54,184 nt of DNA from Euzebya sp. (GTDB lineage Bacteria; Actinomycetota; Nitriliruptoria; Euzebyales; Euzebyaceae). Every line of letters starts with the position of its first letter. Positions within the stretch are counted from its first letter, which is position 1. Below the pieces are notes generated by a model. It saw only the letters and a program-made list of their open reading frames with translations, did not search any database and had not been told where the DNA came from. This document shows positions 1-54,184 of this stretch, in pieces. Location of the stretch: the NCBI RefSeq assembly GCF_964222135.1, contig NZ_CAXQBR010000055.1, positions 1 to 54,184 of the forward strand, given 5' to 3'. The translations under genes and the position numbers were made by a program.

Positions 1-70
1 CCCGTCGACACGACGGCTCTCCCGACACACCGGTGGGTGCGTGAGGCGCGGGACGGGCCCGGACCCGGTG

Positions 71-76
71 TAGGGT
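71..76 (+). promoter_or_regulatory. -10 box, probable leaderless start of GNAT-dUTPase
   Basis: TAGGGT lies 8 bases before the GTG at 85. No Shine-Dalgarno sequence separates them, so the transcript may begin at or beside the start codon. The same geometry recurs at several other genes in the window. Confidence 0.45.
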
Positions 77-84
77 CCCGCGCC

Positions 85-1092
85 GTGCTGACCACCGTCG
101 TCAACCCCCCTCTGACCGAGTCCCTGATCGACCGGCTGCAGGCCATGTGGGTCGCCGTCACCAACGCCGGCGGCTCGGTCGGGTTCGCCGCACCCGTGAC
201 CCCCGCCCAGGTCGCCCACGAGGTCGCGTCGATGTGGGATGAGGTCGCGCGTGCGCGCCTGGACGGCACCCTCGACCTGGTCGTCGCCGAGGACGACGGC
301 GCGGTGGTCGGCTTCGGGTTCCTGCGGGTCCACGCCGGCGCCGTCCGCGCCCACCGCGGCGAGGTCCTCAAGCTGCAGCGCGACCCGGCCGTGAGCGGTC
401 GGGGCATCGGCGCGGCCCTCCTCGCCGCCATCGAGGCCCGGGCGGTGGCGCGCGGGGTGTCCCTGCTGACCCTCGACGTCCGCGCCGGGACCGGCCGGGA
501 GCGGTTCTACGCCGCCCACGGCTACGCCGAGGTGGCGGTGCTGCCCGGGTGGGTGCGGATCGACGACGTCCCGACGGGGTTGATCGTGATGACCAAGGAC
601 CTGACCGGCGGGACGACACCCGCGCGGGCCGACGTCGCACCGGCCGAGACCGGGGGAGGGGTGCGCGTGCCGGTCCGCCGCCTCGACCCCGACCTGCCGC
701 TCCCGCGCTACGCCCGGCCCGGCGATGCCGGCCTGGACCTGCACGCCCGCGAGCGCCGGGTCCTGCCGCCCGGGACCCGGGCGCTGATGCCCACCGGCAT
801 CGCCGTCGCGATCCCCGAGGGCCACGTCGGGCTGATCCACCCGCGGTCGGGGACCGCGGTGCGCCAGGGCCTCGGCATCGTCAACTCCCCGGGGACCGTG
901 GACGCCGGCTACCGGGGTGAGCTGCTCGTCCCGCTGATCAACCTGGACCCGTCGGCGACGATCCGGCTGGAGCGGGGCGATCGGATCGCCCAGCTGCTCA
1001 TCCAGCGGGTCGAGCACGCCCTGCTGGTCGAGGTGGACGCCCTCCCCGCGGGCGTCCGCGGGGAGGGCGGGTTCGGCTCGACGGGGCGCTAG
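85..1092 (+). CDS. dut: GNAT acetyltransferase-dUTPase fusion protein
   Basis: One open frame encodes two enzymes. Residues 1 to about 170 form a GNAT N-acetyltransferase domain, with the acetyl-CoA loop [11 protein letters not shown] near residue 103 and the typical C-terminal FYAAHGY segment. After a short Ala/Pro-rich linker, residues 193-335 are a trimeric-type dUTPase (dUTP to dUMP plus PPi, keeping uracil out of DNA). All five dUTPase motifs are present: [27 protein letters not shown] (catalytic Asp near 273), RGDRIAQLL and the glycine-rich GEGGFGSTG end. A bacterial dUTPase alone is about 150 residues, so the GNAT half is extra. GTG 85 was chosen because it follows a -10-like box; an in-frame GTG at 37 also exists. 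A strong purine run at 652-660 sits just before GTG 661/667, so the dUTPase may also be made separately. It converges on the helicase gene with a 3-base overlap of stop codons. Confidence 0.85.
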
Positions 1093-2384
1093 CCGTTCCG
1101 GCGGGGACGCCGTCCGCGACCGCCACGGCGTCCGCCGGACGGTGCGGCGGTCCCGCCGCGGCTGCCGCGCGGACCGCCGGTGTGCTGGCGCTGGGCGGCG
1201 GGCTGCGGCCGCTCCGTGACGGGGGTCGGGCGTCCGCCGCCGTGCCGCGCCCAGGTGACGTCCACGCCGACCTTGCGCGCGAGGGCCTTGCCGTCCGCCT
1301 CGGAGTCCCGGCACACCAGCGCGACGACCGCGCCGTCGGCACCGGCCCGACCGGTGCGACCCGACCGGTGGACGTAGTCCTCGGGGGCGGCCGGCAGGTC
1401 GTAGTGCACGACCACGTCGACGTCGTCCACGTGGATGCCGCGGGCGGCGATGTCTGTGGCGACGAGGACGCGGGTGCGACCCTCGGTGAAGGCCGCCAGC
1501 GCCCGCTGGCGTTGGTTCTGCGAGCGGTCGCCGTGGATCGCCGCGGCGTCGCAGCCGTTGCGGGTCAGCTGCTTGGCGAGCCGGTCCGCGCCGCGCTTGG
1601 TGCGGCAGAACACGATCGCCGAGCGGTGGTCGGCCAGGATCGACTGGACGACCTCACGGCGGTCCGGGCGGTCGAGGGTGTACCAGGTGTGGGACACGTC
1701 ACCGCTGGCGGTCGGCGCGGCGCCGACGTCCACGCGGACCGGGTCGTGGCTGTAGCGCGCCTCGAGCTTCGCGGTGGTGTCGTCGAGGGTGGCGGAGAAC
1801 AGCAGCAGCTGCCCGTCCGCGCAGCGGGTGGCGTCGAGCAGCCGGGTGACGTCGGGGATGAACCCCATGTCGGCCATGCGGTCGGCCTCGTCGAGCACCG
1901 CCAGCCGGACGTCGCCGAGCTTCAGGGCCTTCCGCTGGACCAGGTCGACCATCCGGCCCGGGCAGCCGATCACGATGTCGACGCCGGCCTTCAGCGCCGC
2001 GATGTCGCGCTTGATGTTGGTGCCGCCGATCAGCGCCCAGGTGCGCAGGCCGCGCATGTCGCCGAGCGGCCGGACGACCTCGGTGATCTGGAGGGCCAGC
2101 TCGCGGGTCGGCGCCAGGATCGCGACGACCGGGCGGCCCTGGCCGGGGGCCACGTGGACCGCGGGGAGGGCGAACGCGAGGGTCTTCCCGGACCCCGTGG
2201 GTGCCCGGCCGCACACGTCGCGGCCGTCCAGGGCGGCGGCGACGGTGTCGACCTGGATGGGGCGGGGGGTGGTGATGCCGTCGCGGGCCAGCCGCGAGGC
2301 GATGGCGCGATCGACGCCGAGGGCGGCGAAGTCGTCACCGCCAGCGGTGCGGGCAGGGCGACGTCGGGTTTCGGTTGCAGGCAA
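1089..2384 (-). CDS. DEAD-box ATP-dependent RNA helicase
   Basis: This is an ATP-driven RNA duplex-unwinding enzyme, likely acting in ribosome assembly or mRNA turnover. All helicase motifs can be read: the Q-motif region TTPRPIQ (about 38-44), P-loop APTGSGKT (61-68), [14 protein letters not shown] (a variant of TPGR), VLDEADRM near 165, SAT, then in the second RecA domain [28 protein letters not shown] and [10 protein letters not shown]. The C-terminal 40 residues are Gly/Arg-rich, as in RNA-binding tails. The start is TTG at 2384, preceded by GAAGG at good spacing. About 200 bases upstream (2385-2589) hold no gene I can support and may be a leader. The RhlE/DeaD-type subgroup cannot be settled by eye, so no symbol is given. 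Confidence 0.93.
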
Positions 2385-2589
2385 GGATCAGCCTTCGTAG
2401 GTGGGGGAGCGCCCGCGTGGGGCGTGCTGCAGGGGGACACCGCCGCAGCGAGGACGGTGGAGCGCCCACCTCTCGAGGAAGACGACCCGCCAGCGTGCCG
2501 CGGGACTGACCCGCACGACGCCGACACCCTCCATGATGCACGCTCGCGACGATCCTGCCGCGCACCCCGCCGCGACCGATCGCGGCACC

Positions 2590-4521
2590 TCAGACGTCGA
2601 GCAGCCCGGCGACGACCCGCTCGGCGACGGCGTGCACCTTCTCCTGGTGCCGCCTCGCGTGCCGGCGCAGCCGCTCGAACGCCGCGTCGGGTGGTTCACC
2701 GTGCCGCTCGGCCAGGAGCCCCTTGGCCTGCTCGATGACCACGCGGCTCTGCAGGGCGTGCTGCAGCTGGGTGGCCAGGCGGGTCTGCTCCTGGTGCAGC
2801 TGCGCGGTGACGATGTAGGCGACGGCCACGTCCGCCAGCATCTGCACGGTCTCGAGCTGGTGCTCGCTGATGGTGAGCGGAGTCGCAGCGATCAGGTCCA
2901 GGGATCCGACGAGGTCCTCGTGCGACATGAGCGGCACGCCGTGGACGCTGCGGATGCCGGCCGCGAGCGCACGGGGGGCGAAGGTCGGGTAGCGCCCCAC
3001 GGCGTCCTGCAGGTCGGGGACCGACACCGGGCGCGATGTCCGGATCGCCTCGGTGCACGGTCCGTCGCCGAGCTCGGCCTCGAGCGCCTCGGCGGCATCG
3101 CCGAGGGGGCTGTTGGTGGTGGCGACCGTGAGCTCCCCGTCGTCGAGCAGCAGGACGCCAGCGCCGTCGACGGGCAGGAGCTCTGTGCAGAAGTCCCCGA
3201 GCGCGGTGAGGATCGCGTCGACGCTCTGGTTCGCGGCGAGGATGCGGGAGAACTGGACCAGCGTGGCGGAGACGTCCAGCTGCTCGGAGGGGACCTGGAC
3301 CGGTGTGGTCACCTCCGGCCGGGCGCGGGTCGACCGGCGCTGCGCCTTGTCGGCGTACATGGCCCGATCGGCCGCCGAGAGCACCGCCTGGCCGTGCCGC
3401 TCGTCGCCGGGGGGCACGACCGCGGTGCCGAAGGACGCGTGGACCCGGATCAGCGTCCCGTCGGGAAGCGACAGCGGCTCGGTCAGTGCGTGGCGCATGC
3501 GGTCGATGACGGCGTGGGCGTCGCGCTGCCGCACGTCGTCGAGCAGGACGACGAACTCGTCACCGGCCAGCCGGGCGGCCACGTCGTTGCCCCGCAGGCC
3601 GCGCTGCAGCCGACGGGACACGATCCGGAGCACCCGGTCGCCGGCCTCGTGGCCGTGGGTGTCGTTGACCTGCTTGAAGTCGTCCAGGTCGATCATCACG
3701 ACGGCGAACGGGATCCCGAGCTCGGCCGGGCGGCGCAGCTCCGCGTCGAGCCGGTCGAGGAACCGGCGCCGGTTGAGCAGGCCGGTCAGCTCGTCGGTCG
3801 AGGCCTCGTGCTGGAGCTGCTGCAGGCCGTCGACGTCCGACACGTCCCGGAGGGCCAGGACCCACCCGCCGACCTGGTCATCACCGTTGGCGTCTCGGAC
3901 ATCCCCGCGCACGGTCAGGCCGGCGCTGGAGCCCTCGACGGGCCGGAACTCCGCCTCGCCGCTGACCTCGCCCTCCTCGGTCAGCACGTAGCCGAGCCAC
4001 AGCGCCTCGTCGGGCGGCAGCCGGTCGAACAGGCACGTGGACTCGTCGAGGCCGAGCTGGGTGCGGGCGCAGCGGTTGGCCACGTCGATGAACCCCGACG
4101 GGGACAGGCGGACCAGGCCGACCGGCAGCGCGTCCAGCCACCGCGGTGCGGGGTCCGGCCGGGTGGTGGGGATCCACTGCCTCGACGCGAGCACCACCGC
4201 GTCGTGCGGGGTCAGCAGGGGCCCGCGACCGGTGCGGGCGGATTCAGCGGCGACCCAGTGGGAGGTGGCGTGCAGGTACAGCACCAGCCGGGCCGCCTCG
4301 ACCCGCGTCCCGAGGTCCGCCTCGACGGTCGCCTGGGTGTCCACCGCGCGCTCGCACGCCCCGACCAGGTGGTCCATCCCCTCGGCGACCGCCGCAGGTG
4401 CGACCGTCCGGGCCGGCAGCGCCCCCGTGCGCTTGGCACCCTCGAGCAGCCCGGCCAGGACCGCTCGGGACTGCAGGACCGCTTCGGCCAGGCTGGGCGT
4501 GATCGACGCCGTGATGCCCAT
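2590..4521 (-). CDS. PAS-GGDEF-GAF-ANTAR signalling protein
   Basis: This predicted cytoplasmic sensor joins c-di-GMP synthesis to RNA-based antitermination. From the ATG at 4521 (643 aa) the order is: an alpha-helical N-terminal region; a PAS-like domain around 130-240; a GGDEF domain around 245-405 with DELTGLLNRRRF, DDFKQVNDTHGHEAGD, active-site loop AGDEF, and an inhibitory-site-like RxxD (RGND) exactly five residues before it; a GAF domain around 425-570; and an ANTAR RNA-binding domain at the C-terminus (VIEQAKGLLAERHG). The conserved catalytic loop suggests an active diguanylate cyclase with product inhibition. ATG 4521 has GGAAGGA upstream and is preferred to an in-frame start at 4554. 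The downstream gene on the same strand is the helicase about 200 bases away, so an operon is doubtful. The ligand for PAS or GAF is unknown. Confidence 0.85.
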   Translation of the reverse strand: MGITASITPSLAEAVLQSRAVLAGLLEGAKRTGALPARTVAPAAVAEGMDHLVGACERAVDTQATVEADLGTRVEAARLVLYLHATSHWVAAESARTGRGPLLTPHDAVVLASRQWIPTTRPDPAPRWLDALPVGLVRLSPSGFIDVANRCARTQLGLDESTCLFDRLPPDEALWLGYVLTEEGEVSGEAEFRPVEGSSAGLTVRGDVRDANGDDQVGGWVLALRDVSDVDGLQQLQHEASTDELTGLLNRRRFLDRLDAELRRPAELGIPFAVVMIDLDDFKQVNDTHGHEAGDRVLRIVSRRLQRGLRGNDVAARLAGDEFVVLLDDVRQRDAHAVIDRMRHALTEPLSLPDGTLIRVHASFGTAVVPPGDERHGQAVLSAADRAMYADKAQRRSTRARPEVTTPVQVPSEQLDVSATLVQFSRILAANQSVDAILTALGDFCTELLPVDGAGVLLLDDGELTVATTNSPLGDAAEALEAELGDGPCTEAIRTSRPVSVPDLQDAVGRYPTFAPRALAAGIRSVHGVPLMSHEDLVGSLDLIAATPLTISEHQLETVQMLADVAVAYIVTAQLHQEQTRLATQLQHALQSRVVIEQAKGLLAERHGEPPDAAFERLRRHARRHQEKVHAVAERVVAGLLDV

Positions 4522-4561
4522 CCCGCAGTCCTTCCCAGCCCTCCGGCCGCCCACCCGTCCG

Positions 4562-7228
4562 TCAGGCCGACGGGGTGCGCGACACGATCGGGTGCCCGCG
4601 GGCGATCAGCGTGGCGACCAGGGCGGTCCAGCCGGTCTGGTGGCTCGCGCCCAACCCCGCGCCGGAGTCGCCGTGGAAGTACTCGGGGAAGGTGACCATC
4701 CCCCGCCAGTGGGGGTCTGCGTCGAGCACCGGCCGGTCCGCGTGGAGCGGGCGCCGTCCGTCGGCGTCGGGGAGGAACAACCCGACCAGGCGGTCCGCGA
4801 GGTCGTCGGCGACCGCCCCCAGCCGACGATCCTCGCCGCTGCCGGTCGGGTGCGGCACGGTCAGCGCATCGCCGAAGAACTGGTCGTAGGTCCGCAGGCC
4901 GTCGATCAGCAGGACCGCGAGCGGGAACCAGATGGGGCCGCGCCAGTTGGAGTTGCCGCCGAACATCGGGCTGGGGGAGTCGCCGGGCTCGTAGCGGACC
5001 TCGTGGACGACGCCGTCGAGGTCCAGCCGGACCGGCTCGGCCGCGTGCGCCGCCGACAGCGTCCGCGGCCCGTGGGCGGACAGGAACTCGTCCGGGTCGA
5101 GCAGCCGGGCCAGGACCCGGCGCAGCCGCTGGGGTGACAGGACGCTCAGCAGCCACCGGTCCCCGCCGCCGTGGTGGCGGGCGCGGGCGAGCCCGAAGAC
5201 GTTGCCGGCCAGCTCGGGGCGGTGGCGGAGGAACCACTGCATCCGGCGGTCGAAGTCGGGCAGGCCGGCCAGCAGCTCGGGTTCGAGGACCGTGGCCGCG
5301 ATCAGCGGCAGCAGCCCCACGACGGAGCGGACCTTCAACGGGATCGCCTCGCGGCCCGGCAGGTGGAGGACGTCGTAGAAGAAGCCGTCCTCCTCGTCCC
5401 ACAGCCCGAGGTCGGACAGCGCCCGGGCGATCGCCAGGTAGTGCTCGAAGAACTTGGTGGCGACGTCCTCGTAGACGGGGTCGTGGGCGGCGAGCTCGAC
5501 GGCGATCGAGAGCATGTGCAGCGAGTACGCGGCCATCCAGCTGGTCCCGTCGGCCTGCTCGAGGCGTCCGCCGCCGGGCAACTCCTCGGACCGGTCGAAC
5601 AGCCCGATGTTGTCGAGGCCGAGGAACCCGCCGCCGAAGACGTTCCGCCCCTCCGCGTCCTTGCGGTTGACCCACCAGGTGAAGTTGAGCAGCAGCTTGT
5701 GGAACACCCGCTCCAGGAACTCGAAGTCCGGCGCACCGGTCGCCGCGGCGTCGCGCCGGAACACCTCGAGGGCCGCCCAGGCGTGGACCGGCGGGTTGAC
5801 GTCGTCGAAGGCCCACTCGTAGGCGGGCAGCTGGCCCGAGGGGTGCATGTACCACTCGCGGCACAGCAGGATGAGCTGGTCCTTCGCGAACGCCGGGTCG
5901 ACGTGGGCGAAGGCGACGCAGTGGAAGGCGAGGTCCCAGGCCGCGTACCACGGGTACTCCCAGGCGTCGGGCATCGAGATGATGTCGGTGTTGCCCAGGT
6001 GGGTCCACGCGCCGTTGCGGATGTGCTCGCGACCCGGTGGGGGAGGGGGCTGGGCGGGGTCGCCCTCCAGCCACTCCGCGACGTGGTAGCGGTAGTACTG
6101 CTGGGTCCAGATCAGCCCGGCGACGGCGCGGCGGTGGACGAGCACCGCCTCGGCGTCGGTGCCCTCGGGCACGAGTGAGGCGTGCCACGCGTCGGCCTCG
6201 GCGGTGCGGGTGGCGATGACCGCGTCGACGGCGTCGGGCTCGAGTGGCGCGCCGGGCCGGTGATCGTCGAGGCGGAGGTGGACCGACTGCGGCTCACCCG
6301 GGGGGAGGGTGAGGATGATCCAGACCGCGGCCTTCGTGCCGGTCCCGTCGGGGTTGACCGTCGGCGCGCCGCTGATCACGTGGTCGCCGATGCCGTCGGT
6401 CGGGTACGGCGTCGTCGGCTCCGCGCCGTACAGGAGCGGCACGTTGGTCTCGTTGTCGCACGTCAACCAGCGGTGGTCGCCCGCGACGTCGACCCAGCGG
6501 GTGCCGAGGGTCGGGTGGTCGACGCGGACCGCGCCGGTCGCGTCGTCGACGGCGAGGGAGGGGCGGGCGTGGCGCGCGTCCCGGCCCCACGACCAGGTGT
6601 TGCGCAACCAGGCGGTCGGCAGGACGTGGAGGGTCACCGGCTCCGGTCCGCGGTTGGTGCAGGTGATCCGGCCGACGATCGCCTCCGGGCCGTCCTTGGC
6701 CCAGGTGACGTCGACGTCGGTGAACCGGTCGCCGTCGAGGACGCCGGTGTCGAGCAGTTCGAACTCGGGCTCCTGGCGTGATCGGCGCCGGTTCTCCTCG
6801 CGGAGCCGGTCGTACGGGAACGCCGCGTGCGGGTACCGGTAGCGCCACACCAGCAGGCTGTGGGTGGGGGTGGCGTCGAGGGGCCACCAGTGCTCCTTGA
6901 CGTCCTCGCCGTGGTTGCCCTCCTCGTTGGCGAGGCCGAACAGCCGCTCCTTGAGGATCGGGTCCCGCCCGTTCCACAGGGCCACGGCCAGGCAGAGGTG
7001 CTGCCAGCGGTCGCAGATCCCCGCCAGGCCGTCCTCGCCCCAGCGGTAGGCGCGGGATCGGGCGTGGTCGAACGGCAGGTGGGCCCAGGCGTTCCCGTCC
7101 GCAGAGTAGTCCTCGCGCACCGTCCCCCACTGCCGGAGGGACACGTAGGCGCCCCAGCGGCGCCAGGCGACCGTGCCCGCGGCGTCCTCGGCGAGCCGCT
7201 GGCGTTCCGCGCCACCTGTCGTCGTCAC
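4562..7228 (-). CDS. GH63-type (MGH1-like) glucosidase
   Basis: This large cytoplasmic enzyme (888 aa) resembles the bacterial glycoside hydrolase 63 / MGH1-like group, whose members hydrolyse alpha-glucosides or glucosyl/mannosyl compatible solutes. The N-terminal third is a beta-rich domain with WGAYVSLRQWGTVREDYSADG. From about residue 380 the (alpha/alpha)6 barrel follows, with AAWDLAFHCVAFAHVDP, YEWAFDDVNPPVHAW, FLGLDNIGLFDRS, ADGTSWMAAYSLHML and NWRGPIWFP typical of the family. No signal peptide is present. The start is GTG 7228. Substrate cannot be told from sequence; trehalose-like, glucosylglycerate or oligosaccharide substrates are possible. The gene stands alone, with the small membrane-protein gene 40 bases upstream on the same strand. 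Confidence 0.82.
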   Translation of the reverse strand: MTTTGGAERQRLAEDAAGTVAWRRWGAYVSLRQWGTVREDYSADGNAWAHLPFDHARSRAYRWGEDGLAGICDRWQHLCLAVALWNGRDPILKERLFGLANEEGNHGEDVKEHWWPLDATPTHSLLVWRYRYPHAAFPYDRLREENRRRSRQEPEFELLDTGVLDGDRFTDVDVTWAKDGPEAIVGRITCTNRGPEPVTLHVLPTAWLRNTWSWGRDARHARPSLAVDDATGAVRVDHPTLGTRWVDVAGDHRWLTCDNETNVPLLYGAEPTTPYPTDGIGDHVISGAPTVNPDGTGTKAAVWIILTLPPGEPQSVHLRLDDHRPGAPLEPDAVDAVIATRTAEADAWHASLVPEGTDAEAVLVHRRAVAGLIWTQQYYRYHVAEWLEGDPAQPPPPPGREHIRNGAWTHLGNTDIISMPDAWEYPWYAAWDLAFHCVAFAHVDPAFAKDQLILLCREWYMHPSGQLPAYEWAFDDVNPPVHAWAALEVFRRDAAATGAPDFEFLERVFHKLLLNFTWWVNRKDAEGRNVFGGGFLGLDNIGLFDRSEELPGGGRLEQADGTSWMAAYSLHMLSIAVELAAHDPVYEDVATKFFEHYLAIARALSDLGLWDEEDGFFYDVLHLPGREAIPLKVRSVVGLLPLIAATVLEPELLAGLPDFDRRMQWFLRHRPELAGNVFGLARARHHGGGDRWLLSVLSPQRLRRVLARLLDPDEFLSAHGPRTLSAAHAAEPVRLDLDGVVHEVRYEPGDSPSPMFGGNSNWRGPIWFPLAVLLIDGLRTYDQFFGDALTVPHPTGSGEDRRLGAVADDLADRLVGLFLPDADGRRPLHADRPVLDADPHWRGMVTFPEYFHGDSGAGLGASHQTGWTALVATLIARGHPIVSRTPSA

Positions 7229-7267
7229 GTGCCGGATCGTGCCACGACGGCTCGCGGTGCGGGGTCC

Positions 7268-7744
7268 TCAGCGTCCGGTGCGGTCTCGGGCGGGGGCGGC
7301 GAGCAGGCGGATGACGGCCTCGGCGGCGCCCATGGCCGCTCCGACCAGGCCGATGACCAGCAGCACCCGCAGCGGGGTCGACCAGTCCTGCGACCACTCC
7401 CCGAAGTCGAACGGGAAGACCTGCAGGATCTGCAGCGTCGCGGCGAACGCGACCGCGTCCACCGCCAGGTCGCCCACGGCCCGGACGGCGGAGGCGTCCG
7501 ACACCACGAACGCGGCGTTGGCGGCCGCGCCGACGACGAGGGATGCGGTGACGAGGCCGATCACCCGGGCGGCGTCGGGGGTGATCGCCGAGACCGACTC
7601 CCAGCCGGGCTCGACGTGGATGAGGACGATCAGGCCGAGGTCGACCGCGAGGGCGATGACGTGGCCGAGTCGGGTGGCACCTCGCCACGGGCGTCGCGCC
7701 ACGCGGCCCCCGGGGCGTGCGGTCGGGGTGGTGGTGGCGGTCAT
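7268..7744 (-). CDS. small four-helix membrane protein of unknown function
   Basis: The protein has 158 aa and a short basic N-terminus. Four hydrophobic segments follow, at roughly 26-45, 58-80, 90-108 and 126-147. I recognise no catalytic motif or named family. The start ATG 7744 is supported by GGAGGTGCGCC directly upstream; longer in-frame reading to 8110 would run through the tRNA and is rejected. It is read in the same direction as the GH63 gene and may share its transcript, but nothing ties their roles together. Confidence 0.7.
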   Translation of the reverse strand: MTATTTPTARPGGRVARRPWRGATRLGHVIALAVDLGLIVLIHVEPGWESVSAITPDAARVIGLVTASLVVGAAANAAFVVSDASAVRAVGDLAVDAVAFAATLQILQVFPFDFGEWSQDWSTPLRVLLVIGLVGAAMGAAEAVIRLLAAPARDRTGR

Positions 7745-7842
7745 GGCGCACCTCCGGAGCTGAGCGGTGGGACACCTCGACGGTAGGCCGGCGCGGGACG
7801 GGCGGGCAGGGTCGAACGTCCCCTGGCGAGGACGTGGTCGGG

Positions 7843-7871
7843 TTGCGAACGCGTGGCCGCCGGGCCATACT
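7843..7871 (+). promoter_or_regulatory. promoter of tRNA-Gly
   Basis: A -35-like TTGCGA (7843-7848) and a -10-like CATACT (7866-7871) are separated by exactly 17 bases. The mature tRNA 5' end lies 11 bases past the -10 box, which fits a short tRNA leader. Confidence 0.6.
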
Positions 7872-7882
7872 TCCCGGTCCGC

Positions 7883-7955
<73 letters not shown>

Positions 7956-7994
7956 CGAGGCCTGCTCCAGCGATGGATCAGTGCCCAACCCCTG

Positions 7995-8023
7995 CGAAAC
8001 CCCCTGCTCAGCGGGGGGTTTCG
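7995..8023 (+). terminator. hairpin terminator after tRNA-Gly
   Basis: CGAAACCCCC (7995-8004) pairs perfectly with GGGGGTTTCG (8014-8023) around a 9-base loop. It lies between the tRNA and the converging ABC permease gene, so it may serve both strands. There is no clear U tract. Confidence 0.65.
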
Positions 8024-8036
8024 TGGTTCCGCGACG

Positions 8037-10589
8037 TCATTCGACCGCGATGGCCCGCAGCACGTCCAGTCGCGCCGCGCTCCGGGCCGGCAGGACGGCG
8101 GCGAGCACACCCGCCAGGACGGCCAGCAGGGCCGCGCCGGCCAGCTGCAGGACCGGGACGACGAAGGCCGTCATGCCCTGCTCGCCCAGCGCGCGGGTCG
8201 TGGCCCACCCCAGCACCGAGCCGAGCGCGAGGCCGACCAGGGCCCCCAGCGCGGCCACGCCGATCGACTCCCAGCGGACCATGGCCCGCACCTGCCGGCG
8301 GGTCATGCCCACCGCGCGGAGCATCCCGATCTCGCGGGTGCGCTCGCTGATGGACAGCGCCAACGTGTTCATGATGCCGAGGACGGCGATGAACAGCGCC
8401 ATGCCGAGCAGGGCGGTGACGAGCGCGAGGAGCTGGTCGACCTGCCCGGCGACGGTCTCGCCGTACTCGGTGCGGTCCTGGACGACGACCGAGGGGTAGG
8501 CGTCGGCGACCGCGGCCACCGCGGCCTGCACCTCCACGGCATCCACCCCGTCGGCGGCCGCGGCCAGGACGGCGGCGTCCATCGGTTGGGTGAGCAGCTC
8601 GTCGGAGGTCGCCGTCGAGGTCATCCACCCCGACACCAAGTCGTCGGGTTCGAAGATCGCGGCGATCCGCAGCTCGATCTCGCCGGAGCCGGGGAACCGG
8701 CCGGTGACCACGTCGCCCACGGCGTAGCCCTGGGCCGTGGCCACCTCCGCGTCGACGGCCACCGTGCGAGCGGCCTCCAGATCCGCGACCGAGCCCTCGG
8801 TGAACGTGGTGGCCGCCACCCCGTCCCAGGAGCTCGGCTCGACCGCGATGACCGTGGCGGACTCCCCCTCCATCGCGCCGAACCCGGCGCGGAGGGGGGA
8901 CACCACCGCCAGCTCGGGCAGTGCCGCGAGCTCCTCGGCCAGGACCGTCGGCACCGACCCGCCCATGAACGCGCTGCCCGCCGTCAGGACCACATCGGCG
9001 CGGAGCGTGCGGTCCAGGGCACCCGCCACCGACGCCTTCATCGACGCCGCCATGACCGCGACCGCGCTCACCAGGGCCAGGCCGACGGTCAGGGCCGCCG
9101 CGGTCGTCCACGTCCGGCGAGGGGTCCGCAGGCTGGCCCGACGAGCCAGCCGACCGACCGCGCCGAGGTGGGCGCCGTCCCCGCCGAGCAGCCGCAGGAC
9201 CGGCCGGGTCAGCGCCGGTCCGGTCGTGACGAGGGCCAGGAGCGACAGGCCGGCACCGGCACCCACGAGCACGCCGGCGCTGTCGGGCCGGGCGATGCCG
9301 CCGTAGCCCAGCAGCGCGGCTGCGGCCACCGCAGCGCCCAGGCCCACCGCCATCCGCGCGCGCGGTGGCCGGTAGGCCACGACCTGGGTGTCGCGCAGCG
9401 CCGCCATCGGGTGGATGCCGGCCGCCCGGCGGGCGGGCAGCAGCGCCGACGCGGCCGTGACGACGATCCCCACGGCGAGGGAGACGACCACGGTGCGGGG
9501 CTCGAGCACGAGCGCACCCGTGGGCATGTCCATGCCGAAGGCGTCCAACAGCCCCTGCAGGAGCAGCGCGAGGCCGAGGCCCGCGACGACCCCGAGCGCG
9601 GAGGCGAGCACGCCGACGACGACGGCCTCACCCAGGACGGCCTGCACGATCTGGCGCCGGCTGGCGCCCAGCGCCCGGAACAGCGCGAACTCGCGGGTCC
9701 GCTGCACCACGGTGATCGAGAACGTGTTGGCGATGATGAAGGCGCCGACCACCAGCGCGATCGCGGCGAACACGCCGAGGGCGGTCGTCAGGAACCCGAG
9801 CGCGTCGGAGATCTGGGCCATCGTCTCGTCCGCCCAGTCCGCGGCGGTGATGGCCTCGGCGCCGTCGGGGAGCACGGCGGCCACACGGTCGGCCAAGTCG
9901 TCGGCGTCCACATCCGGTGTGCCGCGGACGGTGATGCCGGTCACCACGCCGGGCAGGTCGAGCACCTGCTGGGCGGTCGCGAAGTCGAACTCCGCCAGCG
10001 TCGCCCCCGCGAGGTTGTCACCGTCGGGCACCGTCGACAGCCCCACGACCGTGAAGGTCCGCGGCGGTGTCGCGGCGAACACGATCTGCACCCGGTCGCC
10101 GACCCCCAAGCCGTTGCGGTCGGCGGTGATCGCGTCGATCACGACCTCGTCGTCGGCCGTCGGCTCGTGGCCGCCGTCGCGCACGACCCGGTCGCCGCCG
10201 AGGGACCAGGACACGCCGAGCGTCGGCGGCCCCATCGGCGTGATGGGGGTCCCGTCGGGGGTCACGATCTGGGCGTAGCCCTCCACCGACCCCTCGGCGC
10301 GCTCCACCCCCTCGACCGCGCCGACCTCGCTGACGAGGTCCTCCGGCAGGGTCGGGGCGCCGTAGTAGGACGCCTCGCTGCCGATGGCGATGTCCTCGGC
10401 CACCGCGGGTCGGATCATCACGTCGATGGTCTGGCTGCCGCCGCGGACCAGGTCGTCGAAGACCGCCTGCATCGTGTCGGTCAGCACGTACGTCCCCGAC
10501 ACGAACGCGACGCCCAGGACGACCGACACCGTCGTCAGGACCAGCCGCACCTTGTGGGACCGGACACCCTTGAGCGTGATCTTCCACAT
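8037..10589 (-). CDS. ABC transporter permease, FtsX/MacB type
   Basis: This integral membrane subunit (850 aa) belongs to a lipoprotein/peptide/antimicrobial-type exporter of the FtsX superfamily. An N-terminal membrane segment (about 17-38) is followed by a large extracellular domain. A first FtsX unit of three helices lies around 255-390 (TVVQRTREFALFRALGASRRQI). A fourth hydrophobic region and a second extracellular domain follow. A second FtsX unit is at about 725-850 (SISERTREIGMLRAVGMTRRQV). The duplicated TREx(A/I)xLRAxGxxRRQ segments are coupling helices that contact the ATPase. Its gene starts 26 bases after the end of the ATPase gene, so the two form an operon. Substrate is unknown. 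Confidence 0.92.
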   Translation of the reverse strand: MWKITLKGVRSHKVRLVLTTVSVVLGVAFVSGTYVLTDTMQAVFDDLVRGGSQTIDVMIRPAVAEDIAIGSEASYYGAPTLPEDLVSEVGAVEGVERAEGSVEGYAQIVTPDGTPITPMGPPTLGVSWSLGGDRVVRDGGHEPTADDEVVIDAITADRNGLGVGDRVQIVFAATPPRTFTVVGLSTVPDGDNLAGATLAEFDFATAQQVLDLPGVVTGITVRGTPDVDADDLADRVAAVLPDGAEAITAADWADETMAQISDALGFLTTALGVFAAIALVVGAFIIANTFSITVVQRTREFALFRALGASRRQIVQAVLGEAVVVGVLASALGVVAGLGLALLLQGLLDAFGMDMPTGALVLEPRTVVVSLAVGIVVTAASALLPARRAAGIHPMAALRDTQVVAYRPPRARMAVGLGAAVAAAALLGYGGIARPDSAGVLVGAGAGLSLLALVTTGPALTRPVLRLLGGDGAHLGAVGRLARRASLRTPRRTWTTAAALTVGLALVSAVAVMAASMKASVAGALDRTLRADVVLTAGSAFMGGSVPTVLAEELAALPELAVVSPLRAGFGAMEGESATVIAVEPSSWDGVAATTFTEGSVADLEAARTVAVDAEVATAQGYAVGDVVTGRFPGSGEIELRIAAIFEPDDLVSGWMTSTATSDELLTQPMDAAVLAAAADGVDAVEVQAAVAAVADAYPSVVVQDRTEYGETVAGQVDQLLALVTALLGMALFIAVLGIMNTLALSISERTREIGMLRAVGMTRRQVRAMVRWESIGVAALGALVGLALGSVLGWATTRALGEQGMTAFVVPVLQLAGAALLAVLAGVLAAVLPARSAARLDVLRAIAVE

Positions 10590-10615
10590 GGCCCCTCACC
10601 TGCCTCCCGTCCGGC

Positions 10616-11368
10616 TCAGGCCTCCAGCACCTTGATGCGGTCGAGGATCCGCTCGATGGTCGGCGCATCCATGTCGTCCACGACCCGGCCGTCGTCGAGG
10701 AAGATGGCCCGGTCTGCGTAGGACGCCGCTGTCGGGTCGTGGGTCACCATGACCAGGGTCTGGCCGAGGTCGGTCACGCACCGGCGGAGGAACGTCAGCA
10801 GCTCGGCGCTGGAGCGCGAGTCGAGGTTGCCGGTCGGCTCGTCGGCGAAGACGATCGCCGGTCGCGTGATCAGGGCGCGGACGACGGCGACGCGCTGCTG
10901 CTGCCCGCCGGACAGCTCGGCCGGCGTGTGCCGCAGCCGGTCGCCGAGGGCGGTGATCTCCACCAGCTGGTCGAGCCACGCCTGGTCCGGTCGGCGGCCG
11001 GCCAGGTCGAGGGGGAGGGTGATGTTCTCGAGCGCGGTCAGGCTCGGCACCAGGTTGAACGCCTGGAAGACGAACCCCACGTGGTCGCGGCGCAGGAGCG
11101 TCCGCTCCTGGTCGGACATCGCCGACACGTCCTGCCCGCCGATCTCGATGCGGCCCCCGTCGATGCCGTCGAGGCCGGCGAGGCAGTGCATCAGGGTCGA
11201 CTTGCCCGAGCCGCTCGGGCCCATGATCGCGGTGAACCGCGCGGCGGGCAGGTCGAGGTCGACGCCTCGCAGCGCCTCGACGCGGTTGGGGCCCTCGCCG
11301 TAGACCTTCACCACGCCGCTGGCGCGGGCCGCGAGGTCCGTCGAGACGGCTGCGATGGCGGTGGACAT
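10616..11368 (-). CDS. ABC transporter ATP-binding protein, MacB/LolD type
   Basis: This is the nucleotide-binding subunit (250 aa) that powers the FtsX-type permease encoded just downstream. Walker A is GPSGSGKST (about 49-57), the signature is LSGGQQQRVAVVRAL, and Walker B is IVFADEPTGNLDS, the EPTGNLDS form typical of the MacB/LolD/FtsE branch. The H-loop TH is seen in MVTHD. ATG 11368 has GGAGGTGCC directly upstream. The 120 bases before it include the palindrome at 11468-11481 but no clear promoter. Confidence 0.94.
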   Translation of the reverse strand: MSTAIAAVSTDLAARASGVVKVYGEGPNRVEALRGVDLDLPAARFTAIMGPSGSGKSTLMHCLAGLDGIDGGRIEIGGQDVSAMSDQERTLLRRDHVGFVFQAFNLVPSLTALENITLPLDLAGRRPDQAWLDQLVEITALGDRLRHTPAELSGGQQQRVAVVRALITRPAIVFADEPTGNLDSRSSAELLTFLRRCVTDLGQTLVMVTHDPTAASYADRAIFLDDGRVVDDMDAPTIERILDRIKVLEA

Positions 11369-11467
11369 GGCACCTCCGGTCCGCGCGGCGCCGATGATCG
11401 GCCGCGCTCAGCACCACCATCTCCCCGCCTGTCGCGGCGGTGGAGGGTCAGGTGGCCGCCCGTCCTA

Positions 11468-11481
11468 GGGCCGATCGGCCC
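11468..11481. repeat. 14-base perfect palindrome
   Basis: GGGCCGATCGGCCC reads the same on both strands. It lies between the stop of the NuoF-like gene and the ABC ATPase start. It may be a terminator stem for the NuoF-like gene or an operator for the ABC operon; the sequence does not decide. Confidence 0.35.
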
Positions 11482-11491
11482 GTCCGGGACG

Positions 11492-12817
11492 TCAGCCCTC
11501 GTCGGCGTAGGACCAGTCCCGGCGCTTGCGGTGGTAGTCGGGGTCGAACGTCGCGTGGCCCTCGGTGAGGGACTCGATCTTCGGGACCGGGGCCCGGTGC
11601 TCGGCGGGCACGGCGCCGGCACCGGCGGCGCGCGCGGCGAACGCCTCACCGAACTCGTCCAGCATCGATCCGATCGTCAGCTGCGCGCCGACGGGCAGGT
11701 AGCACCGGTTCGCGTCGGTGACGTGCGGCAGCCACCCGCGGATCCCCTCGAGGTCCTCCGGGCCTCCCCGCCCCTCGTCCAGCGCGTGGAGGTGGTCGGC
11801 CATGGCGGCCGTGCCGAGCTGGCAGGCGTTGCACTGCCCGCAGGACTCGACGGCGAGGAACTCCGCCAGCGCGGTCGTGACCTGCACGGGATCGCGGTCG
11901 GCGCCGTAGACCACGAAGCCGCCCGAGCCGAGCCCGGTGCCCGCCTCGGCGAAGGAGTCGAAGTCCATCGGCAGGTCCAGCAGGTCCGGGGTGATGACCG
12001 TGTTCGAGGTCCCCGAGATGATCCACCGGGGCTCCTCCGCCCCGGCGAGCTCGCAGATGAGCGTGCGGAGCGACGTGCCGAGCGGCAGCTCGTACACCCC
12101 GGGCCGGGGCACGTCGCCGGTCACGGTGAAGACCAACGTGCCGGGTGCGCCCTCCGTCCCCTCCGACCGCCACGCGGCCGCGCCGTCGCGCAGGATGCAG
12201 GCGACGTGGCTCAGGGTCTCGACGTTGTTGACCGCGGTCGGGTTCGGCCGGTCCATCGTGGCGAAGAGCCCCTGCATGTACGGCGGGAGGATCCGCGGCA
12301 TCGGGTTCTTCCCCTCGATGACCTCGAGCATCGCCTTCTCCTCGCCGAAGAGGTACTCGTCCGGGCCGGTGACGAGCTCCACGCGGTCCGCGCCCCGCCA
12401 GCCGGCCGCGACGGCGGCATCGATGGCCTGCTCGAGCCGGGCGACGTGGTGGGTGTGGCGGGCCTTCACCGCGATCACCGCCCCCCGCGCGCCGATGGCG
12501 TACGCCGCGATCAGCACCCCCTCCACCAGCTGGAAGGGGTTGGCCGCGATGAGCGCGCGGTCCTTGTAGGTGCCGGGCTCCCCCTCAGCGGCGTTGCACA
12601 CCAGGTAGACGTCGCCCAGGTCCGGCTGGCCGGAGACCGACGCCCACTTCGCACCCGTCGGGAACCCCGCCCCGCCACGCCCGCGGAGCCCGGACTCGGT
12701 GATCTCCGCGATCACCTCGTCGGGGTCCAGGGCGATGGCGTTCTCGAGGCCCTCGCCACCGCCGGCGGCGAGGTGGTCGGCCATGGTCTCGATCGGTGCG
12801 TCGGGGAGGAGTGCCAT
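11492..12817 (-). CDS. NuoF-like NADH-dependent flavoprotein, stand-alone
   Basis: This 441-aa protein has the fold of the complex I 51-kDa subunit (NuoF), also used in NADH-linked hydrogenases and formate dehydrogenases. The FMN/NADH-binding segments are visible: GLRGRGGAGFPTGAKW (about 43-58) and NAAEGEPGTYKDR (the usual form is NADESEPGTFKDR). An SLBB-like region follows, then the 4Fe-4S ligands ESCGQCNACQLG with a fourth Cys in NRCYLPVG. No other complex I genes are nearby, so its partner is not in view. It could transfer electrons from NADH to a separately encoded enzyme. It is divergent from the subtilase gene. I am confident of the family but not of the partner or reaction. Confidence 0.85.
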   Translation of the reverse strand: MALLPDAPIETMADHLAAGGGEGLENAIALDPDEVIAEITESGLRGRGGAGFPTGAKWASVSGQPDLGDVYLVCNAAEGEPGTYKDRALIAANPFQLVEGVLIAAYAIGARGAVIAVKARHTHHVARLEQAIDAAVAAGWRGADRVELVTGPDEYLFGEEKAMLEVIEGKNPMPRILPPYMQGLFATMDRPNPTAVNNVETLSHVACILRDGAAAWRSEGTEGAPGTLVFTVTGDVPRPGVYELPLGTSLRTLICELAGAEEPRWIISGTSNTVITPDLLDLPMDFDSFAEAGTGLGSGGFVVYGADRDPVQVTTALAEFLAVESCGQCNACQLGTAAMADHLHALDEGRGGPEDLEGIRGWLPHVTDANRCYLPVGAQLTIGSMLDEFGEAFAARAAGAGAVPAEHRAPVPKIESLTEGHATFDPDYHRKRRDWSYADEG

Positions 12818-12964
12818 GTGCCCACCATGCCAGACCGCGCTGACCAGTCACATCGGGCCGTGTCGGATATGGCCTCCAGCAGCGCCGGTCCTGGACGATG
12901 GTCACGCTCAGTAGCTACACATCACGATCGGTGCTCTCCGGTGCCGGCAGGTGGAGGCGGGTCC

Positions 12965-15900
12965 ATGGACGGATGGTTCTCGGGTCGGCGCGGGCAGGTC
13001 CTCGCCGGCATCGCGGTGGTGGGCGTGCTGCCGTTCGGCCCCGGGCTGCTCGCGCAGGTCCGCAGCGCGCCGCCGGCAGCGGCTGCGACGACGGCCTGGT
13101 CCGACCCGGTCGAGCCACAGGACGGGCTCAACCGCTTCGTCGCCGAGATCGTCGACGAGGCGACCCCCGCTGTCAGCTCCGACGACCCGGCCGTCCCCGC
13201 CAGCCCCGCCGCCCCCGCACCGGACATCGACTGGGCCAACGACCCGGACAACCCCCTCCACCTCCCGTTCGCCGACCTGTCCCCGGCCGACCGGGTGCTG
13301 CTCGAGCAACTCGACGGTGCCGACGAGGCACCCACGGGCGGTCTGGTCGTCGAGGCCACCGACCCCGCGGACCTGCTGGCCGCCCTCGAGGCCGTCGAGG
13401 GGATCGAGGACGTCGAGCCCGCCGGCCAGGGCTACCTCGCGATCACGACCAGCCTCACCGCCGAGGAGGTCGCGGCCCTCCCCGGCATCGGTGACGTCGA
13501 CCCCAACGACACCCGGCAGCTCTTCGCCGACCTCTACGACCGCCAGTGGGGGTTGTCCAACACCAGGACGCCCGGCGCGGACATCCGCTGGGAGGAGGCG
13601 CGCACCCGCGCGACCGGTGCGGGGGTCGTCGTGGCGGTGATCGACACGGGTCTGGACCTGACCCACCCGGAGTTCGCGGGGCGGATCTGGACCAACGTCG
13701 ACGAGGTGTGCGGCAACGGACGCGACGACGACGGGAACGGCTACGTCGACGACTGCCGCGGGTACGACTTCGCGGACGGCGACGCCGATGTGACCGACCG
13801 GCACGGGCACGGCACGCACGTGTCGGGGACGATCGCCGCCGCCGCCGACGGCGAGGGGGTCGTCGGCGTGGCCCCGGACGCGGTCATCATGCCGCTCAAG
13901 ATCTTCACAGACGGCGGCTACGGGCACACCGGCTGGGTCGCCCAGGCACTCGACTACGCCGTGGCGAACGGGGCCGACGTCGTCAACATGTCGATCGGTG
14001 GGGACCGCCCGGTCAGCGCCGAGCTCGCTGCGGTCCAGCGGGCCTCGGCGGCCGGCCTGTCGCTGGTCGCCGCGGCCGGCAACGATGGCCGGGACATCAC
14101 CGCGACCGGCGCCTACCCGGCCACCTACGACGTGCCCGCGATGATCTCGGTCGGCTCGACGGACTCGTCGGACCGGCCGTCGTGGTTCTCGAACCGCTCG
14201 GCGACCCTGGTCGACCTGCACGCGCCGGGGACCGACATCTGGTCGACGGTGCCGGTGGGCCGCTTCGAGTCCTACCAGGGCACGTCGATGGCGACCCCCC
14301 ACGTGGCGGGCGCCGCCGCGCTCGTCGTGCAGCGCGGTGCCTCGGGTGCGGCGGTGCGCCAGACCCTGATGGCGTCGGCCCAGCCCCTCGACAGCCTCAC
14401 CGGGCACAACGTCACCGGAGGCCGGTTGGACGCCGCGGAGGCGGTCGGCATCCCGCGGGACGCCGAGGTCGGCCTCGCGGTGGACTTCGGCTCGTTCGGC
14501 GATGCCGTGCCGGGGGAGGAGGACACTGCCACGGTTCACGTGACAGCGGACCCGACGGCCATGGACGCGGCTGAGGGCGTGGTCCGGGCGACCCTCGGCA
14601 CGGTCCACCAGAACCGCCTGTATGGCGTCGTCGACCTGCCGGTGACGGTCGCGGGTGGGCCCACCACGACGTCGTCGGACGGCGCGGTCCTGCCGCTGGG
14701 CACCTTCCCGTCCGCCGACCTGGTCGACGGGGTCGACGTCGAGCTCGGCTGGACCCTGCCAGCGGGCCGGTACGTCCTGCTGGTGGAGCTGGTCGACGCG
14801 GCCGGCGAGGCGCTGGACACCCCGCAGCTGGTGGCGTTCGCCGTCGGGGCGATGCCCCAGGACGGTCCGTCGGAGGCGCCGGAGGAGGGGGTCAGCGAGC
14901 CCCCGGCCGAGGGCGGGTCGGGTGGCGGCTCGAGCGCGCCGCCACCGGACGGCGGATCGACGGGGGGCGACCCCGGGGACGGGGGGACGGACGACGGCGA
15001 CGGGTACTACGTCGGCCCGGGCGACCCGCTGCCGGGGGACGGCTCCGGGGGTGGCTCCGGTGCCGGTGACGGGTCCGGTCCGGGGGGCGGGTCGGTTCCC
15101 GGGACTGGCGACGGCTCCGGTGCGGACACCGGGTCCGGCTCCGGCGCGGGGGCGGGGACCCCGCCAGGCGAGGGTGCCGGTGAGGGCTCCGGCGCGGGGG
15201 ACGGGACTGGTGCTGGATCGGACGCGGGTGCTGGGTCGGACGCGGGTGCGGGGTCGGGCGCCGGTGCGGGTTCGGACACCGGTGCGGGGTCGGGCGCCGG
15301 TGGCGGGTCAGGGGACCCCGGGTCGGGACCTGGTGCGCCCCCTGGTGACGGGTCCGGGCCCGGGGACGGGACGACCGCGCCACCCGCACCTGGCGACGCG
15401 CCGGCGGTCACGCCCGTCACCGGGTCGGTGTCGCCGCCGATCGGGACTGGGGGGATGACCGCGACGGTGTCCGTCGACGCGCCGGTGCCCGCTGATCCGT
15501 ACGTCCACTTCGGCGGACGGAACGCCCACGTGCTGTCCGTCGGGTCGTCGTCGGTCGTGGTCACCGTCCCCGTGCACACACCTGGCGTCGTGGACGTCGA
15601 GGTCATCGCCAGGGACGGGTCCCGGTTGGTGCTGGCCGAGGCGTTCACCTACCTCGGTGCCGACGGGGAGCTGCCACCGGCCGACGACCCCTCCGAGCCT
15701 CCCGCTGGCGGAGGTGCCGGGGGAGGGGCGGACGACGGCTCCGGGTCCGGTCCGGGGTCCGGCGACGGTCCTGAGGACGGCGGGTCAGGAGGCTCTGGGG
15801 GTGGCGGCTCTTACGGTGGTGGGTTCGGCGGTGGTGGGTCCGACGGAGGCGGCTCGGACGGTGGCGGGTCCGGCGGGGTGGCCGAACCGCCTACGGATGG

Positions 15901-16051
15901 CGGTGGTCCGAACCCCCCGGAGCCGGCTCCTCCGCTCGTGGTGGACGGCCTGACGCTCAAGCCCTTCCCGTCCACCAGCCCCCTGTCGAGGGTGTCGGTC
16001 GGCCAGCTGCAGACCTGCACGGCCGAGGTCTGCGCGGGCCGGCCGGTGTGA
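12965..16051 (+). CDS. secreted subtilisin-family serine protease with Gly-rich C-terminal arms
   Basis: This is an exported S8 protease of 1028 aa. A signal or anchor helix (about 10-28) is followed by a propeptide-like region (to about 170). The catalytic domain spans about 180-500, with Asp227 in VVAVIDTGLDLTHPEF, His282 in HGHGTHVSG and Ser441 in GTSMATPHVAG. An acidic DDDGNGYVDD loop near 255 looks like a Ca2+ site. After a beta-rich domain (about 510-640) come a long Gly/Ser/Asp low-complexity stretch, an IPT/TIG-like beta domain near 815-900, and a second Gly-rich arm. The end carries two Cys (TCTAEVCAG), and no LPXTG motif is seen. ATG 12965 has GGAGGCGGG upstream. It is probably a surface or exported protease; its substrates are unknown. 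Confidence 0.9.
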   Translation: MDGWFSGRRGQVLAGIAVVGVLPFGPGLLAQVRSAPPAAAATTAWSDPVEPQDGLNRFVAEIVDEATPAVSSDDPAVPASPAAPAPDIDWANDPDNPLHLPFADLSPADRVLLEQLDGADEAPTGGLVVEATDPADLLAALEAVEGIEDVEPAGQGYLAITTSLTAEEVAALPGIGDVDPNDTRQLFADLYDRQWGLSNTRTPGADIRWEEARTRATGAGVVVAVIDTGLDLTHPEFAGRIWTNVDEVCGNGRDDDGNGYVDDCRGYDFADGDADVTDRHGHGTHVSGTIAAAADGEGVVGVAPDAVIMPLKIFTDGGYGHTGWVAQALDYAVANGADVVNMSIGGDRPVSAELAAVQRASAAGLSLVAAAGNDGRDITATGAYPATYDVPAMISVGSTDSSDRPSWFSNRSATLVDLHAPGTDIWSTVPVGRFESYQGTSMATPHVAGAAALVVQRGASGAAVRQTLMASAQPLDSLTGHNVTGGRLDAAEAVGIPRDAEVGLAVDFGSFGDAVPGEEDTATVHVTADPTAMDAAEGVVRATLGTVHQNRLYGVVDLPVTVAGGPTTTSSDGAVLPLGTFPSADLVDGVDVELGWTLPAGRYVLLVELVDAAGEALDTPQLVAFAVGAMPQDGPSEAPEEGVSEPPAEGGSGGGSSAPPPDGGSTGGDPGDGGTDDGDGYYVGPGDPLPGDGSGGGSGAGDGSGPGGGSVPGTGDGSGADTGSGSGAGAGTPPGEGAGEGSGAGDGTGAGSDAGAGSDAGAGSGAGAGSDTGAGSGAGGGSGDPGSGPGAPPGDGSGPGDGTTAPPAPGDAPAVTPVTGSVSPPIGTGGMTATVSVDAPVPADPYVHFGGRNAHVLSVGSSSVVVTVPVHTPGVVDVEVIARDGSRLVLAEAFTYLGADGELPPADDPSEPPAGGGAGGGADDGSGSGPGSGDGPEDGGSGGSGGGGSYGGGFGGGGSDGGGSDGGGSGGVAEPPTDGGGPNPPEPAPPLVVDGLTLKPFPSTSPLSRVSVGQLQTCTAEVCAGRPV

Positions 16052-16105
16052 GCCCGCGGGGCTTCCCGGCCACCGCCGGTCGGGCGCGGCACCCTGGGTC
16101 CGGCC

Positions 16106-16729
16106 ATGACCGACCCCTCCACCGCCCCAGGCCGCACACGAACCCGCCTGCGTGCCGTCGCCGTCTACTGCGGGTCCAGCCCGGGCGCCCGGGAGTCCTT
16201 CGCCGAGGGTGCCGCCGCGCTCGGCCGGGCCCTCGCGCGGCGTGACATCCGCCTGGTCTACGGCGGGGGCCGGGTCGGGCTGATGGGGGTGATCGCCGAC
16301 ACGGTCCTGGCCGAGGGCGGCGAGGTCCACGGGGTGATCACCCGCGCCCTCATGGACCGGGAGGTCGGCCACGGCGGGCTGACCCGCCTCGACGTCGTCG
16401 AGACCATGCACGACCGCAAGGCGCTGATGGCCGACCTGGTCGACGGCTTCGTGATGCTCCCCGGCGGGTTCGGGACCCTGGACGAGTTCTTCGAGGCGCT
16501 CACCTGGACCCAGCTGGGGATCCACACCAAGCCGTGCGGGATCGTCGACGTCGACGGGTACTTCGCGCCCCTCATCCAGTTCATGGACCGGGCGGTCGCC
16601 CAGCGCTTCGTCGCCCAGGCGCACCGCGACATGGTGGTGACGGCGGCCGACGCGGACCAGGTCCTCGACCTGCTCGCTGCCTGGCAGCCGCCGGACACCA
16701 GCAAGTGGCTGGACCGCAGCGAGCGCTGA
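16106..16729 (+). CDS. LOG-family nucleoside 5'-monophosphate phosphoribohydrolase
   Basis: A Rossmann-fold enzyme (207 aa) of the LOG/TIGR00730 family that removes the base from cytokinin-type or other nucleoside monophosphates. The signature PGGFGTLDEFFE (about 116-127) is intact, along with VYCGSSPGA near the N-terminus, YGGGRVGLMG, and the conserved Arg/Lys of MHDRKALM. Bacterial members act on AMP or N6-modified AMP; the physiological substrate here is not known. It converges on glyA with only 16 bases between the stop codons. Confidence 0.9.
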   Translation: MTDPSTAPGRTRTRLRAVAVYCGSSPGARESFAEGAAALGRALARRDIRLVYGGGRVGLMGVIADTVLAEGGEVHGVITRALMDREVGHGGLTRLDVVETMHDRKALMADLVDGFVMLPGGFGTLDEFFEALTWTQLGIHTKPCGIVDVDGYFAPLIQFMDRAVAQRFVAQAHRDMVVTAADADQVLDLLAAWQPPDTSKWLDRSER

Positions 16730-16745
16730 GCCCCAGACCTCAGGG

Positions 16746-18200
16746 TCAGCCCAGGTCCAGCTCCGGGTAGAGGGGGTGGCGGGCCAGGAGGTCCGCCGCA
16801 CGCGAGCGGCACCCCTCCGCGGTCGACGCCGGGAGGTCGTAGCGGGCCTGGGACTCCGACGACGGCGTGGTCGCGGACAGCGCGGTCGCGATGATGTCGG
16901 CGACCTCGTCCATCTCCGCGGTCCCCATGCCGAGGGTCGTGACCGCCGGGGTCCCGATGCGGACGCCGGAGGTGTACCAGGCGCCGTTCGGGTCGGCCGG
17001 GATCGAGTTGCGGTTCGTCACGACGCCCGCGTCGAGCAGCGCCTGCTCGGCCTGCCGGCCGGTCAGGTCGAACGACGTGGCCGTGTCGATCAGCACGAGG
17101 TGGTTGTCGGTCCCGCCGCTGACGACGGTCACGTCCCGCTTGGCCAGCGCCTCCGCCAGCGCCTTCGCGTTGTCGACGATCCGGCCGGCGTAGGTGCGGA
17201 ACTCCTCGGTCAGCGCCTCGGCGAACGCCACCGCCTTGGCCGCCATCACGTGCGGCATCGGGCCGCCGAGCACGAGCGGGCAGCCGCGGTCGACGAACGG
17301 GGCGAACTCCTCGGTGCACAGCACCATCCCCCCGCGCGGCCCGCGGAGCGACTTGTGCGTCGTCGTGGTCACGACCGGCGCGTGGGCGACCGGATCGTGG
17401 TCGCCGGTGAAGACCTTGCCGGCCACCAGCCCCGCGAAGTGGGCCATGTCGACCATCAGCGTGGCATCGACCTCGTCGGCGATCTCGCGCATCCGCGCGA
17501 AGTCGATCAGCCGCGGGTAGGCGGAGTAGCCGGCGACGATGATCAGCGGCCGGAACTCCCTGGCCATCCGCGCGACGTCGTCGTAGTCGATCTGCCCGGT
17601 CTGGGGGTCGACGCCGTAGGACCGCTGGTGGAACAGCTTGCCGGAGATGTTCGGCCGGAACCCGTGGGTCAGGTGCCCGCCGGCGTCGAGCGACATCCCG
17701 AGCATCCGCTGGTCGTTGAGGCGGTGGCGGAGGTCCTCCCAGTCGTCCTCGTCGAGGGCGGCGACGTTCTTCACGCCGTGGTCGGCCAGCGCGGGCGCCT
17801 CGACGCGGGCGGACAGGATCGACCAGAACGCGACCAGGTTCGCGTCGATGCCCGAGTGCGGCTGGACGTAGGCGTGGTCGGCCCCGAACAGCTGACGGGC
17901 GCGATCTGCGGCCAGCGACTCGACCTCGTCGACCCACTCACAGCCGGCGTAGAACCGGTGGCCGGGGGTGCCTTCGGCGTACTTGTCGCTGAGCCAGTTG
18001 CCCATCGCGAGCAGGACGGCGGGTGAGGCGTAGTTCTCGCTGGCGATCAGCTTGAGCTGGCTGCGCTGGTTGCCCAACTCGCCGCGGATCATGTCAGCGA
18101 CCTGCGGGTCGGTGCCGCCGATGACGTCGAGGCTGGCGCGGTAGGCGGTGCTCTCGAGGGACGGGCCCTCTGGGGAGCGACTTTCTGGGGAGGGGGACAC
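16746..18200 (-). CDS. glyA: serine hydroxymethyltransferase
   Basis: A PLP enzyme (484 aa) interconverting serine and glycine while loading one-carbon units on tetrahydrofolate. The PLP lysine sits in [14 protein letters not shown] (about residue 260), and LIASENYAS and [16 protein letters not shown] are the usual active-site blocks. At 484 residues it is longer than the roughly 420-aa common form, with an extra segment around 125-170 ([20 protein letters not shown]), as in a longer actinobacterial type. It starts with GTG 18200, with GAGGAG five bases away. A ZTP riboswitch lies in the leader about 35 bases upstream, so expression should rise when the folate-stress nucleotide ZMP/ZTP accumulates. 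Confidence 0.96.
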
Positions 18201-18231
18201 GGGGACTCCTCGCTGGCGTGGTGGGTTGCGT

Positions 18232-18316
18232 GGTGCGGTGCCCAGGCGCGCGGCGTGTGGAGCTCGGGCCGCTCCCCGGTGGTCAGATCCACCCGTGCGC
18301 CAGTCACGGCCGAGCA
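18232..18316 (-). ncRNA. ZTP (pfl) riboswitch in the glyA leader
   Basis: Read on the minus strand, the leader shows the conserved ZTP core. A stem strand CTCGGCC leads into CGTGACTGGCG, followed by a small helix GGTGG...CCACC and the CGGGGAGC joint. GGCCCGAG then closes the first stem with one bulge. After a linker comes CGCGCCTGGGCACCG, containing the invariant CGCCTGGGCA block that forms the ligand pocket and pseudoknot. The class is known to control glyA, folD and purine genes. It lies just before the glyA Shine-Dalgarno, so translational or terminator-type control is possible. The call rests on motif order and stem pairing by eye. Confidence 0.88.
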
Positions 18317-18383
18317 GGCCACAGCGTAGTCAGGGCCGCCGGGGGGTGTCGAGCGGGTCCGACGGCGGGGTAGGACGCCGACG

Positions 18384-18890
18384 ATGCCCGAGCTCCAGGT
18401 CGCCGTCATCGCCGACACCCACCGCACCGCTGCCCGCGCCGAGGACCTGCCGCCGGAGGTCTACGCGCTGTGCAAGTCCGCCGACGTGATCCTGCACGCC
18501 GGCGACATCACCGACCGCGCGGTGCTGGACGTCCTCGGCCGGTACGCAGCCGTCCACGCCGTCCTGGGCAACAACGACCGGGGGCTTGAGGAGGAGCTGC
18601 CCGAGCGCCTCGAGCTCGACCTCGCCGGCGTGGCGGTCGCGATGGTCCACGACAGCGGGCCGGCGAAGGGCCGTGAGGCACGCCTGCACCGCATGTTCCC
18701 GACCGCCGGCGTCGTCGTCTTCGGCCACAGCCACATCCCCTGGGACACCGTCGGCGTCGACGGCCAGATCCTCTTCAACCCCGGATCTCCCACCCAGCGC
18801 CGGCGCCAACCGGTCGCCACCTGCGGCCGCCTGGTCCTGGCCGACGGCGCGGTCGTGCGCCGAGAGATCATCCCCATCCACTCGGCCTGA
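18384..18890 (+). CDS. YfcE/MJ0936-type metallophosphoesterase
   Basis: A compact calcineurin-like phosphodiesterase (168 aa) expected to bind two metal ions and cleave phosphodiesters. The metal ligands are in order: IADTH (D-x-H, about 9-13), HAGDI, GNND, MVHDSG and GHSHIPW. The family length is matched. A TAGGAC box lies 7 bases before the ATG, as for other putative leaderless genes here. It is divergent from glyA, with the riboswitch in between. The substrate is unknown. Confidence 0.88.
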   Translation: MPELQVAVIADTHRTAARAEDLPPEVYALCKSADVILHAGDITDRAVLDVLGRYAAVHAVLGNNDRGLEEELPERLELDLAGVAVAMVHDSGPAKGREARLHRMFPTAGVVVFGHSHIPWDTVGVDGQILFNPGSPTQRRRQPVATCGRLVLADGAVVRREIIPIHSA

Positions 18891-18922
18891 TCTGGCGCGC
18901 GTCGGCTGGTCAACCGGCCCAC

Positions 18923-19118
18923 GGGATGGATTCGACATCTCCGTGCCGTCGTGGTGGTCACCGCCCGAATGGATTCGACACGGGACCCTGTTGCTCATGA
19001 CCACCGGAGTGATCAGGACGAACGACTGAGGCACATGGTGTCTGGCCACCCCTCCCCCTCCCGTTCCTGGGTGTCGATTCCATCCCGGGCCGCGCGACCA
19101 CGATGTCGAATCCATCCC
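18923..19118. repeat. R1 inverted-motif element (two forward, two reverse copies)
   Basis: The 311-base gap between the phosphoesterase and hydrolase genes has no gene but carries a 196-base element. A perfect 17-base inverted repeat forms its ends: GGGATGGATTCGACATC at 18923-18939 and its reverse complement at 19102-19118. Inside lie a second forward copy (ATGGATTCGACA, 18969-18980) and a second reverse copy (TGTCGATTCCATCCC, 19072-19086). The four copies share GGATTCGACA or close variants. The array could fold into a cruciform or RNA hairpin. No transposase gene is adjacent. Confidence 0.8.
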
Positions 19119-19201
19119 AGGGATCACGCGGGGATTGACAGGTGAATCACCTCTCAGGAACGATGTCCGTCCACACCTCCGTCGGATGATCGGACCCCGC
19201 G

Positions 19202-20257
19202 ATGACCATGACCGCCCAGCTGCTCGACACCGCCGTCGGGCCCGTCAACGTCCGTACCGACGGCCGGACCGCCGGCGAGCCGGTCGTGTTCGTCCACGGC
19301 AACCTCTCCGACGCGCGGATCTTCGACGAGCAGGCCGATCTGCTCGGCGAGGGCTTCCGCGCCGTCGCCGTCGACCAGCGCGGGTTCGGGTCCACCCCGC
19401 CGCGCCCGGTCGACGCCACCCGCGGCGTCCGGGACCTGGCCGACGACGTGACCGCCGCGATCGACGCGCTCGACCTCGGCCCGGTCCACCTGGTCGGGCA
19501 CTCCATGGGCGGCGGGGTGGTCATGCAGATCGCCCTGGACCGGCCCGAGGCGGTGCGGTCCCTCACCCTCGTCGCCCCCATCAGCCCGTACGGGTTCGGG
19601 GCCACCTTGCCCGACGGCAGCCCGACCACCCCGGACTTCGCCGGCTCGGGCGGGGGAGGGGCCAACCCCGAGCTCGTCCGCCTCATGCGCGAGCAGGAGC
19701 GCGGCGGCGACCACCCCGCGTCCCCGCGGTCGGTGACCCGGTCGATCTTCTTCCCCTCCCCGGACGACATCCGGGACGAGGACCTCATCGTCGACGGGAT
19801 CCTGGCCGCCGCGGTCGGTGACGACCACTACCCGGGGGACTCGGTGCCGTCGGACAACTGGCCCGGGGTCGCGCCCGGGGACCGGGGGATCCTGAACGCG
19901 ATCAGCCCGAAGCACTTCGACCTGTCCGGCTTCGGCACGGCGGGCCTGGCGGTGCCGGTGCTGTGGGTCCACGGTGCGGCGGACATGGTCGTCAACGAGC
20001 GGTCGATGTTGGACTTCGGGACCCTCGGCGAGGATGGCGCGGTGCCGGGGTGGCCCGGGGCGGACGTCCACCCGCCCCAGCCGATGGTCACCCAGATGCG
20101 CGCGGTGCTCGAGCGCCACGCCGCCGGCGGCGCGACGGTCCGCGAGGAGGGCTGGACCGACGCCGGCCACTTCATCTTCACCCAGCACCCCCACCGCTTC
20201 GCCGAGCTGCTCGCCGACCACCTGCAGGCGGCGGCGCGGCCAGAGCCGGCGTCGTGA
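19202..20257 (+). CDS. alpha/beta-fold hydrolase
   Basis: A 351-aa serine hydrolase. FVHGNLSDARIF is the oxyanion/HG region, and the nucleophile elbow GHSMGGG holds the catalytic Ser near residue 100; a late GHF (in DAGHFIFTQHP) supplies the His. No signal peptide is seen. It is the first gene of an overlapping set with an acyl-CoA ligase (sharing GTGA), a TetR regulator, a second hydrolase and 3-hydroxybutyrate dehydrogenase. That context suggests it frees a carboxylic acid from an ester or lactone for CoA activation. The exact substrate is not readable. Confidence 0.85.
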   Translation: MTMTAQLLDTAVGPVNVRTDGRTAGEPVVFVHGNLSDARIFDEQADLLGEGFRAVAVDQRGFGSTPPRPVDATRGVRDLADDVTAAIDALDLGPVHLVGHSMGGGVVMQIALDRPEAVRSLTLVAPISPYGFGATLPDGSPTTPDFAGSGGGGANPELVRLMREQERGGDHPASPRSVTRSIFFPSPDDIRDEDLIVDGILAAAVGDDHYPGDSVPSDNWPGVAPGDRGILNAISPKHFDLSGFGTAGLAVPVLWVHGAADMVVNERSMLDFGTLGEDGAVPGWPGADVHPPQPMVTQMRAVLERHAAGGATVREEGWTDAGHFIFTQHPHRFAELLADHLQAAARPEPAS

Positions 20258-21789
20258 GCCCACCGCCACCGGCAGCACCGTCCGCGGGCCAGCCTCGCGC
20301 CGACGACATGGTCGTCGGCCGCTGGCTCCGCGACCGTGCCGTGGCCACGCCCGAGCGGGTGGCGATCCGCTTCGGCGACACCACCACCACCTACGCCGAG
20401 CTGCACACCGCGGCCCGCGCGCTCGCTGCCGGGCTGGTCGAGCGGGGGATCCGCCACGGCGACCGGGTCGCGGTCCTCACGACCAACCGGCCCGAGCACG
20501 TCGAGGTGCTGTTCGCCTGCGCGACCGCCGGCCTGGTGCTCGTCCCCCTCAACCCCCGCCTGACCGCCCCCGAACTGGCCTGGCAGCTCGACGACAGCGA
20601 GCCGGCGCTGCTCCTGACCGGTCCCGGGCAGGCCGACCTGGGCGCCGCCGCGGTCGCCGCCGCCGGCCGTCGGGTGGCCACCCACCCCCTCACCGACCTC
20701 GCCGCGTTGCACGGCGACGGCCCGATCGGGTCGGCGGCGACCGACCACGATCCGCTGCTGCTGGTCTACACCTCCGGCACCACCGGTCGGCCCAAGGGTG
20801 CGGTGCTGACCCACGCCAACTGCTTCTGGACCAACCTGTCCCTCGACCGGGTGGTCGACGTCACCACGACCGACACCGTCCTGCAGGTGCTGCCGCAGTT
20901 CCACGTCGGCGGGTGGAACGTCCAGCCGCTGCTCGCCTGGTGGAAGGGCGCCACGGTGGTCCTCGAGCCCGACTTCGACCCCGCCCGCGCGCTCACCCAG
21001 ATCGCCGCGCACCGCGTCACCACGATGATGGGGGTGCCGGCGACGTACCTGTTCATGGCCGAGGAGGCCACGTTCGCGACCACCGACCTGTCGAGCCTCC
21101 GCCAGGCCGTCGTCGGCGGCGCGCCGATCGCCGAGAAGCTCCTGCGGACCTACCACGAGCGCGGTGTCGCCCTCCTCCAGGGCTACGGCCTGACCGAAGC
21201 GGCGCCGAACGTGCTGTGCCTCTCCGCCGAGCACGTCGCGGACCGCCTCGGCTTCGCCGGGCGCCCCTACCCGCACGTCGAGGTCGCGCTGCGCGCCGCC
21301 GACGGCACCCCGGTGGAGGGGGAGGGGAGGGGTGAGCTGTGCGTCCGCGGTCCCGCCACCTTCGCCGGCTACTGGCGCAACCCAGAGGCGACCGCCGCGG
21401 CCTACGACGACGGGTGGCTGCTGACCGGCGACGTCGCCGAGCGGGACGCCGAGGGCTTCTACCGCATCGTCGACCGCACCACCGACCTGTACGTCTCCGG
21501 GGGCGAGAACGTCTACCCCGCCGAGGTCGAGGCCGCCCTGGCCGAGCACCCCGACGTGGTCGAGGTCGCCGTCGTCGGCGTCCCCGACGACCGCTGGGGG
21601 GAGGTCGGGCGCGCCCACGTCGTGCGCCGGGCCGGTGCCACCGCCTCCGCAGAGGAGCTGCGGGCGTCCTGCCGGGCGCGCCTGGCCGGCTACAAGGTCC
21701 CCCGCGACGTGGTGTTCGTGGACGAGCTGCCGCGCTCCGCGGTCGGCAAGGTCCAGAAGACCGCGCTACGGCGGGGAGACGCCTCATGA
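20254..21789 (+). CDS. acyl-CoA ligase (AMP-forming)
   Basis: A 511-aa ANL-superfamily synthetase that activates a carboxylic acid with ATP and joins it to CoA. The phosphate-binding loop YTSGTTGRPKGAVLTHAN, the QGYGLTEAAPN motif, the hinge segment DRTTDLYVSGGENVYPAEVE and the C-terminal catalytic Lys region RSAVGKVQKTALR are all intact. The GTG start overlaps the preceding hydrolase stop (GTGA), so translation is coupled. Chain length is unclear; short or medium acids fit the neighbouring 3-hydroxybutyrate dehydrogenase. Confidence 0.92.
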   Translation: MSPPPPAAPSAGQPRADDMVVGRWLRDRAVATPERVAIRFGDTTTTYAELHTAARALAAGLVERGIRHGDRVAVLTTNRPEHVEVLFACATAGLVLVPLNPRLTAPELAWQLDDSEPALLLTGPGQADLGAAAVAAAGRRVATHPLTDLAALHGDGPIGSAATDHDPLLLVYTSGTTGRPKGAVLTHANCFWTNLSLDRVVDVTTTDTVLQVLPQFHVGGWNVQPLLAWWKGATVVLEPDFDPARALTQIAAHRVTTMMGVPATYLFMAEEATFATTDLSSLRQAVVGGAPIAEKLLRTYHERGVALLQGYGLTEAAPNVLCLSAEHVADRLGFAGRPYPHVEVALRAADGTPVEGEGRGELCVRGPATFAGYWRNPEATAAAYDDGWLLTGDVAERDAEGFYRIVDRTTDLYVSGGENVYPAEVEAALAEHPDVVEVAVVGVPDDRWGEVGRAHVVRRAGATASAEELRASCRARLAGYKVPRDVVFVDELPRSAVGKVQKTALRRGDAS

Positions 21790-22451
21790 GCACCAGCGAG
21801 TCGCGCCTGAGCACCGGCCCGTGGGCCGTGGAGCAGGAGGCCGCCCCCATCGGCACCGACGGCAAGGCGCTGTCCGCCCGCGGTGAGGCCACCCGCCGGC
21901 GGCTGCTCGACGCGGCCGAGACCTGCTTCGCCACGCTCGGCTGGGAGGACGCGTCGATCGTCAAGATCACCGAGTCCGCCGGCGTGTCGATCGGCACCTT
22001 CTACCGCTACTTCGACACCAAGCAGGCGGTGTTCGACGAGCTGGTCGACGACCTCAACCGCCGGGTGCGCCACGCGATGAGCGAGTCCGCCGCCCGCGGC
22101 CGCACCCGCGCCGAGCGGGAGCGGCTGGGCTTCAAGGGCTTCTTCACCTTCACCGCCGAGCACCGGGCGCTGTACCGGATCATCCGGCAGGCCGAGTTCG
22201 CCTCACCCGCCGCCCTGCACCGCCACTACGACCGGATCGCCGCCGGGTACGTCGACGGGCTCCGTGCCGCCCAGGCCGACGGGGAGATCGCCGCTGACGT
22301 CGACCCCGAGGTCGCTGCGTGGGCGCTGATGGGCATCGGCGAGCTGATCGGCATGCGCTGGACCATGTGGGGCGAGACCGACGAGGTGCCCGACGCGGTC
22401 CTCGACCAGGTCGTCGCCTTCATCACCCGAGGGCTGGGAGGGGACGCGTGA
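21786..22451 (+). CDS. TetR-family transcriptional regulator
   Basis: A 221-aa repressor-type protein. The N-terminal HTH is typical: TRRRLLDAAETCFATLGWEDASIVKITESAGVSIGT appears in pieces around 35-75, ending in GTFYRYFDTKQAVFDEL. The C-terminal helical domain would bind a ligand, perhaps an acyl-CoA or ester. ATG overlaps the ligase stop (ATGA), and its own stop overlaps the next hydrolase start (GTGA). The regulator is therefore co-translated with the enzymes it probably controls. Confidence 0.92.
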   Translation: MSTSESRLSTGPWAVEQEAAPIGTDGKALSARGEATRRRLLDAAETCFATLGWEDASIVKITESAGVSIGTFYRYFDTKQAVFDELVDDLNRRVRHAMSESAARGRTRAERERLGFKGFFTFTAEHRALYRIIRQAEFASPAALHRHYDRIAAGYVDGLRAAQADGEIAADVDPEVAAWALMGIGELIGMRWTMWGETDEVPDAVLDQVVAFITRGLGGDA

Positions 22452-23362
22452 CCGGATCCACATCGACGACCGCGGCGTTCACCGTCCCCGTCGACGGCGG
22501 CCACCTCGCGGTCTGGTCCTGGGGTCCACCCGACGGGCCGGTCGTCGTCGCCGCCCACGGCATCACCTCCTCCCACGTGTTCTGGCGTCCCGTCGGCGAG
22601 CGGTTGGCCGCGGAGGGGATCCGCCTCCTCGCCCCCGACCTGCGGGGGAGGGGTCGGTCCGCGGACTTGCCGGGGCCGTCGTCGATGGCCCGGCACGCCG
22701 AGGACCTGATGGCGGTGCTGGACCACGCGGGAGTGGAGGACGCGGTGCTGGTCGGCCACTCGATGGGCGGGTTCGTGGTCGCGACCGCGGCGGTCCGCCA
22801 CCCCTCCCGCGCCTATCGGGTGGTGCTGGTCGACGGGGGACCGCCGCTCGGCGACGACCTGCCGGCGGACGTCGACGTCGAAGCGGCGCTCGGGGCGATC
22901 ATCGGCCCCTCACTGGCCCGGCTCGCCGAGCGCTACCCCGATCGCGCGACCTACCGGGCGTTCTGGGCCGGCCACCCCTCCTTCGCCGCGGTCCCCCCTG
23001 ACCTGGTCGAGGCCTACGCGGACCACGACCTCGTGCCCACGGGGGAGGGGACGTGGCGTTCGTGCGTCGACCGCGACCGGGTGATCGAGGACGGCCGCGA
23101 CACCCTCACCTCGACCGCGTTGCGGACCGCGGTTGTCGACGCGGCGGCCGCCGGGACGCCGATCACGTTCCTCCACGCCGAGCGGGGGATGCTCGACGGC
23201 CCCGAGGGCCTGTACCCGCCGGCGCGCGTGAACGCGCTGCTCGGTGGGCAGGACTCGATCGAGGTGCGGCTCGTGGCCGACACCAACCACTTCACGATAG
23301 GCATGAGCCCGCACGGGGCGGCCGCCGTCGCGGCTGCGGTGGCCGAGGCGGTGCGAGCCTGA
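22448..23362 (+). CDS. alpha/beta-fold hydrolase
   Basis: A second serine hydrolase in the cluster (304 aa). It has AAHGITSSHVFW for the oxyanion hole, DLRGRGRS, the nucleophile elbow GHSMGGF (Ser near 104), and a C-terminal TNHFTIG for the catalytic His. GTG 22448 overlaps the TetR stop. Sequence similarity to the first hydrolase of this cluster is low, so the two probably act on different esters or steps. Substrate unknown. Confidence 0.86.
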   Translation: MTGSTSTTAAFTVPVDGGHLAVWSWGPPDGPVVVAAHGITSSHVFWRPVGERLAAEGIRLLAPDLRGRGRSADLPGPSSMARHAEDLMAVLDHAGVEDAVLVGHSMGGFVVATAAVRHPSRAYRVVLVDGGPPLGDDLPADVDVEAALGAIIGPSLARLAERYPDRATYRAFWAGHPSFAAVPPDLVEAYADHDLVPTGEGTWRSCVDRDRVIEDGRDTLTSTALRTAVVDAAAAGTPITFLHAERGMLDGPEGLYPPARVNALLGGQDSIEVRLVADTNHFTIGMSPHGAAAVAAAVAEAVRA

Positions 23363-23399
23363 CGACGTGCGTCAGACGAGGCAGGGAGGACCGACCCAC

Positions 23400-24146
23400 A
23401 TGGCAGACCTGGAGGGACGGACCGCGGCGGTGACCGGCGCGGCCAGCGGGATCGGCGCGGCGTGCGCACGTCGGCTCGCGGCAGCCGGCGCGGCCGTGGT
23501 CGCGATCGACATCGACGACGAGGGGGTCGAGGCGATCGCCGACGAGGTCGACGGCGACCCGATCGTGGTCGACCTGTCCGACGCGGACGCGGTGGCCCGG
23601 TTGGATCTCGAGGTCGACGTCCTCGTCAACAACGCCGGCCTGCAGCACGTCGACCCGGTGCAGGACTTCCCCCTCGAGCGGTGGGAGACCATCATCGCCG
23701 TCATGCTCACCGCGCCGTTCGTCCTGGCCCGGCAGGTGGTCACGGGCATGTACGACCGCGGGTGGGGGCGGATCATCAACATCTCGTCGGTGCACGGGCT
23801 CCGGGCGTCGCCGTACAAGGCCGCGTACGTGGCGGCCAAGCACGGGCTGGAGGGGCTGAGCAAGGTCTTGGCCCAGGAGGGCGGACCGCACGGGGTCACC
23901 TCGAACTGCATCAACCCCGCCTACGTCCGGACCGCGTTGGTGGAGGCCCAGATCGCCGACCAGGCCCGGACGCACGGCATCTCCGAGGACCGGGTCGTCG
24001 AGGAGATCATGCTGACCGAGCCGGCCGTCAAGCGGCTGATCGAGCCCGAGGAGGTCGCCGAGCTCGCCGCCTACCTCTGCACGGACGCCGCCGGGATGGT
24101 CAACGGCGCCTCGTGGACGGTGGACGGTGGCTGGACCGCGCGGTAG
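23400..24146 (+). CDS. 3-hydroxybutyrate dehydrogenase (SDR family)
   Basis: An NAD-dependent short-chain dehydrogenase (248 aa) that most resembles D-3-hydroxybutyrate dehydrogenase, which oxidises 3-hydroxybutyrate to acetoacetate. The cofactor loop is TGAASGIG (about 12-19) and NNAG is at about 79-82. The catalytic Ser lies in NISSVHG and the YxxxK motif in YVAAKHG. The blocks NAGLQHVDPVQDFP, NPAYVRTALVE and IEPEEVAELAAYLC are characteristic of this subfamily. ATG 23400 follows a GGGAGG site. It lies 37 bases after the hydrolase and ends the catabolic set. Confidence 0.85.
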   Translation: MADLEGRTAAVTGAASGIGAACARRLAAAGAAVVAIDIDDEGVEAIADEVDGDPIVVDLSDADAVARLDLEVDVLVNNAGLQHVDPVQDFPLERWETIIAVMLTAPFVLARQVVTGMYDRGWGRIINISSVHGLRASPYKAAYVAAKHGLEGLSKVLAQEGGPHGVTSNCINPAYVRTALVEAQIADQARTHGISEDRVVEEIMLTEPAVKRLIEPEEVAELAAYLCTDAAGMVNGASWTVDGGWTAR

Positions 24147-24152
24147 CTGCCC

Positions 24153-24374
24153 CTACCCCTCCACCCGGTCGGACTGGGCCTGCAGCTCGTCGATCAGCTC
24201 GGAGGCCTGCGCCTTCGTGAGGTCGGCCGGGATCTCCCTGCCGGTCTCCTCAGCCAGGGTGGTCAGGTAGGACTGCTGCGCGCCGGTCATCGGCTCGTCG
24301 CCGGAGACCCACTGCGCGGGGTCCTTCTCGGTGTTGGACCGGGCCGGATCGGGGTTCGTGGTGGTGTCGTCCAT
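24153..24374 (-). CDS. DUF3072 small protein
   Basis: A 73-aa soluble protein with the DUF3072 pattern: an acidic N-terminus, then MTGAQQSYLTTLAEETG and LTKAQASELIDELQ. The family is widespread in actinobacteria and has no established role; the second half looks like a small helical SAP-like or HTH-like unit. It converges on the dehydrogenase gene (6-base gap) and lies beside the repeat-flanked accessory patch. Confidence 0.8.
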   Translation of the reverse strand: MDDTTTNPDPARSNTEKDPAQWVSGDEPMTGAQQSYLTTLAEETGREIPADLTKAQASELIDELQAQSDRVEG

Positions 24375-24456
24375 GCCGTGGTCCTACCCAGGATCCGCAG
24401 TGGCGAACACACGTTCGTCTACCGGGACTGGTCCGGGTCCGTCCGGGTCCGGCCGG

Positions 24457-24585
24457 ACTCTCAGTGCACTGACCCGGGTCAGTGCGTGGGTGTGCCGGCG
24501 CGGGTGCGGTCCTGACCTGCGCTTCCTCGACGGTCGGTGCGGTCCCCGTCGCAGCTGAACGGCGTTAGGTGCACCGAGAGTTCGA
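24457..24585. repeat. R2 palindromic element, copy A
   Basis: A 129-base intergenic element. ACTCTCAGTGCA (24457-24468) opens it and TGCACCGAGAGT (24570-24581) closes it in inverted orientation. A 20-base perfect palindrome (24466-24485) overlaps the first motif. A degenerate second forward motif lies near 24527-24540. The last 30 bases (24556-24585) recur at 25816-25845 with a single mismatch. A tandem 10-mer GTCCGGGTCC (24431-24450) precedes it. Confidence 0.8.
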
Positions 24586-24641
24586 TCGGGCGACCGGGCG
24601 AGGGGAGGGGCGAGGTGACGCCGACGGGCACCCCGGCGCCC

Positions 24642-25640
24642 TCAGCCCGCGGGGTGGAGGGTGCGGAGCGGGAGGCGCCGCGGCGGTTGGATCGGCAGCG
24701 GGGCCCGTGGGAGGGCGCCGGCGGCGACGAGCTGCTCGCGGTGCACCCGCTCGGTGTGGATGAACCGCGCCAGCCCGCCGGCGTCCGCCAGCATCGACTT
24801 GGTCACGACGATGACGCGGTACCCCAAGCGCTCGAGGGCGTGCCGGCGGGTCGCGTCCGCCTCGGTCCGGCCGTCGTGCGGGTTGCCGTGGTACTCGATG
24901 ATCAACATCGCCGAGAGGAACACGAAGTCCACCCGCAGCTGGCCGACGATCACGACCTGGCAGTCGGGGAGGGGTGGGTGGTCCTCGAAGAGGAGGCGGA
25001 AGGCCCTCCGCTCGCCCTCGCTCTCCTGGTCGAAGGCGCCCGCGTCGTACAGCGCGACCAGCCGGCGGGCGCCCGCGTGGCCGAGGGCCTGCCAGGTGGC
25101 CACCGCGTCCGGCAGCCAGAGCTTCCGGTCCCACCGCAGCTGGTCCACCGCCGTCCGGATCTGCCGGTCCGACAGGTCGCGGTCCAGCGCGGCGTCGGCG
25201 ACCGCGCGGTCGGGGAAGGTGGTCGGGTGGCCCAGCAGGTGGCGGACGGCGACCTCGGCCAGATCGACCCGACGGCGGGAGAACGCCTGCGGTGTGGAGC
25301 GCGGGTCGCGGCCGCCGGCGACGAGCACGAGCGGGCGGCAGGGCAGCTCGAACCCCTCCACACGCTCGAGGGCCAGCACCGGCGCACCGGAGAAGACAGC
25401 CGGCACGTCCGGGGTCGTGGCGCGCTGGCCGATGTAGCGGGTCGCCAGGTGGAGGCACTGGTCGTCGGGCACCTCGCCGTCGGCGTCGCGGTAGATGCCG
25501 TGGAGCAGGCGCTCTGCGAGGCCGTCCACGACCCACCCGGCCGGCTGCGTCCGGTGGAACCCGAGCCGGACGAGCTCACGGGTGGACAGGATCCTCCCGG
25601 GAGCGCGGGCGAAGGCCTCCGCGGCGGCCCTGGGCAGCAT
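24642..25640 (-). CDS. DUF559-type nuclease-like protein with AbiEi-like N-terminus
   Basis: A 332-aa protein. The N-terminal part (ILSTRELVRLGFHRTQPAGW, then LHGIYRD) looks like the winged-helix domain of AbiEi-type antitoxins. The C-terminal part looks like the DUF559/Vsr-like restriction-endonuclease fold: ERRAFRLLFEDHP, then RVDFVFLSAMLIIEYHG, where Asp and Glu sit as in a PD-(D/E)xK site, then RRHALERLGYRVIVVTKSML. A partner toxin gene is absent. ATG 25640 is the first good start downstream of repeat copy B; the gene exactly fills the space between two R2 elements. DNA cleavage is inferred only from the fold-like motif. Confidence 0.75.
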   Translation of the reverse strand: MLPRAAAEAFARAPGRILSTRELVRLGFHRTQPAGWVVDGLAERLLHGIYRDADGEVPDDQCLHLATRYIGQRATTPDVPAVFSGAPVLALERVEGFELPCRPLVLVAGGRDPRSTPQAFSRRRVDLAEVAVRHLLGHPTTFPDRAVADAALDRDLSDRQIRTAVDQLRWDRKLWLPDAVATWQALGHAGARRLVALYDAGAFDQESEGERRAFRLLFEDHPPLPDCQVVIVGQLRVDFVFLSAMLIIEYHGNPHDGRTEADATRRHALERLGYRVIVVTKSMLADAGGLARFIHTERVHREQLVAAGALPRAPLPIQPPRRLPLRTLHPAG

Positions 25641-25713
25641 CAGCCGAGCGTCGCGGGTGCGGCGGATCCGGCGCGGACGAGTTGCTCCAGGGTGTGGACA
25701 ACTCCCTCCCCTG

Positions 25714-25845
25714 ACTCTCGGTGCAGTGACCGCGGTCACCCAGGCGTCGTGGATCTGCTCTGTGCCGGTGCTGGACAGGCCCCGGGGCGACTCTCGGTGC
25801 GCCCGACCCCTCAGGTGAACGGCGCTAGGTGCACCGAGAGTTCGA
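25714..25845. repeat. R2 palindromic element, copy B
   Basis: A 132-base element in the same orientation as copy A, on the other side of the DUF559-type gene. ACTCTCGGTGCA (25714-25725) is followed directly by the palindrome GTGACCGCGGTCAC (25726-25739). A second forward motif lies at 25790-25800 and the inverted closing motif at 25830-25841. Its right end touches the broken 5' end of the patatin gene. Confidence 0.8.
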
Positions 25846-25869
25846 ACGAGGGCGTTCGGGGCGTTCGAG

Positions 25870-26760
25870 GTGGGCGTGATCGCGGAGCTGCGGGACCGGG
25901 GGATCAGCCCGGACGTGGTGGCCGGGACGTCCGCCGGAGCGCTCAACGCCGGGGCGATCGCCGGCGGCGTGCCGACCGACGCGCTGATCGAGGCGTGGCG
26001 CTCGCTCCGGCCCTGGCAGGTCGCCCGACCGCGGCTGGACCTGTGGCGCCTCGCCAGACCCGAGGGCCTGTGGGAGGGGAGCGGGATCGCCGACCGGCTC
26101 CTCGGCAGCGTCGGGTGGTCCTGGCTGATGGACACGCGGGTCCAGCACGGCGTGGTGGCCGACATCCTCGGTGACGAGGTCATCCGCGAGCCGCTCGCCG
26201 ACATCGCGGTGACCGCCGTCGACATCGCGGACGGCTCGACGACGACCTTCGTGAACCGCCGCCCACCCCACGCGCCGGACCACGCCGACTACCAGGTCGT
26301 CGACCCGATCACCGTCGACCACCTGCTCGCGTCGTCGGCCATCCCCCTGCTGTTCACCCCCGTCGAGATCGGGGGGACGGCCTACTGGGACGGCGGGGTC
26401 ATCTCCAACACGCCGCTGTCGCCGGCCATCCACATGGGCGCGACCCGCCTGATCGTGGTCGAGGCCATCGACGTCAAGCGCCCCGCCCGCGGCCGCGAGT
26501 CGCTCGGCCACGCCGCGGCGGTGCTGGTCGACACGATGTTCGACCACATCCTGCACACGGACCTGAAGCTCGCGGGCGCCCGCAACCGCATCGACGGATA
26601 CCGCCACGTGGAGTGGAAGGTCATCTCGCCGGATCCTGCGCAGCTCACGCCGCACCTGGGCCTCGACTTCGGTGCCCGCACCGACGAGCTGATCACCTCC
26701 GGTCGTCAGCAGGCCGCCAGGGTGCTCGACGAGTCGCCGTGGCTCGACGACTGGCCGTGA
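25870..26760 (+). CDS. patatin-like phospholipase, 5'-truncated
   Basis: A patatin-fold lipid acyl hydrolase. The nucleophile elbow GTSAG (about residue 20) and the catalytic Asp of YWDGGVISNTP are present, as is the rest of the domain. The oxyanion-hole segment, normally GGGxxG some 25 residues before the nucleophile, is missing. Reading upstream in frame gives AFGAFEVG, recognisably the end of that segment, and then the sequence runs straight into repeat element R2 copy B with a stop at 25816-25818. The only start left is GTG 25870. The gene probably lost its first 15-20 codons and may be inactive. The 3' end is intact. Confidence 0.75.
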   Translation: MGVIAELRDRGISPDVVAGTSAGALNAGAIAGGVPTDALIEAWRSLRPWQVARPRLDLWRLARPEGLWEGSGIADRLLGSVGWSWLMDTRVQHGVVADILGDEVIREPLADIAVTAVDIADGSTTTFVNRRPPHAPDHADYQVVDPITVDHLLASSAIPLLFTPVEIGGTAYWDGGVISNTPLSPAIHMGATRLIVVEAIDVKRPARGRESLGHAAAVLVDTMFDHILHTDLKLAGARNRIDGYRHVEWKVISPDPAQLTPHLGLDFGARTDELITSGRQQAARVLDESPWLDDWP

Positions 26761-26773
26761 TCCGGTGAATCGC

Positions 26774-26803
26774 TTGACAGCTATATAGCTATAGAAGCAT
26801 ATT
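26774..26803 (+). promoter_or_regulatory. arsR promoter with overlapping palindromic operator
   Basis: A consensus -35 TTGACA (26774-26779) and a -10-like CATATT (26798-26803) flank an AT-rich spacer. The spacer holds the perfect palindrome GCTATATAGC (26780-26789). The ATG begins only 8 bases past the -10 box, suggesting a leaderless mRNA. The palindrome is well placed for autorepression by the ArsR protein. Confidence 0.7.
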
Positions 26804-26810
26804 AGGCGTC

Positions 26811-27119
26811 ATGCCCACGACGTTCGACGTCCTGGCCGATGCCAGCCGCCGGCGGATCCTGGACCTGCTCCGCGACGGCGAGCGTCCGGTCTCGGACCTG
26901 GTCGAGGACCTCGGCCTGACCCAGCCGACCGTCTCCAAGCACCTGCGGGTGCTCCGGGAGGCCGGCTTCGTCACCGCCCGACCGGACGCCCAGCGCCGGC
27001 TGTACCGGTTGCGGCTCCGGCCGCTGCGGGAGCTCGACGCCTGGCTGGCCCCCTACCGGCGGCTCTGGAGCGACCGGTTGGACGCACTCGAAGACCACCT
27101 CGACCAGATGGAGGACTGA
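26811..27119 (+). CDS. ArsR-family transcriptional regulator
   Basis: A 102-aa winged-helix repressor. The DNA-binding part reads ASRRRILDLLRDGERPVSDL and LTQPTVSKHLRVLREAGFV, followed by the wing and a dimerisation helix. No Cys-rich metal site (ELCVCDL-like) is seen, so it is not a classic arsenic sensor. It belongs with the ArsR proteins paired with SRPBCC domains. It is followed two bases later by the SRPBCC gene, so both are one operon under the AT-rich promoter. Confidence 0.92.
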   Translation: MPTTFDVLADASRRRILDLLRDGERPVSDLVEDLGLTQPTVSKHLRVLREAGFVTARPDAQRRLYRLRLRPLRELDAWLAPYRRLWSDRLDALEDHLDQMED

Positions 27120-27121
27120 CC

Positions 27122-27664
27122 ATGGACACCGCCCCCACCGGCCCGGACGCCTCGATGGCGACCGTCGTCCGGGCCGACGGCCGGACGGGCCTCCGGTTCG
27201 AGCGCCACCTCGCCCACCCGCCGGAGAAGGTCTGGCGGGCCATCACCGAGTCCGCGCACCTGCGATCATGGTTCCCCGCTGACATCGTGGGGGAGCGGCG
27301 GCCCGGGGCAGCGATCGAGCTGCCGTTCTGGCCCGACCACGTCGAGGCCCACGACATCGCCGACCCCGTCCTGTCCGGCGAGATCCGGGTGTGGGACCCG
27401 CCGCGGGAGTTCACCTGGACCTGGGACGGCGACCTGCTCCACTGGCAGCTGACCTCCGAGGGCGATGGCACACGCCTGACGTTCACGACCTGGCCCGCGG
27501 ACCAGGACGACCACCCGGCGCTCTCGGACCAGGCCGCCGGGTACCACGTCTGCCTCGACCACCTGGAGGTCCTGCTCGACGGGGGAGACCTCACCCCCCT
27601 GGCCGCGGCCGACCCCAGCCCGCTGGAGGTCCGGTACGCCGCGCTGCTCGACTCGACCGGCTGA
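27122..27664 (+). CDS. SRPBCC (AHSA1-like) ligand-binding protein
   Basis: A 180-aa START/AHSA1-fold protein with the helix-grip pattern: FERHLAHPPEKVWRAITESAHLRSWF near the N-terminus, FTWTWDGDLLHWQLT in the middle, and a long C-terminal helix after ALSDQAAGYHVCLDHLE. Such proteins bind hydrophobic small molecules and are often encoded beside ArsR regulators. Its start is two bases after the arsR stop, so translation is likely coupled. The ligand is unknown. Confidence 0.88.
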   Translation: MDTAPTGPDASMATVVRADGRTGLRFERHLAHPPEKVWRAITESAHLRSWFPADIVGERRPGAAIELPFWPDHVEAHDIADPVLSGEIRVWDPPREFTWTWDGDLLHWQLTSEGDGTRLTFTTWPADQDDHPALSDQAAGYHVCLDHLEVLLDGGDLTPLAAADPSPLEVRYAALLDSTG

Positions 27665-27684
27665 CCCGGCTCCGACCACGCCGG

Positions 27685-28743
27685 CTAGCAGATCCGCGGC
27701 AGCTGCGCACCGATCTGGGTGTCCACCACGCGGGTGCCGCCGATGCCGGTGCGGGCGGCGACCATGCCCGGGTGGTCGGCGACCACCTCGCCGATGACGG
27801 CCGCCCGCTCGCCCTCGGGATGGCGGCGGATCGCCTCGAGCGCGGCGTCGGCCTGCTCCGGCGGGACGATCGCGACGAGCTTCCCCTCGTTCGCCACGTA
27901 GACGGGGTCCATGCCGAGCATCTCGCAGGCCGCGGCGACGAGCCGGTCGACCGGCAGCAGCGCCTCGGTGTAGGTGATGCCGACCTGCGCGGCCGCGGCG
28001 ATCTCGTTCAACGTCGCCGCCAGCCCGCCGCGGGTCGGGTCGCGCAGCACGTGGACGTCGGGGGCGGCGGCGAGCAGGTCGGCGACGACGTGGTTGAGGG
28101 CCGCGGTGTCCGAGGCGATCTCCGAGGTGAACTCGAGCCCCTCACGCCGGCTCATGATCGCCATCCCGTGGTCCCCGAGCGTCCCCGACACGATCACCTT
28201 GTCGCCGGGGCTGGCGCGGTGCGGGCCGATGTCGACGCCGTCGGGCACCACGCCGATCCCGGTGGTGGTGATGTACACCCCGTCGCCGTGCCCGCGGTCG
28301 ACGACCTTGGTGTCGCCCGCGACCAGCTCCACCCCGGCGTGCCGGGCCGCGGCCGCCATCGACAGGGCGATCGCGTTGAGCTGGTCGAGCCCGAACCCCT
28401 CCTCCAGGATGAACCCGCAGGTGAGGTGCTGGGGCACCGCGCCGGACATGGCCACGTCGTTGACGGTCCCGTGCACGGCGAGCTGCCCGATGTCCCCGCC
28501 GGGGAAGAACAGCGGCTGCACCACGAAGCTGTCGGTGGACACCGCGATCCGGCCAGCGGGCCGCTCCAGCACCGCGGAGTCCCCCAGCCGGTCCAGCACC
28601 GTCGAGTCGAACGCGGGGGCGAAGAGGTGCTCGACCAGCTCGGCCGAGAGCTTGCCGCCGCCGCCGTGGCCCATGACCACCTGCGGGAACTGGCGGAGGG
28701 GGAGGGGGCAGGTCGCGCCCTCGAAGTCGAGGTCGGCGCTCAT
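27685..28743 (-). CDS. hypE: hydrogenase maturation protein HypE
   Basis: HypE (352 aa) dehydrates a carbamoyl group carried on its C-terminal Cys to form the cyanide ligand of the NiFe hydrogenase active site. The GHGGGGK nucleotide-binding motif (about 25-31), the AIR-synthase-like core and the C-terminal PRIC ending with the essential Cys352 are all intact. ATG 28743 overlaps the hypD stop (ATGA). It works with HypC-HypD, which accept the cyanide, and HypF, which supplies the carbamoyl group. Confidence 0.96.
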
Positions 28744-29849
28744 CGTGCCGTCCCGGCGATCTGGTGGAACCGGCCGTAGGTGAAGTAGGCGGCGCAGGCC
28801 CCCTCCGACGACACCATCGTCGCCCCGAGCGGCGATCGGGGGGTGCACTCGACCCCGAACGCCGGGCAGTCGGTGGGCTTGAGGGTCCCCTGCAGCACCT
28901 CGCCGGCGCGGCACGCCGTCGACTCCTCGGTGTGGATGTCGGTGACGGTGAAGCGCTCGGCCGCGTCGAACTCGGCGTACGCGTCGCTCAGCGCCCAGCC
29001 GCTCTGGGGGATGGTCCCGATGCCACGCCAGGTCCGGTCGACGACGGTGAAGACCTCCTCGAGCATCGCCTGGGCGCCGACGTTCCCCTCGCGGGTCACC
29101 GCCCGCGGGTAGCCGTTCTCGAGCTCGGCCCGCACGGCCTCCAGCTGGCGGACCGCCCGGAGGATCCCGTCGAGGACGTCGGCCGGCTCGAAGCCCGTGA
29201 CGACGATCGGGACGTCCCAGCGCTCGACGATCGGCTCGTACTGCCAGGTGCCCATGACGCTGCACACGTGCCCCGCCGCGAGGAACGCCTGGACCCGGTT
29301 GGTGGCCGAGGAGAGGATGGCCTCGATCGCCGGCGGCACCAGCACGTGGGACACCAGCATCGAGAAGTTCCCCACCCCGTTCCGCCGCGCCTGGTGCACC
29401 GCCATCGCGTTGGCCGGGGCGGTCGTCTCGAACCCGACGCCGAAGAACACGACCTGGTTGTCGGGGTTCTCCGCCGCGATCCGGTAGGCGTCGAGGGGTG
29501 AGTACACGATCCGGACGTCCGCGCCCTGGCTCTTCACGCTGAACAGGTCGGTCGTCGACCCGGGCACGCGCAGCATGTCGCCGAACGAGCAGAAGATCAC
29601 CCCGGGCTGGGCGGCGATGGCGAGGGCCCGGTCGATCGTCTCGAGCGGCGTGACGCACACCGGGCAGCCCGGCCCGTGGACCAGCTCGACCTCGTCGGGC
29701 AGCAGCACGTCGATGCCGTTGCGGATGATGGAGTGGGTCTGGCCGCCGCAGACCTCCATCAGCACCCACGGGCGGGTCACGGTGCGCGCGATCTCGGCCA
29801 GCAGGCCGGTGGCGACCTCGGGGTCCCGGAACTCCGTGAGGTACTTCAC
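28740..29849 (-). CDS. hypD: hydrogenase maturation protein HypD
   Basis: HypD (369 aa) is the iron-sulfur scaffold on which the Fe(CN)2CO centre of NiFe hydrogenase is assembled with HypC. It has [10 protein letters not shown] (about 31-40), HGPGCPVC (58-65), GFETTAP, and the C-terminal cysteines in [17 protein letters not shown] and EGACAAYF that bind the 4Fe-4S cluster. Start and stop overlap hypC and hypE by four bases, so hypC-D-E are translationally coupled. Confidence 0.97.
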
Positions 29850-30130
29850 GTCCCGGCGCCCCAGTCCGCCGCCCGCTCAGCCGCCGCGGGGTCGAGCTCC
29901 TCGGCGAGGACCCCCTGGCGGCGCATCAGCGCGAGGGTCTCCATCGCGCTGTCCTCGTCGAGCTTGGTGATCGCGAAGCCCACGTGGACGATCGTGTAGT
30001 CACCGACCTCGAGCTCCGGCAGGTACTCGAGGCACACCTCCTTGACGATCCCGTCGAAGTCGACCCGGCCCATCCGGGCCCCGTCGGACTCGCCGATCTC
30101 GATGATCCGGCCGGGGATGCCCAGGCACAT
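29846..30130 (-). CDS. hypC: hydrogenase assembly chaperone HypC
   Basis: HypC (94 aa) carries iron and ligands between HypD and the large subunit of NiFe hydrogenase through its N-terminal Cys2. The sequence begins MCLGIPGRI, the invariant HypC start, and continues with the short beta-barrel ([24 protein letters not shown]). Its stop overlaps hypD by four bases. It starts 125 bases after the hypF stop, a gap with no gene. Confidence 0.95.
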
Positions 30131-30255
30131 GGCAGCGACCTCGCTCGTTGGTGACGGGGACGGACGCTACGCCGGCTCCGGCCTCGCGGACAGGCCCATC
30201 GGCCCGGTCCGGCCGGGACCCCCCGAGGTCGGGGGCGACCCACGCCCGCCGCAGG

Positions 30256-32547
30256 TCACCGGGCCAGCTGGGCCGCCGCGACCGCGACCTGGCCGAGCGC
30301 GAGCCCGCCGTCGTTCGGGGGGACCAGGCGGTGGGTGAGGACCTCGAAGCCCTGCTCGGCCAGCGCCCGGGCGACGGCGGTGGTCAGCACGACGTTCTGG
30401 AAGACGCCGCCGGAGAGCCCCACGACGTCCAGGCCGTGGGTGGCGCGGACCCGCTGGGAGGCCACGACGATGCCGTCGCGCACGGCGGCGTGGATGCGGG
30501 CCGCGATCGCCCCGACCGGGGTGCCGATGCGGACGTCCGACACGACGGCGGCCACCACGGGCCGGGGATCCCAGACGCCGTCGTCACCGACGGCGAACCG
30601 GTAGCTCCCCGGCTCGTCGGCGTCGACGAGCGCCTCGAGCTCGATCGCGGCCTGCCCCTCGTAGGAGATCACCTGCCGCACGCCGCACAGCGCGCTGAGC
30701 GCGTCGAGCAGCCGTCCCATCGAGCTCGTCGCCACCACCCCGAGGCCCCGCTCGAGCTGCGTGGCGAGGACCCGCCGCTCGTCCTCGCCCGACGCGGCGA
30801 CCGGCGCCAGGTCGCCATCCCAGCCGAGACCGGCCTCCGCCAGCCGGGCGAGCGCCTGGCGGTACGGCCGCTCGACCGCCGCGTCACCGCCGGCCAGGGC
30901 CGAGGGGCGGAGGTGGCCGACGCGCTCGAGACCGGCGAGGTCCGCGAGCAGGACCTCGCCGCCCCAGATCGTGTCGTCCGTGCCGTAGCCGGTGCCGTCG
31001 AAGCTGAACCCGATGATCGGGCCGGCGCGGCGGTGCTCGGCGAGCAGGGACGCGAGGTGGGCGTGGTGGTGCTGCACCGCGATGACGGGGCGCCCGCCGG
31101 CGTGCCGCCGCGCCCACGCCGCCGAGGCGTACCCGGGGTGGGCGTCGCAGACCAGCACCTCGGGGTCGGTCCGGAACAGCCGGCTCATGTGGTCGACGGC
31201 CCGCTCGAAGGCGGCCAGGACCTCGAGGCTGCCCATGTCCCCGACGTGCTGGCTCATGAAGGCGTGCCCGCCACGGCGGAGGCAGGCCGTGGCCTTCAGC
31301 TCGCCGCCGACGGCGAGGACCGGGGGGCCGTCCGGCAGGTCCAAGGGGACCGGGTAGGGCGCGTACCCGCGCGAGCGCCGCAGCGGCAGCACCGAAGGGC
31401 CCGACCCGACGTCGACGACGCGGACCACCGAGTCGTCGCACGGCACCGCGATCGGCCGGTCGTGGCCCAGGATCGCGTCGGCGATGCCACCCAACCGGTC
31501 CCGCGCCTCGTCGTCGCCCGTGCAGATCGGCTCGCCCGACCGGTTGCCCGACGTCATGACCCACACCTCTCCCGGCTCGACCAGCAGGGCGTGGAGGGGG
31601 CTCGGCGGCACCGTGACGCCGAGGAAGCCGTTGCCCGGTGCGACCGCCGACGAGACCGACCCCGGTCGTGCGGTGACCAGCACGATCGGCCGCTCCGGCC
31701 CCTCCAGCAGCGCCGCCTCACCATCGTCCACCCGGGCGATCGCCCGTGCGGTGCCCAGGTCGGCGACCATGACCGCGAACGGCTTGTCGGGTCGCGACTT
31801 GCGGCTGCGCAACGCCGCGACGGCGTCGTCGAGATCGGCCCGGCATGCCAGGTGGTAGCCCCCGACGCCCTTCACCGCGAGCACCCCCCCGCCCACGACG
31901 ACCGCGCGGGCGGCGCGCACCGGATCCGCGTCGTGGACCGGCACCCCGACGGGCGACTCGAGCCACACCCGCGGACCGCAGGTCCCACAGGCGGTCGGCT
32001 GGGCGTGGAAGCGGCGGTCCGCCGGGTCGTCGTACTCCGCACGGCAGGCCGCGCACATCGCGAAGGCGGCCATCGTCGTCGACGGCCGGTCGTAGGGCAC
32101 GTCGGTCGTGATCGTGAACCGCGGCCCGCAGTCGGTGCAGTTGAGCAGCGGGTAGCGGTACCGGCGGTCGGCCGGATCGGTCAGCTCGCCCAGACAGGCG
32201 TCGCAGGGCGCGAGATCGGGGGCGACCAGCGTCAGCGCGCCGGGGGAGGGGCGGGACGCCACGATCGTGAAGCCGATCTCCCCCGTCGGCGTGCGGTCCT
32301 CGGCCCCGACCGACTCGATCCTGGCGAGCGGCGGGGCGTCGGCGACCAGGCGGCGGGTGAACGCCTCGACGGCCTCGGCCGGGCCCTCCACCTCGCAGAA
32401 CACGCCGGCCGCGTCGTTGCCGACGTGTCCGGCCAGCCCGAGGGAGGAGGCCAACCGGAAGGCGAACGGACGGAACCCGACGCCCTGGACGACGCCCGCC
32501 ACCCGCAGCGCCCGGCGGACGGCGCGGGTGGGAGGGGTCGGGGTCAC
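30256..32547 (-). CDS. hypF: carbamoyltransferase HypF
   Basis: HypF (763 aa from GTG 32547) uses carbamoyl phosphate and ATP to place a carbamoyl group on HypE. The acylphosphatase domain comes first (VVQGVGFRPF near 19-28). Two zinc fingers follow (CDAC..CTDC and CAAC..CGTC, about 105-185). A YrdC-like domain (about 195-380) and a Kae1-like domain complete the protein, with VQHHHAHLASLL, FSFDGTGYG, and NDGGLALGQ at the end. The length matches the family. The start lacks a clear ribosome site; upstream in-frame codons run into the CWB2 gene and were rejected. No hypA, hypB or hydrogenase subunit gene is in the window. Confidence 0.95.
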   Translation of the reverse strand: MTPTPPTRAVRRALRVAGVVQGVGFRPFAFRLASSLGLAGHVGNDAAGVFCEVEGPAEAVEAFTRRLVADAPPLARIESVGAEDRTPTGEIGFTIVASRPSPGALTLVAPDLAPCDACLGELTDPADRRYRYPLLNCTDCGPRFTITTDVPYDRPSTTMAAFAMCAACRAEYDDPADRRFHAQPTACGTCGPRVWLESPVGVPVHDADPVRAARAVVVGGGVLAVKGVGGYHLACRADLDDAVAALRSRKSRPDKPFAVMVADLGTARAIARVDDGEAALLEGPERPIVLVTARPGSVSSAVAPGNGFLGVTVPPSPLHALLVEPGEVWVMTSGNRSGEPICTGDDEARDRLGGIADAILGHDRPIAVPCDDSVVRVVDVGSGPSVLPLRRSRGYAPYPVPLDLPDGPPVLAVGGELKATACLRRGGHAFMSQHVGDMGSLEVLAAFERAVDHMSRLFRTDPEVLVCDAHPGYASAAWARRHAGGRPVIAVQHHHAHLASLLAEHRRAGPIIGFSFDGTGYGTDDTIWGGEVLLADLAGLERVGHLRPSALAGGDAAVERPYRQALARLAEAGLGWDGDLAPVAASGEDERRVLATQLERGLGVVATSSMGRLLDALSALCGVRQVISYEGQAAIELEALVDADEPGSYRFAVGDDGVWDPRPVVAAVVSDVRIGTPVGAIAARIHAAVRDGIVVASQRVRATHGLDVVGLSGGVFQNVVLTTAVARALAEQGFEVLTHRLVPPNDGGLALGQVAVAAAQLAR

Positions 32548-32584
32548 CGGGGGATCAACGCACCCGTCCCGGCGGGCGTCAAAC

Positions 32585-34126
32585 TCAGGTCCAGGTGGCC
32601 TTGCCGACGCCGTAGTCCTCGACGGGGTTGCCGGCCTCGTCGAGGTCGAGCGCGCCGTTGCCGTTGCCATCGACCACGACGACCAGGGCGCAGTCCTCGG
32701 CCTGGCTGGCCAGGCGGACGTCGATCTGACCGTCGTCGCCGGGCTCGGCGAGGAAGATCGTGGTGTCGTCCACGTCGGTGTCGTTGACCACGGCGATGCG
32801 GGCCTGGCCGGTGTCGGTCGTCGCGAACCCGTCCGCGTCGCCGTCGCCGTCCGCGTCGACGAAGGTGTCGGGGCCGCTGCCGGTGACGTCGGCGGCGGTG
32901 CAGGGGAACAGGATCAGGTCGAGCGGGCCGTCGAGCGGCTGGCCGTCGGTGCGGCGGGCGACCTCGAAGTCGAAGGTGGTCGGCGCCTCACCCTCTAGGG
33001 CCTCCATCGGCTGGACCTCGAAGGTCTGGCCGGTCTCGGGGATCTCGGGCGGCGCCTCGCCGCAGGACTCCGCGAGCCCCTCGGCGCCGTTGGCCACCTC
33101 AGGCGACACCGCGGCGGTCCCGCCGACGACCTGCAGGACCTCGATCGTGGGGCAGTTCTCGACGAACCACCCGCCGGCCTCCTCGCCCAGCAGGCCCTGG
33201 GTGGCGGTCAGCAGGATCGGGGCGTCCTCGACCGAGGACAGCGTGCCGGCGGTCAGCGCATCGGCGAAGTCGTCGCCACGGGCCAGCAGCGGCGTGACGG
33301 CCTGGAAGTAGCCGACGTCGACGAAGTAGTCCGCGACGACGGTGGCGGTGTCCGCGCGGTTGATGCCGCCGAGGCGGGTCACGTCGATGCCGCGGGCCTC
33401 GATGTCGTCGACGACGACGTCCCCGATGGCCTCGGGGCCGCCGGCGATGACCACGTGCGCGGGCTGGAGCTCGTCGAGCACCCACGCGGCCTGCGGGGCG
33501 AGGATGCCGCCGGGGGTGAGGAGGAGGGGGAAGGCGCCGTCGTGGGCCGGGCCGCTGAGGGTCAGCGCATCGGCGAAGTCCTCGCCGCTCGCCATCAGCA
33601 CGGTCGGTCGGCCGTCGATGGTCGGCAGGGCGCCGTTGATCGCGGCAGTGGTCCTGGCGACGTTCGCCGCGGTGAAGTACGGGTCGTCACCGCCGATGCG
33701 GTCGGTCTCGACGAGGTCGGTGAGCTGGGCCTCGACCTGGGCGCTGATCGCATCGAGCCCGCCGGCGATGATCACGCGATCGACGCCGAGGTCACCGATG
33801 GCGGCGGCGGTGGTGGCGGCGAGCTGCTCTGGCGGGGTCAGCAGCACGGGGGCGTCCATCGCGCCGGCGAGGCCGGAGCCCACGAGCGCGCCCTGGTAGG
33901 TCGTGGAGCTGGCGACGACGGCCTCGCTCGCGCCCTCGGGGAAGGACAGGTCCGCGACGGCGGCGGCCGTCTCGAGGCGGGTCTCGCCGGCGACGCGGGC
34001 GGGCTGGACGTCCTCGACGGCGGCGGCGGGCACGGTGGGCACGAGCAGCGCGAGGGTGCCGATCAGCACGAGCAGCAGGTGCCGCGTCCGTCCGAGTGGT
34101 CCTGGCGAGCGGGTCGATCGGGTCAT
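32585..34126 (-). CDS. secreted cell-wall-binding repeat 2 protein with C-terminal Asp-rich domain
   Basis: A 513-aa exported protein. The signal peptide (about 14-36, ending PAAAV) precedes three CWB2-type repeats (about 38-345) with the repeating pattern RxAGxxRxxTAxxxA, VVxASxxxxxxAL and VxxxGGxxAxS that binds cell-wall polymers. The C-terminal about 148 residues form a domain I cannot name: LDLILFPC, GSGPDTFVDADGDGDADGF, DGQIDVRLASQAEDC and PVEDYGVG. The DADGDGDADG run suggests Ca2+ binding and the two Cys may pair. The same domain occurs twice in the protein encoded at 44958. GGAGAG precedes ATG 34126. Confidence 0.85.
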   Translation of the reverse strand: MTRSTRSPGPLGRTRHLLLVLIGTLALLVPTVPAAAVEDVQPARVAGETRLETAAAVADLSFPEGASEAVVASSTTYQGALVGSGLAGAMDAPVLLTPPEQLAATTAAAIGDLGVDRVIIAGGLDAISAQVEAQLTDLVETDRIGGDDPYFTAANVARTTAAINGALPTIDGRPTVLMASGEDFADALTLSGPAHDGAFPLLLTPGGILAPQAAWVLDELQPAHVVIAGGPEAIGDVVVDDIEARGIDVTRLGGINRADTATVVADYFVDVGYFQAVTPLLARGDDFADALTAGTLSSVEDAPILLTATQGLLGEEAGGWFVENCPTIEVLQVVGGTAAVSPEVANGAEGLAESCGEAPPEIPETGQTFEVQPMEALEGEAPTTFDFEVARRTDGQPLDGPLDLILFPCTAADVTGSGPDTFVDADGDGDADGFATTDTGQARIAVVNDTDVDDTTIFLAEPGDDGQIDVRLASQAEDCALVVVVDGNGNGALDLDEAGNPVEDYGVGKATWT

Positions 34127-34205
34127 GGCGCGGGTCTCTCCGAGGTCGCGGATCGCGTGCGGGGCGCGGTCAGGCGACCGCCGATCCCCACGCGGCCTCA
34201 CCCCT

Positions 34206-34234
34206 GGCCTAACCGGCTGCACCCCCTGTCCAAA
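34206..34234 (-). promoter_or_regulatory. candidate promoter of the CWB2 gene
   Basis: On the minus strand, TTTGGA (34234-34229) and TAGGCC (34211-34206) are spaced by 17 bases. That would give a leader of about 75 bases. Both boxes are weak matches. Confidence 0.35.
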
Positions 34235-34282
34235 CGGACCACGGCCGCCCGCTGGCGCCGACCCGGGCCCGCGGAGCGTGGG

Positions 34283-34288
34283 TAGGCT
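34283..34288 (+). promoter_or_regulatory. -10 box, probable leaderless start of hydrolase gene
   Basis: TAGGCT ends 8 bases before GTG 34297 with no Shine-Dalgarno between. Confidence 0.5.
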
Positions 34289-34296
34289 CGCCCGTC

Positions 34297-35235
34297 GTGC
34301 CCGGGACCGAGCCCCCTCCACCGCCGTCGTTCCGCCGCTCCCCCGCGCGCGTCGACCGCCAGCTGGTGCTCGCGGCCAAGCTCCGCGCCCAGCGCAGCGA
34401 CCTGCGCCGCCTCGCCGAGACCCGGGCGTGGCTCGGCGGGCACCGCGCCCCGCACCGCCGCGTCGACCTGACCACCGATGACGGGGTCCGCATCGCCGCC
34501 TCCTGGCTGCCAGGCCCGCGTGCACGCGGCCCGGGGGTGGTCCTGGTCCACGGGTTCGCGGCGAGCCGTCGCAAGCCCGCGTACGCCCTGCTGGCCGACC
34601 ACCTCGCGGGCACCGTCGACGGCCTGAGCCTCGACCTCCGCGGCCACGGCCAGTCCGGCGGGCGCTGCCGCCTCGGCGCGGACGAGTGGCGGGACGTGGC
34701 CGCGGGCGTCGCCGCCCTGCGCGACCGGGGCACCCGCGACGTCGTCGTGGTCGGCGTGTCCCTCGGCGCGACCGCCACCTGCCACGCGCTGGCGCGGGGC
34801 CTCGACGTGGCGGGGGTGGTGCTCATCTCCGGCAGCGCCCGGCACCACGACCTCGACCTGCCCGGCATGCGGACGCTCGACGGGCTGTGGCGCCACCCGG
34901 TGAAGCGGCGGGTGTGGCAGCTCCTCGCGGGGTTCCGCATGGACGACCCGGCCACCATCCCGCCGTACCCCGACCCGGTCGACCTCCTGGGTGGGACCTC
35001 GACCCCGGGGCTGGTCGTGCACGGCCCGGACGACGACTACTTCTCCCTGGACCACGCGACCGCCCTCCGCGACGCCGCCGGGGGGTCCGCGACCCTGTGG
35101 GAGGAGGCCCCGGGCTTCGGGCACGCGGAGGACGGCATCACGCCGGCGCTCTGCGCGCGGCTGGCCGCCGCGGTCACGACCGTGGTGACCGACCGCTCCT
35201 TCGACCGCGCCCCTGGGCCCGGATCCGACGGCTGA
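34297..35235 (+). CDS. alpha/beta-fold hydrolase
   Basis: A 312-aa serine hydrolase resembling the YqkD/BAAT-like group. A basic N-terminal helix (about 10-45) precedes the domain. VHGFAASRRKPAY gives the oxyanion region, LDLRGHGQSGG follows, and the nucleophile elbow is GVSLGA (Ser near 152). HGPDDDYF holds the acid and a late FGHAED the His. There is no signal peptide. It diverges from the CWB2 gene. Substrate unknown. Confidence 0.84.
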   Translation: MPGTEPPPPPSFRRSPARVDRQLVLAAKLRAQRSDLRRLAETRAWLGGHRAPHRRVDLTTDDGVRIAASWLPGPRARGPGVVLVHGFAASRRKPAYALLADHLAGTVDGLSLDLRGHGQSGGRCRLGADEWRDVAAGVAALRDRGTRDVVVVGVSLGATATCHALARGLDVAGVVLISGSARHHDLDLPGMRTLDGLWRHPVKRRVWQLLAGFRMDDPATIPPYPDPVDLLGGTSTPGLVVHGPDDDYFSLDHATALRDAAGGSATLWEEAPGFGHAEDGITPALCARLAAAVTTVVTDRSFDRAPGPGSDG

Positions 35236-35312
35236 CCTCGCCGGCCGATCTCGGCACGGACGGTCACGTACGGCATCGGGGGACGCCCAATCGACCCTTG
35301 GCACGGGCACAG

Positions 35313-35332
35313 GAGTTGACTTACCTTAACTC
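35313..35332. promoter_or_regulatory. AT-rich inverted repeat before the LysM transglycosylase gene
   Basis: GAGTT (35313-35317) and AACTC (35328-35332) flank GACTTACCTT in an otherwise very GC-rich leader. TTGACT at 35316-35321 could be a -35 box. A regulator site or promoter is likely, but the -10 box is not clear. Confidence 0.35.
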
Positions 35333-35368
35333 ACGCCACACCAGTCACACGAGAGGTGGCCCCACGCC

Positions 35369-36211
35369 ATGCGCCAGAGCTTCCCCACCCGCCGCGGCAT
35401 GATCGTCGCGGTGGCCGGCCTGACCATCGTCACCGGCCCCACCGCCGCGTCCGGCTACGTCGTCGAGCGCGGCGACACCCTGTCCGGCATCGCCTCCCGC
35501 CACGGCGTGTCCACCGCCGCGGTCGCCGACGCGAACGGCCTCGCCGACCCCGACCTGATCGTCGAGGGCGCGGTCCTGGTGATCCCCTCCGGCTCCGGGC
35601 GACCGAGCGCGGTCACGCACGTCGTGGCGCCCGGTGAGACCCTCAGCCACATCGCGGCGATGTACGGCGTGTCGGTCAGCGCGCTCGCCGAGGCGAACGG
35701 CATCGACGACCCCGACCTCATCTACAGCGGGCGCCAGATCGCGGTGGCCGGCGGAGCGGGCGGTGGCGGGACGACCGCGACCCCGGCGGCCACCGGCGGG
35801 GGTGGGCGCGCCGCTGACCGCGACGAGGTCCGCCGGCTGATCGTCGAGACCGCGCAGCGCTGGGGCTGGCGCCCCGCGATCCCCCTCGGGCTCGCGATGC
35901 AGGAGTCCGGCTGGAACAACACCGTCGTCTCCTCCGCCGGGGCGATCGGCATCATGCAGGTGCTCCCCGCGACCGGGGAGTGGGCCGGCACGTACCTGCT
36001 GGACCGCCAGCCCGACCTGCGCCAGCCCGCCGACAACGTGGCTGCGGGCATCGCCTACCTCGACTACCTCTACGGGCGCTTCGACGGCGACATCGAGCTG
36101 ACCCTCGCCGCCTACTACGAGGGCCCGCGTCGGGTGGAGGAGCGCGGCCCGTCAGAGGGCGGCCGCCGCTACGCGGCCAACGTCATCGCTCTGTCAGAGC
36201 GCTACGGCTGA
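35369..36211 (+). CDS. LysM-lytic transglycosylase (SLT) cell-wall enzyme
   Basis: A secreted muralytic enzyme of 280 aa. After a signal sequence (about 9-28) come two LysM peptidoglycan-binding domains (YVVERGDTLSGIASRHGVS around 30-74; HVVAPGETLSHIAAMYGVS around 83-127). A Gly/Ala linker and a soluble lytic transglycosylase domain (about 150-275) follow, with the catalytic Glu in LAMQESGWN and the GAIGIMQVLP motif. It should cleave MurNAc-GlcNAc bonds in the wall. GAGAGGTGG lies before the ATG. Its last 10 bases overlap the converging tetR gene, inside a tandem repeat. Confidence 0.92.
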   Translation: MRQSFPTRRGMIVAVAGLTIVTGPTAASGYVVERGDTLSGIASRHGVSTAAVADANGLADPDLIVEGAVLVIPSGSGRPSAVTHVVAPGETLSHIAAMYGVSVSALAEANGIDDPDLIYSGRQIAVAGGAGGGGTTATPAATGGGGRAADRDEVRRLIVETAQRWGWRPAIPLGLAMQESGWNNTVVSSAGAIGIMQVLPATGEWAGTYLLDRQPDLRQPADNVAAGIAYLDYLYGRFDGDIELTLAAYYEGPRRVEERGPSEGGRRYAANVIALSERYG

Positions 36212-36238
36212 GCGCTGTCAGAGCGCGACGGCTGAGCC
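36191..36238. repeat. 24-base tandem duplication at a convergent gene end
   Basis: Two copies (36191-36214 and 36215-36238) agree at 22 of 24 positions, and a weaker third copy follows to about 36260. The first copy encodes the end of the LysM protein on the plus strand. On the minus strand the units encode 8-residue repeats (QPARSQTA, QPSRSDSA) that extend the C-terminus of the TetR protein. Confidence 0.75.
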
Positions 36239-36912
36239 GTCTGCGAGCGCGCCGGCTGGCGCTCGGGCCGGCGCAGGCCGTCGAGCAGCAGGTCGAGGGT
36301 GTGGTCGGTGACCGCGTCGGCGTCGAGCTCCACCTCGCCGAGGCCGTGGCCGAGCGCGGTGACCAGCCCGTGCACGGTCGCCCACAGGCTGACCGCCGTG
36401 GTGAAGGGGTCGACGTCGCGCAGCTCGCCCGCTTCGACGCCCGCCGCGACGATCCCGGCCATCTCCTCGAGCGTCCGCAGGCCGATCAGCTCCTCGGGGT
36501 CGACGAGCTCGACGACCTTCGCCATCGGGAGGGTGGTGAACAGCGTCGTGTACTCCGCCGGCCGTTCGAGGCCGAAGCGGACGTAGGCCCGACCGCAGGC
36601 GCGGAGCTGCGCGGCGGGTGACGCGAGCCCCTCCCTGGCCAGGCGCAGGTGGTCGGCGAGCGCGGTGAACCGCCGGTGGCAGACCTGCACGAACAGGTCG
36701 TCCTTGTCGGCGAAGTGCAGGTACACGCTCGTCGCGCTGACGCCGACCTCCCGGGCGACCTGGCGCAGCGACACCGAGTCGACGTTGCCGCGCTCGCCGA
36801 GCAGCCGCTCCGCGGCGTCCATCAGCTCGTCCCGCAGGCGGTCGCCCTCGCCGGCGGCCGCGCGGTGGCTCCGTCGGCTGCTCGCTCCGGCCGCGGGCGA
36901 CGTGGTCGACAT
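36202..36912 (-). CDS. TetR-family regulator of the MMPL exporter
   Basis: A 236-aa regulator with an N-terminal HTH (LMDAAERLLGERG, SLRQVAREVGVSATSVYLHF, DKDDLF, about 30-75) and a TetR C-terminal domain of the WHG-like type (YTTLFTT, TAVSLWATVHGLVTALG). The last 20 residues are a repetitive tail from a DNA duplication. The ATG lies two bases after the MMPL stop, so both are one transcript. It probably represses the operon by binding the nested palindromes at 39208-39228. Confidence 0.92.
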   Translation of the reverse strand: MSTTSPAAGASSRRSHRAAAGEGDRLRDELMDAAERLLGERGNVDSVSLRQVAREVGVSATSVYLHFADKDDLFVQVCHRRFTALADHLRLAREGLASPAAQLRACGRAYVRFGLERPAEYTTLFTTLPMAKVVELVDPEELIGLRTLEEMAGIVAAGVEAGELRDVDPFTTAVSLWATVHGLVTALGHGLGEVELDADAVTDHTLDLLLDGLRRPERQPARSQTAQPSRSDSAQP

Positions 36913-36914
36913 GG

Positions 36915-39158
36915 CTAGACGGTAGCCGGCCTCCGGTCCTCGGCGGTCGAGGCCGTGTCGTCGTCGAGGTCGATGACCTCCGAGAAGCCGATGCGCTCGT
37001 GCAGCCGCCGGAGCGGTGCGGGTGCCCACCAGTTCCACGTCCCGGCGAGCCGCATGAACGCGGGGACGAGGGTGGTGCGGACGATGAAGGCGTCGGCCAG
37101 CACCGCGAGCGTCATGCCGAACCCGAACAGCTTCATGAACGACACCGAGCCGGTCAGCCCGAAGGACACGAACACGACGGCGATCAGGACCGCGGCAGCC
37201 GTGACGATCCGCCCGGTCCGCTCGAGCCCGGAGGCGACCGAGCCGATGGGGTCGCCCGTGGCGTCCCACTCCTCCTTGATCCGGCTGAGCAGGAACACCT
37301 CGTAGTCCATGCTCAGGCCGAAGGCCAGGACGAACAGCAGCACCGGCATGGTCACCGCCAGCGAGCCGGTGGCGGTGAACCCGAGCGCCTCCTCGAACCG
37401 GCCCTGCTGGAAGACCCACACCATCGCGCCGAGCGTGGCGGTCAGGCTCAGGAGGTTCAGGACGATGGCCTTCAGCGGCATGAGGACCGACCCGAAGCTG
37501 AGGAACAGCACCACGAAGGTGATCACCGCGATCAGCGCCAGCGCCACCGGCAGCCGGTCGAGGAGCCCGTCGACGGAGTCGGTCAGCTCCGCCGAGGGCC
37601 CCCCGACCAGCACCCCCTGCGCGGGGGCACCCACCGCGCGGACGGCGGCGACCAGGTCGCGGCCGGCGTCCGACAGGGGCTCCACGGCGGAGATCACCGA
37701 CAGGTGCGTGCGGTCCCCGACGGCCCGGTCCACGGCATCCGGCAGCTCGACGGGCAACCGGCCCCCCGCGGCGTAGGTCCCGGTCGCGGCGTCGACGCGT
37801 GCGACGCCGTCCAGGCCGCTGAGCGCCACGGCGTAGCCCTCCACCTCCTCCGCGTCCGCGACGCCCGACAGCACGACGGTGACCGCGGACGCCTCGCGGG
37901 AGTCGAACTCCTCGCGCAGGACGTCGGCGACCTGGCGGGTCTCCGCGCCCGGCGGCAGGACGCGGTCGTCGGGGAAGCCGAGGGCCACGTCGAGGAAGGG
38001 CAGCCCCAGGACGAGCAGGAGCAGGGTCGAGACCGTGGCGATCGGCACCGGCCGCCGCATCACCGCCATGGCGATGCGGTGCCACGTCCCCTCCGTCGCC
38101 TCGCCCGGCGCGGCGGTCCGCACCCGGCGCACGGTCAGGGCGTTGACCCGGTGGCCGAGGACGGTCAGCAGCGCCGGCAGCACGACGACCGCGCCGACCA
38201 CGGCGAGGCCGACCACGGCGAGGCCGACCACGGCGATGCCCGCCCAGGCGAAGGACCGCAGGAACGCGAACTGGAACACCGCGAGCGCGGCCAGGCTGGA
38301 GGCGACCGTCAGGCCGCTGAACAGCACGGTCCGACCCGCGGTCCGGCGCGTCCGAACGACGGCGGTCGTGACGTCGTGGCCGGCGGCGAGCTCCTCGCGG
38401 AACCGGTTGACGACCAGCAGGGCGTAGTCGATCGCGAGCCCCAGGCCCAGGGCGGTCGTGAAGTTCAGCGCGAAGACGCTGACGTCGGTGACCCCGGCGA
38501 TCAGCTCGAGCGCGAGGAAGGTGCCGAGGATCGCCAGGCCGCCGATGGCCAGGGGGAGGAGGGCGGAGACGACCGACCCGAAGATCACGATCAACAGGAC
38601 GAGGGTCACCGGCAGGGCGATCAGCTCGGCGGCGACGAGGTCCTCCTCGACGACCTCGTTGATCTCGGCGAAGGTGGCCGTGATGCCGCCCACCTGCACG
38701 GCCATCACCTCGGTGTCGCTTGGCAGCTCCTCGCGCAGCGTGGCCGCGGCGTCGAGGCGGGCCTCCTCGTCACCGGCCAGGCGGACGAGCACAAGGGCGC
38801 GGTCGCCCGATGCCGAGCGCAGCGGCGGCGCACCGCCCAGCCCCCAGTAGCTGACGACCTCAGCCACCTCCGGACGCGCGGCCAGGTCGTCGGCGAGCGC
38901 GGTGGCGGCGCGGGTGACCGCCGGCGCGTCCACGTCCCCCTCCGCCGCGGTCACCAGCAGGGTCAGGTCGGGCCCGCCGGCGTCGAAGGTCTCCTCGAGC
39001 GCGGTCCGCGCCGCGGCGGACTCCGAGCCGGGGTCGTCGAAGCCGCCGGAGACGAGGGAGTCCTGGACATCGCCGCCGACCGCGCCGGCCAGCACGACCC
39101 CGAGCAGGGCGACGACGATGACGGCCCAGGGCCGTCGGGCGGGGAGCGGGAGTGCCAT
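36915..39158 (-). CDS. MMPL/RND-family exporter
   Basis: A 747-aa transporter driven by proton flow, related to mycobacterial MmpL and HAE2 proteins that export lipids or drugs. Two homologous halves each have one leading helix, an extracytoplasmic domain and a five-helix bundle. Key transmembrane Asp and Tyr residues appear in GLGLAIDYALLVVNRFREE (first half) and AFGLSMDYEVFLLSRIKEEW (second half), the family's proton-relay motifs. A 15-base tandem repeat (three units near 38200-38245) encodes VVGLAVVGLAVVG in one helix. The gene sits before and is coupled to a TetR gene. The exported compound is unknown. Confidence 0.93.
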   Translation of the reverse strand: MALPLPARRPWAVIVVALLGVVLAGAVGGDVQDSLVSGGFDDPGSESAAARTALEETFDAGGPDLTLLVTAAEGDVDAPAVTRAATALADDLAARPEVAEVVSYWGLGGAPPLRSASGDRALVLVRLAGDEEARLDAAATLREELPSDTEVMAVQVGGITATFAEINEVVEEDLVAAELIALPVTLVLLIVIFGSVVSALLPLAIGGLAILGTFLALELIAGVTDVSVFALNFTTALGLGLAIDYALLVVNRFREELAAGHDVTTAVVRTRRTAGRTVLFSGLTVASSLAALAVFQFAFLRSFAWAGIAVVGLAVVGLAVVGAVVVLPALLTVLGHRVNALTVRRVRTAAPGEATEGTWHRIAMAVMRRPVPIATVSTLLLLVLGLPFLDVALGFPDDRVLPPGAETRQVADVLREEFDSREASAVTVVLSGVADAEEVEGYAVALSGLDGVARVDAATGTYAAGGRLPVELPDAVDRAVGDRTHLSVISAVEPLSDAGRDLVAAVRAVGAPAQGVLVGGPSAELTDSVDGLLDRLPVALALIAVITFVVLFLSFGSVLMPLKAIVLNLLSLTATLGAMVWVFQQGRFEEALGFTATGSLAVTMPVLLFVLAFGLSMDYEVFLLSRIKEEWDATGDPIGSVASGLERTGRIVTAAAVLIAVVFVSFGLTGSVSFMKLFGFGMTLAVLADAFIVRTTLVPAFMRLAGTWNWWAPAPLRRLHERIGFSEVIDLDDDTASTAEDRRPATV

Positions 39159-39198
39159 GGCGGGTCCTGACGGAGCGGTCGAGTGCTGGCGCCAACCA

Positions 39199-39228
39199 AC
39201 ATAACGACGTCAAGTTGACGATGTCAAC
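39199..39228 (-). promoter_or_regulatory. MMPL-tetR promoter with nested palindromic operators
   Basis: On the minus strand TTGACA (39227-39222) and TTATGT (39204-39199) are 17 bases apart. Overlapping them are two nested palindromes, CGTCAAGTTGACG (39208-39220) and GTTGACGATGTCAAC (39214-39228), sharing TTGAC half-sites. This AT-rich island is a good TetR operator. Confidence 0.65.
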
Positions 39229-39334
39229 ATCCTGGGTTGCCAACCTCCGTGGATTCGCCGCCTGCGCGTGGCGGGGTAGGTGAGGAGCTGAGCGCCCTCC
39301 ACCCGGCGGGCCAGGACGCAGGACGAGAGCTGAC

Positions 39335-40387
39335 GTGAGCACCCAGACCGACCGCCCCCGCATCGTCGACCAGGGCGAACCCGCCCCGCTACCCGAGCCG
39401 CGGGGCGACGCGAGCGCCGCGCTCATGAAGGCGCTGTCCCAGCCGGGCGGCCACCTGCCGGACCTGCCGGAGCCCACCGACGACCCGTTGACGGGCGAGG
39501 ACGCCGCGCTGGCCCTCTACCTGTGCTACGAGCTCCACTACCGCGGGCTGGAGGGCGTCGACGATGCCTGGGAGTGGGATCCGGGTCTCCTGGCCCACCG
39601 CCAGCGCCTGGAGACGGCCTTCGAGGACCGCCTGCGCGACGAGGTCGGCCGGCTCCCCGCCGGGTTCGACCTCGCCGAGGAGCTGTGGGCGCTCGCCGCC
39701 GGGGCCGAGTCCCCCGACGCCCTGAGCGCCCGCATGGCCCGGGAGGGCACCTGGTCCGACCTGTGCGAGATCTCGGTCCACCGCTCCGCCTACCAGCGCA
39801 AGGAGGCCGACCCCCACACCTGGGGCATCCCGCGCCTGGCGGGCGAGCCCAAGGCCCGCCTGGTCGCCATCCAGTCCGACGAGTACGGGGAGGGCATCAC
39901 CGAGGAGATGCACGCCGGGCTGTTCGGCCTGTCCATGCAGGGCATGGGCCTCGACCCGACCTACGGCGCCTACCTGGACCACATCCCCGGCGTGACGCTG
40001 TCGACGGTCAACCTCATCTCGTTCTTCGGCCTCCACCGCCGCTGGCGCGGCGCCCTGATCGGGCACCTCGCCGGGTTCGAGATGGCCTCCGTCGCCCCGA
40101 TGCGCAACTACGCGACTGCGCTCCGACGCCTGGGCTGCGACGACTGGACCTGCCTGTTCTACGACACCCACGTCGTCGCCGACGCCGAGCACCAGTACGT
40201 CGCGGTGGAGCTGGCCGAGAGCCTGGTCACCCAGACGCCCGCGATGAAGGCCGACGTCCTGTTCGGCGCGAGCGCGCTGTCGGCGGTGGAGGGGATGATG
40301 AGCAGCCACCTCACCGACTGCTTCGGGGCGGGTCGGACGTCCCTCCGCCTCCCCCTCGACCTCCCGCCGGCCCCCGCGGACCGCTGA
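39335..40387 (+). CDS. haem-oxygenase-like di-iron (HDO-type) oxidoreductase
   Basis: A 350-aa protein of the iron-containing redox family with a haem-oxygenase-like helical fold. Likely metal ligands are visible in helices: LCYELHYRG, VHRSAYQRKEADPHTW, SDEYGEG, MHAGLFG and FYDTHVVADAEHQYVAV, a set of Glu, Asp and His that fits a two-iron site. Family members perform O2-dependent oxidations such as N-oxygenation, desaturation or decarboxylation. GTG 39335 is the chosen start. The next gene, 23 bases on, is an LLM-type oxidoreductase, so the two may act on one substrate. The reaction is not known. Confidence 0.8.
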   Translation: MSTQTDRPRIVDQGEPAPLPEPRGDASAALMKALSQPGGHLPDLPEPTDDPLTGEDAALALYLCYELHYRGLEGVDDAWEWDPGLLAHRQRLETAFEDRLRDEVGRLPAGFDLAEELWALAAGAESPDALSARMAREGTWSDLCEISVHRSAYQRKEADPHTWGIPRLAGEPKARLVAIQSDEYGEGITEEMHAGLFGLSMQGMGLDPTYGAYLDHIPGVTLSTVNLISFFGLHRRWRGALIGHLAGFEMASVAPMRNYATALRRLGCDDWTCLFYDTHVVADAEHQYVAVELAESLVTQTPAMKADVLFGASALSAVEGMMSSHLTDCFGAGRTSLRLPLDLPPAPADR

Positions 40388-40398
40388 CCCGTGGCGCC

Positions 40399-40404
40399 TA
40401 CAGT
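40399..40404 (+). promoter_or_regulatory. -10 box, probable leaderless start of LLM gene
   Basis: TACAGT ends 6 bases before ATG 40411, with no ribosome-binding site between. The box lies just past the stop of the HDO gene, so the LLM gene may have its own promoter as well as read-through. Confidence 0.5.
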
Positions 40405-40410
40405 GCGGGC

Positions 40411-41226
40411 ATGCGCTTCGGGCTGACCCTCTGCAACCACGGCGAGTACGCGGACCCCGCGCTGCTCGCCGACCTCGCCGTCGCCGCCGAGGACGCCGGG
40501 TGGGACGGCGTGTTCGTGTGGGACCACATCGCCCGCGACGGCGAGCCGCCGATGACCGACCCGCAGGTGGCGCTGGCGGCCATCGCGACCCTGACCGCGC
40601 GCATCACGATCGGCCCGATGGTCACCCCGCTCGCACGCCGACGGCCCTGGAAGGTGGCGCGCGAGGCGGTCGCGCTCGACCACCTCTCGGGCGGCCGCAC
40701 CGTCCTCGGCGTCGGGCTCGGCGTGCACGCCGAGGAGTTCGGGCAGCTGGGGGAGGAGGGCACCGCCCGCGGCCGGGCGGCGCTGCTCGACGAGGCCCTC
40801 GAGGTCATCACCGCGCTGTGGACGGCCGAGCCGGTCCGCCATCACGGGGCGGCCTTCGACGTCGAGGCGCACTTCACCCCCGGGCCGGTCCGCGGGCACA
40901 TCCCGATCTGGGTCGGCGGTACCTGGCCGAACGCCGCGCCGTTCCGCCGCGCAGCCCGGTACGACGGCGTGTTCCCGGTCACCCGGGCCGGGTACGAGCC
41001 CGCGGACTACACCGCGATGCGGGCCTTCATCGCCGAGCACCGCGATCCGGCCGCCCCCCCGCCCACCGTCGTGCACCAGGGCAGCGGCGAGGCCGGCGAC
41101 ATCGACCGCTGGCCGGCGTACGCCGAGGTGGGCGTCGACTGGTGGCTCGAGTCCTTCCGCTCCGAGGAGCGCCCGGTCGCCGAGTGCCGCGCGGTCATCG
41201 CCGCGGGACCGCCGTCCACGACCTGA
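40411..41226 (+). CDS. LLM-class (luciferase-like) flavin/F420 oxidoreductase
   Basis: A 271-aa TIM-barrel oxidoreductase. It has GLTLCNHGEYADP at the start, WDGVFVWDHI, TARITIGPMVTPLARRRPWKVAREAVALDHLSGGR in segments around 60-105, GVGLGVHAEEF and PIWVGGTWPN. These mark the bacterial luciferase-like superfamily, whose actinobacterial members often use F420. The cofactor cannot be fixed by eye. It directly follows the HDO-type gene and precedes a small Rho-N-like gene. Confidence 0.88.
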   Translation: MRFGLTLCNHGEYADPALLADLAVAAEDAGWDGVFVWDHIARDGEPPMTDPQVALAAIATLTARITIGPMVTPLARRRPWKVAREAVALDHLSGGRTVLGVGLGVHAEEFGQLGEEGTARGRAALLDEALEVITALWTAEPVRHHGAAFDVEAHFTPGPVRGHIPIWVGGTWPNAAPFRRAARYDGVFPVTRAGYEPADYTAMRAFIAEHRDPAAPPPTVVHQGSGEAGDIDRWPAYAEVGVDWWLESFRSEERPVAECRAVIAAGPPSTT

Positions 41227-41271
41227 TCGAGTTCCGGGTTCGCATCCGCGACGTCGGGGCAGGACCATGAC

Positions 41272-41526
41272 ATGGCCAAGGATCACGGACCCAGCGTGAA
41301 GGACGACGAGCAGTACGAGGCGCTGCGCGACCAGGGCATGAGCAAGTCCAAGGCCGCGGCGATCGCCAACTCCGGTGAGGAGGCCTCGGAGAAGGGCGGC
41401 AAGAGCCCGTCCTACGACGAGTGGACGAAGGAGGACCTCTACGAGCGGGCGCAGGAGCTCGACGTGGAGGGCCGCTCGGACATGTCGAAGGACGAGCTCA
41501 TCGACGCCCTCCGCAAGGGTTCCTGA
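41272..41526 (+). CDS. small DUF7218/Rho-N-like protein
   Basis: An 84-aa charged protein. The first half (KDDEQYEALRDQGMSKSKAA, AIANSGEEAS) matches the small family found in many high-GC genomes. The second half (WTKEDLYERAQELDVEGRS, MSKDELIDALR) is a Rho termination factor N-terminal/SAP-like helical module that can bind nucleic acid. A GCAGGA site precedes the ATG. Function unknown; it may be a stress-related nucleic-acid-binding protein. Confidence 0.8.
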   Translation: MAKDHGPSVKDDEQYEALRDQGMSKSKAAAIANSGEEASEKGGKSPSYDEWTKEDLYERAQELDVEGRSDMSKDELIDALRKGS

Positions 41527-41545
41527 ACGACCGGGTTCCTGACCC

Positions 41546-42880
41546 TCACCGCCGGCGGAACCGCACCGGCAGGGGCACCGACGGGGTGAGGGTGATGTCG
41601 CTGCGCACCGGGGTGTCCCGCGTGAGCGCGACGACCTCCGCGCGGGCCAGCACGGTCGCCAGGATCAGCTGCATCTCGAGGACCGCGGTGTGGGCCCCGA
41701 TGCACGACCGCGGGCCGGCGCCGAACGGCAGGTAGGTGTGGCGCGGGCGGTCGGTGGCGGGCACGTCGACGAACCGCTGTGGCCGGAACGCCTCGGGGTG
41801 GGGGTAGAGGTCGGGGTGGCGGTGCAGGCTCCAGAAGTTCGTGTACGCCATCGTCCCGGCCGGCACGTCCCAGCCGTCGACGACGGCGTCCTCCGCGGCC
41901 CGCCGCCCCGTCCCCGGCGCCGAGGGGTACAAGCGCATGGTCTCGTCCATCACCGCGGTCGTGAGCCTGAGCCGCTGGGCGTCCTCCGCGGTCTCCACCG
42001 GCCCGAGCGCGGCGACCTCGTCTGCGGCGTCGGACTGCACCTCCGGGTGCATGCCGAGCAGCTGCAGGGCCATCGTCAGGGCGGTCGCCGTCGTGTCGTG
42101 GCCCGCGGCGACGAACACGAGGACCTGGTCGCGGATCTCGGCGTCGGTGACCCGCCGCCCGGTGTCGGGGTCCTCTGCCAGCCGCAGCCGGCCGATGAAG
42201 GAGTCCTCGTCCGCGGTCGCGCCGGCCAGCACCTCGTCGACCAGCGCGTAGACCTCGCGGACCGCCCGCTCCTGGCGGCGGATGTGGGGCAGGGGCGTCC
42301 GCCGCGGCAGCACCAGCGGGCCGAAGGCGCGTTCGATGATGTAGGCCGAGACGGTCTGGAAGTGCCGCTCGAGGCGGTCCGCCAGGTCGTCGCGACCGGC
42401 GCCGAACAGCAGGTCGGTGACGATGACGAGGGTCAGCCGGAGCACCTCGCTGCGCAGCGACAGGGGTCGCTCGGCGGCGATCCAGCGCGCCACCGCCTCC
42501 TCGGCCCGCCTGCGGACGAGCGGGGCGTAGGCGGCTGACTGCTTCGCCGTGAACAGCGGGGACAGCACACGGCGCTGGAACCGCCAGTCCTCGCCGTAGG
42601 CGCTGAACAGCCCCGTGCCCAGCACGTCCCGGAAGGCCTCGAAGAACGGGTGCCCGGTCTTGGTGAAGGGCGAGCGCGCGCCGAGGATCTGCCCGATCGC
42701 CTCGGGCGTCCGCGTCACCGTCAGCCGTCGGCCGATCAGCGGCGGGCCGAACCGGAGGCTGAAGGTGTCACCCCAGTCGAGGTGGAGGCGCTGCCACTCC
42801 CCGGCGATGTGGGACGAGGTCGCGAGCGGCAGGTGGCCGATGAGCGGGTTGGCCCGGGGGCCGGGGGCGAGGCGGGGCAT
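41546..42880 (-). CDS. cytochrome P450
   Basis: A 444-aa haem-thiolate monooxygenase. The I-helix motif AGHDTTATA supplies the O2-activating Thr, ETMRLYP is the ExxR motif, and the haem-binding loop FGAGPRSCIGAH holds the Cys ligand. AYGEDWRFQRRVLSPLF is the usual C-helix. The pattern resembles fatty-acid or terpene-type bacterial P450s of the CYP102/CYP4-like branch more than macrolide enzymes. ATG 42880 has GGAGGA about ten bases upstream. It diverges from an aldo/keto reductase gene. No ferredoxin gene is adjacent. Confidence 0.94.
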   Translation of the reverse strand: MPRLAPGPRANPLIGHLPLATSSHIAGEWQRLHLDWGDTFSLRFGPPLIGRRLTVTRTPEAIGQILGARSPFTKTGHPFFEAFRDVLGTGLFSAYGEDWRFQRRVLSPLFTAKQSAAYAPLVRRRAEEAVARWIAAERPLSLRSEVLRLTLVIVTDLLFGAGRDDLADRLERHFQTVSAYIIERAFGPLVLPRRTPLPHIRRQERAVREVYALVDEVLAGATADEDSFIGRLRLAEDPDTGRRVTDAEIRDQVLVFVAAGHDTTATALTMALQLLGMHPEVQSDAADEVAALGPVETAEDAQRLRLTTAVMDETMRLYPSAPGTGRRAAEDAVVDGWDVPAGTMAYTNFWSLHRHPDLYPHPEAFRPQRFVDVPATDRPRHTYLPFGAGPRSCIGAHTAVLEMQLILATVLARAEVVALTRDTPVRSDITLTPSVPLPVRFRRR

Positions 42881-42973
42881 CGGCGACGGTCCTCCACGGT
42901 GGCCTGGTCGACGGGTCCTCCGGTGGAGGGCGGTCCACGTGTCGCGGTCCACCCGGCCGGAGAGGGTCTCCAC

Positions 42974-43777
42974 ATGACTGCGATGACCACCATGCCACGG
43001 CTCGGGATGGGCACCTGGGAGCTGACCGGCGACCGTGCCGCCCCCGCGGTCGAGACCGCGATCGGCCTCGGCTACCGCCACATCGACACCGCCCAGATGT
43101 ACGGCAACGAGACGGAGGTGGGCCGCGGCATCGCCGCGAGCGGCATCGACCGCGACGAGCTGTGGGTCACGACCAAGCTCGCCAACGGCAACCACGCGCC
43201 GGACGACGTCGTGTCGTCCACCGAGGGGTCGCTGCGGGACCTCGCGCTCGACCACGTGGACCTGCTGCTCATCCACTGGCCCGTGGAGCCCGACCGCCTG
43301 GAGGCCACGCTCGAGGCCATGGCTGGGCTGCGGGACCGCGGGCTGACCCGTCACGTGGGCGTGAGCAACTTCACCGCCGACCAGGTCAAGCGCGCCCAGT
43401 CGGTGACCGACATCCTCACCGACCAGGTGGAGTACCACGCCCTGCTCGACCAGCGTCCCGTCCTCGAGGCGGTCCGCGCGATCGAGGGGGTGCTGACCGC
43501 CTACTCGCCCCTCGCCCGCGGCGAGCTGCTCAGCCACCCGGTGATCGTCAACATCGCTGGTGCGCGCAGCGCCAGCCCTGCGCAGATCGCCCTGCGCTGG
43601 CTGCTCGACCAGGACGACGTCGTCGTGATCCCGAAGGGCAGCAGCGAGGACCACCTGCGCGACAACCTCGCCGCCCTCGACATGCCACCCCTCGAACCGG
43701 AGGACACCGCGGCCATCGACGCCCTCCCGAAGTCCGAGCGCGTGATCGACCCGCCGTTCGCGCCCGACTGGGACTGA
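42974..43777 (+). CDS. aldo/keto reductase
   Basis: A 267-aa NADPH-dependent TIM-barrel reductase, close to the 2,5-diketo-gluconate/prostaglandin reductase group. The catalytic tetrad can be read: Asp and Tyr in HIDTAQMYGNE, Lys in VTTKLAN, His in LLIHWP. VGVSNF and VIPKGSS are cofactor and barrel motifs. GAGAGGG precedes the ATG. It is divergent from the P450 gene with 93 bases between; shared substrate is possible but unproven. Confidence 0.93.
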   Translation: MTAMTTMPRLGMGTWELTGDRAAPAVETAIGLGYRHIDTAQMYGNETEVGRGIAASGIDRDELWVTTKLANGNHAPDDVVSSTEGSLRDLALDHVDLLLIHWPVEPDRLEATLEAMAGLRDRGLTRHVGVSNFTADQVKRAQSVTDILTDQVEYHALLDQRPVLEAVRAIEGVLTAYSPLARGELLSHPVIVNIAGARSASPAQIALRWLLDQDDVVVIPKGSSEDHLRDNLAALDMPPLEPEDTAAIDALPKSERVIDPPFAPDWD

Positions 43778-43805
43778 GCTGCTGCCACCGGGGTCGCCCT
43801 GTGGA

Positions 43806-43838
43806 CAACACCGCCGGCTCCCGCGGTCGGCGGTGTTG
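43806..43838 (+). terminator. hairpin after the aldo/keto reductase gene
   Basis: CAACACCGCCG (43806-43816) and CGGCGGTGTTG (43828-43838) form a perfect 11-base stem with an 11-base loop. It could end the reductase transcript, but no U tract follows and the next gene starts 11 bases later. Confidence 0.45.
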
Positions 43839-43849
43839 CATGTCCGGTG

Positions 43850-44572
43850 ATGGCTGACACCGATCCCACACCCGCGACGCTCGACCGGGTGCGACGTGAC
43901 GCCCGGGCCGCGCTCCGCCGGACGGGTGCGGTCACCCTCGAGGGCCTCGCGGCCGAGCTGCGCACCGACTGGGGCCGATCGCTGCCGGACGCCAGGTGGC
44001 TGGTGGCGGCCCTCGACGCCGACCCGCTGGTGCGGCGGCTGCCCGACGGCCGCTGGCTCGACCTGGCCGCCACGGTGCACGGTCGCGCCTTCACCATCGC
44101 CGTCGACGATGCCGTCGACGACGCGCGCACGCGCGGCCGGGCGGGCGGGTTGTGGCCCGTCGACGCGGATCTGGCGACCGCGCTGTCGCCTCTCGCGGGG
44201 TGGGCGGAGGTGCCGGTCAGCGGGGCGGCGGGACGGGGGATGGCGCCGGTGGTCACCGGCCGGTCCGGCCAGCGCGTCCTCGTCGTCCCGCCCGTCCTGG
44301 TGCCGGTCGGCGAGCTCGCCGTGGTGGTGCCGGGTCCGGAGGGACTGCACCTCTCCGCCGGGGTCGTCGACGAGGTGGCCACGGCCCGGCTGCTCCAGGC
44401 CCTGCGGGTGGTCCGGGCGGTCGCGTCGCACGACGGACCGGACACCACCTGGTCGGCGACGGACCTCGAGCTCGCCGCGCTGTCGGGGGACGTGGCGCTG
44501 CGGACGACGCCGACCGCGCCGCTGACCCGGTGCGTGCCCGACCTGTCAGACGACGGCGCGGCCGTCGCCTGA
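43850..44572 (+). CDS. hypothetical protein, winged-helix-like N-terminus
   Basis: A 240-aa soluble protein I do not recognise. The first 70 residues (VRRDARAALRRTGAVTLEGLA, then DARWLVAALDADPLVRRLPDGRW) look like a winged helix of the HARE/HB1 sort, a loose resemblance only. The rest is Val/Ala-rich alpha-beta sequence with ITIA- and VLVVPP-like strands and no catalytic motif. It starts just after a strong hairpin. Codon use is like its neighbours. Confidence 0.6.
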   Translation: MADTDPTPATLDRVRRDARAALRRTGAVTLEGLAAELRTDWGRSLPDARWLVAALDADPLVRRLPDGRWLDLAATVHGRAFTIAVDDAVDDARTRGRAGGLWPVDADLATALSPLAGWAEVPVSGAAGRGMAPVVTGRSGQRVLVVPPVLVPVGELAVVVPGPEGLHLSAGVVDEVATARLLQALRVVRAVASHDGPDTTWSATDLELAALSGDVALRTTPTAPLTRCVPDLSDDGAAVA

Positions 44573-44588
44573 GCGGGGCACGACCGCC

Positions 44589-44594
44589 TACCCT
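44589..44594 (+). promoter_or_regulatory. -10 box, probable leaderless start of DUF5522 gene
   Basis: TACCCT ends 8 bases before ATG 44603 with no Shine-Dalgarno in the gap. Confidence 0.45.
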
Positions 44595-44602
44595 CTGGCG
44601 CC

Positions 44603-44881
44603 ATGGGCCACGACGACCTCGAGGAGCTGGCGCGCGCCGGTCGTCCGCTGCCCGATGCGCTCGTCGACCCCCACCCGGAGCGCGTGCCCGCAGTCGCGGC
44701 TGATCAGGTCCTCGCGGTCCACCGGGCGGCGGTCGCCGACGGCGCCGAGGGCTATGTCGACCCCGTCAGCGGGCTGCTGTGCTTCACCGCCCTGCACCAC
44801 TGGCGGCGCGGGCGCTGCTGCGGGCTCGGGTGCCGCCACTGCCCCTGGGTGGACGCCGCCGGGCGCCTGGGTGGCCGCTGA
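44603..44881 (+). CDS. DUF5522-type small cysteine-rich protein
   Basis: A 92-aa protein. The C-terminal pattern YVDPVSGLLCFTALHHWRRG followed by RCCGLGCRHCPW is that of DUF5522, where the Cys cluster CCGxGCRHCP probably binds a metal. No role is established. It lies upstream of the second CWB2 gene on the same strand but 76 bases away with a separate promoter-like box. Confidence 0.82.
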   Translation: MGHDDLEELARAGRPLPDALVDPHPERVPAVAADQVLAVHRAAVADGAEGYVDPVSGLLCFTALHHWRRGRCCGLGCRHCPWVDAAGRLGGR

Positions 44882-44912
44882 CCGGCCGACCGCGGCAGCG
44901 CCGTGACGGCGA

Positions 44913-44918
44913 TACGGT
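44913..44918 (+). promoter_or_regulatory. -10 box of the second CWB2 gene
   Basis: TACGGT lies 39 bases before GTG 44958. The leader carries AAGGAC as ribosome site, so this mRNA, unlike several neighbours, should have a leader. Confidence 0.35.
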
Positions 44919-44957
44919 CGGCGTTTCCCCGACGTCAGACCGGCAAGGACTGTCCCC

Positions 44958-47054
44958 GTGAGCCAGACCACAACCGATCGCCTGATGCCCCTCGCCGCCC
45001 TCGTGGCGGTCGTCCTCGCCTGGGCCGTGATGGCCCCGCCCGCCGCCGCCGTCGACGACGTCACGCCGGCGAGGGTGGAGGGCCCGAACCGCTTCGCCAC
45101 CGCGGCCGCCATCGCCGACCAGGCGTTCCCCCAGGGGACCGAGCAGGCCGTCGTGACCACCGCGGCCGCCGCCCAGGACGCGCTGACCGCCACGTCCCTC
45201 GCCGGTGCCAGCGGTGCGGCGATGCTCCTGGTGGAGCTCGACCGGGTCCCCGACGAGACCGCGAGCGCCCTCGAGGGGCTCGGTGTGCAGGGCGTGACGA
45301 TCGTCGGCGGGGAGCTCGGGGTGTCGGCCGCGGTCGAGGCGCAGCTGGCCGAGCGCTACGAGGTGCGCCGCATCGCCGGTGAGACCCAGTACGACACCGC
45401 CGCCCTGGTGTCGGCCGCGACCGCCCAGGTCGCCGACCTGCCGGTCGTCGACGGGCGCCGGACCGTGATGCTCGCCGACGGCGAGGACTTCCCCGACGCC
45501 CTGGCCGGCAGCCCCGCGGCGTTCGCCGGCCCCATCCCCGTGCTGTACGCCGAGACGGGCGACCTGCGCGACGAGACGCGGGCGTTCCTCGCCGAGCAGG
45601 CCGTCGAGCAGGTGGTCGTCCTCGGCGGCGAGGCGGCGATCGGCGCGGCGGTGCAGGCGGAGCTCGAGGCCGACGGCATCACCGTGGTCCGCCTCGGCGG
45701 GCAGGACCGCACCCAGACCGCCGAGCGGGTCGCCGCCTGGACCACCGCGAACGTGGAGGGGTTCACCCGGCACTCCGTGATGCTCGCGCGGGGTGACGAC
45801 TTCCCCGACGCGCTGACCGCCGGCCAGCTGGCCGGTCGCGCCGGGCGGGCCCTCGTGCTCGCCACGACCCCGGAGATCCTGAGCCCGGGCACCCGCGCCT
45901 TCCTCGCCGCTCGGTGCGCGGACATCGAGGTCGTGCAGGCCGTCGGCGGCGAGGCCGCCGTCAGCACCGCCGTCCTGGCCGAGGCCGAGGGGGCGGCTGA
46001 GTCCTGCGGCGGGTCCGGCACGGGCGGCGATCCCGTCGACGACGCCGTCCCGGACTACGCCATGACCGCCGAGCAGCGGGAGGGCCAGCCGCGGTCCTTC
46101 GTCGGCGACAACCCGTTCAAGCCCATCTACGGCACCGGGTTCGTGGACACCGTCGCGGCCACGGAGCTCGACGGCGCCACCTCCCTCGACGCGGTGATGT
46201 TCGCCTGCGAGGCCGTGGAGGTCGACGCCGACGGGTCGGCGGTCCTCACCGACGCCGACGGCGACGGCATGGCCGACGCGTACGGATCGTCGAGCGCCTC
46301 GGAGGGCGACGACGTCGTCGGCCCCGCGCTGATCACCGGCGCGAACAACGTCGACGTCGACGACGACACCGCCGTCAGCGGGCTCGCGCCCGAGGACGGT
46401 CGCCTCGGCGTCCAGGTGTCCGCCTACGCCGACGACTGCGCGACCCTCCTGGTCTTCCCGACCCAGCCGGACGGCCTGCCCGTCGACGACGCCGGGCGCC
46501 CGACCGTGCCCTACGGCGCCAGCGAGATCCGCTTCGGCGACCACCCCGTCGACGACGGCACGGGCGGTGAGGACCCCGACGACGGCCTCAACCCGACCCA
46601 GGTGTACCGGGTCGAGCCCCAGCAGCGGATCGACGCGGCCGCAGGCCAGACCGCGGACCTGACCGTCGACGGGCGGTTCGACGGTGCGCCGATCACCCGC
46701 GGGCTCGACGTGATCCTGTTCCCGTGCAGCTCCACCGACGTGCTCGGGTCAGGTCCGGACACCTTCACCGACGCCGACGGCGATGGCGGGGCTGACGGCT
46801 TCACCGCCGGCACGGGGTCGAGCGACACCGGTGCCATGCTGATCACCGCCATCAACGGCCAGACGATCGAGGCACGCACCGCGGTCGGCGGGGTGCAGGC
46901 GGTCGACGGCCAGATCGACATCCGTGTGGCGGCCGAGTCCGCCGACTGCGCCACCGTCGTGGTCGTGGCGGGCGACGGCAACGGCAAGTTCGACGTCGAT
47001 GCCCAGGGCGTCCCGACCGAGGACTACGGCGTGGGCCAGGTCCGCTTCAGCTGA
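44958..47054 (+). CDS. secreted cell-wall-binding repeat 2 protein with two C-terminal Asp-rich domains
   Basis: A 698-aa exported protein. A signal peptide (about 8-31, ending PAAAV) precedes three CWB2 repeats (about 33-350: RVEGPNRFATAAAIAD, IAGETQYDTAALVS, LGGQDRTQTAERVA mark their starts). Two copies of the unnamed about 150-residue domain follow. The first (about 365-525) is diverged (LDAVMFAC, LTDADGDGMADAY, YADDCATLLVFP). The second (about 547-698) is close to the one encoded at 32585 (LDVILFPC, GSGPDTFTDADGDG, DGQIDIRVAAESADC, PTEDYGVG). It is probably a surface protein held to wall glycans; the tail domain's role is unknown. Confidence 0.86.
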   Translation: MSQTTTDRLMPLAALVAVVLAWAVMAPPAAAVDDVTPARVEGPNRFATAAAIADQAFPQGTEQAVVTTAAAAQDALTATSLAGASGAAMLLVELDRVPDETASALEGLGVQGVTIVGGELGVSAAVEAQLAERYEVRRIAGETQYDTAALVSAATAQVADLPVVDGRRTVMLADGEDFPDALAGSPAAFAGPIPVLYAETGDLRDETRAFLAEQAVEQVVVLGGEAAIGAAVQAELEADGITVVRLGGQDRTQTAERVAAWTTANVEGFTRHSVMLARGDDFPDALTAGQLAGRAGRALVLATTPEILSPGTRAFLAARCADIEVVQAVGGEAAVSTAVLAEAEGAAESCGGSGTGGDPVDDAVPDYAMTAEQREGQPRSFVGDNPFKPIYGTGFVDTVAATELDGATSLDAVMFACEAVEVDADGSAVLTDADGDGMADAYGSSSASEGDDVVGPALITGANNVDVDDDTAVSGLAPEDGRLGVQVSAYADDCATLLVFPTQPDGLPVDDAGRPTVPYGASEIRFGDHPVDDGTGGEDPDDGLNPTQVYRVEPQQRIDAAAGQTADLTVDGRFDGAPITRGLDVILFPCSSTDVLGSGPDTFTDADGDGGADGFTAGTGSSDTGAMLITAINGQTIEARTAVGGVQAVDGQIDIRVAAESADCATVVVVAGDGNGKFDVDAQGVPTEDYGVGQVRFS

Positions 47055-47071
47055 GCCGGCGCCGTGGCCGC

Positions 47072-48682
47072 TCACACCTCGGTCACGGTGACCAGCAGCG
47101 TCATCCAGCCGCTCGCCCCGTCCGGGAAGGGCTGGGCGCGCTCCTCGGTCTGCACCTCGCCGGTCCCGTCGGTCGCGCGGACGGTCAGCCGGTGGCTGCC
47201 CGGCTCGGCCTGCCAGCGGTAGCGCCACTGCCGCCAGGTGATCTCGTCGAGCTGCTCGGCGAGCTCGGCCTGCTGCCAGTCGCCGTCGTCGACGCGGATC
47301 TCCACGGCCTGGATGCCGCGGGTCTGCGCCCACGCGACGCCGGCCACGACGACCTCGCCGGCGGGGACCTGCTCGAGCGGTCCCGGCACGTCGATGCGCG
47401 ACTGGGTCTTGATCGGCGCCCGCTCGGCCCAGCCCCGCTCGACCCAGTACTGGTCGAACTCCTCGAAGGTGGTCAGCTCGATCTCGGTGATCCACTTGGT
47501 GGCGGAGACGTACCCGTAGAGCCCGGGGACGACCGTGCGGGCGGGGAAGCCCCGCTCCGGTGAGAGCGGCTCGCCGTTCAGCAGCAGCGCCAGCATCGCG
47601 GGACGTCCGTCGTCGAGCACCTCGGTCGGGAAGCCCGTGGTGAAGCCGTCGCCGTCCCGACCGACCAGCTGGGTGGCGCCGTCCTGGACGCCGGCCTCGG
47701 CGAGCAGGTTGGCGAGCGGCACGCCGGTCCACCGCCCCGAGCTCACGAGGTCCCCGCCGACCTCGTTGGAGACGCAGGTCATGGTGATGTCGGCCTCGAT
47801 GAGGTCGTCGCGGCGCAGCAGGTCCTCGTAGCCCATCTCGAGCTCGGTGTCGACCATGCCGTGGATCCGCAGCGACCACGTCGTCGGGTCGATCTGGGGC
47901 ACCGCCAGCGCGGTGTCGATCCGGTAGAAGTCCGCATCGGTCGTCTGGAAGTCCGCGAGCCCCTCGATCTCCCAGTCGACGCCGTCCGGCAGCGGCGGCA
48001 GCGGATCGGCGACCTGCCCGAGGGCGCGCTCCGTGGCGGAACCCACCGGTGGCCCCGAGCCGGCCCCGCTGATCTGCTCGGCGATGTCGCGACGGGTGTC
48101 GGCGACCGACGCGGCTCGCCGGCCGGTCAGGACGCGCCCCGTCGCGACCGCGGCGGCGGAGGCGGCGACGACCCCGCCGGACATGGCGAGGAACGCCCGC
48201 CGGTCCCCGCCCGCCTCCACGGCGTCGGCCGGCGTCGAGGCCCCGGCGGGTGCGCGGCGCAGCAGCGCTGTCAGGACCGGGATGCCGACGGCGATGGTCA
48301 GCAGGCTCGGCGCGCTGGCCGGCACGTCGGACTGGTGGATCGAGCAGGCGATCGCGATCGCTCCGAAGATCCCCACGCCGACCCAGGCCAGGCGCAGGCG
48401 TCGCCGGCCGAGGAGGCCCATCGCGACGCCGTACAGCCCGGTGATGATCAGCGTGCCGGCGATGAGGGCGATCTTGTCGCCCGTCCCGAACACGTCGATG
48501 GCGAACTGCTTGACCGGTTGGGGCGTGTAGACGATGACGGTGTCGCCGACCGCCTGGACCGGTGAGTACCACGACGCGATCAGCCCGGCGGCGAGCTCGC
48601 CCACGGCGAGCGCGGCCAGGGTGGCCAGCAGGCCGGCGACGGCGGCGAGCGGTCGGGAGGGGGTGGTGGGGGAGGAGTCCAT
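47072..48682 (-). CDS. membrane-anchored sulfite-oxidase-family molybdoenzyme
   Basis: A molybdopterin oxidoreductase (536 aa) with an N-terminal membrane domain of four to five helices (to about 165) and an RRAFLAMSGG segment near 163. The oxidoreductase molybdopterin domain (about 225-420) carries the molybdenum-ligand Cys in MTCVSNEVGG, and RGFPARTVVPGLYGY and KWITEIEL are family blocks. A Mo-co dimerisation-like beta domain (about 430-536) ends the protein. The natural substrate may be sulfite or another oxoanion/S-oxide. ATG 48682 was chosen; GTG 48688 is nearly equal. It converges on the CWB2 gene (17-base gap). Confidence 0.88.
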   Translation of the reverse strand: MDSSPTTPSRPLAAVAGLLATLAALAVGELAAGLIASWYSPVQAVGDTVIVYTPQPVKQFAIDVFGTGDKIALIAGTLIITGLYGVAMGLLGRRRLRLAWVGVGIFGAIAIACSIHQSDVPASAPSLLTIAVGIPVLTALLRRAPAGASTPADAVEAGGDRRAFLAMSGGVVAASAAAVATGRVLTGRRAASVADTRRDIAEQISGAGSGPPVGSATERALGQVADPLPPLPDGVDWEIEGLADFQTTDADFYRIDTALAVPQIDPTTWSLRIHGMVDTELEMGYEDLLRRDDLIEADITMTCVSNEVGGDLVSSGRWTGVPLANLLAEAGVQDGATQLVGRDGDGFTTGFPTEVLDDGRPAMLALLLNGEPLSPERGFPARTVVPGLYGYVSATKWITEIELTTFEEFDQYWVERGWAERAPIKTQSRIDVPGPLEQVPAGEVVVAGVAWAQTRGIQAVEIRVDDGDWQQAELAEQLDEITWRQWRYRWQAEPGSHRLTVRATDGTGEVQTEERAQPFPDGASGWMTLLVTVTEV

Positions 48683-48749
48683 CAGCACCCCGTGTTCGTC
48701 GCGGACGCGGTCTCAGATGGGTCGTGCGCCGGTCCGCCAGGCGGTTCCC

Positions 48750-49539
48750 TCAGCAGGAGGTGGGGGATCCGTCGACGGTGTCGGCGTCGTCGATCCGCCA
48801 CGTCCCGTCGACGCCTGCCACCGCGGTCCACAGGAGCCGCCAGGACGAGCATGCCTGCCCGTCCGGCCCGAAGGCGGGGTCCTGAGGGCCGGGGTGTAGG
48901 TCGCGAACGCGTGCTCGTAGTCGCCGGCGTTGATGCCGTCGGCCCACTGGACGAGGACCGCGGCGAGGGCGTCCGCGTCCGGGTGCGCGGAGGCCACGTC
49001 GACCACGACGCCGGTCGCCGGTGGCGGGGTGGGCGGGGGTGGCGTGCTCGGTGGCTCCGTGGCGGGCGGGGGAGTCGCTGGGGGCGTCACGGGGGGCGCG
49101 GTCGTCAGTGGTGGGAGCGCCGGTGCGGCCTCGGTCGCCGTCGGTCTCGCGGTGGGCGATGCCGGCCTCGTGCGCCGTCGCGAGCGCACCGCACACCGCG
49201 ATGGTGACCTCGACCGCCTCCTGCCAGCAGAGCGGCCCCCGGCGCCAGCCGCTGGCCGAGCGACCCGCCCGGCAGGTGCGCCATGACCAGGTACGGCCGC
49301 CCTTCGGGGGTGAACCCGGCGTGGTGGAGGGTGACGATGTGGGGGTGGCCCGACAGCCGCCCGGTGGTCTCGGTCTCGTTCTCGAAACGCCGTCGGGCCC
49401 GGTCGTCCAGCCGCGCCGCCGTGACGTCGAGCACCTTGATGGCGACGTCACGGCCGAAGCCGGGCTGCGGCGCCCGGTAGACCGTCCCGAACCCGCCGCG
49501 CCCGATCTCGGTCAGGTCCGTGAAGCCGGGGATCTCCAC
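48750..49539 (-). pseudogene. decayed Ser/Thr protein kinase gene (PknB type)
   Basis: Pieces of one receptor kinase lie in three frames. From 49539 the N-lobe is clear: GRGGFGTVYRA, VAIKVLD, then HPHIVTLHHAGF. Near 49235 a one-base loss in a G run shifts the frame, and the helix WQEAVEVTIAVCGALATAHEAG continues to AHRE, where HRDxKPxN is expected. The catalytic loop, activation segment and membrane helix are gone. The sequence jumps, in a third frame, to a Pro/Thr linker and an extracellular NTF2-like domain (INAGDYEHAFATYTPAL). That domain shifts frame again near 48880 before DPAFGPDG and the end WRIDDADTVDGSPTSC. Three shifts plus a large internal deletion indicate a dead gene. Confidence 0.82.
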
Positions 49540-49673
49540 CAGTGCACCTCGGGTCGCGGTCAGGGACCCGCGGGAGGCTAGAGCGCGGGGCGTCGCGCAA
49601 TCTCGCGGTGCATCGGCGGGGCGTCATCCACACCTCTGGCGATCCCGTGCGACCTCGCCGCCCGGATCGGATC

Positions 49674-49679
49674 TACCGT
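49674..49679 (+). promoter_or_regulatory. -10 box, probable leaderless start
   Basis: TACCGT ends 6 bases before ATG 49686; no Shine-Dalgarno lies between. Confidence 0.5.
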
Positions 49680-49685
49680 CCGCCC

Positions 49686-50165
49686 ATGGACCTCACACGC
49701 GCCATCCGCGGGCTGCACCTCCACCTCGCCCACACCGCCGCCGACGACGCGGACACCGCTGCGCTGATCCGCCGGTCCCTGGACGGCCTCGACGTCGTCG
49801 AGCAGCGCGCGGTCATCCGCCACGCCTACTGGCGGATGCCGGAGGTCCCCACGACCGCGCTGCGGATGGCGGTCGGGTCCGATGACGCGCTCCGCGCCCT
49901 CGCCGGGCGCGGCCCGGTCGTGGGGTCCTGCCGCAGGTGCGGACGCGTCCTGCGGGCCCGCACGCGCGACGCGGTCGACCTCGACCCCCCGAGGCGCTGC
50001 GCGGAGTGCCGGACGCCCGGCCCGAGCGGCCGGCTCGACCGGCGACCAGGCTTCGGCTGGGAGTTCCAGCCCGTCGCGACGTGGCGTCCCGCCGACGTCC
50101 CACCGGCCGCGCTGGCGGCCCGTCGCCGGTGGGCCGAGCAGTACCCCGACGTGGATGCCGTCTGA
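49686..50165 (+). CDS. hypothetical protein with a CxxC zinc-ribbon pair
   Basis: A 159-aa protein I do not recognise. The N-terminal half is helical (LTRAIRGLHLHLAHTAADDA, LDGLDVVEQRAVIRHAYWRM). The middle has CRRC and CAEC about 24 residues apart (about 79-109), a likely zinc ribbon, and the C-terminus is basic and Trp-rich. It sits 19 bases upstream of RNase Z, each gene with its own -10-like box. A nucleic-acid-binding role is a guess from the ribbon. Confidence 0.65.
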   Translation: MDLTRAIRGLHLHLAHTAADDADTAALIRRSLDGLDVVEQRAVIRHAYWRMPEVPTTALRMAVGSDDALRALAGRGPVVGSCRRCGRVLRARTRDAVDLDPPRRCAECRTPGPSGRLDRRPGFGWEFQPVATWRPADVPPAALAARRRWAEQYPDVDAV

Positions 50166-50172
50166 CCCCCGA

Positions 50173-50178
50173 TAGCCT
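50173..50178 (+). promoter_or_regulatory. -10 box, probable leaderless start of rnz
   Basis: TAGCCT ends 6 bases before GTG 50185, placed in the short gap after the zinc-ribbon gene. Confidence 0.5.
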
Positions 50179-50184
50179 GACCGG

Positions 50185-51102
50185 GTGCCGCGTGAGCTCG
50201 TCGTCCTCGGGACCGCCAGCCAGGCCCCGACCCGCACCCGCAACCACAACGGGTACCTGCTGCGCTGGGACGAGCTCGGCCTCCTCGTCGACCCCGGTGA
50301 GGGCACCCAGCGCCAGATGCTGCTGGCGGGCGTCCGGACCTCCCAGATCTCCCACATCGCGGTCACCCACCACCACGGCGACCACGTGCTCGGCCTCCCC
50401 GGCGTGCTCCAGCGCATGGCCCTCGACCAGCGCCGCGACCCGATCCCGCTCATCCACCCCGCGGAGGCGGGTCCGCACCTCGACCGGCTGCTCGGCGTGG
50501 GGCTCTACGACAGCCCCATCGACGTCCACCGGGTTCCCCTGCCCACCGATCGGCGGTCGACCGTGCCGCTGGGGGAGGGGCGGGTGCTCGTCGCAGAGCC
50601 GCTCGACCACCGGGTCCCGACCCTGGGGTACCGCCTGCAGGAGCCGGACCGCCGGGCGATGGACCCCCACCGGCTGGCGGCCGAGGGGCTGGAGGGGCCG
50701 ATCGTCGGGGTGCTCGAGCGGGACGGGGTGGTGGACGTCGACGGTCGCACCGTCCGCGTCGAGGACGTGAGCCACCCGCGGCCCGGCCAGGCGGCCGCGC
50801 TCGTGATGGACACCCGGGAGTGCGCGGCGATCGGCCGGTTGCTGCGCGACGTGGACCTGGCTGTCGTGGAGGCGACGTTCCTGCGCGGTGACGAGGCGCT
50901 GGCCGAGCGGCACGGCCACCTCACCGCCGACGCTGCCGGGGCGCAGGCGGCGGCCGCCGGTGTGCGGCGGCTGGTCGTCACCCACTTCTCCCAGCGGTAC
51001 GCCGACGAGGAGGTCTTCGCCGAGCAGGCGCGGGCCCACCACCCCGACGTCGTGGCCGCCCGGGACCTGGTCACCATCCCCGTCCCCGCTCAGCGCCGTT
51101 GA
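50185..51102 (+). CDS. rnz: ribonuclease Z (metallo-beta-lactamase fold)
   Basis: A zinc endonuclease (305 aa) that trims the 3' end of tRNA precursors. That is useful here because the tRNA-Gly in this window lacks an encoded CCA. The metal motif is VTHHHGDHVLGLPG (HxHxDH, about 60-73), with further ligands in MDTREC and the conserved THFSQRY near the C-terminus. LGTASQAPTRTRNHNGYLL is the usual RNase Z N-terminus. The length matches the short bacterial form. Confidence 0.9.
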   Translation: MPRELVVLGTASQAPTRTRNHNGYLLRWDELGLLVDPGEGTQRQMLLAGVRTSQISHIAVTHHHGDHVLGLPGVLQRMALDQRRDPIPLIHPAEAGPHLDRLLGVGLYDSPIDVHRVPLPTDRRSTVPLGEGRVLVAEPLDHRVPTLGYRLQEPDRRAMDPHRLAAEGLEGPIVGVLERDGVVDVDGRTVRVEDVSHPRPGQAAALVMDTRECAAIGRLLRDVDLAVVEATFLRGDEALAERHGHLTADAAGAQAAAAGVRRLVVTHFSQRYADEEVFAEQARAHHPDVVAARDLVTIPVPAQRR

Positions 51103-51162
51103 CGGAGGCAGTCAGTCGCTGAGGGGTGGGTAGGCTCCGGAGTCCGCGCCCGACCGTCGGAG

Positions 51163-52695
51163 GTGGTCACCGTCCCGCCACACCGCCTGCTGGCCACCCT
51201 GGTGGCCCTCGTCCTCGTCATCGCGTGGGCACCGACCGGTGCGGCGCAGGACCCTGCGGTCCGGCGCATCGCCGGGGACGACCGCGCGGGGACCGCGGCT
51301 GCCGTGGCCGCCGACGGGTGGGACCACGCGTCGACGGTGGTGCTGGTCGACGGCTGGGACCACGTGGTCGCCCTGGTGGGCGCGCACCTCGCGGCCAGGC
51401 TGGACGCCCCGGTGCTGGTGTCAGCCGCACAGGTCCCGCCGGCCACCCAGCAGGCGGTGGACCGCCTGGCACCCGAGCGCGTGGTCGTCGTGGGCGACGT
51501 CGCCCTCCCGTCCTCCGAGGCGGCGGTCACCCACGTCCGGGCCGGCTCACCGGCCGCGCTGGCAGCGGAGGCGCTCGGCCTCGAGCCGGGCCCGGCTGGG
51601 GCCCCCGTGGTCGTCGCCGCCGAGGCGCCCTTCGCCGACGCGCTCGCCGGGGCGGCCCTGGCGCCTGCGCGACTGCTGCTGACGCCGGGCGATGTGCTCG
51701 CACCCGAGGCCGCCGAGGCCATCCGGACCCTCGATCCCGAGGAGGTCGTCGTGCTCGGCGGTCCGGCCGCGGTCTCCGACGACGTGGTCGCGGCCATCGA
51801 GGCGGAGGGGCCGGCCGTCGACCGCCTCGCGGGGCCCACGCGCTACGACACCGCCGTCGTGGCGGCCGGGTCCTCGGGTGGTGGGACCGTCGTCGTCGCC
51901 TCGGGTCAGGACCACGCCGATGCGCTCGCGTTCGTGCCGTGGGCCGCGCGTCGTGGCGCCACGCTCGTGGTCACGACCCACGACGAGCTGCCATCCGCCG
52001 TGGAGGGCCACCTCCGCTCCGGCGGCTACGCCCGGGCGGTCGTCGCCGGCGGCACCGTGGCGGTCGGGACGTTCGTCGACGAGCAGGTCGCCGCGGCGCT
52101 GGCCGGGGTGCCGCCGCCCGGGTTCGACGGCGGCGTGCGGGGGCTGACGGCAGAGGAGCGCGCCGCGATGACCGGCGTGAGCTGGCGCGACGGGTGCCCG
52201 GTCGGACTGGACGCCCTCCGCGTGGTCGAGGTGGACCACTGGACGTTCGACGGGGACGTCCGCCGCGACGGGCAGCTGGTCGTCCACGCCGACGTCGCCG
52301 AGGACGTCCGCGGTGTCATGGCCGCCCTGTTCGACGCGCGCTTCCCGCTCGCGTCGGTCCGCCCGGTCCGGGAGCACGGCGGTGACGACGACGCGTCCAT
52401 GGCGGCCAACAACACCTCGGCGTTCAACTGCCGCTTCGTCGGCGGGACCAGCCGGTGGTCCGAGCACGCCTACGGGACCGCGGTGGATCTGAACCCGGTG
52501 CAGAACCCGTACGTGCGCGGTGGGTCCGTCGACCCCCCCGCGGGCGCGGGGTACGTCGACCGCACCGACGTCCGGCCGGGCATGATCGTCCGGCCCGGAC
52601 CGGTCGTCGACGCCTTCGCCGCCATCGGGTGGGGGTGGGGGGCGGACTTCTCCTCAGCCGACGACTACCAGCACTTCAGCGCGTCGGGGCGCTGA
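51163..52695 (+). CDS. CWB2-anchored peptidase M15 (D-Ala-D-Ala carboxypeptidase-like)
   Basis: A 510-aa exported enzyme. A signal peptide (about 6-28) leads into CWB2-type repeats (about 34-320: RRIAGDDRAGTAAAVA, VVVGDVALPS, LGGPAAVSDDV, VVAGGTVAVG). A C-terminal M15 zinc peptidase domain (about 370-510) follows. The zinc ligands are in SEHAYGTAVDLNP (His, Asp) and DYQHF (His). It should cut peptide stems of peptidoglycan while the repeats hold it to the wall. The start is uncertain: GTG 51163 overlaps the GGAGG run and no other ATG/GTG lies before the hydrophobic core. Confidence 0.87.
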   Translation: MVTVPPHRLLATLVALVLVIAWAPTGAAQDPAVRRIAGDDRAGTAAAVAADGWDHASTVVLVDGWDHVVALVGAHLAARLDAPVLVSAAQVPPATQQAVDRLAPERVVVVGDVALPSSEAAVTHVRAGSPAALAAEALGLEPGPAGAPVVVAAEAPFADALAGAALAPARLLLTPGDVLAPEAAEAIRTLDPEEVVVLGGPAAVSDDVVAAIEAEGPAVDRLAGPTRYDTAVVAAGSSGGGTVVVASGQDHADALAFVPWAARRGATLVVTTHDELPSAVEGHLRSGGYARAVVAGGTVAVGTFVDEQVAAALAGVPPPGFDGGVRGLTAEERAAMTGVSWRDGCPVGLDALRVVEVDHWTFDGDVRRDGQLVVHADVAEDVRGVMAALFDARFPLASVRPVREHGGDDDASMAANNTSAFNCRFVGGTSRWSEHAYGTAVDLNPVQNPYVRGGSVDPPAGAGYVDRTDVRPGMIVRPGPVVDAFAAIGWGWGADFSSADDYQHFSASGR

Positions 52696-53350
52696 GCGGC
52701 TCCTGCCGACGGGATGCGGCCGCGCGCCAGCGGGCGTCGGCGGCCAGGCCGAGCTGCACCGCCGGGCCGATCAGGAGCGCGAAGGTGACCGTCCCGATGC
52801 CGAGGGTGCCGCCCAGCAGCCAGCCGATGGTCAGCGCCGTCACCTCGATCGCTCCCCGGACGAGGGAGACGGGACGGCCGGTCGCGCGGTGGAGGCCGGT
52901 CATCAACCCGTCCCGCGGACCGGGGCCGTGGGCGGTGCCGAGGTAGAGCCCGCTGCCTGCGCCGATGAGCGCGATCCCGCCGCCGAGCAGCAGGCCCCTC
53001 GCGATGAGCGACCCGGGCGTGTCCACCAGCAGGAGCGTCACGTCGATCGCGATGCCGATCACGATCACGTTCAGGACCGTCCCCAGGCCGGGTCTCACGC
53101 GGAGGGGCACCCAGATCGCGAAGATCGCCAGGCTGATCACGATCGTGGAGGCGCCGATGGTCAGCGGGGTGTGCAGCGACAACCCCTCGGCGAACACCGT
53201 CCACGGGGAGTTCCCGAGCTGGGAGGCCACCAGCAGCGCATCCCCCGTGCCGAAGACCCAGAGCCCGACCACGAGCCGCGCCACCCTGGCGGGGGAGGTG
53301 CGCCAGAGGGGGAGGGGTGGGACGGCGGATGCCACCGCGGCCGAGCTCAT
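52676..53350 (-). CDS. YczE/YitT-like membrane protein
   Basis: A 224-aa integral membrane protein with five to six helices and the YczE-family blocks GTGDALLVASQLGNSPWTVFAEGL, PGLGTVLNVIVIGI and GTAHGPGPRDGLMTGL, here in short segments. Bacillus YczE is linked to activation of a natural-product synthase, but the general role is unknown. It converges on the M15 gene with a 20-base overlap of the two ends. ATG 53350 was chosen because a TACGGT box precedes it at the usual distance. Confidence 0.82.
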   Translation of the reverse strand: MSSAAVASAVPPLPLWRTSPARVARLVVGLWVFGTGDALLVASQLGNSPWTVFAEGLSLHTPLTIGASTIVISLAIFAIWVPLRVRPGLGTVLNVIVIGIAIDVTLLLVDTPGSLIARGLLLGGGIALIGAGSGLYLGTAHGPGPRDGLMTGLHRATGRPVSLVRGAIEVTALTIGWLLGGTLGIGTVTFALLIGPAVQLGLAADARWRAAASRRQEPLSAPTR

Positions 53351-53357
53351 GCGCGTC

Positions 53358-53363
53358 ACCGTA
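53358..53363 (-). promoter_or_regulatory. -10 box, probable leaderless start of yczE-like gene
   Basis: On the minus strand TACGGT ends 7 bases before ATG 53350. Confidence 0.5.
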
Positions 53364-53443
53364 CGACCGCGCGGGCGGCCAATCGCGCGGCCACTCCCGG
53401 TGTGCGCCCGGACGGTGCGCTCACCCCCCGCCACGCCCACCCC

Positions 53444-53676
53444 CACGGATCGACTCCGGGATCCCCACGGATGGACTCCGGCTGGGACGGTCTCGCGCTC
53501 CCCCCTCCACGGATCGACTCCGGGATGCCACCGATCGACTCCGGGCCGTGGCCCAGGACGCGCCTGACCTGCACCTACCTCCACGGATGTGCACGACGCC
53601 GGTCGCGCACACCGGTCATGGAGTCGATCTGTGGTCCGGAGCCGATCCGTGCCGCCCGTCGCGGAGTCGATCCGTG
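53444..53676. repeat. R3 inverted-motif array (four forward, three reverse copies)
   Basis: The gene-poor stretch 53351-53982 holds this 233-base array. CACGGATCGACTCCGG or a one-base variant occurs forward at 53444, 53466, 53508 and 53529, with a partial fifth at 53582. The reverse complement then occurs at 53620-53633, 53636-53651 and 53662-53676. Spacing is irregular. The array could fold into a long hairpin. Its motif shares the core GGATSGAYTC with element R1. Confidence 0.82.
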
Positions 53677-53691
53677 GTCCGATCGTCCGGA

Positions 53692-53900
53692 TCAGTCGGC
53701 CGTGCCGTCGGCGTGGGTGTGGACCCGGTGCGGGACGCCGACCGACTCCGCGCCCCGGGAGACCAGGTGGGCGTGGGCGGCGGTGACGTCCGCGCCGGCG
53801 GGCGATCTGGCGTCGGCTCATCCCGTGGCGGGCCGCGTCGAGGACCTGCCACTCCGAGGGGGTGAGCACGTCGGGGTGAGGGGGACGTCCAGGCCTGCGC
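53692..53900 (-). pseudogene. remnant of a LuxR-type HTH protein
   Basis: On the minus strand RPGRPPHPDVLTPSEWQVLD and ARHGMSRRQIARR match the first helices of a LuxR/GerE HTH. After IARR the expected recognition helix is missing. Within a base the sensible frame changes, to HLVSRGAESVGVP and a stop beside the R3 array. No convincing start is seen. It is best read as a truncated, frame-shifted remnant. Confidence 0.5.
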
Positions 53901-53970
53901 ACGACCGCACCACAGGCACCGGTGCACGGGGTTTCCCTCCCCCTCCCCGGCGGTGTCACGAGCGGGTCGG

Positions 53971-53976
53971 TACGGT
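53971..53976 (+). promoter_or_regulatory. -10 box, probable leaderless start of lipoprotein gene
   Basis: TACGGT ends 6 bases before ATG 53983. Confidence 0.45.
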
Positions 53977-53982
53977 CGCGGG

Positions 53983-54184
53983 ATGGACGGATGCGCGGGC
54001 CCCCGTCGCCGGCTGCTGGTCGCCGGCCTGGTGCTGGCGCTCGCGGGGCTGGCGGCGGCGTGCAGCGGTCGCACCGGCCCGGAACCGGTCGCGCAGGTCC
54101 CGAGCACCATCCCGGTGCCGGCGCACGCCACCGCACCCCCGCCCCCCGCCCCCCGCCCCCCCCCCCCCGCCGCGGCCCGCCCCC
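53983..54184 (+). CDS. lipoprotein, N-terminal part (runs off the window)
   Basis: The first 67 codons of a probable lipoprotein. A basic start (GPRRRLL), a hydrophobic core (VAGLVLALAG) and the lipobox LAAAC give a signal-peptidase II site with the lipidated Cys near 27. A Pro/Ala-rich linker follows and is still open at the window end, where the DNA becomes almost pure C. The functional domain is not in view. Confidence 0.65.
   Translation, partial: MDGCAGPRRRLLVAGLVLALAGLAAACSGRTGPEPVAQVPSTIPVPAHATAPPPPAPRPPPPAAARP

Follow-up and report, generated by a model that had tools for sequence, protein, structure and literature searches.

Private palindromic repeats around DUF559 genes in Actinomycetota suggest an unrecognised route for spreading and maintaining repetitive DNA

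Introduction

Two short palindromes stand on either side of a gene in the window, by which we mean the whole stretch of Euzebya sp. DNA that was analysed (54,184 nucleotides, contig NZ_CAXQBR010000055.1). What keeps them palindromic, and what have they to do with the gene between them? The sequence-only reading of this stretch had noted that the two differ by symmetric changes, and had proposed on that ground that selection acts on a hairpin or on a dimer-binding site. The features concerned are the following.

24456..24582, plus strand: repeat element A, with the forward half-site GACTCTCAGTGCAC at 24456-24469, then the internal palindrome, a degenerate middle half-site at 24529-24542 and, 40 bp further on, an inverted half-site at 24569-24582
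24469..24482, no strand: internal palindrome of copy A, CTGACCCGGGTCAG; extended to 20 bp it covers 24466-24485
24642..25640, minus strand: gene for a 332-aa protein, with an AbiEi-type N-terminal half (wHTH first) and a DUF559/Vsr-like nuclease domain
25713..25842, plus strand: repeat element B, with half-sites at 25713-25726 (+), 25789-25802 (+) and 25829-25842 (-)
25726..25739, no strand: internal palindrome of copy B, GTGACCGCGGTCAC

The two palindromes belong to a dispersed repeat

Both CTGACCCGGGTCAG and GTGACCGCGGTCAC are perfect 14-bp palindromes at the reported positions, their four differing positions do form two symmetric pairs, and copy A can indeed be extended, which makes 24466-24485 the sole 20-bp palindrome of the window. 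Taken singly the 14-bp palindromes are ordinary, as the window holds 21 of them against 14.5 expected from a Markov model. Isolated palindromes of this size are commonplace in this G+C-rich window. The weight rests on both occupying one position within a ~127-bp repeat that is present twice here, and this shared position is beyond chance.

A search of the window's genome (5.06 Mb, 111 contigs) found seven copies of the repeat at six places, all of them intergenic. The window holds two, contig C22 another two at a distance of about 10 kb, and C30, C89 and C105 have one copy apiece. The half-site ACTCTCNGTGC has 16 matches in the genome, compared with one for the reversed control. The layout is constant: a spacer separates the half-site GACTCTCrGTGCAC and internal palindrome TGACCnnGGTCA from a second half-site, and the inverted half-site follows after exactly 40 bp; in element B, half-sites 2 and 3 show this exact spacing. 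Inspected by eye, none of the seven copies showed a target-site duplication. They are few and diverged, and activity in this genome may be old.

The palindrome core TGAC..GTCA is unchanged in 7/7 copies. The outermost pair reads C-G in five copies and G-C in copy B, while one copy has lost the pairing (C,C). The innermost two bases are CG/CG/CG/GC/GG/GG/GT, self-complementary in four copies and not in the other three; being adjacent, these two bases cannot pair in a hairpin at all. Neither long-arm pairing shows a two-sided change among the seven copies. Unpaired changes, which the sequence-only reading had named as the observation that would speak against it, make up two to three of the four departures at the inner pair, with one paired and one unpaired departure at the outer pair. 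For covariation, 42 of 500 shuffles scored at least as high as the seven copies. Compensatory evolution within this genome is not significant, and the two-copy argument does not stand alone. Constraint on the palindrome is real, but the changes between copies A and B fail as evidence for it. As for what is constrained, a palindrome bound by protein is a better fit than a hairpin in RNA, since the product of the intervening gene has a DNA-binding domain of the AbiEi type, a family known for inverted-repeat binding.

Two other identities for the repeat were considered and rejected. An integron attC site, suggested by a resemblance to GTTAGGT, was ruled out on inspection, as other copies read GCTAGGT. 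An RNA family was also discarded, Rfam giving one sub-threshold chance CRISPR match and the folds of the seven copies disagreeing.

The gene between the repeats

Elements A and B bracket a gene of 332 codons (24642-25640, minus strand), whose product matches DUF559 in Pfam (1.3e-8) and AbiEi in PADLOC (8.4e-8). To our knowledge, DUF559 has no assigned function. The protein was modelled with AlphaFold from an 18-sequence alignment (mean pLDDT 83). Foldseek matched the N-terminal half of the model to the AbiEi antitoxin 6y8q (E 5.6e-7) and to Rv2827c, and the C-terminal part to the catalytic domain of the homing endonuclease I-Bth0305I (3r3p, TM 0.76 normalised to the target), which is the closest solved fold of the DUF559 nuclease domain. 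A profile search of PDB sequences concurs (3hrl, 1.5e-8; 3r3p, 8e-4), and the alignment of the nuclease domain contains conserved residues of the E/D/H/D type. The window protein reads IIEYHG where all 17 other aligned proteins, and the homologue in sister species G002, have EYDG; elsewhere its conserved acidic residues and histidines are intact. With EYHG in place of EYDG, the protein may be impaired.

No nucleotidyltransferase toxin (DUF1814) was detected beside the gene among the Pfam-scanned neighbours, which are SDR, patatin, ArsR and AHSA1 in the window, and glycosyltransferase and HTH_67 for the G002 homologue. AbiEi and Rv2827c bind 23-bp inverted repeats with a spacing of 3 or 13 bp (PMC7319586).

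Sister species and an inversion in place

The closest homologue found by BLAST is that of G002, with 55% identity over all 332 aa, at a different locus and with different neighbours. It is bracketed on both sides by ACTCTCGGTACAC arrays, a motif nearly the same as that of the window repeats, and further gene-free clusters of the motif occur elsewhere in that genome. At the other DUF559 loci of this set (30 loci drawn from 21 related genomes) the ACTCTCGGTACAC motif is absent. The paired window motif was found in the window's genome and G002 and in none other; the search covered 66 genomes from the class and 396 from the phylum, about 420 Actinomycetota genomes taken together. One array beside the G002 gene (L105:1076-1206) repeats a 27-bp unit in tandem, with a single ACTYTCGGTACAC half-site per unit. 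For an empty-site comparison at the window locus, the patatin neighbour has a sole homologue (40%), in one sister species.

The window's genome carries a second AbiEi-DUF559 gene (L101, G000:C13:16153-19341), located between trpD-like and AsnC-type genes. The same genes flank its counterparts in two sister species, L097 (G001) and L080 (G002). Compared with both, the L101 gene, together with part of the flanking repeats, is inverted in place, which indicates that the unit recombines between its own repeats. Within the genus, the correlation of protein similarity with flank similarity was not significant, being swamped by the conserved neighbouring genes.

Matching repeats flank DUF559 genes in many lineages

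A scan for homologues with the single protein as query gave nothing, and an alignment-based scan recovered relatives in Microbacterium, Euzebyales, Nitriliruptorales, Gordonibacter, Rubneribacter and Chloroflexi. Many of these loci have flanks rich in repeats, the sequences of which differ. We scored each locus by the best alignment of its upstream against its downstream flank, with a threshold of >40. This was passed by 25/38 DUF559 loci, of which eight are Microbacterium orthologues and so not all independent, versus 1/142 control genes (Fisher 5e-20). The motifs are specific to the lineage or gene and range from perfect 45-60-bp hairpins, as in Microbacterium and an Actinomycetales MAG, through to arrays; by our count over the listed flanks, they represent at least 10 unrelated families.

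The link between gene and repeat is not universal. Thirteen of the 38 loci fell under the threshold; at least one of them, L128, still has palindromes by eye, and most of the remainder belong to Chloroflexota/Dormibacterota. In Rubneribacter and Gordonibacter (L125 and L127), the DUF559 genes are bracketed by AT-rich inverted arms of the GGTTAAGAACGATTTT and GCATTTATGAACGATTTT types.

Dispersed palindromes in Microbacterium

Dispersal was assessed in the window's genome, G002 and Microbacterium. In the Microbacterium genomes compared, the DUF559 gene is syntenic and has its own palindromes on both sides. The gene is stationary, and about 15-40 gene-free cognate palindromes per genome are scattered between other genes (28 of the 29 examined are intergenic). 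Their arms measure ~21 bp and lie 14 bp apart, and their families include GAGTCGCC and GAGGGGTC types.

The number of copies follows the motif that flanks the gene. For example, GAGTCGCCAAGATTTGTCGCC half-sites number 78, 75 and 29 in the three genomes whose gene they flank, 8 and 2 in two genomes with GAGGGGTC-family flanks, and 0 in three genomes with other flanking motifs as well as in reversed controls; most are paired as arms 35 bp apart. For the second family, GAGGGGTCAATTTCTGTCGC, the two owner genomes have 28 and 23, two others have 12 and 8, and four have none. Symmetric changes in the arms were counted in the 35 complete palindromes of one genome, giving 25 against 10.3 expected, a value reached in 0 of 2000 shuffles. 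The general idea that these palindromes evolve symmetrically is thus borne out in the wider family, in Microbacterium, and not by the A/B pair of the window's genome. Flanking by matching repeats, gene-specific motifs, intergenic dispersal and symmetric evolution of the arms are all observed.

One intergenic site could be followed between species. At the junction of hemL and hemB (both named by eye from sequence), a palindrome of either family occupies the same position in five species and none is present in three, so copies are gained and lost, or else both arms are overwritten at once. Two related species (L149 and L172) have different palindrome families at this position, with both arms changed, and the difference is either a replacement or an independent insertion. 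In L122, L126, L129 and L132, the downstream palindrome either starts at the TGA that ends the DUF559 gene or overlaps it.

L122 and L132 share a motif, and over residues 1-55, the predicted winged helix, they are 67% identical, compared with 44-56% otherwise. The surrounding genes and nuclease domain of L122 are closer to those of L126, L131 and L129 than to those of L132. From this single discordant pair, the winged-helix residues appear to track the repeat family, against the relatedness of the genomes.

A nuclease that would spread its own repeats

Presence and absence of palindromes and replacement of one family by another at an orthologous site, one in-place inversion and the absence of Y1 transposases are observed. 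The reading that we favour, at a probability of roughly 0.65, is that the palindromes belong to a repeat family cognate to the gene that they flank, and that a sequence-specific nuclease encoded by this gene reads, cuts and spreads them. The AbiEi-type winged-helix half would bind the repeat arms, and the Vsr-like/EDxHD nuclease would cut at the arms or close by. The cut could then lead, through repair or strand transfer, to copying of the repeats into other intergenic sites, and the same process would keep the copies within one genome alike and occasionally invert the gene between its repeats. The gene itself would mostly be inherited in place while the repeats disperse, as in a REPtron with an unrelated enzyme. 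Such a sequence of binding, cutting and repair explains the two-sided flanking, the homogeneity within genomes, the dispersal, the family replacement and the inversion. We also count in its favour the likeness of the Microbacterium arms, in length and spacing, to the inverted repeats of AbiEi. Binding, cutting and copying, with the DUF559 protein as the cause of dispersal, are what we infer from these patterns.

We think it unlikely that the repeats are operators only, with a solitary AbiEi-type regulator acting on itself from upstream and on other genes via the dispersed sites, its nuclease domain being incidental. AbiEi and Rv2827c do autoregulate through inverted-repeat binding (PMC7319586), the N-terminal half of the protein matches both, and some repeats lie directly upstream of the gene. 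However, matching repeats are also found downstream, from the stop codon onward in several Microbacterium loci, the nuclease domain is the best-conserved part of the protein, and the 19 dispersed palindromes for which both neighbours were called lie between 10 convergent, 8 tandem and 1 divergent gene pairs, the reverse of what operators would give. The convergent pairs, and the many Microbacterium palindromes that follow stop codons, would suit bidirectional terminators or RNA hairpins duplicated by chance around the gene, and the folding of element A beats its shuffles (z -2.6). This explanation is nevertheless very improbable, as the z-scores of the seven copies run from -0.2 to -2.6 with differing structures, no T tract was seen after the palindromes that were read, covariation in the window's genome is not significant and the gene-specific motifs are left unexplained.

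The remaining alternative makes the DUF559 genes captured cargo of MITE-like repeats that another transposase moves. Terminal inverted arms, intergenic sites, elements of ~127 bp and the presence or absence of copies at an orthologous site would all be expected of such elements, but unrelated repeat families bracket one gene type in many lineages, motif and gene change together and target duplications were not seen. Moreover, the HUH Y1 transposase (Y1_Tnp, PF01797), the sole transposase family searched, was found in 0/12 genomes, which came from Microbacterium and the window's genus and included the window's own, with five control genomes positive. We regard a passenger role as quite unlikely.

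Comparison with known systems

The nuclease reading combines elements of several known systems. With the AbiE type IV toxin-antitoxin system, the N-terminal half shares the AbiEi/Rv2827c fold, as seen by both fold and profile, and the antitoxin's known ligand, an inverted repeat, resembles the present ones in size and spacing. Unlike in AbiE, no toxin gene stands beside the gene, a nuclease domain is added C-terminally, and the repeats occur on both sides and genome-wide. With I-Bth0305I, an EDxHD homing endonuclease (compared after PMC3943268), and with Vsr-like nucleases, the nuclease fold is shared (3r3p, 3hrl). Unlike homing endonucleases, the gene is intergenic, between its own repeats, without an intron, intein or host target gene; insertion of the gene into a pre-existing repeat is possible.

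The closest parallel in arrangement is with REPtrons (RAYT/TnpA-REP), in which a usually single-copy, immobile-looking gene is bordered by palindromes with gene-specific motifs, cognate copies of which are dispersed intergenically (PMC8266576, PMC3733652). Microbacterium shows this combination of bordering and dispersed palindromes, and so, in smaller numbers, does the genus of the window. The enzymes are unrelated, the HUH Y1 transposase that defines REPtrons being replaced here by an AbiEi-type DNA-binding half joined to a DUF559/EDxHD nuclease. The GTAG/CGTC tag was not noticed among the motifs listed here, and the arms can measure 14-25 bp. In the open-access literature searched, on DUF559, on palindromes linked with AbiEi and on REPs together with Vsr or Microbacterium, no earlier description of an association of DUF559 with repeats came up. 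The broader claim, that many Actinomycetota DUF559 proteins are sequence-specific nucleases each maintaining and spreading private palindromic repeats, in a second, independently evolved REP system whose reader and repeats co-evolve, is in our judgement evenly balanced. In such a system the driving enzyme would resemble a homing endonuclease and be fused to a DNA reader of the antitoxin type.

We know of no agent for REP-like palindromes that lack a RAYT. CGTC-tagged and untagged REPs form such intergenic palindrome families without a dedicated RAYT (PMC3733652), whereas here a candidate dedicated gene has been identified. If our reading is true, the function of DUF559 and the agent of RAYT-less REPs share one answer, a nuclease and its private palindromes as partners. 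The motif families, at least 10 in number, would provide natural pairs of DNA reader and target, useful for following the joint change of a winged helix and its site. A DUF559 gene with private repeats, recurring across Actinomycetota, suggests a route for spreading and maintaining repetitive DNA that has gone unrecognised.
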